A stretch of 64,000 nucleotides of DNA from Chondrosia reniformis (lineage: Eukaryota; Porifera; Demospongiae; Chondrillida; Chondrillidae): NCBI GenBank assembly GCA_947172415.1, contig OX359195.1, positions 3,199,501-3,263,500 on the forward strand, read 5' to 3'. The position numbers and the translations under genes were made by a program. This document shows, piece after piece, positions 1 to 64,000 of the stretch. Each line of letters opens with the position of its first letter. Positions within the stretch are counted from its first letter, which is position 1. A model generated the notes under the pieces. It was not told the DNA's origin and made no database searches. It worked only from the letters and a program-made list of their open reading frames with translations.

Positions 1-11
1 TCCAATTGAGT

Positions 12-160
12 GGAGCCAAGCCAGAATCGTGGAGAGGGAAGAGAACTGGTACAAAGAAGAATTAAGGAAGCCCTGAAGATCCAACAATGTCAGGTAAGAA
101 TGAACTTAGATCAAGGAATTGTACTAAGAAGTGGTTGGAAACCCTTTTTTTATGAATACT
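12..160 (+). pseudogene. Penelope-like retroelement, C-terminal end of GIY-YIG endonuclease
   Basis: After one frameshift near position 57 the translation reads as the tail typical of Penelope-like endonucleases: an R-IVEREENW segment, then the RRIKEALKI block, then a MN-DQG motif. Downstream (230-312) comes the short non-coding tail with the CTGAAGAAG..GAAACG block common at the 3' ends of such elements. The element is cut by the window start, so reverse transcriptase, if present, lies outside. A second copy of the tail is at 54.42 kb. Family assignment rests on motif memory; the copy is dead. Confidence 0.6.
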
Positions 161-274
161 CCCTTCACCTCTCCTTCCTCCGGAAATGATGTAACCGATG
201 ACATCACTGATGAGGTAATCGAAAATGGCGGGAAAAGATGCCTATAAATGCAGACACCTTGAAGACCAACACCA

Positions 275-312
275 GTCACTGAAGAAGACCCCCAGGGTCG
301 AAACGTTTGGCA
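275..312 (+). ncRNA. hammerhead-ribozyme-like core in retroelement tail
   Basis: CTGAAGA (279-285) fits the hammerhead core CUGANGA. It is followed by an A, a 5-bp stem GACCC/GGGTC with a 3-base loop, then GAAA (300-303) and CGTT, which would give the self-complementary ACGU of a minimal, dimer-type stem III. The extra A before stem II departs from the canonical fold. Such motifs are described in Penelope-like elements. Activity is not shown. Confidence 0.4.
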
Positions 313-387
313 GACAGAAGAATCGAAAAAACTGCGTCTCTAGATGCTCTAAAAGTCGAAAGATGAACCTTTACAAAGAAAAAAACA

Positions 388-1135
388 CTGATTATATGAT
401 AAGGCTAATCATACAGTAGTTGCATATACAGTCGACTCCTGATATAATGAACACCAAAATCCCAGCATAATTATTCTATATAAAAGAAGTTCTTTATAAC
501 CAAATGTACTTTATTTGCGTATATATAACTATACAAATAAACTACTCATCAGTGCACTATGAATACAGTAAACAACTGTAGAATGCTTACAAAATTAAAA
601 CTACGTAAAATAGTATATTAATGGTACTCAGGGTGGACTTTTCAACTGAAAATTTGTCACAGATACCCTTCTCCTTCCTCCTTTTATCCACTTCGTCCAG
701 TAACTTCGATTTAAGATTGATAAATAAAGCCGTTTTTGGCTTCACACACATACATAATAATAAGTTAACACGTTCGTAATAATAAAAGTTTGATTGTTAT
801 AAACAGAAGGAATTGAATGGAGAGGAAATTGTTTTTTGACAATTGTTCGTTATAACCCAAAATTCGTTATGAGCGAGTTCATGATAACTGGAGTCAACTG
901 TATACTAAAATTTAAGTAACTTAACCCATGCACTTCTGTGTTTGGGCGCACTAACTTGAAGTAGGAATGGTGCGCCCAAACACAGAAGTGTATGGTTAGG
1001 TTACTTAAATTTCAGTATATATACAACTACTGTATGATTAGCCTTATCATATAATCATTGTCTTGTTTCGATACTTTTTGCAGATGTATTAGTGAACACT
1101 GCCATTCCTACTTCTAACATCATTTTGGTAAATGT
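388..1135. repeat. fold-back MITE, family A, copy 1 (interrupted)
   Basis: Long inverted arms: a block ending in GATTATATGATAAGGCTAAT on the left is matched in reverse at about 1040-1065, and the inner arms carry the GTTTGGGCGCAC/GTGCGCCCAAAC pair around 940-985. The left arm is split by a Tigger-like MITE (429-900). Sister copies: 14728-15096, 34060-34480, 37543-38650. No transposase is visible. Confidence 0.75.
429..900. mobile_element. Tigger/pogo-type MITE inserted in fold-back MITE
   Basis: Terminal inverted repeats start CAGTCGACTCC on the left and, in reverse complement, CAGTTGACTCC on the right, and both end in TGAAC. TA target duplications are at 427-428 and 901-902. Removing it rejoins the left arm of the surrounding fold-back element, so it inserted later. 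Non-coding. Confidence 0.8.
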
Positions 1136-1339
1136 TTTTTACTTACTTGTATTCCCCCTTTTTTCTTCTTCTTATTACTTGTTTTAAATTGATTTAAAAG
1201 TTTTCTTGGCATAAATCTCAAAATAACGATTTTGACAAGAGAAATATGCCGAAAACCATGATTTCTTAATAAAAAAATGGTGTCCGAGAAGACCACAATT
1301 TTCGCTTTCACAATTAACATGCTTCTTGTAGAGCGCATT

Positions 1340-1745
1340 CAGATTTAGTTCCAAACATTTATGATGACTTATAACTTGTACGTGCCCGCCTACGTTTTCA
1401 TGGATGTGTGAATCTTCGATCCTAATGCTGCATCTTATCAGAACCTTCAACCTGAGACTTGCTTTAAGAGGCATGAGCAAGAGAAGCATCGCCAGTACAA
1501 CCAACGTGTCCGAGAGGTGGAGCATGGATCTTTCTCTCCGCTCGTATTCTCAACCTCTGGCGGGATAGGCCAGACAACTATGATGGTTTACAAGAGACTT
1601 GCCCACCTGCTTTCTGTGAAGAGAGACAAGTCATACAACCACATCATCCGCAGTCTACACTGCTGCCTTGCCTATGCTCTGCTCCGATCAGCAATTATGT
1701 GCCTCCGTGGATCTAGATCACTAAACACCTGCAACGTCTGTCCCC
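1340..1745 (+). pseudogene. non-LTR retrotransposon, C-terminal segment of polymerase
   Basis: Translation gives R-IFDPNA, then a charged KRHEQEKHRQYNQRVREVEHG run, FSPLVFSTSGG, a degenerate KRLAHLLSVK helix and LLRSAIMCLRGSRS. This string is the conserved end of a LINE-type protein common in sponges and cnidarians. A frameshift lies near 1410 and the reading stops at 1864 in non-coding sequence. Only the C-terminus survives. Superfamily is not certain. Confidence 0.55.
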
Positions 1746-2369
1746 CGTCAATCCCTCAATGTGTCGTGGAGGGACATGTACCTCCTAAGCGAACTAACAC
1801 ACATACTTTCTTGATCTGCTATAGTATTATTAAATTATCATTATTTGTCCACTGTAAGTTTTAATTTTATGTTAATGTTGTATTTTGTTTTCAGATGTTA
1901 GTAGATATCCTTATCATTTGTGCAATAATTATTTTAAACAGTACAGTTGTAGGCTTTGAAATCCTCAACTACTGCTTAGAGTGTAGTAGTTGATACAGTT
2001 CATACACGGTAGAACACATGGCCTACCAATTACCTTTTCACACCTTAGTATAGACTGAAATGATGCATCCGCATGTCACATATAAACAAAGGTTCCAGTC
2101 TTAAAGTGGTCTCAGCTAATAACCACAGCAGATTTGGTTTGCCTTGTGAGGGGACTAAGAATACCAACGGTTGTATGGTTGCATGCATTCACATAATCGA
2201 CAGGGTTAGAGACCACTCGCACACAACTTGCACAAAAGCCATAAGAGAGAACACAGAGCTAAAATTACTAGTTTTAATACGGTCGACTAAACTTATTTAT
2301 TTTGCATTACTATAGGAACAAATCTGCCTCAAACTTAATGGGAACGTATAGAAATACGCTATATCTAAC
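1746..2369. other. no supported feature
   Basis: AT-rich intergenic-looking sequence. Short open frames exist, but none has a recognisable motif, splice context or biased composition. Confidence 0.5.
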
Positions 2370-2479
2370 CTTGGCTATAACTAGCTTATTCAATAGCTCC
2401 TTCTCGTAGGAGAGCGTCGACTTGTCATAGCCGTTCACAAAAGGGATGGTCTTCTTCAGCAACACGGTGGTGATGTTAT
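2370..2479 (-). CDS. orphan GC-rich exon-like block
   Basis: On the minus strand an AG acceptor precedes 110 bases open in one frame, ending AAG before GTTAGA. The 36 codons use many G/C third positions, unlike the surroundings and unlike the DNAAF1 exons. It encodes a KKTIPFVNGYDKSTLSYEKE-like peptide that I do not recognise. It starts in the phase (two bases) that would follow the last placed DNAAF1 exon (8844), so it could be a downstream exon of that gene, but a one-in-three phase match is weak evidence. It could also be a stranded exon of another gene. Confidence 0.3.
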
Positions 2480-3049
2480 CTCAAAATCACATGATTCAAT
2501 AAATGTGTACAGAGCGACATACGAGAGTGTTGCTGATGCACTAGAGAAACATCACAATAGATCACCAGATTGTGCAATCATAAGCTTGCATTCTTCATTA
2601 TATGTATCTTGGTTATTCATATGGCTCCAGGATAGGACCCAGCAACAGAATGGGTATAGTATCATAAGGTTTAGCATATCAAACTCATTTTAAATAAAGG
2701 GAAATTTGATTCAGGTCTCTGATTGTTAGAAAACGGAAGACAAAGTCTGCATATAAAATGCCATATGACTATAGAAAAACAATAGATAATTTATATTGAA
2801 ACCAAGTGTCATATTGATAAAATTATCAATTGGTCAGATCACTGTGAAACCGACATATATCATGGTACATGTGTATGACAAACGTTCGACGAACTAAATA
2901 GCTATATATATCTTTCTGTAACATGAGGCCATACAACATAATCAGCAAAGTAAACAATATAAGGGACAAAAATGGATTATTAAATGGCTAGAAGCAATAG
3001 TTTTACCGTTGCACCAATAAAGTAATCTGTATAATGAGGTGTTTAGACA
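2480..3049. other. no supported feature
   Basis: AT-rich, with scattered TATA-like runs. No coding, RNA or repeat structure that I could support. Confidence 0.4.
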
Positions 3050-4150
3050 CATGATTTCATGATAGGAATATAAGTCAAATAAAATTCTATACTTGGGGCA
3101 ATGTATATTTTACAAGTTATCAGATTTGTATAGGCAAAACAGTCTCTTGCGCACATGAAAAATCTGAGATACCATTTTCCTACATGCTATATACTGTACG
3201 TACTGTATTGTACGTACTGTAATGCTGTATTACAAGACACATTTAGTACACATTACATAGGTGATATAGTAGTAACACTACTTCGGCGGTGAGGTAACAC
3301 ACTATGACCTAACACGAGACAATCCTTAAGCATATTAGCTACTTCTTGTTTATACTTAACCCAAAACTAGAGGCTGACTGGATAGGAAAGTATATTAGTT
3401 TAAAGCATATGCCTGCTTAATAAGCTTATATCATAACTGAAATCTGCTAACCTGTAAACTTGAGAAATCACTACATATTCTGGAATACCAGATTAGATGT
3501 GAAGAAAGAGACCATAGGCTAGGCATTAGGAATATTACGTACCATTTAAATTGTTTATATATGTCTAAAAAGGGATATTTCCTAAGGCTGCAATTTGTCT
3601 TTTTAAGATAGAGAGATTATATGAGAGATTGGGGTAAACGTCACTAATTGGCAGTTCAAAGTCCTTGTTATTGATACATAAAAGGTTATCTATATATACG
3701 TATAAGTATTGGAAACTTTAATAGCTAGGGTAATGTTATTCTTAAGTAGTCCTTTCATAAACCCATACTCATATGCAAACAGAAAAAGGTTAGCAACTTT
3801 AGGGGCAAAGTCAGTACCCATAGGGATATCTACATGTTGCTTAAATACAGAACTGTCTACACATGTAATTATAGAGGTCTACCAAGTGTTTGCCTGTGAC
3901 TACATTGCTGGAGACACTTTGTTAGACCAAATGGCTTTATCCTGACAGATTCTATGTATTGGACTTGAATATATTTAGCAATCTTGTCTTTAAGGAGTTT
4001 GGGGATAGCGGAAAACTAGCTAGCTGGGGTTCTCTAGTGTATACATTTTGTTGCATGGCACATGTTCAACAATTGACACAACCCTATTCACAAATTAAGA
4101 GAACTCTAAAAGGAGTTATAAGGCACCACCGAGGGATTTCATTTGTATAA
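3050..4150 (-). pseudogene. Penelope-like reverse transcriptase relic, copy 1
   Basis: Reverse complement of 3700-3860 reads FKQHVDIPMGTDFAP, then VANLFLFAYEYGFMKGLL and a degenerate TYTYI where the YIDD box should be. This is the core RT region seen in Penelope-like elements (IPMGTNCAP..ADLFLYSYE). Stops and frameshifts are frequent. The stretch 3060-3500 resembles 21000-21400 next to the second copy, so both come from one family. Confidence 0.55.
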
Positions 4151-5555
4151 AGGGGCTTTATAGATACCTTGTGTCTGAGGTATTTATAGTAGACGTACAA
4201 CACTACTTAGCTTTGGAATTGAGGGTTCAATCTCTCAGACAATCAGGTAGTCAGTACTTTGTGGGTTTTCCAAATTCTATTTATTGTTATGTCAGTTATT
4301 ATAGGCACAGACCTATTTTTAATAGTCACAAACTTGTGTCCTTTATCAATGCTCATTTGAGAGTGTAGTCCAACAGCAGGTAGACAGAGGATAGCAATGC
4401 TTGCAAGTGCTACGATACTCATAGAGTCCTCCAGGTTAAGTAATTGGCACATTTTCATTAGTGGAAGATGTACACATGAGGGACTGGCAAAAGCGTCGGC
4501 AAATTCTTGTATACGAGTTAATAGCTACTCTGATTACAAAGACTCACCTGCTATATACCTCTTGCATCACTTCCACTGCAAAGAGAAGGCTCATTATGAA
4601 AGTAAAATGGAAGAAGGGTGGTTCTCAAGAACAATTACAAAAGAAGTGAGCAGAAAAAGACACTGGCGTCAAAAGTCATTTTGCAGCAATACGACAGCTG
4701 GTATTTTTGCCCATAAGTATCATTAACTATACCACTCCAGTTTTGTTATGTAACCATATTGTACATGTAGTCCTGGATCCCTGTTTGGCAGCTTGTACTG
4801 ACATAATGAATCACTACTAATTAGTATGAATGGCAACTAATTATCTATGTTGTTTGTCACGCTGCTACAGAAAGGTCAATAATCTATTTGTGAGCTAATT
4901 ACCGACTTAGCAGTTAATATATATGGGAAAAGTGAATGGAGCATTGCTGTGGGTTCCATTCCTAGCAATAGCTTCTTTCGCGTCTTTCCCTCAAGATGTT
5001 TCAAAATGCTTACTTGTGGTTTGATTATCGATTATTCATGAAATCATTTTTAATTTTTTTCTCCTCCTTCCCGTGCCTTTATTTATAAACACTTTGGTTA
5101 ATAGGATTAAAAGAAAGATAATCTTCGAACATAAAACACAGTCCTTAGATGAAACAAAAGTATTACAATATAATATGATGGATGGAACGGAATATGAGGG
5201 CTATTGCAAACATAGACCCTGCTATAAATGTCCTACAAAACATTATAGAGTTTTGTAGCCTGGCCATAGCACTTTAACTAAACAAATATACATTCCATAG
5301 GTTACAAATTACTGTAATAACTAGCCACATACGTATGTGCTCCCCACGTTCTGCCAAACGCAAAGAAAAAAAGGAGGTGGAAAGAAAAATAGGAACTTGC
5401 ATACAGCCATTTTACAAGATATGGTGTCTGTGGCTATATAAATGTTTGTTAAGCCAGACTAATTGATGAATCTCATTTCTCCTCTTTTCAGTGGTAATCA
5501 ATTTATCAAAACCTATTTTCTGTATTCATTTGACATGCCAGAATATCTGTTATTT
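4151..5555. other. no supported feature
   Basis: Short overlapping frames on both strands without recognisable motifs. Possibly more decayed retroelement sequence between the two minus-strand RT relics, but nothing specific supports it. Confidence 0.4.
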
Positions 5556-5559
5556 TTTG

Positions 5560-7480
5560 AGATAACTGTCTCAAATTGAACTGTGAGTTCGACTATAGAA
5601 CAGTTTTCTTCCTATCATGCCAAATAACTTGGCCAAGCGTAGTATCAGTTGGGGAAATTTGTTGGCAGAATAAATACTTATGGGCTGGAAGGTACACTGC
5701 GATGATGCTGTTAGGCTGCAGGTTTTCCTTTGCAAAGCGAAAGATGCATTCCAGCATGGTATAATATCTGCTGTTGTACCTACTGTTCTACTTCACAGCT
5801 GCCGAGAGGATATGAACAAGAGGTTCCTTTTATTAACAATGTTTGCAAAGTAATGATAGAATTTTCTTCCATATATGGAGGTTGGTTTTGTATGGAAGGG
5901 TGTTATGTTAGGGAGTTCCCTGTAAACTAAATGTGTATCTGGCAGGGTAGTGATGGTGTTCCACCATTGCTCAGCTTCCACATCCTTAAACAGAAGTACT
6001 GATAGGCCTTGGACTTGGAGGCTTTCACATTTTCAATCCCAGTGGTTGTATCTACAATTGCAATCTTCTTTTTGCATGGTTTAATTAGCTGCTTACAGGA
6101 GTTACTTGGGTCTACTTGCATTATTTCAAATACAGTGTACATATACTTGCGACTGAGGCCTGAAAACTGCTATTTTGGTAGTAGCTTCTGCCTATGTCTG
6201 TCTGCTGGCAAGGAGTAGGATCTGTAGGATCACTGTAGGATCCTTAGAGGTCATGTTAGAGGCTGTAATGGAGCAGTTAATCTTCTTGTAGGTTGTGGTA
6301 ATTGATGCTGGTTGAAGACCATCTTTGGTCTTAGGGAGCTAGGGATGGTTTCTTGTTGTAAACTTAGCCAGTCTAGATCATTTCTTTAGGTGTCTGGTTG
6401 CCAGGTTCTTGGAAATTCAGCTAATGGGTAGATCTGTGATAGTCATATCCCCAATGAGATATGTGGGGAAATTGCATCTCAGTTACATATGGAGATTTTG
6501 CTGACTGCGGCAAGGATGGTTTGGTCTACAGGAGCCAGTAGGGACTCAAGTCCGTGTAGAATGTTAGGCTTCCTGATATCTATGGTATTGTGGATTAATG
6601 TGCTCCAAAAGAAAGGTGAAGGAGGAGTTACCTATAAAGGGAATTATGTTCTCCTTCAACTGAAGGCTAGGGTTGCATAGTTTACCCAATGAAGTGTGGA
6701 CTGCTAGGCTAACACACGTTGTGGTCTTTGCCTTTAAAATCATACCAGTTAAACTAGTTGGATGTAGTATAAAGACGGTATTGATATGAGTCTGAGCCAT
6801 TTTCAATGAGGTAGGTGTCATTTGCAGGTTGCAGTTGTGAGTAGAGTTAGAAAAGAAGTAATCATTTTCCCATTAAATAGAGATGGTAACAACCAGTGTA
6901 TTCATGATTATATATGTTAAAAATGGCCACAGAAGGTAGATCACCTTGGAATTCTCTAGCTTGCATTGGAAAAGGTTGAGTTGTCCAAGATTTGGTTCTG
7001 ACAATACCTGTGAGATTATAGCATAGGTCAGAAACAGCTGAGATAAATGGCTGTGGAGTGTGGCAATACTTCAGATAAAGGATGAGGTTATGGTGGAAAC
7101 TTCCATAGGCATTTGTGATATCCTTTTATATGAAAGTGAGGGCAATTGGTCAAAAATTGGCTGGTAAAGCAGGATCAAAAGTGGCAGATGTATAGTTGTA
7201 GGTATCATTAAGGCATGAGTAGGCAATCTCCCTATTAAAAGCTGACTCAATATAGGAGTTACTGTTGTCTTCTAGAACTGACTTAACAAAAGGCTTTTGT
7301 GACATGGCTTTTTCTGAAAAAGGGTGTTTCTTTAAAGTCTTTCTTCTTTAACCAGATTTTTGTAGTTCCTTATAAAGCTTGTGGATCATGAAACCTTTTG
7401 CCAACTCTTCTGATTCAATCGTTACCTCCATTGAGGATCTAAGCTTCGATTTATTGTTCTCTTCTATTACTGTTTAAAGG
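5560..7480 (-). pseudogene. non-LTR retrotransposon reverse transcriptase relic
   Basis: Read in reverse, 7270-6950 gives an RT block: NREIAYSCLNDTYN, then an ITNAYGSFHHNLIL motif (the usual D.xxAF/YxSxxH box) and a TPQPFISAVSDL helix. Farther on (6650-6300) are an IIPFIGNSSFTFL block and TRHLKKWSRLAKF, typical of the thumb and post-RT region of the same LINE type. At 5960-5940 an EAEQWWNTI segment matches the region before the C-terminus. Frameshifts and stops throughout; the YADD box is not recognisable. Confidence 0.55.
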
Positions 7481-8843
7481 CTCTTTGACGTATATATGCC
7501 ACAAACTGCATTTTAGGTATATCCTAAACTTATGACAAAATGAAGGTCTAGAAAAATTCGTTCATCTCTTCAAAATAATAGTTTAGTGAGCCAATATTAT
7601 CATCTTATTATTGACCTTTAGGTTACCATATTTTAACGCGCACTACATATGTATGTGTCTGTTGAAGAAAATAGCATCTTTAAAACTTCCAAGTTTTATA
7701 ATTATGTTATGCATTACTAAGACTCTTTTACATTATGTAACCAATTTCAGGTCTAAATCAATGCATGCTCCAATAGAGGCACCTAAATGAATATCCTACC
7801 ATAACCTGTCATTTTCACGTCGTGCTCACTCCTGGAAGACTACAAGTATACAGTGTTCCACGTCTAAAGAGTGGATTTTGCTGGTATACCTAAAATAGCT
7901 CTAGCTAGTTAAGGGTGATGGAATTAGCTAATGTTTATAATTTGATGGATCAAGTAGATGCTAATGAATGCTATGTGGGTGGATGGGCGTGGTTTGTGAC
8001 ACACCCACTTAGTTGCAGCCCATTTTCCAAAAAAACAGTTTTGGATACTAACTAACAAATAGATATTAGTTAAGAGCCATTACTTCAGTTTGACATTGCT
8101 CCCAATATTCGTGAGACTTGGTGTAACGAAAACTTGAATTTAACGTTCCATTTAAGAGAACAAGTCGAAAAGGTTAATTTTAGGTACCTTTAGTTTTTAG
8201 ATACGTTCCACTGCAATTTTTGTAGTTAAGAGCTGTAGACAGGTCAAAAGCTAGTGTAAGAATTGTGCTATCAATAGACTACAAGCTAGCAGCAAGCCAT
8301 GAACGCATGCTACGTACGAGCTATTATCGCGAATTGTGTAATTTTTAGTCACATGATTGAAAGTGACCAATTATGTCATTTAGTAAAAATGGCGATTTTT
8401 CCCTATACGTTTGTATTAACAACAGCGGAATTTTTACCTTGGCATTCTGGATAAGGGAAAAGGTATAATCCTGTTTGAGAACACTTGCTAAGGTAAGGAA
8501 ATATGTAAAAGAAATGACTGATAACGTTTTGTCGTTTTTATACGGAAAATGTACTCTTTAGATGTGGAGCATTGTACCATATGTACAGATGCCATAGCTA
8601 CACAGTGCTAAACTTCAAAACTGATATGTATTTGAAACCATGCAAAGAGGTTTTGAAACGTACTTCTGGAAGTTTAAATTGTTATTGAGATTGTTCAGGG
8701 GCAGCCCACAAGTATTTAACTTATTATCCAAAGGAAATAAGCATTAATACCAGTCTGCTAAATTTAAAAGGAATAACGATTTGTATAAAGAATTATCTAT
8801 ATCCACTTACAGTATGTATGTATACCCACAAATAAATTCATAC
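7481..8843. other. no supported feature; possible 3' region of DNAAF1
   Basis: Downstream of the last placed DNAAF1 exon, which ends on a splice donor, so at least one more exon must follow if the gene is whole. I found no convincing terminal exon here. Confidence 0.4.
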
Positions 8844-11800
8844 CTGCAAAAAAGGCATCTTTCGATAATTTCCTGTCTTCAAATGTATTCACCTCAGTTA
8901 ATGGTCTAGATGTGAGATCATTAACAGATAATACTGGATATCCATGCTTGTCTACTTCATTTTCATCTGAGAGTGAGTCCTTACTAAAGTTAGCAAATGT
9001 TTCTGCTGTAGAATAATCAAATTTGCAGGAGCTGGTTTCTCCTGCTATTTCAGCTTTGGCTGTTTTTTTGTGTCTGTTTTGCCTGGTGTCACTTCTATGA
9101 ATTCCTAACTCACTAATGATACTAGGTTCCTTTTCTATTCCTGCGTCCTTAAAATATTCCTGAACCAAAGAGGAGTTGTGCTTCAGTGGCTTGACTGAAG
9201 AAAAGAGCCCTTCTTCATCCTGTTTTGGTACATTTGTACAGGTTGATGAATTAAAATCCAATTCTTCAATTAGCTTTGGTGCTTCCTTCACAGGTTCTAG
9301 CTCATCATGCACATATGTGTCATAATTCTCTGGACTCAAAGGGATGGAGCTACCTTCTGGAGACTGATAACTCTGAAAAATCTGGGAAATAATAAAAATG
9401 TCATTATTATAGTTGTTTCACGTTGGTTTAATGTTTTCTTTGATTGGTGTAATGCATCTTCACATTGATTTAAGGCATGTTCAGATTGGTTTAACATTTT
9501 TGCATTTGCAATTAACGCATTTTCTATTGCTAACCATTAAAACAGACTGTACAGATATTTGGGAGAATAAAAAAAAGCTTATAGATATATATATGTTATA
9601 AAATAGCCATTGTAAAACTTGTGTATTCTTACAAAAAAATCTGTGAAGCCTTGTAGTACTCAGAAGATACGTACAACGCTATATGTACAATATAGAAAAG
9701 TTTAAACTAAGAATATTCGTTGCCTCCTTCCTCTTTATCTGTCCTATCCTTCTCTTGCTGTATGTCTGTAATACATTAACATCCGTGATTGCAGGATCCA
9801 TCCTCTAAGGTTGGTCTTCGGGAAGAGCTAAATATCCAATAATGTACAACACTACTACACTTTTCTATATCACTGTATCTTGTGAGTACTACAAAACAAA
9901 TTTAGGTTAATGTCAAAAGAGACTCATTGAGAAATGAGGACAAGTTCCGAAGTAATTTCGACGGTGATTTTATAATCCTGATGTATCTATAAACATTTCT
10001 TTAATTCTATTACTGTCTGTACTCTGTTTATTGTTAAAAGCAAATGAAAATTTCTTAATTGCAAAAGCAATAATGTTACAAATCTGAAAGTGCGTTAAGC
10101 CAATGTGAAAAAAAACTGTAATTACTTGGCAAATGAGAATGTCTAGGAGTAATATATATGTGCTGTAAAAATGTGTGAGAAATTAATAAGGCCAGTATTT
10201 ATTGAAAGAAAGCCATGTGGCAAGTCCTAATGTAGTTAACCCATCCTAAAGAATGTACTAAACTGCAGTTGGATAACTAAATGACCATTACAAGGATACC
10301 AAATTCTACCTGTTTCTTTGACAATATGATGTTGAATCTGAGAATGCAAACACAAACATCTAATCCTGGAATGAGGTTGATTATAGCTACACATTTACAT
10401 AACTATTTCTATACTTCTTCAAAATTGCATGGCTGTTTTGTCAGGCTTATAGTGTCATAATCTTAGGGATTCTGGATGCTTAAGTGTCCTCAAAATTAAG
10501 AACAATGATATAGCTAATTTAATTTTTCTTAAGAACATATTTGCAAAACAAACGTATTGATGTAAATTAGGATTTATATTAACAATGTACAATATGCGTC
10601 TGTCCATACGAAAAGGGGCATTTAACATATGCAACCGAAAATGTATTTTTGCTATGATGTGAAAGGGCTTTCGTAGTGCTAGCGAATGTCGCAACCGGAA
10701 GTGTCATAGCTATTATGTATCCAAAGTTACGACACTTTGGAAACAGAACCGTTGACAAACGCATTATGGTATAAAACAGCTTTAAAAATTTCACTTCCAT
10801 TTAGGTAAAGCACCCCGTATACAATAATAACATCATTGATTGTACAATCTCAATCGAATCAAATCTAGTCTAACGATAATGATATTCACTGTTCTGTATA
10901 TTGAACAAAATGGTGTACTTCCGGTAGCTTCTATTTATTAAGATTGTATTTATCACACAAAGAAGACCGAAATAATGACGGCAGCATTGGGAAAGGTTAG
11001 AGTAATGAATATTTAATGATATGATAAGATCACCGCAGTTTTGACTATTTTGCCACGACGTTTTAAAAATGCCTGTTTTGAACATATTGCTACAGCGTCA
11101 AACTGCCCTTTTTCGCATGGACGGTCACATATATTATAGAAACATTAAAAATTTTCTACAAAAGTGATGAAGATGTAGGGATGGTACAAAAAGGACAGGA
11201 ACAAAAAAGGGATGTAACACAATGAATCATTAGCTGTGCATGAATCATACAAGCAGAGGTGATGCAACATATCCCTACATCTGGCAGCATTGGCATAGGA
11301 ACTGGGGCAGATGAAGCTGCAGTCCTGCTAACATGTATAGCTACTCCACACAAAGACATGCAGTGAAATTATCAGTAAGCTTGCTGCAAATATGTATAGG
11401 GAAGTAGGACATAACAATATTTTTCTTGAGTAGAGCAAATAAGATTTTTGGTTCACATATAGACACTTAATACGTATGTGTAAATTTAAATGTCTAAATG
11501 AAATTAATACATTTGTTTGCACAAGCTATAGGAATGAAATCACAAAGGCTACCTGTATGGTATACACATGGGAAAAATAAATGTAGACATCGTGCATTTT
11601 CTAGTTGGGAGCACACCTTGCAACATGCTGCCTGGTGTAGGGATATGTTGCAACACCTTCGCTTGTATGATTCATGCACAGCTATTGCTTCACTGTGTAA
11701 CATCCCTTTCTTGTTTTTGTGTTTTTACCATCCCTACATCGTCACTGTAAAAAATGTGTTTTTGTTTCCAGTTTCTGTACATTTTATGGAGCATCAACTA

Positions 11801-11917
11801 GGAATTAGATTTTTATTGTAAAAAGATATGTCTTGCCAATGTCGTCATTAAACTGGAAAATTTATTGAAGTCTTGACTCTGAGGCCATTAAATCCATCAT
11901 TCTCAATAATAACCTAA

Positions 11918-11952
<35 letters not shown>

Positions 11953-14900
11953 CAAAATAATATAGTGTGGAAATTTTAGAGTAATTTTGCTTAAAAAGTA
12001 GTCGGAAACTTATTTCCTTTTTTAGTTACAGCTGGCTAGGAAGGTGAATAAGATTTGCCAGCGGAACACAGTCACTTGCCTTCAAGGCCAGTTTATAGCG
12101 TTGCTGTTCTACATTTACCTCTTCATAGTCTTGTTTTGGCGATTTTCAGCCAATTTGGGAATTTTGCTCCTATACATTTGTATTGTATGGAAAACAAAAC
12201 AACCAGTACCATCCCTCCATACAGAGAGTACTATTGTACTCTCTGATATTTAATGATATACGTATCATTCTGAAATATGTCTTAAGCCATATAACAGAAT
12301 TGAGTGAATGAATGAATAACTCTGACGGCATGATCTCCAGTGCTGGAGGTAGCCCTTACAGCATAGCAGAAATGTAATCTTAGGTGCTAGTGTTAACAGT
12401 CATTATACATTATAAATTAAAATCGCTATTATATGGGTGTGAAACCTGGACTATACAGAAGCGACATATGAGCAGACTGCAGGCGATGGAGATGAGGTAT
12501 TTGATGAGAGTGGAAGGAGTGACAAAGCTAGATAAAGTTAGGAATGAGGACATCAGACAAAGGTTGAAACAGGAAGCAGTTGTGGAAGTAGCCCGAAAGA
12601 AGCAGAGAGCATGGAAGGAGAAACTAGATGGTATGGAAGGGGAAAGACTTGTGAGGCGTGTGTACAGTGAGGAGGTGACTGGCAGAAGACCAAGAGGAAG
12701 ACCAAGAAAGCGCTGGATGGACAATTTTAATTTATAATGTATAATAACAGAATTTAATTGCAAAATGAAATCAAAAGGTAGAACCTAAAAATTTAGGTCA
12801 AAGATGATTATGAGGCTCTTCTTTGATAGGAAAAGTAATGGGTCCAATGCCTCGTTATAGGTGATATGTACGTATGTACAGTGTACTTCATCTGCTGCAA
12901 TTGGTTCAGGCATTTTTGGGCTGATTAATGAATTGGTGGATATAAAATTATCCAAGCATATATAATAAATTCATTTATAAAGTATAGTTAATGAAAATGA
13001 AGCCATTAGCATAGAAAACTGTAATAATCCTAAAGTGCTATGTAAACAACTAAGCTATTATGAAAAGGATTGAAACCAGTGACAAGGGACTAAGCCGTAC
13101 GAAAAACTATATAGTAAGTAAAATCAGTAAGAGCCATTAAAAATGGTAGATGGTGGATTTCTGGGTTGGCGGATCTTCTATAGTTGTGCTATAAAAATGA
13201 ATTCATGCAGAAGAATGTCGGCAGACTATGAGGTTTGCTGGATAAAGCAGTGGCGGATTAGGTGGAGTGCACTGTACATATTTACACCATGCTGTATCAT
13301 AAAATATCTGCATATATGAACATGAAGGTAAACGTACTTACCACTATTATATTGAAAAAGAACAAACCAACTAGCCTGTTGCTACTAACAATTCTACAAA
13401 AGTATCCATTTATATACGTATGTATATATACGCATGTGCGTAGTTCATACCTTGATATGACTGTTATCATTGTAATGATCTTCTGAGTTGATTTCACTTT
13501 CAAAGAAAATATCCTTTTCCAAACTATCCTTGTTTTGCCAAATTTTAATGCTTGGTTGCTTTCTAGAGCATATTTCAGATTGCTTCCGGCAATTTTGAAT
13601 GCGACTCCTTGTTTCAGTTAAACCTAAAGTACAGAATTAAATTTTTCTCTAAGCCAAAATATGTATCCTAAATGATAAGGGGTTTGCCGCATTCATTATT
13701 ATAAGTTGACTTATTGAGCAAGAGCAACAAGCATTGACCCAATAATCAAGACATTTCAACCCAAAAGCCTTCATCAGCAGTAAATAATGAGCAAGGAGGA
13801 AAAACATTTTAGTTAAGTAGGGGGGTCGTAACAAGGAGAGATAAGTGTACCACCACTTACTTAAACTTAGGGAATGAAGGTGACAAGGAAACACAGAAGA
13901 GCTGGGCTGTCTACTCTCACCAGTAATAGTTAACCCAATATTTACATGGAATTCTTGCAAAATTTAACTGTCACCTCCGCCTGCCACCATGACATATAGC
14001 ACCTGGGTGCTTAAACATATGATGACCTACTTTATTTTTCCTAAACCACTTCACCTCATTGAGAACACCATCAATTTGACATTAGTAACAGAAGTGAAAG
14101 GACAACTTCCCCTCCTTGGTGTCCTAATGACCAGGAGACCAAATCACTTTCTGGCAATCAAGATTGGAAATACTATATACCTTTGCAATGGTGCTCTGCT
14201 GAAGTATGCAACAGAGATGTGTGTTAAAGGTAAACTACTCCACCTAAACGTCAAGTTTCACTACCAAAGATTTCTGGTCCAAATAACACTGATTAAAAAA
14301 TTTAGAATGACCAGCACTAAAGAAGCTACCCTCTGCCTTTATACATAAAGGGATTCTCTGAGAGACCACCCAGAGGAGTTTTCACTGAATGTCAGGATTG
14401 CTCTACTTTTATGTCCTTGTGTAGTTGTATTACACAAGGACATAAAAGGCCAAGCAAGGCCTTTTTATACGTATGTCATATGATGTCCCTTGTGTGCAAG
14501 TTACAAAATGGTCTTTAACCCTGTTGATTATGCGAGTGCATGCAACCAATCGTCGGTATTCTTAGCTCCTTTACAAGGCAAATCAAATATATATACAGTA
14601 CAAGTTACAATATACTAAGGTAATATATAGAGTGGGGATTAAAAGTATTTAGCCATTTAAACGCTTGCCCCATGTACGAGTAAAATAATACTGGGAATCG
14701 TTAACACCTTCAGCTCAATGATTAAAGTTAAATAAAAACATTCAAAATGAAGTTAAAAGTAGGGATGGCACTATAACAGTGATTGGCACATCTAGAAAAA
14801 GTAACGAAACAAGAAAGTGATCATATGGTAAGGCAAACATTGCAGAAGTGGCATACTGAAACTTAACTATACACATCACCACTATGTTTAAACGCATCAT

Positions 14901-17900
14901 GGATATACTAGAAATAGGGATTGATGCACTCAAACACAGAAGTGATGTATATAGTTAAGTTTCAGTATACCACTTCTGCAATGTTAGCCTTACCATATGA
15001 TCACTTTCTTGTTTTGTTACTTTTTCTAGATGTGCCAATCACTGTTATAGTGCCATCCCTACTTTTAACTTCCTTTTTGAATGTTTTTATTGAACTTGTA
15101 TTGCTCCTTTTTTCTTATTAACATTTGTTTTGTTAATTTTCTTGGCGAAAACGCGAAATAAAGTAGCAGAATGGACAACATAATCGAGAGCTCTAAATTC
15201 GAAAAGATCCCAAATTTGTCAAATAAGTCTTCTACCGTTCGTTAACATTCAGTTTAGGATATTAAAGGGTCCGTAATCGTTAAGAATACGACTATAAATA
15301 GGCCTATATACAACTATATATAGGCCCTGCAAAGCGACTAAGTAAGAGTACGGCACTCTGATATTATACAGTGCATACATTTTGGTGTAAAGAATCGTTC
15401 TTCAGTATATAAGTATCTACTGAAGAACGACTTTTCCAAGGATGTGTCTCACTTACCAGCTCTTAGGTAAACAACTACCTACACATACTACGTATTAATA
15501 TATTACTACCACATACAACAAGCTTCGTAACGCTAGAAGAATTTAAGAACTTCAGGAGCCTTGAAAGTTACAAATACTTCACCAGTGGATGGGTGCTTGA
15601 CACCCAATGGAAGGATTATTCTGAGGAGGGTGTGGTTGTTATTTTTGGCAGAGTGAGACACAGTTATGCTGCTAGCAAGCCTCCTCTCCAACCATGGGTA
15701 ATCATTCGTGCCAATGGAATGATTTTGGTTGCCCATTGCACCTGCATGGCAGGTTTGGCTGAGACTTGTTTCCATGTTGGTGCTATTCTTCATTGGGTGG
15801 AAACTGCTGTCCGTATTCATAATGACACCCCATGTACATCACTTGAGAACAAGTGGCTAATCCCAGCTCCAGTGCAAAACATTCCATATTTGCAGCTCAA
15901 GGACATTGACTTCAGTGCCCCCAAACATGAACCAATTGTTGCATCATCCACTCCTACCTCTTCCAGCAAGATTGAATCATCCACTCCTACTTTGTCCAGC
16001 AAGATTGCATCATCCACTCCTACCTCTTCCAGATTGCATCTCCATCACCAAATGAAATCGAGGATTTTTTTCAGATAATTGCGGAAGAGAAAAAGAGGAA
16101 GCCAGTTGCCCTTTCTTTAGTTAATCCATATAGTGATGACTTGGTGCCGTCTAGCGAGCATCTTCCCATGTGCATGCAAGATCTTTTCAAGCCAGCTCAT
16201 CTTGAAAGTACATTCACTGAATTACTGGCACTAGGCAACAGCCACTATGAGGAGGTTAGTCCAACAATGGTTGATCACCTAGAACAGCTGACACAAAATC
16301 AATCTAAGTCAAAAGAATGGTTCAAGTACAGAGCAGGGCGAATCACAGCATCTCAATTTAGGCAGGTTCTGCATACTGACCCACATAAGCCTTCTGTATT
16401 GTTACTGAGAAGTGTATGTTACCCTGAGAGCAACAGATGTAGTACACAAGCAACTGTCTGGGGCTGTGAACATGAGAAAGATGCCCGTCAAGCCTATAAA
16501 AGTCAAATGATAGCATCCCACGACGGGCTTGCCATCACCTCATCTGGCTTCTTTGTGAGTACAGAACACCCTTATCTAGGTGCTTCACCAGATGCATTAA
16601 TTGAGTTCAACTGTTGTGGTATGGGTGAAGTGTCCACTATGTGTTCAGGAAAGCTCTCTTGATGAGGCAGCCGATGGTGTCAGAAGTTTCTGCCTAGACA
16701 AACTTGGTGGTGGTAAGCTTCAGCTCAAGCATAGTCATCCTTATTACTATCAGTGCCAGCTGCAGATCTCTGTAACTAAACGTGGTTACTGTCATTTTGC
16801 TGTCTGGACAAAAGAGGAACTGCATATTGAACGTATCACTTTGGATAGAGATCTAATTAAGGAATCCCTTCCAGCTGCACAGAAATTCTTTAAGCTATCT
16901 GTCCTTCCATAGCTCTTTGGAAAATGGTACACCCGTATACAACCTGGCAGAGCGCAGACTTCACAATTGGATACAGAAGAGAATGACAATGGGTCATGGT
17001 GTATCTGTAAAGAGCCCAAGTGGGGCAAGATGATTGGCTGTGATAGTAAGACATGTGCTGTAAAATGGTATCACCTGGAGTGTGTTCACATGTCCAATGT
17101 ACCACATGGTACATGGTGTTGCCCAAACATGTCAAAGTATCAAAGGAAAAACATAAATATATTCATTCATTCATTCATTCATATATTCATTTCTTTACAC
17201 AATTAAGTATTTATTATTTAATTAACTGCTGTAATTGGTATATTTCTTGCATATTATTTGCTTATACACATGTGATTGAATATCATTTGATATACTATGA
17301 ATTATAAGCATAGATTACAATACAAGTATAAGCTCAACATACATAAAGTAACTTGGTTCAGTTGAAAGGTATAATACCTTCACAAACATTCTTTAAAGCA
17401 CAACAAATTCGGACAACAGAGATGTATTTATCAGACATCCTTCCTCCCCAGGCATTAGAGATATAACTTATTACCCCTTGTGGAGTAATACGTACTTCAC
17501 AGTGTTATAATGTTTATATTGTGACCAAGTACAAGATTTAGCTATCAAAGCAGTCAATGATAGACGTAACTCTCAAGCCGTAATTACACTGAAAGCAATA
17601 GGGCATTGTCTTCCACAAACCTTCCCAATCTGGCCAACTGATTAAGAAGGAAAGCCGGATGTCCATGGCCTCAATCCACCTTGAAAACACACGACTTACT
17701 GTGGCTTCACCAATACCAAAGCGGCAAGCGAGATCGTAATTGCCAAGATTAGCCGCAGTTTCATCAGGGTGAGAGTGAAACATTGAAATTGGGTAGGTTT
17801 TGTTACTGGACTCTCATGGATTGACACGGACACTATTTTGAACAATGCCATGCGTATAGTAAAGCTGTTCTCATCAGTATAGAAACGGAGCATTTTGTCA

Positions 17901-20900
17901 TCATCCTTCAGATCCTTTTGATTGGGAAAACCCTTTGCACAATTAGCATCCAGTTCTGATACCTCTTTTATTCTTTGCTGATAGTCATCCTCCAAAGCAA
18001 GGAGATCAGACATTGTTAAATCTGTCTGTATATCAGTATATGTTGTGTTCGGTCGGTATTCAACTGGTTTTTCATGATCCATATCACACTCACTGATCAG
18101 CAGTGCTTTAGTCCTGTCTCTGGCTCACTTCTTCGTTTAGAGGCTGCATACCTAATCATACACCGCTCAGCTGTCCTTTTTTTTGGTGTTGGAGTAAAAG
18201 AAAATATGCTGGGAACATATGCAGGTGATAAGGGATCACTACTTTTTTCACCTATGTCACAAATAGACAACAGAGTTGCATTCATATTCTTCAAGGTGAC
18301 TATATAGTTGCTATAGCTATATTATGGCAGTACCTTCTAGCAATGAGCCTCTATAGCACATTACTCAAATAATGGAAGACCAGGTAGACTGCAATAGGAC
18401 TCACTGCCTACAATGTGTTGGCTACAGATGACTGTGTCAGGAGTAGGATGGAAGTCTTTTCTGTTGATTGCATTAAGCCACTGCATGCTTCAGCTTCATT
18501 CTGTGGGATTCTATAGAACTTTACTCCTGCTTCTCTGGTCTCTTTAACATCTCTTGCCGTACAGTTGTAAGCACAACACAAATGAACCATAATCGAGGCG
18601 TTTCGTATACATAAACCATTATTATTACGCGCTGCCTTCAGTGTGTTGCACGTCTTTTGCCACACGGAAGTATTATGACGTCACATTCGTGACGTAGGTG
18701 CAGCACTCTAAATATCAATTTATCAAGTTGAGTTTTGTAATCAGTTTTGGGTAAATTAATGTTGGTGATCCTGAGCGAGGCAAACGTTGAACGTTGATAA
18801 ACGACAGACATCAAAAATGGATACAAAAACACAAAACAGCAGTTAGACAGGATAAGAACAATTGCATGCTTAGTAATGTCTCCCTGTTTAAGTAGTGTTT
18901 TTTACTAGCTGTTCATTTTTTTGCTGATGATAAAGTTAGAGGCAAAATGACCAAATTATACAATGATATAAATGTTGCTATTGCTTAGTAAGCCAGGTTA
19001 TCACAAATAGGCCTGCATGGATTGGATAATTACTGCGAAAGCTTCTTAGAATATACTCAAACAATTAAGTTATTTTTGTGTTAGGATACATCACAATGGC
19101 ATAGGATTGATATTTTAATGTTATTAAGATAATAAGTTTCCTTATCAGGTGATATGAATCGCAACTAAACACAGTTGACTAATTAGAAAGCCACAAACGT
19201 AATCTGCCTACTCATATTGTACTGCTGAAAAGCTATAAGTGGTATGGGTAAATTCAGAGAAATATTAAAATTTAGTTTCAAACAACCTCATGGAATATAC
19301 GTAAAAATTAGAAATTTAGGCTAGCTTGGTGTACTTATGTCCATACAATAATCTACAGATTTTGTATAAACAGTTATATATGTGAGGCAGTTCTACTGAA
19401 AAAAGCATCAGCTGGCATATAAAACCATACCATTTACTGATTTTGTAATTTTCTCTTGCTCAATCCTATTCCATTTTAGTCTTTCTTCACATTCTGCTTC
19501 AATGCCTCCCTTCTCCCTAAGCCAATTTGTAGATGGTCTTATAAATCTCAATGGCATACCACAGCAGATAAATACGTACATGCTAAAAAGGTACAGTGTA
19601 CATGCTAAAAAGGTACAGTGTAACCCAGATAATCCGCCACAATTCGTTCAAGCACTTTTTTGGTGGTATATTGAGTTTGGCAGATTAACCAAAAAATATA
19701 TTGTGAATAATATTTATAGCCAGCTAAATAAAACGATAGACGATATTTGCTCCTGCAGTGCCATTGAATTCTTCCTCTTATAGTCACATATCGTTTTCTT
19801 CTGGGTGATTGTCAAGTCGGTTCTGGAATGCTTAGAGGCCATCTCTAAGATGAACTTTGTATGAGTAAAATTTTGATGAAAGCGGCAGATTACGAAGTGC
19901 ATGGAAAACAACTTTAAATGTGCAATTGGGGCGAGAAAATAATGGCGGATGGCAGATTCGGCGGTTGGCGGATTACATAGATACTTAATGAATTCGATCT
20001 ATATAAACTCCGGCGGATTAGGTGGTTTGGCATATTAAGTGGAGGCGGATTATCCAGGTTACATTGTATATAAAAGGCTACTTGATTTTATGACGTCCTG
20101 CTAGGGATTTTGGTGTGCTTTTTGCAAATACATAATGAATCCTTACTTATAAACATTATACAGGTTATGCAGACAATAAGAACTACTATTCTAGTCCACC
20201 TAAAAACCTAAACAATTACTATTTCATGATTGATAATCAAATATTGACTAAGTGCTGAAAGGTCAAGAGGTATGTATTCTTGAGAAATTACAAGTGTGTT
20301 CATGTGTATATAGGTACCAAGCTTCTGAACAGGCTCTGTCTTTGTCATACACTGGACGATCATCAAGATACTTGAGTGTTTTCTACACGTATGTACAAGT
20401 ATATTCAGTATAAAATGCATGTACATATACAATAATAAAGATGATCCATTGCTGGGCCTCATACTAAACTCATACATACATTTACACAAAATACACAAAT
20501 ACCATGAAGGTACAATTGTATGCATGCGATAAATTGATGCGATTTTTGAAAATTTGTCCTCTAAACAAAGTTGTGCACTTTTTATTTAGGCACTTTTGTC
20601 CATTAAGATCAAGAAACATCTCTACTCAACAGAAAAACTTTCTCGGTTTAAGAATGTTATGAGGTCACAATTCTGGACTAATAATAATTATTGCATAGTA
20701 AACGGAAGTGATGATTTCGACTTACTCAAAAATGGCCACTTTAACGTTACTGCCGGTACCAATTCTTCAACGTTTGAAGAAGGAATTCATTGTAACGTGC
20801 TTGAAACTGGTGTGGTCGAGTCTTATGTGGTAATAAAATAGTGATAGACATTTAGGCACCCAGGCATTGCCTCCATAAATTGCATAAATAAAACTTATAC

Positions 20901-23900
20901 ATACAATTGTCACTATACGGTAATCTGAGATATCATTTTCTTACAAGCAATGGCTACACAGTAATAACTTAAAAAGCCTATATATAGGGAGCTAAATGTG
21001 GAAAGAGCTTTAGATGAAGATACAGGAGTCTTTGTTTGCTCAGCCAAATAATTTGCTTGGGTTAAAATAATAATCTGATTTGTACAGGCAAAACAGACAT
21101 ATGCACATGTACACATGAATTACAAGACAAATGTAGGACACATTATATAGTTCTTTCATTGGGTCTTATAGCAGTAACATTTCTTTGGAGGTGGGGTACC
21201 ACAGTATGGAGTAACACAATACAGTCCTTGCTATGTTCTGCCTATATTTGATTCTAACTACATAATGGCTAATGGGATAGTAAAGTTTTAAAAGGCTGAA
21301 AGTATTTGTAACCCTGCTCAATAAGACTAATGCGAAAGTGCAAATTCCTGGCCTGAAAACTAGAGAAGTCACTACATATTCTGGAATACCTGACAGTGGC
21401 TTAGGAAGATGGCTCAAGTTAGGGGGGCTGAATTAACTTCAAGTACGGATTGTACTACATTGATATTGGTGTGACTTCATGCATTATATGGCTTCACATT
21501 AATACGGGTTCAGATGTAACTATTACAACACTTAAATTATACATTGATATAGATATAATATGTGTTCATACGCAATTATCACAACACTATTTATACGTCA
21601 ATACATTGCTTTTGTAAATGGCGGTGTTCAGGAAGCTAACGAAGCTTTTCCATTAATATTCATGTTTAGGACACTATAGTGTCCTCAATTGTTAAGATTA
21701 TGAATATATATATTAAATCTCAACGATGCGACCAAGTAGTTTGAGTGCGCGGTGTGGAGCCCCACGAGTTTTAAAACTTGAAATACTTGCTGGTTCTTAT
21801 CTAGAGTAGGGTGATGCAATCCATAAGTAGTCCTTTAACAAACTCATAGGCAAACGGGAAAAGTTTTGCAACTACTGGGGCACAGTAGATCTCTTCAGTT
21901 ACCTAATTGACAACATGTGAAGATGGTTCAGAATTAAGCAATGGGTAGGTATCCATATGGGTACTAACTACCAAATGGTTCACTGTGACTACTTTGTTGG
22001 GAATATTGCTGGACCAAAAGGCTTTATCCTGAAGGATATACTTATTGGAACGGTATTGTACCTATTCTAAAAATCAACAAGTGAATAATATGTGCAGACA
22101 ATGTTTGAGTTTTATGCTAAAACTCACAATTTGCAATTACAGTGGAACCTCCCATAAAGGACACTGTGAAATGCGGACAACCTCCACACACCAGATATGT
22201 TAAATGGTCCCAATTGATTCTTTATAGAAACCAATACATTCTTACCTCTGTTAATGGACACTCCGAACTCCGGACAGCAGACACTCATCAGCACTTCCAG
22301 TGATTATTTTAGTGCAAATTAGCTTCCAACAGTGTACGAACCATACTCTAGCCATACTATAGCTAGCAAATACGGTAACGGATGTAACTTCGAATTATCC
22401 AAACCGAACCCTTGATCAGTAAAGCATTCCGAGCGTTACCAATTCGTTTGGCTTATCAAGTGTTTTGACGGGTGTTAACAACTTCAGTTTTTGAAATTCA
22501 GGGGGTATGGTTCACTAACTTAAAGGTATACTTTTAAAATCCGGACCATATGAAATGGTCCGGATTTTAAAAGTATAGAATTAGAAATTTGTTTGGTTTA
22601 TGGAGTAGCTAGCTGGTTCAGCGGCAGATATTTTTCAGTGAATAATATCTACCACTGACCCAGTTTCAAAATTAAGCAGACTGGCATGAATTAATTAAGT
22701 TAATAAAATGTTAGAGCTTGGAGCGATAGTTTATATACAAAGAAAACTTTAATTTGGACTTCCTAACCCCCATATAACTTGTTGGTGTGTCTTTATTGTA
22801 TCTCTTGGATATATATATAATTTTGATGATCATGAGTCATAATATAGTGTCACTATAAATAATTGTTAGCTAGTTGCTATTGCACAATTAGTTGTTTAGA
22901 GGGTGATTATGGGCTGACCTCCGAGAAGAGGACAACCTCTGAATAAAGGACAAGATGGTGGGTCCGAGCAGGTCCATTATTTGGAGGTTCCACTGTATTA
23001 CAAGTTCACATTTAATACTTGTCACACGGTATAAGGTAGAGAGGTCAAAACTAAGATTTCCAGTGAGTTTTTATGATACAAAAGGCATTAACACTGGTTT
23101 TCCTATACATTCTTAGGCAGTATTTTCTAAAATACCTAAGAAAAAAGTCTGAGGGCTGGAATTTGAACGCTAGAAAGGAGCAGTAGTATAGGCACCTACA
23201 AATCTATGACTATAGAGATTCTTATGAAGCTTTGGCATCCAGTAAAAAGGTTGCACATACAGTGGACCCTCGCTAATCCGGACCCAACGGGACTGGACTA
23301 TGTCCAGATAACTGAAATGACCGGATGTGTGAAGCAAAAGTAACGCCGCCTCGATCGAGATTTTCAAGCGAGAAATGAGTAGTATTGTGGTTGATTTCGT
23401 CGAATGATTAGTTCAAATAAGTTAGTTTGGTCATTAAAGTACCACAAGTACGCTTCCTTTTCGAGGAGACATCGCTACAGCTAGCCATTGTCGTAAACAC
23501 GTACACATTATTAAACGATGGACGTTAATTAGAAACGGAATCTAAGGCCGGCTAATCCGAGCGGTCGGATACTCGAGGTCCGGATAAGCAAGGGTCCACT
23601 GTACATGCAGTGAAAATGTAATCTAGTTTGCTTCCAAATATTTAAGAAAAATAAATTTGCTTACTGCACGATTGTGTCATACATCTAAGGAACTGGTAGG
23701 GCATTAAATTATTTATTGCCTTGCTGTCATGTAGTATTAGTAAAACACAGAGCACGGAAAAACAGAATAACAGACTTAATGGCATAAGGAAATCATGAAA
23801 TACATTATCCAGTTGAGTTGAAGACAGTCAGTTTGCTGTCAATGGCAGATTATTATGAAACAGAGATGGTTAATTATCTGGCTTAAGTCAACACATGGGG

Positions 23901-26900
23901 GAATTGAAATGGCTAATTGGCGGGCTGCCTGTCTTACAGCATTAAAGAAAATTAAAAGCACTGTTAATGTACTGTAAAGACCCCTCGCCTACCAACTACT
24001 TAACATCTGAAATCCATATAAATGTATAGTGACTCCTTCTTATCTAGATCACCCCTATCTATAAAGTCTACATCTGTCAGCCAGCCAGCTGCTGAGGGAG
24101 GGAATTGGTTGAGTGCCTGATGTACCCTTGATAAGCCATACTCTTCCACCCACCCAGAGTCTAGATTGTAGTTTCTGGGATACTAGTCTGATCACAAATA
24201 GCAGACAATCCTATTCTGAAGCTATGGCTATTTTATTTCTTGCCCCGGATGCCAACCAAATTCGTAAAATATTTCATCTAACAAGCACTGGTTTCCTTGA
24301 CTGACCTTAATTTATTCCACCTTGCACCAAATCCCTTAATTTTGCTTCTCTAAGTTATGCGTGGATGAGCAACTAACTGATCCATGTCACCTTCTAGATG
24401 GGCCAGCTATACCTTGAGACCACCCTTACAAACTGAAATGCCAGCACTTACTTCCCTACTGCACCAACTTCTTGGCCTCCTGGGACTGAGTGTACAACCT
24501 TCAGAAAAGATATTTCAAAACCTGTGTGAACTCATCCACTGACTCCCTGTCTCCTTGATTCCCATCATGAAACAAGCTACACTTCAATGGCTGAATGTTG
24601 ACTGGTGTGAACCTCGGTGCTGCAGCTTTCTAAGGATGCCCTTCGTTTACAATTCTTCACTACTGTACTCATTTGACCACATAAATCACAGTAATTGGCA
24701 CGTAAAACATCCTGTCATTGTCATTCTTTTTGATGGTACAAGTTAAAGAGCAGTGGGTGATTTTTCCTGGAACATTTTGCCACCTAAACAATTTCTTTAT
24801 GGTGCCCTAATGAGGAATTAACCCTTATGAAAAGATGAGGAGAAAGAGGTAGTTTACTCAGTCAGGTTTTGTAAAAGATTGAGTTTCGCATGACAAGAGA
24901 GATGGTAGGTAGGTAGTTATTGTTGGCTACTTGACCGCAACTGAAAGGGACAACCCCTGAAGTGGAAAGCCAGGATATAAATGGTGGAAAAGCTTCCAGA
25001 AAATATGTCCTCAGCTACAGGGGCCTGGTAGCAATGCCATCATACTACAGGGGGCTGGTAGCAATGCCATCATATAAGGTTTCCTTGCCAAGATCAAGGA
25101 TTTGTTGCAGTCACTGTATATAAGCAGCATATGTATGGAAGTATGGAAGCATCTGCAGCCACCTAAAGGCTATATAAGAGGAAAAGAATCCAAATGCATG
25201 TAGAAGGAGAAGCAATGACTAGTAAAGAAGCTAAGGAGATATTGAAGGAGAAGGAAGCAAAAACAAAAGGAAAAGGAAGAGAATGCAAAGGAAGAATTTC
25301 CAGACAAACCAGTTGCCTAATAGTGGTGTTGAAGATACTGTTTTAAGTGATGTGGTTTGTACTTGGACTCTGAAGTAGACAACTGGGTTGGCTGCGACTA
25401 TTACTGTAGGTGGTATAACCTTCAATGTGCTGGATTCAGAAGGTTCCTTAAGAAAACGGATCAATTTCGATGCCACATATGCAATAATTAACATTTACAA
25501 CTCACAGCTTTCTGGAAAAAAATCATTTTTATACCCATCAATGTGTTAAACATCTAGATTTAAATCTTATCCGATGATAAAAGATGTCTGACACATTTTT
25601 AGCCACGTGACACAAGTTAGGCAAATTCAGTGCTTTCACCCCTGTTTGCATTACCTGCTGCAATCTGGCAATTTGACTAATCCTTGGCAGGGTTGATTTA
25701 GTATTAGTTATACCACACCGAAGCGCCGTGGTATAAGTGATATACATATTCTCCGTAGCTTCTTATCTTTATTTTGGCAGAACTTTCAGGATGGCTCATC
25801 TGGCGTCTGGTTAGTTTGGCTTAAACACTGACGACCTATAAAATGCTCTTGCCCTGACTACTCCAACTGTCATAAATGTAAGGAGAATTGTCCACCCTCC
25901 AAGTAGAAACGTCTTAGTTGACCATATTTGGGCAGGGATATAACAGGATTTAAGAAGCTGATGGCAATATATAGCTTCTTAATTCCTGTTATATCCCGGT
26001 TACGAAATCTATACACAGGTGGTTGCCCCGGCAACGGGGTATATATGTTGTAAAGGCCAAGTCCCAAAGTGTGTTTTAAAGCATCGATACTTTCCATCAT
26101 GTCACTTGTCATTGGTAAACACAACAGAATATTAAAGTGTGCCCCAAATTAGGACAGTTAACCTTATGCTTTTCCAAGACAACATCTAAAGTTTCATTAT
26201 GTACAACAAGGTTCATTTCTATTCTCCTGCATTTAGTAAGTATATTTTTCCTGTTTAATAAAGCTTAAAAACAAGTGTAAAAACAAATTTAAGTTGCATG
26301 GAATGTTTACCAATTAGTTTTAAAGTCAGGCAAATAGTCCAACAAAAGGCTTACCTAAGTACATCTTTAAAGCCGAAAGATGAACAATCCAAAAGATATG
26401 AGTATCTACTATTAGCTATATTAGCTATATTCCTCCTTATCCAAACAACTATCCCTAAATGTTCCACAGAACTAATAGTTTCAGCTAAAACTCCAGTATG
26501 GCCATAGTCTCAGTTACTTTAGACCTCTGTTGATGGCTAATACCACAGAATGTTTATTGAAGCACTAGACTATCTGTCTAGTAGTAAGACCTAGGCCGAT
26601 TCACGTATATCTGAGGTAACAGTAGTTACTGCATTTGATCACAGTCATGTATTGGGCTAAGAGTCATTTATAAAAGAAAAGAAACCTAAAACAGATTACA
26701 CCAGCAATGGATTTACCATAGTATGCTTCACTAAAGTACGAAGAGCTTACAATTGCACAAACAGTAACTTTTCTGTAATTTGCCACATTCCTGAGAAATG
26801 GATTTCCCATCACATTTAGTACACCCTAAAGAGAATAGAGAAATGATATAGAATATTAACATGTATGTACATACATATAAGTCAATCTCTTTGTACAGTA

Positions 26901-29900
26901 CACAGTTCCATACTGGCCCAGAGGAAAGTACATATGAACAGTACAAATCAGAAAAAAAAAACAGAGTGTAGTATGCATGTTTCCATACCCATGTGTGTAA
27001 CTGTTTGAGGCAGATAGAAAACCCGTGAATTGAAAGCCATTCCTTAATATGGCAACCCGTCCACCTGCCTGCTCTTCCCTTAGGTGTTAATGTATCAAAA
27101 TTATAGGAGTGGCGAGAAAGTGAGAGAAGTGTTGAAAATGGTGATTCAGTTTACAAAAAGCAACTACTTCTTTGTTATCACCGCTCGGGAATGAGCTATA
27201 CTAATATCGTTAAACAATTATCAAAGGAAGGACACAAAGTTATGAAATCCAAAGAATTACCAACAGACTGGAACCATTGCTACAAAACCAGGGTCTGCAG
27301 GAACTTAAAAAATAAATACCAATTTAAAGAAAGCAATAGTTGATCAAATGGAGACTGATGACAAAACTACAACTGCAGAACTAAAAAATTGGAAACCTAA
27401 GGCCACAATTAGTACTACCTCTATACTACACTGGAGATTGGACCTATGTATGAAGGAGTTTAAAGAGTACCACATACTGCCAAATGATTCATGAAGCTAA
27501 TAAGGAAAAAAGATTGAAAGGGGCCCATGACAACATTAAAACAATGGACTTCGAAAATGTCCTGAAGAAATAACTGTTCAAATGGAGACCCATAGGCAAA
27601 TCACAAAGAAAGCCTCAACATAAGCCAAAACCTAAGCGCCCACTTAAGCTTCATGTCTGGGGAGGTATCAGCCTATGTGGGTGAACTGGGATAAGAAAAT
27701 TTAAAGGAAGATGAATGCAGCATTGTTTGTCCCCACGCTCAACCAAGCACTAGTGCTTTCTGTACATGAAGTCTTCCCTGATGGACATAGATTCTAGCAA
27801 AGCTCTCAATATGGAAAAAAATCTTCTGCTAGGGGCCTGATCAATTGATACCCTCCTAGGCCTGCTACATGTGCATGTATGAGCATATTGCAATTGTTGC
27901 CAAGTGGTATGGGCAACCTCAAATGACTAGACGACTCGAGCGCCGCCATAATAAACCACACTGTGTGGTACCATGGTAAATGTACCACTTAGTGTGTGAT
28001 GAAAATTTGAGGAGCAACATGATGTGTACATAGTTGATATTGTTACGAAGGTTTTCCCTACACAAAGTGGTCACTGCATAATCGATGATGACTCTTTAAC
28101 TTCAATTGGTTCCAAGATACAGCCCTGATCCATCACTCTCTTCATTCAGAATAATTCAGGAAAACAATGAAATGTTATAGCCAGATCTTTGGCAAATCGA
28201 TTTGCTCAGTCAACAGCACAGCAACTCACTGGCATTACAAAACAAACTAATATTATCTAAGTTATTTGCCAACGGTAAACTCCACGCCAAAGTCATGACG
28301 CTATTGTGCAAATGTTCAATAAGACTTTATCTTCCTTCATGTCGAACATTGAACCAATGAAAAGGATTTAGAAATCACCTTTACTAATACTAATATGCAA
28401 CAAAAAGCCTGCGCAGAGAGGTTTTCTACGAGATACGGCCTGGAAATTGACAGTATTTGAGTGATGACCAGAATCGGTGAACCGGACATGTAAGAATTAG
28501 CAAGTAGTTTGAGTTTGAGTGTGCCTGACACACCATGAGTTTTTAAACTCATAATACTTGTTTTATAATACGATATATAATGAAATCAAACCATTAAAAT
28601 AGAGAGATTGAAAATACTAAAGTCACTGCCGGGAACATTCCCTAATGAAGCCACCAGGAATTACCAGGGGTTAAGCTGAGCAGTCAGTTTGCCTTTCACT
28701 CTACTACTTCATGGCAACAGTCAGAGATTAGTTTGCCTTCTCTGTCTTTCCATTTGAAGTTTGGCTCAGAGAGGGGCTTAAACAATGGCAAAGAGCTATC
28801 TGATCTGTCATCACCGTAATTGTTCCCATTATCAGAAGTGCCACCAGTAGTAAGTTGGCTGAGCTGAGCAGAAAAGCTTAGTGGTGACAGTTCTAGGTGG
28901 TTTTCAATCTCTCTTTGAGATGGTAGACAATTTATTTAAGAGTTCCCATCTTACTTGCAGGAGTACAGGGGCAGGGGCAGCTCCTAATAAGTAGGGCAGC
29001 TCCATCTTTCCTGGAACTAGGTGGCAAAAAATATTTACTATCACTACACTACTACTACTTAATTTGTTGAAACGTTTTATTACTGGGAGCCTGGGCTAAG
29101 CTTCAACATGAGTGGGTTAAGCCCCCCAGCTCTTCACAGTGGAGGGGCTGAATCATTCTTGGAAGCCTTTATTGTCTCATTTTCCTCTCCCTATACGTAA
29201 GTATCTTCTTTACACCATGAAGTGATTAAGTATCGTATTTAGTTACCCATCACAATGAAACGTGTCTTTCTTAAGCTAAATGACTTCAAAATCGGCAGGT
29301 AAAAGGCATCCATTTGTTTACCATGCTAAGAGTCATTCCCAAACCTGTTAGGTCTACTGTACGTATGTATGCCTTTAAAATGTTCAAGTTTTGTACTGTA
29401 CATATGAGAAGAATCTATAATTATACGTATGTACACTTGCTAAAGAGGTAATCGATCAACCTTGTAAAGAAGTAGGACCGCATTGATTAAGACAGTGATG
29501 ACATACATAATTACATACAGATTACTAGTAAGCAGTATATAATTATGTATATAATAAGTACATACCTAAATATATACTTAAGTGTATGAGCCTGAGCATT
29601 CAAACTGCAATAGACAGGCCCAAAGGGAGTGTACAGTCAAAATACTCAGCCATAATTAATAAGACAAACCAGTGGAGGATAAAAGACGCTAGACATTTCC
29701 TATTACAACTTGTAGTGTATGCACGTACGTATACTTACAATGGATAAATATGTAGATTACTATGAATAATATATCACAGAATAGCATAACCAAAAATCTA
29801 TATACAGTGAGGTTTCCTTTCTTCCTCCTTTGGGTTATATGTATATAAATATGTATGACTGGTCTATATATATGTAGTTACATATGTAATGCAGTATGAT

Positions 29901-32900
29901 TAACATGAATCATTGAAACATAGGTAGACAACTTTTTCTGCTAAAATTGAACACTCTTCCATTTCAGCAGAAAAATTAATTAGTATTTTAATACTGATGG
30001 GTTATATATCTATACTTCCTTTATGATTATCGAAAAAGCTGTACTGTATATTAACTCACTAGGTTTTGCATAGCCGCAAATACATTCAGTACATCTGGGT
30101 CTTCTATTCTGTTATTAGATAAATCTAAAACACTGAAAAATAAACAATTTAATCTTCCCATTCTTCAACTGATACATATAATGTCATTGCAAACACACTC
30201 ATACGTACGTATGTACGTATAACATATAAATAGTTTTTGACAGTTGGCCATAATGGCTTTTATACTACTACAAAAATATATTGTTACACATGCTAGAAAG
30301 TATGTATATAATAAAATGAAACTCTTCACTGACCCAAGGTTTTTACATTCTTTGAGTTCTACCACATCTCTGACAGTGGTCAGTTTATTGTGTGATGCTT
30401 GAAGAGTGTGCAGTTCAGGGAGGCAACCTGGAAATATATATGTACATACGTAGTTTACAATAGAGTACATAAGACTTACAGTCTGCTGAGACAGTGTCCA
30501 AACCTATGGTGATTTTAATACCCAATTAATAGAGTAGTCCATGCAGAAATAGGTAGTATTGACTTCAATAATTTTAAGATTTAAAGCAGCTAGGCAGTTA
30601 GGTATGTATGTACATAACAAGCATATTCAACATGAATTAGAAGTACAGCAGCAGCTAAAGGACCCTTATTACATTTATATTACAAATGTTTTCATGATAG
30701 ATATGTTTGCTAAATAAGAACATGGTAAGAGCATTGTACGTATGCTGGGATCTATACAATTACTTAGATTTTCCAATCTTGTTATCATATTATTGCTGAT
30801 ATTTAGTGTGACCAAGTTCTGAAGGTGGCCCAGGCTTTCAATTTTATGGATCAAATTCTGCTGTAGATAACTAAAGTAAAAAAGAAATTTAATGCTATAT
30901 GAATATATCACATGAGTTAATCATTGCACCTGTATGGGAAAATTGGCAATCATTGGTAGCTTGTTAACTAAAACACAAAATTCAAAGAAAGTAGGCATTT
31001 TGAATGCAACTGCATATACAAAAATACACTACTTAGACAAAGGAAAAAGCAATTTATTTAACAACAAATTTAGGTTTAGATTAAGATAACTCACAGACAA
31101 CGAAGTTCTCTTTGATTATTAAGGTTTTCGATTCTTTCAATTCCATTACTTTCCAGAAATAGGCATTTCAATCCAGTATAAGATTCGAGTCCTTCAATTT
31201 TATGAAACCCTACAGTTGGTTAACATTAGCCAATATGTAGAACCTTGTTCTTGTACAAGTGAATATGACAAATTAAATGGTTGTCCATTTAGTAGACATT
31301 GGATTTTTTAACCATTCATTTTTTCCAAAAATGTGCAGGAGCTACAATTACGTATGTGAATTTAGGCCTCATATTGTAAACCAAGCTCTCCTTTTTACCA
31401 CTTAAAAGGTGCCTGTGCACAGACTAAGGCATCGGCTTTGTCTAACTCAATAAGTGTGGCCTTCAAACTGCCAACATTGATATTAGATCTTGATGCACCT
31501 AAGATGATTGCCTGTTTGAAATAAGATTTTGAAATTACAAGCCATCTAAAGTGGAGGTATTCAGGCCAGTAGGCTGGTTGCAAACCCCCCCCCCCCCCAA
31601 CACAAATGGGTGAGTTCTGCTAGCCACTCAGACCTTCATTATACATTTCAAGTTTGCTGGTAATGAAGGTAAGACTTAGGGATTCCGGAACAAGCAGAAC
31701 GCTTAATTACGTACCTGTAGTATTCCTTAATACTACAGGTTCAATTGAAATTGTTCAATAGCGCTCACAGTTTTGCTTGTCCGTCATTGGCATCGTAATG
31801 CGAAGCGTTATAACTATTGTGCGTTATATTTCTGCATATATTTGACAAGTGCCATTTCCGTCCCTTATGTGGAAGTTAGACCTATTAGTGATTTACCGCC
31901 CAGTTCTGAATTGCGTGAGTAGCTTTTTCGATAGAAGTGGACTCTCAGATTAATCCCTAAGTAGACTTTATAATTAGCGACTGTACCCTTCTATTCACTC
32001 TAACAAAATCATAGATTTTCCATGGAATTTATTACTGCATGGTCCCCTATAAATTACATCATGCTGTGCGTTATGTTCATTGAAATCGATTGTGTTCCAC
32101 TTTGGCTGAAAAGAATTTTGCAATTCAGTCTATGGGCCTGTTACTAAAACAAGTATTTCGAGCTCAATAAACTCGTGGGGCGTCAGGCCCCTTAAGTAAA
32201 CTCGAACTACTTGGCTGGTTCTCGTAGATATCCGCTTAACCGATTCCGGTCGACTCTTTAACTCTTGTATGCCGTCAGTTTTTCAAGGCCATAATGAAAG
32301 CCAGCTGAGCGTCCGCCATTTCGGACGAACGAACTTGGGAGCAAAGGATTTCTTCCTGCGAGACGTTTTTGGTGAGTCCAATGGTATGGATATAAAGTGC
32401 CATCTGTAGTGCATTGCTTAGGCAGCGATTTTTCGCGACCCTTGTATCCCTGCAGTAAGAAATGCCTCGAGCAAAGCCCTTACTAACGAAACCTTTCACC
32501 TACACACTACACTACTATATTTCCTTTATTACACCTGTAAAATGCATTTTACGTCAGTATGATACTAATACTGTTCGAAATAAATGACAAAAAAGGATAT
32601 AATTATAAAATGTTTATTTTAGCTGTCCTCTCAAAGTGCACTCTTCACCGTCCCTTTTCCTTGGTCTATCTTGTACTGTTCAAGCATCTGTTTTGCAAAA
32701 GCATGTCCATGTATGGTCATCCACAAAGTAATTACTTCCTTCAAAAGTATGCTAGCCTTCTCCTGAGGCAACTCGCTTGATAAATCATGCCAATCAGATA
32801 ACAATTTGTCATCCTTCAGAATGTGCGCATGAACCGCCTCAGTGTCGACTCAAGCAATCCAGATCCCTGTCATCTTCTTGGGTGTCTTACTTTTCGTATT

Positions 32901-35900
32901 TATTCGTATTTCGTATATATTTCGTATTTATCAACTTAAAAGGTACATAGCCTGCCATGTAGCGAATGATGTTTTCCTCACCAGTCCCTAACTCTTCACA
33001 GGTGCTCAACATACGTAGATGGCTCTGGCTGTTACTCCTTCCTTACATCCTGGTCTATGCATGCAACCAAAGCATGATATTGAATGACAGCCTGTTCACA
33101 GTCTGTGACAATATGACGTCAGGCTGAGGCAAACTGAGAATGGCATGAAAATCATTCCACAGCTTATTCAGCTCTACTGGCCTGGTTAAACATTTGATAT
33201 GATCTTTCCCTCCACAGGTCCACTGACACCGCTGGCTCTGCAATTCATCAATTAATGCACTGAAAAAGGGCTTTACAATATCGCTGAAACTGTTCCTGCC
33301 GCTCTTCTGCGCAAATTGCCCGCTTGAAGCGATCCACTTCTTCTGCTTGCCTCTTTCCCCTCCTGGAGTTAGAGCATACGTATTCCACTCCCCAAACTGT
33401 TTAAAACGTCGATAAATCAATTGCACTCGCTGTCGCAGCTGCCATTTTTCGTTGCTAATGAAACACATGACCTATACGACCCTACGGCAACTTCTGGTTC
33501 GCGTTGCCAGTCTCTTTCTTTCGTGTGTCTATGGTTAACATAATTTCTCTAAGTAGGGATGGCCTGAAAAAAGATGGCGGCCGTATTCAATGTATTACAA
33601 ATTAACACCTTATAAATCGGCAGCGAATGCGTCTTTAGCTCTTTTAAACCTCTTAATGTTTATTTTTGTCAATTGAGGGAAAGTTGCTTTGAAGACCGCA
33701 TAATGGCTCAAAGTTGATAAAATAGTTGCAGGTCTACTTCTGGTTCATTTTCTTCTACTTCATCCTTTTATTTCACGCTAATGCATAAACGTGAAAATAG
33801 ATAACTACATCTTAAGGTTATATCGTCTAAAATTTTTAGGAACTAAGGAATAGGCATGCTTCTGTTTAAAAATGATTTGAGGAGAGATGGCTATTTATGA
33901 TACATCAGATGAGAGGAAGCTTTTTGTCGCCATTTTTAATTACGAACTCTCGGTTATCTCTTCTTTTCTCTTTGACCGCGATGTTATTTCAACTTGTCGA
34001 TAAAGAAAACTTTCAAAACAAATTTAACAAGTAATGTTAACAAGAAAAAAGTGGGAATACAAGATAAATAAAAACATTTAAAAATGAAATTACAAGTAGG
34101 GATGGCAGTGCTTCCAACAGTCACAAGCAAATCTGCAAAAAGTAGTGCAACAAGAGATTGATCATGTGGCAAGGACAACCATACAGAAGTGGCATATAAT
34201 ATTATACTGAAATTTGTGTGACTTAACCATATACATCACTTCCATGTTTGGGTGCACCATCCCTACTTGCGGTTATCCCAATGTGCCCAAACATGGAAGT
34301 GATGGGTACGGTTAAGTCACTCAAATTTCAGTATATATGCCACTTCTGTATGGTTGTCCTTGCCACATGATCATTCTCTTGTTTCGCTATTTATTGCAGA
34401 TTTGCTAGTGACTGGTGGAAGCACTGCCATCCCTACTTATAATTTCATTTTTAAATCTTTTTATTTATCTTTTGTAACTTGCACTGTACTTATATGGAGG
34501 TCAGTCAAACAAGGTTGGAAACTGACCCAAATAGGAGGAGGCCTAAACTAGCTGTCTTTAAGAGACAGTGCAAAGAGGCTACAGGGGAAGATGTGCCAAG
34601 ATACAGGACAAACAGTTAAGGAGCATGATAGCCGAATGACGAGGTGAGACAGCACAACTCGAGATTGAGACTGAGGAGGAAAGAAAGAATATGGAAGTAA
34701 TGCAATAGTAAAGACGTGGAAGATCTACATCATATTTTGAGATGCAGCTCCTACAGAAAGGAAAGGGAACAACTCTTTGCAGCAGCAACCCTACCAGAAG
34801 TAACAGAGGAAAAGAAAGTGGTCAGAATTCTAGATGCAGCTATCAAGGAGAGGAAGGTTGGAAGGCACCCAAAGATAATGTGGGCAAATTTCAATGAACC
34901 TATAATGTATTACGTATATGAGAAATACAATCTATTCAACAAGGTTTTATTTCCATTTTCAAAACTTTTTGGTTAGTGTTGCATGGGGCATATAACTCTA
35001 GAGTGCATGGGCACTTGAAATAAGTAATAATAATATCTGTCACCAAAAATGGTAGACACTCGGCTGGCTTTTGTTTTCTAGCCTAAAATCAGCTTTCTCT
35101 TCCTTAACATTGAACATTGAACTAGTGAAAAGGATTTAGAAACCACCTTTACTAATATTATGTAACATAAAGCTGGCACAAAATAGGCCTTGACATTGAC
35201 GGCAATCAAGCAGCGACCGCAATCAGTTAGCCAGAGATCTAAGAACCAGCACAGTAGTACTAGTTCAGGGGGCGCCTTGTGCCCCACAAGTATTTAAACT
35301 CGAAATATTTGTTGTGAAAGCTTTAAAACAAGTATTTCGAGTTTAAAAAAACTCGTGGGGACTCGAACTGCTTGGCCAAATCGTTGGTATTCAATGTAAA
35401 TGTTCATAATCTTAACAATTGAGGACGTTTAAGTGTCCTAAATGTTATAAATAACGATTTAAGAAAGCTTCCTGAACACAGTCATTTGTAAAAACAATGT
35501 ATTGACATATAAATTAAGTTTTCTAATACTTGCGTATGAACGCGTATTATACATATATCGACGTATAAATTAGGGGTTATAATAGTTGTGTATGAACATA
35601 TATTGTATGTATATACAATATACATATGTATATTATATTTGCACTTCAATTCATATATTTCCTTATTCATATATGCATATCAACTCTATGTCCTGCAAAA
35701 TATTGTTGCACTTATTAAATCAACTGATTCCACCCTTTTCTAAAAGGTAGTAGACAACTGAAAAGTTGTTATTCAGAAAACATTTAATTAATTGTGACTA
35801 GGTGTCTGTATTTTGACAGGAGCTGCTGCTAGTATCTACAAGATTTACGTAGCCTATTGAGATTGCTTTTGATAGACAAATTAAGGAAAACATACGTGTA

Positions 35901-37210
35901 TCACCAGTAAAAATCACAGAAAAAGGTGGCTATTTATACTAATTACTATTTTATACTAATTATACTAATTTTGTTTGTTACATAGGCATATTATTTTCCC
36001 ATAGTAACTGCATATTAGTGAGCCCCATATTTCCATTGGACAAGAACAGAATCAGTATATATATAAGCGATTGATCAGACCCTATCTCGCTGACCATGTG
36101 ATATCAGGTGAGATAGCAATCTGGCTACGTGAGACTAACTGTATGGCTGCCCATTTCAGAGACCCCAAACAGGGATTGTTAGTAGTTGTCTTTTTTGTAA
36201 AATATCTCAAGAATGGTGCTCAGAAAGAAAGTTTGAAATTACTGTTAACATTGCTTAGGTTTTAAAAAGTAGCAAGTCATTCTAAGATGCAACTTTGATC
36301 TTGGGACTCTTGAAAAGAAGTCCAAATAACACATACCTAGGATAACTGGTTATGACCACAAGTGCTCTGCCACAGAGTTACAATGCTCCATTCATACGTA
36401 CTTCTGCCTAACACTACAAAGCCACCTACTCACTAATTCAGCAAAACAGGAAAAGTGCCAAATGTACCACATACGTATATTTCTGTAACATGAAGCCATA
36501 CAATGATATCAGCAAATGAAACGATATAAGGGACTGCCTCTGGCAGCCCCTAAAAATTGGTTATTCACAATTGTTTGTAAACTACAGCTACAGTATAGCC
36601 GCCGTTACAGGTATGTATACCCTTATAGGTGCAGTTTTTGGACTATGTCCACACCTAGTTATAAATAAGTAGGCTAAATAGTCTGATTAAATTTCCATGG
36701 TAGGAATTCCTCATTAGAACATTACATACGTAACACACATGCTTAAATAATACCTTCTATGGTACTATAACGAAATAGCTAACCTTTAAAATGAAGATAA
36801 AGAATGTCATTCAATTCTGGTGTCGCATACAACTTCAACTGCTTGCAGATCTTTTTGATATACTCTGGTGTCATTCTACAGCGCATGGAGAGTAAAGTAA
36901 GCTTCGATAAACCTATTAAAAAATTCAGCTGAACATACCTAGCTACCATTTTGGAGTTTTTATCACTACTTATTGATAAATGATTTCCATTAGACATTGT
37001 AGTACGTGTTTCTCTCTTTTCTCTGTCTTGCTTGTAAGTTTGGCTAGGGCTAAGCGCAGGATCATTATCTTCTTCGAAATTTTGAAAAACGCTCTTATTA
37101 TCCTGGAGACCTGAAACTATTATTGAGCTTGGATTCCCATCATCTTCATCTACAGCTGCTCTAAGTTCCTTTTCCACTCTCTCCATAGGCACCAAGGCGT
37201 AAGCAGACAT
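8844..37210 (-). CDS. DNAAF1: Dynein axonemal assembly factor 1 (LRR protein), 13 placed exons
   Basis: Cytoplasmic LRR protein needed to preassemble ciliary dynein arms. Exons (minus): 37210-36939, 36875-36784, 31209-31095, 30870-30764, 30427-30334, 30132-30055 (end about 30055), 26825-26751, 20382-20318, 19516-19431, 13623-13451, 9381-8844; all borders have AG/GT signals and compatible phase. An N-terminal acidic/Ser-rich tail (about 100 residues) is followed by [19 protein letters not shown], six leucine-rich repeats (for example [36 protein letters not shown]), a [18 protein letters not shown] cap, then [18 protein letters not shown] and the EERLKWNR helix, all family hallmarks. The last two exons are charged and low-complexity, assigned by strand, phase and order only. 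The final exon ends in phase 1, so the C-terminus is missing. Introns reach 5.9 kb and are full of transposons. Confidence 0.85.
9382..11156. other. DNAAF1 intron sequence, no feature seen
   Basis: AT-rich intron between the 9381-8844 and 13623-13451 exons. No conserved frame or clear repeat before the MITE at 11157. Confidence 0.4.
11157..11755. repeat. fold-back MITE, family B
   Basis: Two inverted arms of roughly 180 bp (11157-11340 and 11580-11755) share GATGTAGGGATGGTA at the outer ends, GCTGTGCATGAATCATACAAG inside (20 of these bases on each arm), and ATATCCCTACA. The spacer is about 240 bp. The short GTAGGGATGG motif also occurs in family A, so the families may be related. Lies in a DNAAF1 intron. 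Confidence 0.7.
11927..11950 (+). repeat. (CT)n microsatellite
   Basis: About twelve CT dinucleotides without interruption. Confidence 0.95.
12402..12745 (+). mobile_element. LINE C-terminal fragment between perfect 22-bp inverted repeats
   Basis: Identical 22-base inverted repeats at 12402-12423 and 12724-12745 (core ACATTATAAATTAAAAT) enclose an open frame: [12 protein letters not shown], a [12 protein letters not shown] helix, [10 protein letters not shown] and [16 protein letters not shown]. That is the classic C-terminal tail of RTE/CR1-type retrotransposons. The frame is unbroken for about 100 codons and runs across both repeats. Either a fragment caught between repeats or a MITE-like derivative that carries it. 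Confidence 0.7.
12879..13274. mobile_element. decayed Tigger-type MITE
   Basis: Ends CAGTGTAC and (reverse complement) CAGTGCACTCCACC, flanked by TA at 12877-12878 and 13275-13276. Internal GGCGGAT motifs resemble the better-preserved element at 19616-20066. The terminal repeats match only partly. Confidence 0.4.
13750..13777 (-). ncRNA. hammerhead-like motif, degenerate
   Basis: On the minus strand CTGATGA (13777-13771) is followed after 13 bases by GAAA (13757-13754) and TGTC. The core boxes are right, but stem II would need G-U pairs and stem III carries a C-to-T change relative to ACGUC. It resembles Penelope-like tails. Probably a relic. Confidence 0.3.
14040..14180 (+). pseudogene. Penelope-like RT motif relic
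   Basis: Open frame from 13989 contains [20 protein letters not shown] followed by TRRP. This resembles the E-x-x-GQLPFLDVLVTR box near the end of the RT domain in Penelope-like elements. The flanks do not continue the match. Short, so uncertain. Confidence 0.4.
14406..14448. repeat. perfect short hairpin
   Basis: Arms of 18 bp (CTTTTATGTCCTTGTGTA and its complement) around a short loop, inside a DNAAF1 intron. Not followed by a T run typical of a terminator; more likely a fold-back repeat. Confidence 0.8.
14728..15096. repeat. fold-back MITE, family A, copy 2 (complete)
   Basis: Arms of about 170 bp, nearly exact inverted copies: AGTAGGGATGGCACTATAAC on the left and its complement near 15045-15064; TAGAAAAAGTAACGAAACAAG and its complement near 15005-15030. 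The centre is a 30-bp spacer. It is the best uninterrupted member and shows where the other copies were hit. Confidence 0.85.
15385..15431. repeat. short hairpin CGTTCTTCAGTA
   Basis: CGTTCTTCAGTA and its complement TACTGAAGAACG are separated by about 13 bases, just upstream of the YqaJ relic. It could be sub-terminal structure of that transposon; no terminal repeat was found to prove this. Confidence 0.6.
15520..17190 (+). pseudogene. SWIM zinc finger - YqaJ nuclease - PHD finger protein, transposon-linked
   Basis: Order: an [12 protein letters not shown] start and a SWIM-type [16 protein letters not shown] finger (C-x-C..C-x-H, near 15740-15790); a Ser/Thr/Pro stretch built of a ~33-base tandem repeat; YqaJ exonuclease core with [26 protein letters not shown] (metal-binding D) and VKCP where the usual EVKCP stood; then a PHD finger [24 protein letters not shown]. 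Broken by a 4-base loss near 16034, a frameshift near 16620 and an in-frame TAG at 16910; after the stop the same frame resumes. YqaJ proteins of this type occur in ISL2EU-like DNA transposons and in many invertebrate genomes. It converges with the THAP transposase on the other strand. Confidence 0.75.
17159..17185 (+). repeat. (ATTC)n microsatellite
   Basis: Six ATTC units at the end of the PHD-finger frame; they give an artefactual IHSFIH peptide. Confidence 0.85.
17538..18590 (-). pseudogene. THAP-domain DDE_Tnp_4 transposase, truncated
   Basis: Starts at ATG 18590 with the THAP zinc finger [15 protein letters not shown] and, after a frameshift near 18455, [12 protein letters not shown] completing the C2CH metal site. 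A spacer with a KKR basic patch (18250-18130) and a [16 protein letters not shown] coiled segment follows. The HTH_4 part is split by a frameshift near 17770 (LMKLRL / [19 protein letters not shown]), then [17 protein letters not shown] and IIDCFDS, where IIDC holds the first DDE aspartate, and a stop. The rest of the catalytic domain is missing, so it cannot transpose. With the YqaJ gene it looks like a dead ISL2EU-type element; family name by motif memory. Confidence 0.7.
19616..20066 (-). mobile_element. Tigger-type MITE with leftover transposase N-terminus
   Basis: Terminal repeats CAGTGTAACCCAGATAATCC and its near-complement ending CAATGTAACCTGG, TA duplications at 19614-19615 and 20067-20068. 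On the minus strand an open frame (19835-19720) reads [20 protein letters not shown], the start of the CENP-B-like N-terminal helix-turn-helix of pogo/Tigger transposases. The rest of the transposase is gone. GGCGGATTA repeats crowd the right end. A 22-base tandem duplication (19578-19620) leads into the left end. Confidence 0.75.
20588..20841 (+). CDS. unrecognised 80-codon open frame
   Basis: An acceptor-like TTATTTAG at 20580-20587 precedes an open frame ending TAG 20841. The peptide has [19 protein letters not shown] at the start and an N-rich, acidic middle; no known domain. It is antisense within a DNAAF1 intron. It may be chance. Confidence 0.2.
21440..21800 (-). repeat. repeat family C (CTCGTGGGG end), copy 1
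   Basis: Reverse complement aligns to 35320-35640: CATAATCTTAACAATTGAGGAC, GTGTCCTAAA, AGCTTCCTGAACAC and GTATTGACGTATAAAT in the same order. The outer end is AAGTATTTCAAGTTTTAAAA..CTCGTGGGG. Other partial copies are at 28495-28560, 32147-32230 and 35240-35320. Non-coding. Confidence 0.65.
22140..22995. mobile_element. Tigger-type MITE, long form
   Basis: CAGTGGAACCTCC at the left and its complement GGAGGTTCCACTG at the right, TA duplications at 22138-22139 and 22996-22997. The interior matches 37690-38601 over the right third (CTTGTTGGTGTGT, ATAATATAGTGTCACTATA, TTGTTTAGAGGGTGAT). No transposase frame. Confidence 0.85.
23260..23601. mobile_element. Tigger-type MITE, short form
   Basis: Terminal repeats CAGTGGACCCTCGCTAATCC and GGATAAGCAAGGGTCCACTG, TA at 23258-23259 and 23602-23603. 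GC-richer than its surroundings. Directly abuts the Penelope RT relic. Confidence 0.85.
23604..25016. other. DNAAF1 intron sequence, no feature supported
   Basis: Several short frames, none with a domain that I recognise. Possibly decayed transposon upstream of the PHD-like relic at 25.3 kb. Confidence 0.4.
25017..25075 (+). repeat. two-copy 31-bp tandem repeat
   Basis: GGCTGGTAGCAATGCCATCA occurs twice, 31 bases apart, with nearly identical flanks. Confidence 0.85.
25225..25492 (+). pseudogene. PHD-finger relic with upstream Lys/Glu-rich tail
   Basis: A Lys/Glu-rich stretch (25230-25300) precedes [19 protein letters not shown] then [10 protein letters not shown] and [10 protein letters not shown], ending TAA. 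This is a PHD-type finger; the usual histidine of WYHLxC is Asn here, which would weaken one zinc site. Stops between the two parts show decay. Lys/Glu tails plus a terminal PHD are common at the C-terminus of pogo-type transposases, so this may be such a remnant. Confidence 0.5.
25935..25997. repeat. hairpin fold-back repeat
   Basis: Arms GGGATATAACAGGATTTAAG and the complement of GGGATATAACAGGAATTAAG, 25 bp with one mismatch, loop about 12 bases. Confidence 0.8.
26830..27114. other. DNAAF1 intron sequence, no feature seen
   Basis: AT-rich intron directly upstream of the 26825-26751 exon. Contains an A-run at about 26950. Confidence 0.4.
27115..27830 (+). pseudogene. Tc1/mariner transposase relic
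   Basis: Across shifting frames: [16 protein letters not shown], an ILHWRLDL helix, [21 protein letters not shown], then [11 protein letters not shown] (around the second aspartate region) and [14 protein letters not shown]. These are the ordered landmarks of Tc1 transposases. The HTH is poor, the first catalytic aspartate region (WTDET) is lost, and the DxxP/NPIE end is missing after 27830. Long dead. Confidence 0.7.
28495..28560 (-). repeat. repeat family C, end fragment
   Basis: CAAGTAGTTTGAGTTTGAGT and GAGTTTTTAAACTCATAATACTTG match the ends of the family at 21735-21800 and 35240-35320. A GAACATTGAACCAATGAAAAGGATTTAGAAA block (20 bases compared) at 28343 also recurs at 35110. Confidence 0.6.
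28720..28930 (-). pseudogene. retrotransposon ORF, N-terminal fragment
   Basis: Reverse complement reads [20 protein letters not shown], then DCCHEVVE and a stop. It resembles the segment ahead of the RT domain (P-I/L..P.F.WG...G..F....YEEVVHWRRN) in LINE-like proteins of invertebrates. Isolated and short. Confidence 0.35.
28931..30054. other. DNAAF1 intron sequence, no feature seen
   Basis: Very AT-rich, with many TATGTA/TACGTA steps. No frame or repeat supported. Confidence 0.4.
31586..31600 (+). repeat. poly-C tract
   Basis: About 15 consecutive cytosines, strikingly out of place in AT-rich sequence. Confidence 0.9.
31711..31738. repeat. short perfect hairpin
   Basis: ACCTGTAGTATT and AATACTACAGGT around four bases, in the large first DNAAF1 intron. 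Confidence 0.8.
32147..32230 (+). repeat. repeat family C, end fragment
   Basis: AAACAAGTATTTCGAG, then AACTCGTGGGG and CTCGAACTACTTGGC: the same end sequence as at 35325-35385. Confidence 0.65.
32640..33468 (-). pseudogene. unknown repeat-type gene in DNAAF1 intron
   Basis: An open frame of 137 codons (33468-33055) starts [20 protein letters not shown] and is rich in W/F/L. It is followed, across frameshifts, by [17 protein letters not shown], a short run of repeated TACGAA units, and [20 protein letters not shown] with VKSALRE. The AGYVPFKL and LW.TI.GH..A blocks recall a gene family that I associate with multicopy, transposon-linked proteins of sponges; function unknown. Not intact. Confidence 0.35.
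34060..34480. repeat. fold-back MITE, family A, copy 3
   Basis: Arms with AAGTAGGGATGGCAGTGCTT on the left and AAGCACTGCCATCCCTACTT on the right, plus inner arms around GTTTGGGTGCACCATCCC. Uninterrupted, in a DNAAF1 intron. Confidence 0.8.
34700..34985 (+). pseudogene. non-LTR retrotransposon C-terminal fragment
   Basis: Frame gives [20 protein letters not shown], then [22 protein letters not shown] is the zinc-knuckle-like motif downstream of RT in many LINEs. Only this piece remains. Confidence 0.4.
35240..35640 (+). repeat. repeat family C, copy with two head-to-head ends
   Basis: At 35240-35320 the end sequence runs one way (CCCCACAAGTATTTAAACTC) and at 35325-35385 the other way (AAACAAGTATTTCGAG..CTCGTGGGG). 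The body to 35640 matches 21440-21720 in reverse. It suggests one element inserted next to another of the same family. Confidence 0.6.
35700..36783. other. DNAAF1 first-intron sequence, no feature supported
   Basis: A 64-codon plus-strand frame at 36071-36265 has no recognisable domain. The rest is AT-rich. Confidence 0.4.
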
Positions 37211-37297
37211 TTTACTAGTTGCTAGGATAACACCTCGACGTCATAACATGGCGGCTTGGGGATGTCTGCTAGTCTCGCGTAGCCCCACTGCCCTAAT
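37211..37297. promoter_or_regulatory. short divergent promoter region
   Basis: Only about 87 bases separate the DNAAF1 start codon (37210, minus) from the first ATG of a plus-strand exon (37298). The gap is GC-richer than its surroundings and has no TATA box, as expected for a bidirectional housekeeping-type promoter. Inferred from layout. Confidence 0.5.
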
Positions 37298-37522
37298 GTG
37301 AATGAAATGGCCACTCCGGTACGATCTAGTCGTGATCAGTGTGGTAAAATGAAAAAGAACATTGCAGCTCCACCAGCTAAATACCGTATAAACAACGAAG
37401 GTCCTAGGTACGACTATAGCGTTATGGCCGTGAAAAAAAGTGGAAAGATGAAGGCGCGAAGTACAAGCAGTGGTCCTTCAATAAAAGCGAGTATGGACTA
37501 TCGTAGTTGTCCGAATTCAAAG
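37298..37522 (+). CDS. first exon of unknown gene, head-to-head with DNAAF1
   Basis: Open from ATG 37298 (a second ATG, at 37310, begins MATPVRSSRDQCGKMKKN) to a donor-like AAAG/GTACTT near 37522. Lys/Arg/Ser-rich, with PAKYRINNEGPRYDYSVM and KKSGKMKARSTSSG. No domain recognised. The rest of the gene is not visible: a MITE cluster follows at once. It may continue beyond the insertions. Confidence 0.4.
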
Positions 37523-37689
37523 GTACTTCTCGACCTGTGTATTATAAATAAAAACATTCAAAAATGAAGTTAAAAGTAAGGATGGCACTACAACAGTGAT
37601 TGGCACATCTAGAAAAAGTAACGAAACAAGAAAGTGATCATAATATGGTAAGGCTAACATTGCAGAAGTGGCATACTGAAACTTAACTA

Positions 37690-38601
37690 CAGTAAAACCT
37701 CTAATAGCGGACTCTCCGAAAAGCGGACAACCTCTTTACAGCGGACAAATCTTACGCCCCCGATTGACTTTCCCATGGAACTAGTACATTTCGAACCTCT
37801 GAGTAGCGGCACCTCTGAACTCCGGACAACGGACACTGACCAAGCCTCAGACTGATCTCTGACAATATATACTGACCTCCGAAAGCGGACAGTTAAACTA
37901 AAGACGAGACGAAACTAATACGATAAAACGATAATAGTACAGTGAACTAAATTAGCGTAAGTCATACGTAAGTATCTAGCTACATAAAATAGCTACAGAT
38001 GTCCAGCGGATCGTACGTGCAGTAGTCTCAAGTGAATTTCGGTTTCGCCCGCTAGCTCATTGCGCTCCTATTTTTTCAACTATTCAAAGGTCGATAAAAG
38101 TGGCCTTAAACCTGATTGGTCTAAGCGAATGATTTATCCATTTGGTAGTTGTTCATTTTAACTGTCCTAAAACCACTCGTACCAAACCATCTAATAGGAA
38201 GTCCTGCTTCTGAGGATCGTGCCCAGCATATCCTTTAAGTTAGTAAACCGTTATGTTAGTAAAATGTTAGTGTTTGTAGCTTTCTATATAACTTGTTGGT
38301 GTGTATTTATTGCATCTCTTGGATCTTGATCATGAGCCATAATATAGTGTCACTATATATGTCATGCGCAAAGTACAGATTCGGACAATCCACAGATTGG
38401 CCTGCGCAAACCGTGGATTAACGCTTTGCGCAGGCCAATCCGTGGACTTTGCGCATGACATATATAACTGGTAGCTAGTTGCTATTACACAATTAGTTGT
38501 TTAGAGGGTGATTGATGGGCCAACCTCCGAGAAGAGGACAACCTCTGAATAAAGGACAAGATGGTGGGTCCGAGCGTGTCCGTTATTCGGAGGTTTCACT
38601 G
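37690..38601. mobile_element. Tigger-type MITE, long form, nested
   Basis: CAGTAAAACCTCTAATAGCG at the left, complement-type GGAGGTTTCACTG at the right, TA at 37688-37689 and 38602-38603. Same family as 22140-22995, but with an extra hairpin at 38355-38465. Its right end could be mistaken for an open frame (38512-38841). Confidence 0.9.
38355..38465. mobile_element. double-hairpin insertion inside Tigger MITE
   Basis: Absent from the sister copy at 22840-22870. Outer arms ATATATGTCATGCGCAAAG and complement; inner arms GATTGGCCTGCGCAAA and TTTGCGCAGGCCAATC. The unit TGCGCAAA recurs four times in alternating direction. GC-rich. No separate target duplication could be fixed. Confidence 0.7.
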
Positions 38602-38639
38602 TATACACATCACTTCTATGTTTGGGCGCATCGATCCCT

Positions 38640-39830
38640 ACTTCTAGTAGGGTCTATACATGATTTCTGGTGGTTAGACTGGCAGCAGGGTGAGGACTGG
38701 ATAAATCCCCCCAGTGTCAATCCTACCTTCTGGTTGAATTATTATGTCTTCTTTACTAATCCTTACAATTGGAATGGAACAGAGAGTGGGATAGGTAATA
38801 GAAATATTTATATATTTCAGTATTATATATATATATTATAAGGAATAATCTTGTATACTGCCTATATATCTTATATTATGCAGGCACCCAAGTTCAGTAG
38901 ACCAATGATGTTGCACAGATTTGGAGGGCTTGGTAGCATTGAGGAGATGCCAATCTTTGTTCCTTGTTGGATCCATAATTTGTTAACTAGTGATTTTGGT
39001 AATGTTATGCAGCTTGATAGCACAAACTTGTTGACCACATTTTAGAGCCCAAGGCTTTTATTTTTGTATAGTTTAGAGCGCATTGCCACTGCTAAGAGCC
39101 TACCCCGGACTGTGAGATTGTGGTTGTTTGTGGCAGGAATGATACAGATAGTGTGAGCATAGAGGATTTATTTAACCTACAATATGTATGTATAGGAGTG
39201 TGTTATATTATATATAATGTTTGCATATACTGTACATCTATGTATAGTGGTGCTGGTAATTTGTATATATGAAGATGATAGTCATACAATTAATTACACA
39301 AAGAATGAATAATACCATATACTCGTCAACTGTTTAACTATACAGTTACTAGGGGTGAGTTAAACCCTGTAATTAGTGTCATTTTCTGCTTAATAAGTTG
39401 TTGCATTATTAAATATATGAGCCATACAATGACATTCAATATATTTGCAAATTCCAACTTAAATGTTTTACCTTTCAAAATGAGATCTTATGAGATTGTT
39501 TTGTATGGATGGCCATGCTGGTAAGCATGTGATTGGTTGAATATATACATCAGTTTGGTTGTTAATGCCCCCAATCTGCCTTAAAATGGCATGGCTGTCA
39601 GATACATGGGTCTAACTAAGGTGAGACTGATCTTCTATAACCTTACTTGTCATAATTCACGACAACCTTAGACAATTCAGTGTATATACAGTGTAGTAAT
39701 ATACATACGTACATATGTATGTATGATATTAATGTCTGTTTACAGCTTCCAAAGTGTCCATTAATGGCACCACTGTCTCCTACACTCCCTATGGGATATC
39801 ACATGGACCTATGATGGAAAGTGAGTGCTT
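38640..39830 (+). pseudogene. glycoside hydrolase family 31-like exon remnants
   Basis: Three pieces in order: 38650-38800 reads HDFWWLDWQQGEDW then VNPTFWLNYYVFFTN; 38880-39060 reads PMMLHRFGGLGS and then diverges before the expected catalytic FSGD segment, ending in a stop; 39740-39820 reads ASKVSINGTTVSYTPYG, like a C-terminal beta-domain. DFWW.DWQQGE..NP..WLN and the RFGGLG box are typical of GH31 alpha-glycosidases. No N-terminal part is present. Probably a dead fragment behind the MITE cluster, though it might be the tail of the gene that starts at 37298. Confidence 0.5.
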
Positions 39831-40326
39831 GTACATATAATTTTCACCTCATGAGATTATGTATTGTATATATCATCGTATGTGTTTATAGGACTAGAAA
39901 GTTGGTATGTTTGTTGAAGATTAAAGAATAGAAGGATCTTAATCAACCACCATGCATAAGACCTTGCTGAGGTAGGTGTGTGTAACATTAAAACTAGTAC
40001 ATGTACTGGTGTTACTGATTCATTGTCTATAACTAGATGGAGCATGATCTACAGGTTACAGAAGAATATATCTCAACTGAAATCTGTTGTTGACATGGAA
40101 ACTAAACAATGCATGTAGTTGTATAGTTAAAAAAAACTCAAATTTATGATTTATAAATGTTAGTGATGCAATTTTGAATCATTTGTAAACATTTTATTCT
40201 TAGAGAGACTCAAATTTACAATGTATATAGAGATGTTGTGTTTGTTTCAATTTTGAGAGAGTTCATGTGAGCTTAATAAAGTCAACAGTTATCTTTTTGT
40301 AAAGTAAGTTCAAACTGACTGCCTGC
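39831..40326. other. no supported feature
   Basis: AT-rich gap between the GH31 remnants and the 3' end of the kinase-like gene. Confidence 0.4.
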
Positions 40327-42017
40327 TTATTGTATCTTCATTACTTCTTTAAGGGATTGTTGGCTGTCTCTGAATACTTTGCTGTTGTCAAGGTGCTGGC
40401 CAAGAAATTTTCCATATTGCACTAGCCCTTTTACAAATGGGTCTTCTTTGGTGTTTGATGAAATACGACCTTTCCCCCATGCAGTATCCAGATTGTGTGG
40501 ATCATAGCCAACAAGTGCATCGTTGAAAAGGAGTATCCACACTGCCATCCAGCCTAGCTGCATAAAGTCGCACTGTTCACGAGTCAAGCGACCCTCCAAA
40601 AATCAGTACAAACAGCTATGACATTTTGGAATTGCATCCGACCCTACATTTATTTTACACGTTCAAAATCAATCAACACTGCATATACTTTTTCTCCATC
40701 ATACCTGAAACAAATGTTTGGCAAACGAATATCCAAGTGTGCATAATCAAAGCTATGAAGCTGATCAATTGCCTGTTTGGTACTCCTCAACAAGGCTACA
40801 AGACACTTTCGGGCCTCGCTGAGTGGCGGAATTGCTGCAGGAAATTGAAGGAATGGAATATCAAGATTGAAAACAGGAAGTTTCTGTTCATGCATAAGCA
40901 GACGATCTATTCTTCGTTCCTCGTGTTGCAATTCTTTGATGGTAAAGCTAAACAAAGCAGTGTTTGTATAATTTTCCTTATTAAGCCAGAATTTGTAGAT
41001 TTTTCCAATATCAGCATGCAAGATGAAGGAGTTCCAGGATTGTAGTTGTGCCATTGTGACTCCTTTCTTAAGCTTAAATTTTCTCCCAAGTTCACCAAGC
41101 TCTGTTTCTGTTAGTTTGATGGGATATGCACGAATATGATTGAGAGAGGGTCCAAGTTGACCAATAGCATCCTTGTTGGCTTGATACCCCGCCTTAACTC
41201 TTGCTTTCACTTCTTTCCAAGATGATACCCTTTCGAATGCATAGTAAAAGGAGAGTGCCTCAAACCGCACAGTCACCTTTGTGACAAAAAAGGGCTCACT
41301 GCTCTTAGGAAGTACAAACCCAACCACTTCATTAATGTTGTACTGGTATCGCAGCATACGCAGCTGTGTCATAAGTCCAATGACCTCTTTATTTAATGTT
41401 TCTCTATATCCTTCGGGTCCTTTTCCTGAGTGTACTTCGGCAACAAGTATGACAACATTTCTTCTGTCTTCCCCCTCTAAGATCCATATATCAGGTCTTT
41501 GTTTTGTAGTACAAAATAAATCTGGCAAAACCTCCCACTGCTTAACAATTTTGTCAGAATGACAATTGTATTCACGTGAACCAGTGCAGTGTTTAATGAA
41601 ACGAGACGCATCTTCCTCATCTTCACCTGTCAAAGGGACCCCAGCACTTGCACAAAGGGTACAGAGATTGTAATATTGCTTGTCTCGCCAGTTCAATGCA
41701 GCCTCAAAGTCACGGTCGTGAAGTGTAAAGTCGCGAATGTATTCAGGTAAATTCAACTTTGATGCTGTTGATGCGCTCGCAGACTTGGACCACGCGGCGT
41801 GATCCCTGTAGAGAAGATAAGTCACTGTAAAAGTAACAATGTCTGAGACATTACCCCCTTTGCCTTATCACTATTTCTGACCTGTAAACCCACTTTTCTG
41901 TCTAACGCTAACACCAGTCTCCTCACTAATAACAGAAACTAACCTTTCTCGGTAGTTCATGTACTCAATGTCCAAGTTCCGTTCTATTCCTAGTCTAAAG
42001 TCTACGGCTACGGCCAT
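40327..42017 (-). CDS. PD-(D/E)XK nuclease-like plus atypical kinase-like protein, three exons
   Basis: Exons 42017-41944, 41805-40659 and 40593-40327 have GT/AG borders and matching phase, giving about 495 residues from MAVAVDFRLGIERN to VMKIQ. Residues about 130-220 contain RPDIWIL, then VVILVAEVHSG and LMTQLRMLRYQY: a P-D..(hydrophobic strand)E-x-H pattern plus helix that resembles a PD-(D/E)XK core. Residues about 330-440 contain LHSFDYAHLDIRLPNIC (HxDxxxxN catalytic loop) and VLIDFER (DFG position), then MQLGWMAVWILL, a kinase-like C-lobe. No normal glycine loop or APE motif was seen. The reading is open with no damage. A nuclease-like/kinase pairing recalls Crinkler-type and FunK1-type proteins; identity and function are inference. 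Confidence 0.7.
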
Positions 42018-42039
42018 GGTAAGATAGCTCCGAAGACTA

Positions 42040-42818
42040 CAGGGCCGGAGCCAGTTCTTTTTAAGTGGGGAGGCCAATGAGGCTTCTGGTCCTATATCTC
42101 ATACAATTATCCCTGTGAGCTAATCTGGTGATTGGAGTCACTTCATTCTCCAGCTATGTGACCTTCAAACTGCTTAGCTATGTGACACTGTAGCTATCAC
42201 TCACTTGTACTACATGCCTTAAAGTGCCTAGCTCAAATAGACCTGTATACATACAATATATAGCTGCTACATCCGAGTCAGATAGTTAAACAGAGCCTGA
42301 ACAGAGTTATTACATAAATACAAGCTACAAACAACAAAAACGTGTGCACATGCACCTGCATGCATGTGGTAAATTTGTATATTTCCTGTATTTTACTATA
42401 TAAACAAAAACATATTACTTAAAGTTACTAAATGTCCCTAATCTGCCCTTTCTGCCCATAACAAATTCTCTGCCAGTCTGAACCATCATAGGACCAATTC
42501 GCTGGGCCATAGTGATACTGTGTACGAGCGCGGAAACGTCCGAGAAGGCGTGGTGACACGTATTTACAGTCACAAAATGAGTATGGGACCCAGTTTGGGC
42601 GCATGTAGGTCAGGTAACGAAACACGTACGCGTCGATGACGTCATTAGAAAATGGAGGTCGGTAAAGTCTGACTACATACAGCGTTGATTGCAACAAAAT
42701 GCTCGAGCGGTTCAAGCCTTAAAGGTATAAACAGTTAGGTTTTGATGCAAAATTTTGTTATGACCAAAAAAGTGGGGCGGCTATGGACGCCCCGGCCGCC
42801 CCTATGCCGCCGGCCCTG
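42040..42818. mobile_element. hAT-like non-autonomous element with 5-bp duplication
   Basis: Ends CAGGGCCGGAGCC and (complement) CAGGGCCGGCGGC, flanked by GACTA at 42035-42039 and 42819-42823. Inside is AT-rich sequence plus a minus-strand frame (42715-42428) with no known domain. Its left end lies 22 bases upstream of the start codon of the kinase-like gene, so it forms that gene's promoter region. Confidence 0.7.
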
Positions 42819-44333
42819 GACTAACTGTCCAAGAAAGATGTGAGGACAACTACCCGAAATAACGAGGTGTGACTTGCCCGGAGTCGTGTGTTAGACCATA
42901 TATGGTGGACCAATACGATTCGTTCATTCCATCGGTTATTACGCAATCAAACGAGTGGCTCTCCCTCTCTCTCTCTAACTGGATTGGAAGCAGGTATGGG
43001 TCTCACTACTTTCACACAATTTTATGTGGTGACGTCATAACACTTAAATTATAGCAATGAATTTTATCAATTAACTAAACACACTTAGGTGTATGGCGCT
43101 GAAGTTAGGGGTTTTAGCAGTGTCCCTTCAATTTGGCATGTAGCTTCTTCGGAGCTATTTTACCATTGTTACTTGACTGATGGCACTCATCACTTTCCTT
43201 CTAAATTTTTCTCAGAGATAGAGTTTGTTGTACTTCAAGACTTTCTAAAGTTGCAAAATTCACTAAGTAAGCTGACCTTTGGAGAAGAAGGGGTAAGTTT
43301 GCAGTCCAACCCAGAAGTGTAGTTTTATGGCTTCTTTAATTGTGTTGTTTTGTAGTTGTTTGTATATAGTACTGTTTATTATACATGCTACATTTTACTT
43401 CTGTACAGATGGGAGATTACATTTCAGTTATGTCTGACATTGTTTCATTTCATTCAAAGAGACTTGAACACCTTGCGATACATTTCGATATTGAGTCATT
43501 CACTTGTGTTGTCATTCACTGCACAAGTCTTGAGTTGTGAGGTTGCTGACTTGAAATGATACCACAAACTATATCCTTTCTCGTTGTTATGTAGTTCTTA
43601 ATCAGAAGATGAAGGCAAGTGTGCTAATGAGCTCAGTATTTATCTGTTGTCAGTTGAAATCTCTTAGTCTGTGGAGTGTCAACTTTACACATGAAGATTT
43701 AGAGGTCTTACTTGACAACCTACCACAATTGGTGACCATGGAGATGCATTTTTGTACATATGAAGGTAGTGATATTGATGCCAGTGTCAATGTAAGTTGT
43801 GGAATACATATATAAGTGTAAAGAACAGTAAAACGTCTATACAAAACAGCTAATATTTTAATTGAGAAATGTGAATCTTATATACAGTATAGATATAGTC
43901 TATTAATAGTGAATATTGTATTTGGTCAGCGGTCATATTATATTTGTTCCACTGAAATGTGTTCATATTCTATCCAGCTATATAGTGTATCATGTATGTG
44001 ACACAAACCAGTGAATGCAGCTATGGGACAACTCTATAATCAGCTGTAGTCACTACATGTGATTGGTTGCTGGTCACATGAGATCTCACTGTATGACACT
44101 TGTGTGCAGTGTTAAGTGAAGTGTGAATGTTTAGATATATCTTTATGTGTAGTAATCCTCTATTTAGATAAGCACTTGTATATATTGTTATTCTTGTCAA
44201 TGTCTTTATATTCTAGTGCGTTAGGAGGCACCCCAGTCTGGAAGATGTGACATTAGTCCAGTGGTGTAGTGTGAATTTGATTAAAGTGTTTTTATTTGGT
44301 ATCAAAGACAAACTAAAAATGAAGAAAGTAATT

Positions 44334-45732
44334 CAAGGCCGTCAGACCAGGTCAGGCTTTCGGGCCATGGCCTGACCACTTTTCGTCCTGGGTAGTCCTT
44401 GAGAAACGTCCAAAAATTTGGTAAAACAGATCTTCTACCCCCCATGGACTGAACAACCTCCGCAATAGTAGTATGAGTGATTGGGGCTGAGTTTCTTAGT
44501 GTTGAAAGCAGTAAGAGCCTCAATTACTTTGGTGGCGCGAAGAGTAGTACTGTACCCTCCTGCAAGGAAGGCTAGCAGCACGTCGAAGTCCCTTCTTGTG
44601 CAAAGAGAACGCACAGCGTCATAGGTGTCCGGAAATACCCCACGCATTATGTGTAATCTATTGCATGCATGCATGCTCGACTCACTTGTACCACTCTGGA
44701 ACGCCTGAGGAACGACGAATCTTTCTCACTTCTGTGGAGTAAAGTGTCTGCTTTGCGAGACAAGCATCAGGTCAATGCCGCAGAACTACCTCGTCGCCGC
44801 AAGGTCCCACAGCGTATTGAGATTGGCACTGGACAAGGCACCCATCCAGCATCGGTGCAAGATTGTTTCATGCCGAGTATTTCCAAGTACTCGATTCTAC
44901 CTTGGCTTGTATCAGGCAGCGCTCTAACCAGCCAGGGTATCAGACTTATTGTCACTTAGAGAGCCTTCTTACTTCAGCAGCTGCTGGTTCCGACTTTACA
45001 CAAGATCTCAGTTTTATTGCAACATTCTATGACACTGACATTGATCCACAGGTACTTCGCACTCAGTTGGAATTGTTCCGATCCATTATCCAGTCAGCAT
45101 TCCATGCCACCACTGTTGGAATACACGAGATCATCAAGCACGTTCGCAGCCTCTCCTCTGGTGTCCGTGTTAGCATTTCACAGGTGTGCATCCTTCTCAA
45201 CTTGCTTCTGGTGATGCCAGCTACTAATTCTGTTAGCGAACGGAGTGCGTCTGCTTTGAGGAGAGTGAAAACGTACTTGAGAACAACCATGTCTAAAGTC
45301 AGACTCAACAACCTTCTTGTTTTGCATGTCTACAAGGACAGGTGTGATTCACTTGCATTGGCTGACTGCCTCAATGACTTTGTGATTGGCAGTGAGCATC
45401 GTCTTTCCCTGTTTGGTAAATTTATTTAGGTGACTCTCAGTGATATATCCTATACTGTAACACAACATTTTGCCTTTTCTTATGCCTGAACATTTTCTTA
45501 TTCAAGTTTATTTTGCATGATTTTTGTTCCATGCATGCAGTATTTGTTCAGATGGGTTTCCTAAATAGTGTTAACTGCCAATAAATATTAATGTGACTAT
45601 AAAGTTTAATAAACAGCTAGGTCTTGTAGCCCCAGGTATGTTTATTCTCGGAATCTTGGAGTGCGCATGGGGGGAACAGTAGCAGGGGATGGTATAGGCC
45701 TGACCACTCTAGAACTGCTTCCAACGGGCCTG
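44334..45732 (+). mobile_element. hAT transposon relic, 5-bp target duplication
   Basis: Ends CAAGGCCGTC and (complement) CAGGCCCGTTGG, with TAATT duplicated at 44329-44333 and 45733-45737. It carries the C-terminal half of a hAT transposase: RNDESFSLLWSKV, ELPRRRKVPQRIEIG (44669-44840), then after a frameshift RQRSNQPGYQTYCHLESLL and the dimerisation block VMPATNSVSERSASALRRVK and RLNNLLVLHVYKDR (to TAG 45429). BED finger and most of the catalytic core are missing. Confidence 0.85.
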
Positions 45733-46124
45733 TAATTGAATGTCAACTTTACTAAATGCTCAGGTAAGTTTATTGTTATCAAAATATTCAAGTCTATCGA
45801 TGTCTTGTAAATGTTTTTATACATTTTGAGTGAAAATTGTAGTAAAGTTGTTATAACTTGTTAACTTGTCAATATGAGGTCTATGAGGTCTAGTCCTGAT
45901 AACCTGATGGTGTGTGATTGTATGTAATATATTTTGTAACTTTTGTAGATGCTGATTGTGTAGAGTTACTAGCATGTGTTGTGAGTTGTATGAAGAAGAG
46001 CTCACTGAAGACACTTTGTCTCAGGAGGATGGAAGGAGTGCCACAATGTGGTGAAGTGTTTGACAGTCTTGGAAGCAGTGAAATAGAAGAGTTTGAGTTT
46101 GAACTGTACAGTACTGCATTACCT

Positions 46125-48136
46125 GTGAGTGTGATGATGATATATAGAATATCATCTTGTCCACTTCACTCTCCCCATTCACCACTCTGGTCCATACACA
46201 CCTAACACTGTATCCCCTCATAGCTATATAGCTATTGTATGTGTATCTGAAATGAGTTCCAAGTATGTGTACATAGAAACTGTAAAAGGCTGTGCAGAAA
46301 CTACTGACTAGTATTGCTTCTCAAATATATGGACATAACTTATCTTTAGAGGGTTCACTTTGTTACTCCTGTTTAATTGGTAATGTCCATACGCTCCATC
46401 AATGCTTAGGGATAATACATATATACCACACCTCATGATGGGGCAAGCCATGCATGTATATATATGTAACCCTATATACCAGTTCTTCCTAATCAGGAAC
46501 CAGGGGTTATATCCTTTATCCTGTGCATATTATGCAATAAGCTGGCAGAAGGCTGGCAGAAGGCTGAGGTAGGCAGCAAACGTATACCACTAAATATTAG
46601 GGGGTATAAAGTTGCCTAGCAACTCCCACAATACGATATAGATTTTAAGGTGTAGGCAGGGCGATGAGGGAAATTGTAATAATTAAGCCCAGCTTTCTTA
46701 AGTCAATGTTTTGGAACCTATATGGTTTATCCACAAAGTTATGAATGACCAACTAATATGACATGGCGACATATCAATTATGAGGTTAGAATTACAAATA
46801 CCTTAAGGCAAATTGCGACCTATTACCGGGGCTTGGTTACATGATAAGTCTCCCTGCACCTACATTATATACAATGAGTGCTTTGGAAATATGAGGTACC
46901 ACCGCATGCTGCATACCCACTGAGGCCTGATCACATCCGAAGATGGAGAGAAAAGAAACCCCTGGAACCTGACAGGATGGGACCAATTAGGGATGATGCC
47001 TAACTAAGTAATATATGCGCTAAGAATATGTATAGTAATCCATGTACAGACAGTTGAGTGAATTATAAAAACTTGACAATGTACTATAACCATACCTTTC
47101 CACTTGACAGACCTATAACATATATAAAATGAAGAGAGCATACATACGAATTACACGGGACTCAGCACCAAATTATGAATTGGATTCTATTTTTTTAAAA
47201 CCTTAATGGAAATCAAAGGATCGATCAAACAATATGCTATTACATCATGAATTCATTGATGCTTATTTGAATCCTTAATTGGAGACATGCATGGCTCCTG
47301 GATTGAATAAACGAATGAAAACTTAAGGTAATCAAGTGGGATTATAGATATATTGAAACTCTATAATGGTTTATATGCCATAAAAATTTGGGAATGAACT
47401 ATCCATATAGGGAGGATGGGATTTTTTAACACTTGGAGCTAACGTTACGTTGCTAGGATGAAAGACTTAGGTTACTAAGCAAGACCTAGCGGCTGTGCGC
47501 CTGCAGAGCTCTTTGAATGCATACATGACCAATGTTAGTAACTATTGTAAATACAACTCGTATTGCGCAATCCTTGATAATATGCTTTATGCTATATATA
47601 TCTATCCGCATATAGAAAATATAGATAATCTGTAGATATATAATATACGCCTTGAGTAAAACGCTCTGTTCATTAACTCTGTTTAACTTAAGGTTAAACC
47701 TCATATAATGTGTAGCAGTCTTATGGCTATCCCATAGTTGTTCCAAATAATGTTGTTTTAGAAAAGTTATTTAATAATTGTAATATTTATTAGTGAAAAT
47801 GTTTGTTTGAGAAGAGAGATGTGTCTTGTGTGGTGCAAATTATAGTTCAAATGGTCAATCCTTCTGACCAGTCCAATCTATTTGATAATTAGAGAGTGCT
47901 CTGCTCATTCACTGTTCTCTCAGATTGACTGGTATATGTAGAGACTGGAAGTGCTGTCTCATTTCCATGTAGTTATTCCATCCACACAATGTTTACATCA
48001 TGTCAGCTAACCTTGTTCTGAGCAGAAGACATTTTATTGTTATATCCACTATATTGTGATGTGATATTTCAGTTGACACTTTTGTATAGTGTATCCCCTG
48101 TGTATACCACATCTCTGTTATGTGTGGTATGTACAG
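46125..48136. other. 2-kb stretch between LRR blocks, no gene seen
   Basis: Likely transposon-derived but not identified. Contains a tandem GGCTGGCAGAA (46547-46570) and AT-rich sequence. No coding or terminal repeat supported. Confidence 0.4.
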
Positions 48137-48973
48137 GAAAGTCTCACTGATCTTGTTGAATGTGGAGTTGGACAGTGCAGGACACTCAGGAAGGTCACCA
48201 TGAGAGCTGATAGACATCAAACACTCTCCTCCAGTAAATTGAAGGGAATGATCCAGAATCCTTCATTGGAACAAGTTGAACTGAGAGAATGTGACTTTGA
48301 AGGTAGGTTTTATAACCTTGTGTACAGAATGTATTGCCTATGGACTTATTAAGTTTTATATATATTAACTACAAGGATCATGTACTCTTTGCAGTCATCT
48401 CAATAGAATGGTTGTGTTCAGTTAAGTGTCCCTTTCAAGTGATTAGTAGCCAATGTATAGCCTCTCTTTGCAACATTTCAAATTATTACATAAGCATTAA
48501 AACATATATATAAATTTGCAGTGTGTTAATGTTCTGTAATCTGATTGGTTCCTTCAACTGACAGGAAATGGAGTATTACTAATGGAACTACTACAAAGTG
48601 GATTGAAGAATGTTACAATTGGTCACAGCCAAATATTAGACTGTAACAACATCACACAGAAGGACATTGCTAATGCTATATATTGGATGTCTACGTGACA
48701 ACACTTCATTGAAAGAACTCACCATCAGTCCTGGTACAGACCAGTCTGAGGTACGCTTGACTGCCTATTACTAGTAAATATTACCTTCCCTTACTTAATA
48801 AAGGTATATCCAGTCTGCTTATTACAAAGTTTAGGTTTATTTGACTAGCTAGTTCCAGTCTATGGCCTCTGAGTGTTTTAGATAATTCGGTACCGCTGGA
48901 AATTGCGGTTTGAGATTTTGAAGGGATTTTGCGAATATTTCCGTCCACTAACACTTCATATTGTAGTACGGTA

Positions 48974-49352
48974 CATCTTAGAAAAAAGTTAGCGTACTAC
49001 ACCCGTTCGCACACCCGTACGTTTTACAGCGAACACACGTGCACGGATGCGTACGTTTTCAGTTTGTATGCCCGTAGTACGGGTAACTGATACGCGTAAA
49101 TTGCAAAGAATTTCACTCCTTCGTCGTCTCCAGATATATTGTCTTAGGAAAAATGCACAAGCAGTTTGTACCTCCTTTGTGGCCAAATTTGCTCTCGTTA
49201 ACGCGATCCGTAGGTGTTTCTTGTACGTACATGGTACGTGCGCGTAGTACGTACATGCATACCTGTTGCATAATCAAGAAACGCCCGTACACATATGCGT
49301 ACCGTACGTAATCGAAAAAACGGGCATAGTACGCTAACTTTTTTGTAAGATG
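48974..49352. mobile_element. CpG-rich MITE within LRR gene
   Basis: Terminal repeats CATCTTAGAAAAAAGTTAGC and the complement of CATCTTACAAAAAAGTTAGC, TA on both sides (48972-48973, 49353-49354). Inside, CGTACG/GTACGTAC words are extremely dense, unlike the AT-rich host. Non-coding. Confidence 0.85.
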
Positions 49353-49779
49353 TATTTGATTGTTCTGGATGCATTTGTACTGAATATCCAGGATGTCACT
49401 GAAGAATATGTCTTGACATCAGTTGAACAAGCTGTCAAGGAGAACACTACACTAGAGAGATTGGAAGTGAATAGTAGACAGAGTGGAATGAACTGGAGGA
49501 ATGTTGCAGAGAGCATTCTAAAGGGAGCAGCAGCCAATCAGAATCTCAGAGAGTTGGAACTGGTGATGAATAGTGACTACAACGAAATGCAAGAAATGCA
49601 AAGAATATACTCCTAAACAGGAAGTGATTGATAATTTAAGAAAGTCAACGAGAAATTGAAACTCATTGTTAAGTTAGGTAAGTGAATGCCTTTCATCATC
49701 TGTTTGTACATGTAATAGTTAGTTTGGTTAACAGTAGATTTACTAATTTCAATCCAAATAGTGACACCTGTGGACTGTG

Positions 49780-51040
49780 TTATATATAGGAATACATTAT
49801 AATATGTAACTTGTGAATATGTAATTCTTCTCTTTATGTAGATCATTACCCAGGTTACTTTTGAAACAGATTGTTATTCTTCAAAACTGTTATTGTTTGA
49901 ACTTGTGAACAAATAACCTTTTGTTTGAAACAAATATTTTGTATAAGATATCAATAATTGCCAGAGAAGAGAGTCAGTTGTAAAGAGAAATGATATATAG
50001 GTCTGCTATTTAGTAATTTTCCCTTCAGTCTCCTAGCAACCAGTCCCATATAGGTGGAGTACACCTTCTAATTTCCCCTCAGTCTCCTAGCAACCAGTCA
50101 CATATGGGTGGAGTTCACCTTCTAATTTCCCCTTAGTCCCCTATCATCCTATAACATATGGGTGGAGTCCACCTTCTAATTTCCCCTCAGTCTCCTAGCA
50201 ACCAGTCACATATGAGTGGAGTCCACCTTCTAATTTCCTTTCAGTCTCCTAGCAACCAGTCCCATATGGGTGGAGTACACCTTCTAATTTCCCCTCAGTC
50301 TCCTAGCAACCAGTCACATTGGGTAGAGTTGACCTTCTAATTTTCCCTCAATCTTAATCTCCTAGCAACCAGTCACATATGGGTGGAGTCCACCTTCTAA
50401 TTTCCCTTCAGTCTCCTAGCAACCAGTCCCATATGGGTGGAGTACACCTTCTAATTTCCCCTCAGTTTCCTAGCAACCAGTCACATATGGGTGGAGTCCA
50501 CCTTCTAATTTCCCCTCAGTCTCCTAACAACCAGTCACATATGGGTTGAGTCCACCTTCTAATTTCCCTTCAGTCTCCTAGCAACCAGTCACAATGGGTA
50601 GAGTCGACCTTCTAATTTCCCCTCAATCTCAATCTCCTAGCAACCAGTCAAAATGGATGGAGTCCACCTTCTAATTTCCCCTCAGTGTCCTAGCAACCAG
50701 TCACATATGGGTGGAGTCCACCTTCTAATTTCCCTTCAGTCTCCTAGCAACCAGTCACATATGGGTGGAGTCCAATCCAAATAGGGCTGTTTTTTTATAG
50801 GAATACATTATATTATTTAAATTGTGAATATGTAATTCTTCTCTTTTTTTCCAGGCTATTAAATTACTTGTGAAACAAAACTGTTATTATTTAAACTCGT
50901 GACTCAATTAATCTTTCAAATATTTTGTATAAGTATTAATTACCAATATCAATAATTATTAGAGAAGAGGGTCAGTTGTAAAGAGATATGATATATAAAG
51001 GTCTGCTATTTTGTAATTCTCCCTCAGTCTCCTAGCAACC
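49780..51040 (+). repeat. ~250-bp direct duplication flanking the minisatellite
   Basis: 49780-50030 and 50795-51040 align throughout: AATACATTATA, GTGAATATGTAATTCTTCTC, ATTTTGTATAAG, GAGTCAGTTGTAAAGAGA, AGGTCTGCTATTT and the first minisatellite unit. Thus the array lies between two copies of its own left flank. Confidence 0.8.
50027..50785 (+). repeat. 54-bp minisatellite, about 14 copies
   Basis: Unit: CAGTCTCCTAGCAACCAGTC, then ACATATGGGTGGAGTCCACC, then TTCTAATTTCCCCT. Copies differ by a few substitutions and two are longer by 6-8 bases (AATCTC added). 54 is a multiple of three, so one frame stays open across several units, but the composition gives no sign of a protein. Confidence 0.95.
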
Positions 51041-51576
51041 AGTCACATGTAGGGGTAGTGGTCCATGTATACCTTATATGGCCTCCCACTGGTCCATGTG
51101 CACCTTGCTTAGTAACTTGCAATTGGCTGTTCTCTCATCAACCATGAGTACCTCCTATATGGAGGAATGCTAAATGGTATGGAAGTTAGCTCTCTGTTGT
51201 ATTACGTATATCAATGTCATCTGAAAAGATGATATGAAGGCACTTTATATGCATCTCTCATTGCCATGGAAACGTGGAATATATAGAGTATATACATACA
51301 TATAGTAGGGTTTGTTAGATTAGAGTATAGAGGTGCCATATCTCATTTGATAAGAATTATAGATAAAACTCAAAATTATAATATCTAAATTGTATCGTGA
51401 TCAAAATGTATTGAAATATTATTTTTACTGTTTAATTCAAGGTACACAAGTATATAACAAGTTAATTGTTCTGACGTATATAGTCCTGACCACTTCTGTA
51501 AGAGTGATGTGATGGTCTTTCCTTTCCTTCCCTGTACACTAACTTTAACCTGTAGAGGAAGTACGTATATAGGGCA

Positions 51577-54331
51577 TCATTCATTTACAAGTGTAACACA
51601 ACTGACTACTACTTGGTAGCAGACCTTCTTTGATTTCTTCTTCTTTGGTTCAGAATCACGTGCACTGTCCAGACTTGGACTGCCTTCTCTTGACCCCACA
51701 ACACCTTCAGTAGTCACCTACAGGTGTTACACGTCCATTTCAGTATAGAGAGATCCTCTAAAGTGATCACCCTGGACCATAATTTGAAATGTACCCTTGT
51801 ATTGTGAGGAACATGGATCATTTGAGTGTTCATGTTTCAGACACATACATTGGGACGTTGACACTATTTGTTTTCCCAGCATCCTTAGATTATAGCCACC
51901 TTATATGGGAGGATTTCATTGGCTCGACGTGGCATCTTTAGTTTAGCTTTTACACTGCAGCTGTCTTTTACACTTTTTTAAAGTTTGTAATAGCCTTGTA
52001 TACCTTTCAATTTTACAATATTTTATTATTAAAATGCTATAGTGTATAGTGTTAATAAGTTGTGATCAAAATTTTACTCCTCCTAAGTGTATATACTTTT
52101 CATACACTAGTGTAAAACTTAGATTTGGGTTGAGATTTGAGAATGGTTAAGCACTTATAGTCACTATTTATACAATATATTTATGAAAAGAAATGAACTT
52201 CATAGTCATTATAGTATAATCAAGGCATTACAACAATACTAATTGTGTAGTGATTTACATTATGTATATTTCTATTATAAGCATGCAGACAATTAAGTTT
52301 ATTTTATTATAGAAAGGTCCTTCTAAATGAAAACCCTTGGCCATATAATTGTTTAGTCACTACAAAGGGGTACTACGAGCAACGACAATGTACGTACATG
52401 TGTGTTTCACATAATGTGGAATTAATATAAAATATATCTATATATATTTATTTCACTATGTGACAGTATACATTGGGTGCATGTGGTACAACCGTATAGT
52501 GGAAATTCTCACAACTCCGACTATACCTATTTCGCCTTTTTTACAAGTTAACCCCAAAATCATAAATCATGAAAATTTCATCGATCCACCATTTTTTCTT
52601 GATTTTCACATGTTTTAGCTCTCACTCCCAGTAGCAGTTAAATAAGAATCACATTTATTCTGAGGACCTTTCAAAGATTCACAAAAATTTCTATCCTCAA
52701 AAATAACTCACTTTATAATACCAGTTTATGCGATATATACTGTACAGTTCACAAGAGTAGACTTACATCACTCAATCTTCCGGGAGGGCCCACTGGACCA
52801 TAATAAATTTGAGGCTCAGCTTTAACTATAAATTCTTTAGGATCACTCTCACTTTCACCTTTCCCCGTTTCTTCATCTGGAGGAGGAGACGGGGAGTTGG
52901 AGGAGAGGGAGGGATTTTCCTTCTTCTAAAGGAGGGGGATTGGGAGGAGGAGGACCTTGCCATACACCCTCAACTGTAGGCAGAGCAATTAATTCTTCAA
53001 CACCTACAGTAATGTATGTATATAAGAAGTTCATTGCATGGCAGGTAAGGTGGAATTAAAGTAAATCCTGTGAAAGAGGTCACCTGAATAGACCAGTCAC
53101 CTCCTTGGTCGCCTTGTAAAGTTCCAGCAAAATGATACACATACATGTATATTACATTTTTCAACAAGCTACATCTGAAAGGTCTATAGGGAACTATATA
53201 AACTTAATGAAAGATTTGGAAGAGGATACAAGAGTTTTCTCCTAATACTTCTCTTCTCCATACATACAATAATGGGCAATACATAAGGTTTTCTATAATG
53301 CACCTACCTCTCTAATAAGGCCAAGTTCAGCTGGACCCACTAACTTGTTCATTACTTACAGAACTCATAGTGTGATGCATTGAACATGTAATAAAATTAT
53401 TATAAGGTTTAGCGGTGTAGAGGAAAACTCCTCATTTGCAATTATATCTCATCAGTATATAGACTCTGGATTTACCCCACCCACTCATGCATGTCTCCTG
53501 AGGAGCTATATGTAGCTCACTTATATATCTAACATTTAAATATTTACATATATTCTATTTAGTTGCAATCATTGAACATTTCTATATGCTTTTCAGTGCT
53601 TTTGTACTAAACTCTATTCGGTTCCTCTAGTGACACAGTATCGCTTCTTCCATTGTAATGTAGTGATTTTGAAAGGTATTACAATTATAATGCTGTCATT
53701 ACACAATTTAATAAGAAAATATAGATTATTCTTTAATTAGTAAAATGTACATGTGTTAGAAGATAACAATCCATATTATTCATATCCATGGCAACTCACA
53801 CCTCCTAACTGACTACCTCAAAGTTGCTCTGCAATGAGGAAATCCCTATAATCAAACTTCCCTCTGGTGTACTGAATGAGTTACCATGTCTCTAGGGAGA
53901 CTAGTGCAAGCCACACTTTCAGAGGCTTAGTTTTAAAGATTTATTACAGCACAGTTTGTCAGTTTAAATGTCATGTGACTATCATGTGATCTGAAGTGGG
54001 TATATATACCCAATGCATAAAGCACCCACCTATCCCAAACAAAAATCCATCCAGGAGGAGCTACTTGAGTCTCATATTCTTTCAGGGCAAGCATAGTTTC
54101 CTCTAATTTCTGCAAGAGATATTGTGTTGGTAACACCCCCTCTCTCCAATCATTGACTCTGACCTGTAAAATGAGATCCTAGCTGACAACAGTGGAGAAG
54201 AGCAATGCACAGATTATATATGTACTAACCTAAACCTTGATTAATTCTATGATAAGTGGATGCATTCCCATGGTAGCAGCTCCTAACAGGGTTAGCCTCT
54301 TTAAAATCATTTTACAAGTGAGTTCTGTAGT
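51577..54331 (-). CDS. FNBP4: FNBP4-like exons (WW-domain protein), incomplete
   Basis: Four blocks with AG/GT borders: 54331-54236 (KRLTLLGAATMGMHPLIIEL), 54163-54030 (VNDWREGVLPTQYLLQKLEE, then PPGWIFVWDR), 53003-52767 (Pro-rich, then YYGPVGPPGRLSDV) and 51717-51577 (SPSLDSARDSEPKKKKSKK, TGA at 51579). The TR..DWREG..L...YL..KLEE...L..YE....P.GW...WDR order is the lead-in to the second WW domain of formin-binding protein 4. The rest of that WW domain was not found, and the Pro-rich block needs a one-base shift near 52920. Upstream exons would lie beyond the pogo element. Either a decayed gene or exons that I missed. Confidence 0.5.
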
Positions 54332-54419
54332 CTCCTAATAGATAGAGTTGAAAAACACAAAGAAGCAATTGCTAGGAATCTTATGACCATCTTTAGTCTT
54401 TTGAACATTTCAATAGAAA

Positions 54420-54560
54420 CTGACTGAAGAAGACTCCCAGGGTTGAAACGTTTGAATCTAAAAGACCTGACTGCATCTCTAGACATTCAAAAGGCTAAAA
54501 GACGAACCATCTCAAAGACAGTATATATATAGAATTACAAATCCATTTCATAATGTGTAC
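54420..54560 (+). mobile_element. Penelope-like element tail, copy 2, with hammerhead-like core
   Basis: CTGAAGAAGACTCCCAGGGT then TGAAACGTTTG (54424-54454) repeats the block at 279-310, followed by the same GCATCTCTAGA..AAAAG..GAACC string. Stem II is GACTCCCAGGGTT here, one pair weaker. Only the tail is present; it lies between FNBP4-like exon 54331 and the pogo element. Confidence 0.6.
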
Positions 54561-54588
54561 TATCAATGCATACCTCAACCAATGCATA

Positions 54589-56769
54589 GCGTAGACAACC
54601 AATTATCGCCCATGTTTTATCCCTAACATTATAGGGGTTCTGGCTTACCACTTCTGATTTGTTAGTCTTACATAATGAAATTAGCATATAGTGGTGATTT
54701 GAACACCAAAAGTTCCTTCTATAAGTAAGCGCTGGGATCAGGAAGTAAGCCATTCAAAAATCAATTATCACCATCAACACCAATTATCACCCACCGGCAA
54801 ATTTTGTATAATCCATCATCAACCTGGCAGGCTTTGCTTAACAGTGCTATTGCATAAAAGGTTCAGTCATTATCTAAAGGTCAATAAGCAATATATTACA
54901 TAGAGCATGTACAAACCTGTGTTGCTAAATATAAATCACCAGAAAATGTTGGTTGGTCAGCTATTATTTTAGAACCTGTTACTCCAGCTGATGAATCAAA
55001 AGTAGGAGCTTCAGGATGATGTATCCTACGTAAGTGGAGATAATATTGATCAATATCAAGGTCATAGCCGCTTCCCTGAATCGTTGTTGATACAGTTCAT
55101 ATTGTTTGTCACTGAAATCATCACCATGACCGACACCATTGTCACTTTCTCCTACTTCACCTATATACCTACATGCACACAGACATAAATACAAATACAC
55201 TTATACATATATAGGTATTACGTACATATATTAATTGAATATCTTACATAAGTGGTGAGCTTTAATTCCAGAATTATCTAGATCACCGCTATTGTCTTGG
55301 ACACTTTTTTTATCAGTTTCAGTCTCTCCAAGTGGTTCCCCATTACCACCAGATTCTCCGACAATGGAAAAAGCTGCTGGGTAGACCCCACATGTTCTGA
55401 ATCCAGCTATGATTTTAATGGGGATAAGTGCTTTCAACCAAGCCTGAGAGAACAGCAAGTTGAAGTTAACTTTGGTGACAATTTCCCCGATTTCTTTGCA
55501 ATAAAGCTGTGACACACATTTGAGTGGTTTGAAAACTCCACAATCTAAAGGTTGCGACTCGTGTGTGGTATGTGGTGGCAAGCATAGCATTGTGATGTCG
55601 TGGCCTCTGGCAAAGCGCAGAACTCTTGGTTGTTAGTGTGTGCTGTGTCCATCTAGTAGCAGCAGTATAGAGAGCACCCAGATACAGCATGCACAATAAA
55701 ATGCTCCACAAGCCATCCTTCGAACAAGTCTGTATTGATCCATCCATTGTCGCTAAGCCAATACCTCAATCCATGAACTTCATGTTTAGTCCAGCTGTGG
55801 TTTAAATTCTTGCCATCATAAATGATCATTGGTGGAATAACCTATCTACTATAGAAATTTGTCCTTTCTTACCAGCCTGTCGATATCTAACCTTTTTGGA
55901 GCCTGTCTGTGCTACTACATTTGGGGTTCTAAAATCCAGTGGCATTCCACTTTTATAGACATTATAAATCTGTGCTGGCTTATCCATTAGCTTATTTGTG
56001 TCCAAGATGTCTTTGAGTAATGGTCCATGGTCTCCTTATTGATTGCATCCATACATACATTTGCTGTGCTATCACTACGTCTGAGAGACAGGTCACCTTG
56101 TCGATTGAGAAATCTATTCCACCACCCACTGACCAAAGTTTACTTTCTTTAGCAAGCCCTTTTCTCTAGCAACAGACTCGGCAATATGCATAACATCTTT
56201 TCTTCTCTTTCCATATCCAACATTAGCGTATTTCTTCAAAAAATCTCCTAGGTCTGCTTCTTCTGTGCAACTGAGGTAAGGTCTTGGTCCAGGTTTTGTA
56301 CCATGCTGTACTCTGCCACGTAATCGATCTTTAAGAGTTGAATATGGAAATCCATGTCCACGAACTGCTGTCCGAACTGCTCCTCCCTCTTCAACTGCCT
56401 TTATAGCAGCTACCATCTGTTTATTTGTCGATTGTTTTCGTTTCATTGAAGGCCTAGAGACATGCGATCATGTTTGAAAGTCACTTGGCTGCTGTCAGCG
56501 TTTTCGCCTGCATAAACATTCATTCACGTTACGACAACAGCACCTGTTGTATGCAAAAAAACAGCATATATTATAAGTTTAGTTCGCAATATAAATATAG
56601 AAGATACTTACAAGGATTTCGTCCAAGCCTTGGCCAGTGTGAAACGCCACTCAATTGTAAACGAATATACCGTCCGTATTCTATATTAATTTAGTCGTAC
56701 ACTATTTCATCATCGCGGGCCGAATAGGTGGTAGATAATTGATGACGGTCGATAATTGGTTACCTACGC
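54589..56769 (-). mobile_element. pogo-type DNA transposon, full-length but inactive
   Basis: Ends GCGTAGACAACCAATTATCG and (complement) GCGTAGGTAACCAATTATCG, TA at both borders (54587-54588, 56770-56771). A second CAATTATC word follows inside each end, resembling sub-terminal binding repeats. It encloses a broken transposase on the minus strand. Confidence 0.75.
54900..56446 (-). pseudogene. pogo-type (DDE_1) transposase
   Basis: Starts MKRKQSTNKQMVAAIKAVEE with a psq-type HTH (YSTLKDRLRGRV), then the Tc5-type HTH (GDFLKKYANVGYGKRRKDV). After shifts: KPAQIFNVYK-like AQIYNVYKSGMPLD, SKKVRYRQAGKKGQ, MIIYDGKNLNHSW, GWINTDLFEGWLVEHF, GHSTHTNN, LPPHTTHESQPLDCGVFKPL and AWLKALIPIKIIAGFRTCGVYP, and the family's tail FSDKQYELYQQRFREGYDL. 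At least three frameshifts (about 56100, 55600 and 55060) and stops. Order and spacing are otherwise complete. Confidence 0.8.
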
Positions 56770-56774
56770 TAGGT

Positions 56775-57300
56775 ATTAGGGTTATTTGAAACTGGAGGAG
56801 AGACAAATGCTGTACCTCTGCCTTGTCCCTTCGCTGTTTATTTATCTGGTTGACTGTTTTCCATCTTGTAAAGCAGTCTCGATGCTGTGTAAATAGATCT
56901 TCCTGTAAGATGAATCCTTTAGGAATGTAAAATGCTATATATGCATAGGGTATCTGTGGGTATTATGAGATACAAATATTTTTGGTCACAAGCGCTACAG
57001 CAAGGGAACTGAAGACAATTGATGTTCTCTTATACAATGACTTTGACCACCTGTACTTAGGTTGTTTTAGTATATCACCATTCACTGAGCCAGGAACATG
57101 CAATGGAATAATTATTATTACACGACATGCATTATGAGACATCCTGAAAAGAGCTGTGCATTGATACATAATGAGCCAACAATAAATCATCGTCATCATC
57201 ATCCAAAAGGCTTTATCTCCTTGGCAGGAGGTAGCCCAAAATTTAAAGTACAAATAAAAAAACATTTGTCATAATATTTATAACAGTTGTTATGATAGGT
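56775..57300. other. no firm feature; possible minus-strand exon at 56899-56810
   Basis: In reverse, an acceptor TCTTACAG precedes EDLFTQHRDCFTRWKTVNQI and a donor-like GAG/GTACAG. It could be an upstream exon of the FNBP4-like gene, but no match is recalled. Confidence 0.25.
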
Positions 57301-57329
57301 AGTTAATTTAGAATATTTTCACTATCAAC

Positions 57330-57790
57330 TATTTTTTCTGTAAATTCTTCTTAAAACTCCATTATATTTCAACATTTAAGGAGGTATATTCTTATTTAAT
57401 TCTTATTATTAGAAAAATAATTATTAAGGACCTCCTTAAAACGATAAAATAGGTATTTCAACCTTTAAATTCTTCTTAAAACTTTTTGCAATTCCTTATT
57501 TTATATTCGTTTTGAGAGGAAGTAAACTATAAGGACCTAATTATAAGGAGTATACTTTAACAGAAGCCTCTTATTTTCTTCTAAAATTACAAAACCTTAT
57601 TTAAAACTTATTTAAATAATATGTAAAATATAAGAACCTATATAACTATAAGGAATAGAAGCTTTTTGTTTCTTCTAAAATGACACCACCTTCTTATTTA
57701 ATGCTTATTTAAATGACATCTAAAATATAAGAACCTAACTAGAAGGAGTACACTTTAAAAGAAACTTTTTAATTTCTTCAACGACAAATG
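57330..57790 (+). repeat. ~120-bp AT-rich tandem repeat, 2-3 decayed copies
   Basis: TCTTCTAAAAT, then CTTATTTAAAT, then AAATATAAGAACCTA and AAGGAGTA recur in order at about 57540-57650 and 57660-57770, with a weaker copy before. Palindromic AAGGAG/CTCCTT words are frequent. Confidence 0.6.
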
Positions 57791-57799
57791 TTTGAACGA

Positions 57800-58700
57800 A
57801 GTGCTACAATTTCTGACTTAAATTTGTGGAATGAAAGAAATTTTAGGACGGGAAGCGCCTTCCAATCTTTTTCTTGAGTCCTGAAAGCCTCTACAACAAG
57901 GCAAACTGAAGGAGACAATATTAATTGGCAAGGACACGAGTACGACGAATGGAGAATGTTGCAGTACTAGATTGCTGTAAGTTATTTAGTTAATTCGACA
58001 TTGTTCCGCCCATATCTGTTGTGAACGTTCATTGTGTTTATCAGTTTGGATTTTGCATAGATTTAGTTTAGCAGTGCATTTGGGAGTGTCTTATGTAAAG
58101 TGTACATAGCTGTACATAGAATAGAAGTTACCAGCCTACCCATGACGTTGTAGAGGGTTGGATTGGAATACTCCTTGACTTTTAAGATATAGCGTTGAAA
58201 TTCATTTTGGCCACGACACGTATATATGGTGCTAAAACATGCTTCTCTTTTAGTATCAAACACTTTATAACTTAATTTAGGTAGTAGGTACGAAATCAGA
58301 CTCAGTTCTATCTGCTTTTGAATGTACCTGATTAGTTTGTATACAGATTACATCTACATTTGTGTACACATTCAATGAGGCCTTACAAGTTACAACATCT
58401 ATTTTAACTATATTTTTAATGTTGCATGTGCCCTAAAGTCCTATAATGGGTTGGCCATGTGCTATTAAGGATAGAGTTGACTTCAAATTATCCATCCCGG
58501 ATGTTTTGCGCTTGCTGATATTTTTTTTCTGAAGCCATACACACTTACAAATGTAAAGAAGAGAAATGACTTAAATTGTAGGGTTACATTGTAAGGAACT
58601 GATGGCAAAACTATCTTCATATAACCACAACTATATTAAAAAATATCGAAGCCAGGTATGTACGTACAATGAAAGCTTCCAACAAATGGTATGGAGGTAA
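57800..58700. other. no supported feature
   Basis: AT-rich sequence downstream (3') of the CACTA-type gene. One 66-codon frame without a domain. Confidence 0.4.
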
Positions 58701-58706
58701 CAATGA

Positions 58707-60562
58707 TTATATGTTTAAGGGTAAGTTCAAAATCCAAAGAGATCCTTCCTCTTTGGCCACACATATGGGTTTAATTAAGTTATTTTGTGGAATAATAATA
58801 CTTGATTTATGTAATCTTTCAACTTCAAACAGGTTTGATTCTTTGTCTTTTTTTCCACTGAATACATCAATCTTGGCTAAATTTGTTGCTTCATTCTGTA
58901 ATGTATGCTCAAAGAGAAGTTTTATTTGACCAACTTTGATGCTGTCCCCATGGTAGAAGCATACAAAGCTGGAGTCTATCCTTCCCTCTGTGGGTAATGT
59001 AAACACTAGTCTTCTTCCAGTTCGAGCCTCCATTCTCTGAATCTTCAAATGACTAGTGATCTCATGTGGAATATGATCTATTTTATACAGAAAAAAATAT
59101 AAGTACATCCATTTTGTATAATCAGCTTGATTAAATACCTAAATGACTTTTGCTTTTTGTCTTGTAGAAAGCTTTCAATAATTCCATGTCTAGATCTCCC
59201 TCAAGAGTAGAATATTGCTTTTGAATGGTTCTGGTATACAGGTCTTTTGATGGAGCACCAGCTGAAGACTGCTCGGAAGTACTAGTGTTGATTAACTTTT
59301 TAAACTGGCACCACTCATAAATCTATGTACATATATGAATCATCATATAAATTATAAGATTACACATATACGTATGTATACGGTACAAATTATTGAAACA
59401 TGAATGTTCCACGCCTGTCGAACGTTCATGTTTCAATAATTTGTACCGTATATAGCATGTAATTACAAAAATGTTGCATGTTCAAAATTATATATGTATA
59501 GTAAATTTGAATACAGACATGTGATTGTAAGTACTCTGTATGTCTCCATGATTCCAATTTCAGGGGATGATCTTATTAGTGCCCTCCTACTAACCCAAGA
59601 GTTAAACCTTTCATAGGGGTACATCCAAGTACAAGATACTGGGCCAAACATTCGGAGACCTTCAATACAATGTCGCAAAATGTGCATTGTAATATCCTGC
59701 ACATAAAAAACAAACAATTAAATAATAAACAGTTATATAAACAATGTATCCATTGCATTAGGGAGGTACTTACCATAATTGATACAGGAAAATGATGTTC
59801 CATGCAGGAAAGATTCTCCTTCAACTGAAGATCTAGCTTGTTAAGGTCCCTTTTTGTATGGCTTTGTGCAACTAACTTTTCCAGTATGTCAAGGAACTGA
59901 AAGAGTGTAGTTTGCTGTTCACATCCGACTACTCCTCTCAGGCAAAACTTTAAAATTCCTTCAGTAGCAAGCTGTATTAAATTAAATATTTGATTTAAGA
60001 GACTTTGCAATCTTTGTCAAGTGCATAATACACATACTTCTTTCCAATCATGACTTTTCAGTGCTTTGGAGTGCGTAAATGGGGTAATAGGCATATAATT
60101 GAGGTTAGCGGGAATAATAATACTCTGAGCACGCTCGTCGGCTAATTGGACTTGCTCATGGCTCACACAAAATGGTAGCTTGCCATCCGCAGCATGATCA
60201 CCTGACAATCTCTTCAAGATTACTTCTGTTTTGACAACTTTTTTAATTGCTGTTTCATCTGCTGTTACAAGCTTTATGATTTTCTCTACTACATCCTTAA
60301 GAGTATGCATTGCATCCGGAAACACCTGTAACATTATATACTTTAGGTCTTAATTTACTAACTATAAATATAAACTCACTTGTTTTTGAGGATCATGATT
60401 TTCAAGTTTCATTAATGAGTATGACCCCTTACAACCTGTTGCCTTTAACACTGCCCTATACTCCCCTTTTGTCTTTGCCTTGTCAGCTGCGGTATGGTAT
60501 TTCTGCTGTCCTTCGAATTCCTTTGTAGTAGGCTGGTAGTTTTCATTTCCTAAGTACACCAT
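58707..60562 (-). CDS. CACTA (En/Spm)-type transposase C-terminal half, DUF4218-like, six open exons
   Basis: Exons 60562-60380, 60325-60038, 59971-59774, 59696-59535, 59322-59139 and 59077-58707 (TAA) join in phase with GT/AG borders and no stop. Landmarks: VFPDAMHTLKDVVEKIIKLV, then GVVGCEQQTTLFQFLDILEK, SCMEHHFPVSIM, HILRHCIEGLRMFGPVSCTW then MYPYERF, the DUF4218 region of TNP2-like proteins, then a C-terminal LKIQRMEARTGRRLVFTLP block. The catalytic Transposase_21 part that should precede it is absent: upstream lies the satellite, and TTACTAG/TTGAAATCA at 60580 could be an acceptor, so earlier exons may lie beyond 64 kb. Intact introns and frame suggest either a young element or a host-adopted gene. 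Confidence 0.65.
59377..59452. repeat. 33-bp-arm hairpin in intron
   Basis: TATACGGTACAAATTATTGA and its complement, continuing through AACATGAATGTTC, with one mismatch and a loop of 10 bases. In the intron between exons 4 and 5 of the CACTA-type gene. A small fold-back element. Confidence 0.85.
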
Positions 60563-61960
60563 TTTATTCAATGATTTCAACTAGTACACAATTATTACAA
60601 AGATGTAGTACATACAACTAATACCTATATAGTGCCTAACTTAACTAGTATTAGAACTTACAACTAGTTCATACAACTAGTACATATCTAGTACATAGAA
60701 CTATTACATACAAATATTCCATACAACTCCTACATACAACTAGTACATACAACTAGTACAAACTACTAGTACATATAACTAGTACACAACACTACTATAT
60801 ATAACTAGTACATACACATACAACTCATACATACAACTAGTACATACAACTAGTGCATACAACTAGTACATACAACTAGTACTACAACTAGTACATGGAA
60901 GTACTACTTAGAACGGGTACATAAAACTAGCATATAGCTAGTACATACAACTTGTAAATACAATTGTACATACAACTAGTGCATACAACTAGTACATACA
61001 ACTAGTACATAGAAATACTACATAGACCGAGTACATAACCCTAGTAAATAGCTAGCACATACAACTAGTATATACAATTGATACATATCTTATAAATACA
61101 ACTAGACATACAAATACTACATACAATTTGTCCATATAACTACTACATACAACTAGTATAAACAAATAGTACCTAGCTAGTGCCTTGTAAAACTAGGACT
61201 AGAACCTACAACTGGTTCATACAACTAGTACATAAAACTAGTCAATACAACCGGTACTTACAACTAATTACTAGTCCATTCAACTAGTACATACAACTAG
61301 TACATACAACTAGAACCTACAACTAGTTAATATAACTAGTATATACAACAATAACACACAACTAGTCTAAACAACTAGTACATACAAGTAGTATATACAA
61401 CTATTATATGCAATTAGGACATACAACTAGTACATACAACGAGTGGATACGACTAGTATATAAAACTAGTCTATATAACTAGTACACACAACTACTACTT
61501 ATAACTAATACATACACATATAACTAGTACTTATAAATAGTACATACAACAAGTAGAGAGTACTGGTACATACAACTAGTACTACAACTAATAAGTAGAA
61601 TTAGTACATACGACTAGTACACACACCTAGTATATACAACAAGTACATACAACAGGCACATACAACTAATACATATTACTAGGACATCCACATATAACTA
61701 GTACATACAAATAGTACATACAACTACAACATACAACTAGTACATAACTTGTACATACAACTAACACATACAACTAGCACATACAACTAGTACATAGCTG
61801 GTTCATACAACAAGTACCCACAACTAGTAAATATATCTAGTTCTAGTACATACAAATAGTAAATACTACTTGTACATTCAACTAGTACATGCAACATGTA
61901 CAAACAATATGGAAAAAATTGGGGAACTACAAGATCTAAAGTTGATCTTAAACCATCGAT

Positions 61961-62295
61961 GTCATCATCATTTAACTCTGGGTATTACCCCTGCCCTACT
62001 ATTAGTGGGCTGCCACACTTCTGGCTGTACCCCTTATCTGCTGATAAGGAAACCACAGGCTTTTTTGCTTCTGTGAGTCCATATTAGCAGACTAGCCACT
62101 CAAACTTCGATCGTATGCCACACTGATGAGTCCTAATAAGGACAAAACAGCTGTCTATGGCTTGACCATCTTTTTGAGTGGCTAAGGGGAAACTCTGGTT
62201 CCCATAAAGGGAACTTTGGTTCCGTCCATTAGCTCATTGCGCTCCTCAAGGGACATGAGTGGACGGGGTAAAACCCAGAGTTAAATGATGATGAC
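61961..62295. mobile_element. small element with 15-bp-plus terminal repeats inside the satellite
   Basis: GTCATCATCATTTAACTCTG at the left and its complement CAGAGTTAAATGATGATGAC at the right, followed inward by GGGT.TTACCCC on both arms; AT flanks both ends. Length 335 bp. Holds a hammerhead-like motif and, near the right end, TAGCTCATTGCGCTCCT, a word also found at 38053 inside a Tigger MITE. GC-richer than the satellite. Confidence 0.8.
62117..62161 (+). ncRNA. hammerhead ribozyme motif, minimal type, one core change
   Basis: Stem I GCCACA/TATGGC (one mismatch), core CTGATGA (62123-62129), stem II GTCC-TAATAA-GGAC, then AAAA where GAAA is expected, stem III ACAGCTGT (self-complementary) and the GTC cleavage triplet (62153-62155). 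Everything fits a type I minimal hammerhead except that the G after stem II is A. That G is catalytic in known ribozymes, so this copy is probably inactive. Confidence 0.65.
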
Positions 62296-63504
62296 ATGTA
62301 CAAACAAGTACTACATATAATTAATACACACAACTAGTACATACATCTAGTACACACAACTACTATTTACAACTAGTACATACAACAACTACATACAACT
62401 GACACTAGCAACTAGTTCATTAAACTACAAATACAACTAGTACATAGAACTATTACATACAACTAGTACTACAACTAGTACATAGGACTATATAGCACAT
62501 ACAATTAGGACTACAACTAGTACATAGAATTAGTTCATACAACTAGTACATACAACTAGGACATACCCAGTACATACAATTAGTACATACAACTAGTATA
62601 TACAACAAGAACCAAGAACGTGTACAAACAACTAGTCCTTACATCTAGTACGCACGACTTGTGCATACAGCTAATACATATTACTAGAATATACACATAT
62701 AACTAGTACATATAAATAGTACATACTACTACGGCATACACCTAGTACATTAAACTAGAACTAAAACTTGTACATAGAATTATTACATATAACTAGTACC
62801 TGCAATAGTTACCAACTGGTCGTACATATAAATATAGCACCCAACTAGTACATACAATTAGGACAAACAACTAGTACGTGCCTCTAGTAGGTACAACCAG
62901 TACAAACAACTAGTTAATAGTACATACAACTAGAACCTACAACTAGTAAATATACCTAGTGTAAACATCAATTACAAACAACTAGTACATATAACTAGTA
63001 TATACAACTAGTAAATACAACTAGTAAATACAACTAGTACATACAACTAATACATACAGCTAGTATCTAGTATAGAGAACTAGTAACTAGTACATACTAC
63101 TAGTATATGCACCCAACTAGTACATACAACTAGAACATACAAGTAGTATTTAAAACAATTACATGCAACTAGTACATACAACTAGTTCATATAACTAGCT
63201 CATACAACTAGTATATACAACTAGTATCTAGTACATACAACTAGTACCTACCTAGTACCTAATCAAATTAGTACTAGAACCTATAACTAGTACATACATA
63301 TTGTACATTCAACTAGTACATACAAGTAGTATATATTAATAGTACATACAAACATAACTAGTAGATATAAATAGTTCACACAACTAGTATTTACAACCAG
63401 TACATACAATTAGTTAGTAGAATATACAACTATTACAAGCATCAATTATGTACAACTAGTACATACAATTAGAACATACAACTAGTATCTAGTACATAGC
63501 GGTT

Positions 63505-64000
63505 TGTACTAGTTGTATTTACTACTTGTATGTACCATTAATATGTACTAGTTATATGTGTATGTACCCGTTACATGTAGTACTTGTGTGTACCAGGTAT
63601 TTGTACTAGTTGTATCCACTAATTGTATGTATTAGTAGTATATACTAGTACAAGTTATATTTACTAGTTGTAGGTACTAGTTGTATGTAGCAGTTGTATG
63701 TAGTAGTTGTATGTACTAGCTAGTTGTATGTACTAGTTGTGTATACTAATTGTATGTACTGGTTTGTATTAGTTGTATGTACTAGTTGTATGTATATGGT
63801 AGCTATATGTACAAGTTATGTACTAGTTGTATGTACTAGTTCATAGTTGTATGTAGTAGCTGTATGTATTAGTTGTGTGTACTAGTTGAACATTCTAGTA
63901 CTGGTTGTACTAGGTACTAGGCAGGTACTAGTCGTATGTACTAGTTGTATGTCCTAATTTTATGTGTTCCCTACTAGTTGTATGTATTACTTGTGTATGC
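63505..64000 (-). repeat. 13-bp satellite, inverted direction
   Basis: From about 63500 the unit reads ACTAGTTGTATGT, the reverse complement of the preceding array, to the window end. The switch is sharp and lies at GTACATAGCGGTTTGTACTAG. Confidence 0.95.

Follow-up and report, generated by a model that had tools for sequence, protein, structure and literature searches.

A decayed copy of an expanded demosponge gene family that joins a nuclease-like domain to a protein kinase

The minus-strand copy at positions 42017-40327 of the 64,000-nucleotide stretch of the Chondrosia reniformis genome analyzed here (the window; C7:3199501-3263500 in an assembly of 117,379,552 bases in 15 contigs) is either a pseudogene or, in the most favorable case, a truncated gene, and is not to be annotated as a functional gene. 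The value of the finding lies in the family to which this copy belongs. Intact members consist of two exons, and their products of about 510-530 residues begin at the N-terminus with a short helical part, followed by a PD-(D/E)XK-like domain, a linker and then a complete protein kinase. Tens of copies are present in the genome, arranged in clusters and as segmental duplications, and diverged subfamilies occur in addition. The chances appear evenly balanced that this demosponge multigene family, with the window copy as a decayed member, consists of kinase-controlled nucleases of a conflict or immune system.

The sequence-only reading described the window copy as an intact, undamaged three-exon gene. 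An open reading of 495 residues indeed exists in the minus-strand join 42017-41944 + 41805-40659 + 40593-40327, and the motifs quoted from it, RPD...AEVHS, HLDIRLPN and LIDFER, are all present. The proposed 5' structure holds as well: exon 1 (41944..42017, minus strand, as are all coding features of this copy) runs from the ATG to a GTTAGT donor and codes for MAVAVDFRLGIERNLDIEYMNYRE(R), with the start, donor and phase recurring in the paralogues, and intron 1 (41806..41943; 138 nt, GT...CTACAG) has splice sites kept across the paralogues and an interior in which the DNA alignments reveal indels of lengths not divisible by three. The second intron fares differently. The 65 nt of supposed intron 2 (40594..40658) correspond to 66 coding nt, that is, 22 codons of the kinase activation segment, in all 12 close C7 paralogues, and 24 of the 27 homologous proteins read through this stretch (IDFERVKINVGSYTIPKYHSCLYRFLEGRLT in P0001, which runs IDFER-VKINVGSYTIPKYHSCLYRFLEG-RLT); the other three, which are shorter (P0017, P0018 and P0023), stop in or before it. 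In the window copy, one base, present in each of the 12 paralogues in the DNA alignment, is missing from the codon that follows Arg392, and the ancestral frame contains an in-frame stop at 40605-40603. Both main lesions thus lie within the 65 nt, which explains why the earlier model needed an intron there. A search of the genome with P0001 returned 59 rows, and of the best 13 only the window copy was split into two frames, covering P0001 residues 1-400 and 387-505. The split frames, the paralogue alignment, the one-base deletion and the stop codon, taken together, led us to reject an intact three-exon gene. What is left is the part of exon 2 that is still open (40659..41805), encompassing the nuclease-like domain, the kinase N-lobe, the catalytic loop and the IDF motif, followed, in a frame that differs from that of the upstream part, by a coding remnant of the kinase C-lobe (40327..40593).

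Other marks of decay accompany the two lesions. Alignment of the window copy with each of the 12 paralogues shows additional gaps, of one codon (residue 32), of two codons (338-339) and of 4 nt (residues 501-502). In the compared codons of 11 C7 copies (L015 and L020 were left out), it carries 24 private substitutions, the highest number in the set (1-16 in the other ten), of which 22 are replacement or nonsense, two of these sitting in the stop codon, and 2 are silent. The genome note for odChoReni1.1 gives a span of 117.37 Mb, a scaffold N50 of 8.46 Mb and a primary QV of 69.8 (PMC12181767); with an assembly QV near 70, a one-base sequencing error is unlikely. These observations also bear on a reading under which the damaged stretch became an intron, such that a three-exon mRNA would yield a kinase without the activation segment. 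The GTAAAA donor, the AG acceptor and a branch-site-like TACTGAT are all in place, and the frame is kept when the 65 nt are removed. However, this stretch is coding in every close paralogue, both lesions fall inside it, the private changes are dominated by replacements and are the most numerous among the 11 copies, and a transposon sits just upstream of the start codon, so that intronization appears highly improbable. A truncated product ending soon after IDFERVK may still be made, because the stop would fall in the last exon. As a separate observation, three broken copies, namely, the window copy, L025 and L054 (C3:856400-858400), lose their frames at about P0001 residues 393-413, in the kinase activation segment, with the nuclease domain and the catalytic loop still open; the shared break region could be a coincidence or a sign that the kinase C-lobe has been lost repeatedly.

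The two-exon structure of the family was established across 29 loci, in which exon 1 was sought with the pattern ATG...GTTAGTTTCTG, where the ATG and the donor are built in and the phase is not. Exon 1 was found in 26 loci, with lengths of 74, 62, 56 or 47 nt except in L037, and its length equals 2 modulo 3 in 25 of the 26, the exception being, again, L037, where the 46-nt exon shifts the frame. An open, full-length two-exon reading of 510-529 residues is present in 23 of the 29 loci. The pattern missed L009, where exon 1 is intact in the DNA alignment, and recovered no exon 1 in L015 and L020; L025 and L038 are truncated. In the gene models that start with MTYLLYRDHAA (P0001 and P0002), the 3' end of intron 1 seems to have been read as coding sequence.

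The kinase half of these proteins is readily recognizable, as the sequence-only reading had proposed. A bilobal protein kinase fold was recovered, and in 43 aligned proteins (34 of 37 homologues, three fragments being dropped, and 9 diverged reading frames of the Chondrosia genome), the beta-3 lysine (K279), the HxD motif (H366 and D368), the catalytic-loop asparagine (N373) and the metal-binding aspartate (D389) are kept without exception, as is D423 in all 41 proteins with a residue there. Given this invariance, the kinase looks catalytically complete in the relatives of the window copy. In the window copy itself, the kinase domain (40327..41054; P0001 residues 259 onward) retains the codons for K279 (40994-40992), HxD (40739-40731), N373 (40718-40716) and D389 (40670-40668) and breaks directly after IDFER, from 40658 onward. 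No Gly-rich GxGxxG loop is seen at the expected place, where alignment by eye reads QSWNSFIL..GKIYK, and we therefore consider this an atypical kinase, not a canonical eukaryotic protein kinase. At E<=1, Pfam models matched in 32 members included Kdo (PF06293; 28 of 32) and Pkinase_fungal (PF17667; 5 of 32). In searches of PDB sequences with family profiles, the best 60 of 275 and the best 60 of 324 matches at E<=10 were kinases or unnamed, and exon 2 alone returned two rows at chance level.

The nuclease-like half presents a more equivocal picture. Its core (41220..41516; P0001 residues 105-203) contains an acidic PD...E pair that is nearly invariant among the aligned proteins, with D113 (41492-41490 in the window copy) in 41 of 42 and E131 (41438-41436) in 42 of 42; S134 is kept in 40 of 42. 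At the position of the motif lysine, we find His in 29 proteins, Asn in 7 and other residues in 6, and never Lys (the window copy has H133). Helix position 147 (Lys in the window copy, 41390-41388) is Lys in 36 and Gln in 7 of 43 proteins, and this Lys or Gln may substitute for the motif lysine. R157 is invariant (43/43), and position 160 is Arg in 41 and Lys in 2. Judging from these residues, the site seems unusual but not eroded, and, because the motif lysine is replaced, we denote the domain PD-(D/E)XK-like and do not file it as a member of that superfamily. A restriction-endonuclease-like fold is probable, the structural match being moderate and tied with mitoribosomal chains: the VIA rows for the N-domain include BpuSI 8.6, DrdV 7.6 and EcoRI 6.4, with mitoribosomal chains reaching 9.1. 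Foldseek returned no match for the N-domain at E<=0.001, and the N-terminal part of the structure model is low-confidence or helical. Profile searches identified the kinase part and gave no credible nuclease match in Pfam (32 members) or in PADLOC, NCBIfam and PHROGs (8 members); the viral model library gave nothing at E<=0.001, its weak matches being led by an SSV2 ORF, with a Cas4-family exonuclease at rank 10. Overall, the domains named in the sequence-only reading largely hold.

Selection across the copies provides a further view of the two halves. For 25 copies (the 29 loci minus L015, L020, L025 and L038), we used parsimony counts on a tree, with Nei-Gojobori sites and gap-free columns; the p-values refer to seven regions that were set after the sliding windows had been seen, and the statistics ignore gene conversion among tandem copies. 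Both cores are under constraint. Over all parts, w (dN/dS) is 0.82; the nuclease core (105-203) is the most constrained part (w 0.34, p 1.5e-12), followed by the HxD-DF stretch of the kinase (w 0.49, p 0.0012), and the helix and linker (204-258) show an excess of replacement (w 1.94, p 8e-4), with the remaining parts at 0.79-1.23. Pairwise means agree in direction with the tree-based values. By cluster (C7a, C3 and C7b, respectively), w is 0.24, 0.51 and 0.24 in the nuclease core; 0.19, 0.49 and 0.67 (not significant) in the kinase stretch; 1.12 (not significant), 2.64 (p 0.0016) and 2.67 (not significant) in the linker; and 3.03 (p 0.08), 0.89 (not significant) and 8.47 (p 0.023) in the activation segment plus alpha-F.

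These results help in weighing the possibility that the kinase is the sole enzyme of a signaling or scaffold protein in which the endonuclease-like fold has no catalytic activity and serves in binding. Replacement of the motif lysine in all 42 proteins with that position, invariance of the kinase residues in all 43, and the non-nuclease mitoribosomal chains at the top of the structural comparison of the N-domain are all what such a protein would display. Against it stand the near-invariance of the acidic pair and the stronger constraint on the nuclease core than on the best kinase stretch (0.34 vs 0.49 in the 25 copies), although in C7a alone the order is reversed, 0.19 for the kinase stretch and 0.24 for the nuclease core. 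Moreover, BamHI, BglII and influenza PA are active endonucleases with E-x-E/Q or a helix lysine. All considered, a dead domain seems rather unlikely, if well within reason.

The search of the sponge genome for paralogues that the sequence-only reading had proposed yielded tens of copies, many of them matching the window copy at E 0, far beyond chance. Identity to the window copy at the DNA level is 93-96% in a dispersed C7 group, 79-83% in the C3 cluster, 78-80% in the C7 cluster near 0.67 Mb and 69-70% in the C7 cluster near 0.02-0.04 Mb. The two-domain layout recurs in more diverged relatives on C1, C5 and C6, with pieces of such relatives on C11. One such locus, L043 (C1:9028500-9037500), comprises three diverged tandem paralogues with KPDAATDDDAKD repeats in variable number inside the nuclease-like domain, two of the three also carrying a charged KREEA-type repeat in the region of the kinase N-lobe. 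A homologue search with the 495-residue reading recovered 27 proteins, and a third search with distant members as queries added one. Among the proteins returned by the homologue searches, P0024-P0038 (15 proteins) probably lie beyond this genome. In back-searches of four of them against the Chondrosia genome, the best long rows of P0028, P0025, P0036 and P0038 showed about 40%, 33%, 28% and 39% identity, respectively, and shorter rows up to 54%; given this low identity, these four proteins come from elsewhere. Among 8 viral-contig and 19 genome-contig pattern hits, each scan using one short motif, no prokaryotic or viral relative was confirmed by alignment to the family.

The C7 copies in L046-L050 belong to longer duplicated units, whose flanks are common with window positions 39-54 kb and include LRR-like gene pieces. 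L051, L052 and L053, from other clusters, match at the gene only, L053 also extending into the near 3' flank. Next to the C7 copies in L047 and L050 are open repeats of minisatellite-like character (VVVGISLLPVVKMNIN...) and gene fragments that look WW-domain-like by eye. The LRR-like pieces, weak matches that belong to the same segmental-duplication unit as the nuclease-kinase copy (43234..46142, plus strand, opposite to that copy), are contiguous in L046 but separated in the window by some 2.3 kb of sequence (43594-45918), within which a remnant of a hAT dimerization domain (44821-45426) falls below the cut-off (19.0 vs 21.4 bits). An LRR neighbor acting as a functional partner was considered and rejected: the pieces are common to the C7 units, unmatched in L051, L052 and L053, and below the Pfam cut-off. 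A DNA-transposon-like insert of 779 bp (42040..42818, unstranded), which carries CAGGGCCGG terminal inverted repeats, sits 22 bp upstream of the start codon. The 10 of 12 C7 paralogues whose sequence spans both flanks of this site lack it; L020 covers the site partially and L015 not at all. Copies of the insert are spread over the genome, among them one on C3 that is 100% identical, so that the insertion looks recent; a 98% copy (C6:5306288-5307063) is found about 2 kb from the family member at C6:5303095-5304204. Elsewhere in the window, a candidate pogo-like transposase remnant (55231-56467, minus strand) consists of a DDE_1 piece (55234-55632) and a Psq-type HTH (56117-56467).

A transposon-cargo origin has been proposed for Crinkler-type proteins, and dozens of near-identical copies with transposons close by could suggest that this gene, too, is a mobile element's own and spread as cargo. 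Yet the copies retain the intron, they lie in tandem clusters or duplicated units with shared flanks that extend kilobases past the gene, and the one terminal-repeat element found at the gene is a distinct insert that paralogues lack. On the strength of these flanks and of the absence of the insert from paralogues, we rejected a transposon-borne gene, to which only a very slight chance can be assigned.

Under the conflict reading that we favor, the family would act inside cells. The kinase would sense a partner, or be switched by it or by autophosphorylation of the activation segment, and would thereby permit the nuclease-like domain to act on nucleic acid, by cleavage or by binding alone, whether the target came from an invader, from a transposon or from a cell destined to die. 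An arms race would agree with the rapid turnover of copies and the rapid change of the linker. Of the suggestion in the sequence-only reading that the window copy may be a nuclease-kinase fusion and could be a defense or effector gene, the architecture survives in the relatives, and the copy itself is broken. A bolder version, which we offer tentatively and consider doubtful, is that sponges possess private, fast-diversifying, kinase-controlled endonucleases with D...E-x-H and a helix lysine, in tens of copies per genome, as an animal counterpart of the Crinkler REase-kinase toxins, which might be intracellular executioners, anti-invader enzymes or allorecognition killers. If activity is present in the intact members, an animal of an early-branching lineage would possess an expanded nuclease-kinase repertoire of its own, of a type known chiefly from oomycete and fungal effectors and with a nuclease half that no scanned profile library names; if true, this bears on how animals handle foreign or selfish nucleic acid and non-self cells. 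The clusters supply tens of natural variants for structure-function work. We found no description of this family in the literature searched, and the main Crinkler survey might include sponge members.

Among known systems, BpuSI, DrdV and NucC share only 6-12% identity with the sponge domain, which, unlike them, has the motif lysine replaced and a kinase fused to it. The kinase part matches Kdo/WaaP (PF06293) and fungal (PF17667) kinases at E<=1, but, in P0001, the matches are confined to the region of the catalytic loop (residues 347-394) and, to our knowledge, neither model includes a nuclease-like domain. Ire1 and RNase L resemble the sponge proteins in combining a kinase (or kinase-like) domain and a nuclease within one animal protein, and RNase L exemplifies gating of the nuclease in a kinase-RNase protein. 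The nuclease of both, however, is a KEN domain of the HEPN superfamily that follows the kinase, whereas the sponge nuclease domain is endonuclease-like and precedes the kinase. For Ire1, the combination of kinase and KEN is described in PMC3710099. The closest parallel is with the Crinkler-type (CR/CRN) effectors, diverse expanded families in which, according to PMC5289972, a domain of the REase superfamily and a protein kinase occur in one eukaryotic protein, the REase being believed to be the toxic part and the kinase its regulator. Helical Crinkler headers also exist, according to the same source (PMC5289972), and the 17 Pfam families to which 32 sponge members matched at E<=1 include no Crinkler model. 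Since no header domain was found in that scan, and Crinkler-type proteins are in addition delivered into another cell or organism, we do not claim Crinkler membership for a family that resides in an animal genome and is likened by domain architecture. In that architecture, with the kinase certain and the REase-like fold probable, the sponge proteins look Crinkler-like, and it is plausible that they work in a like manner.
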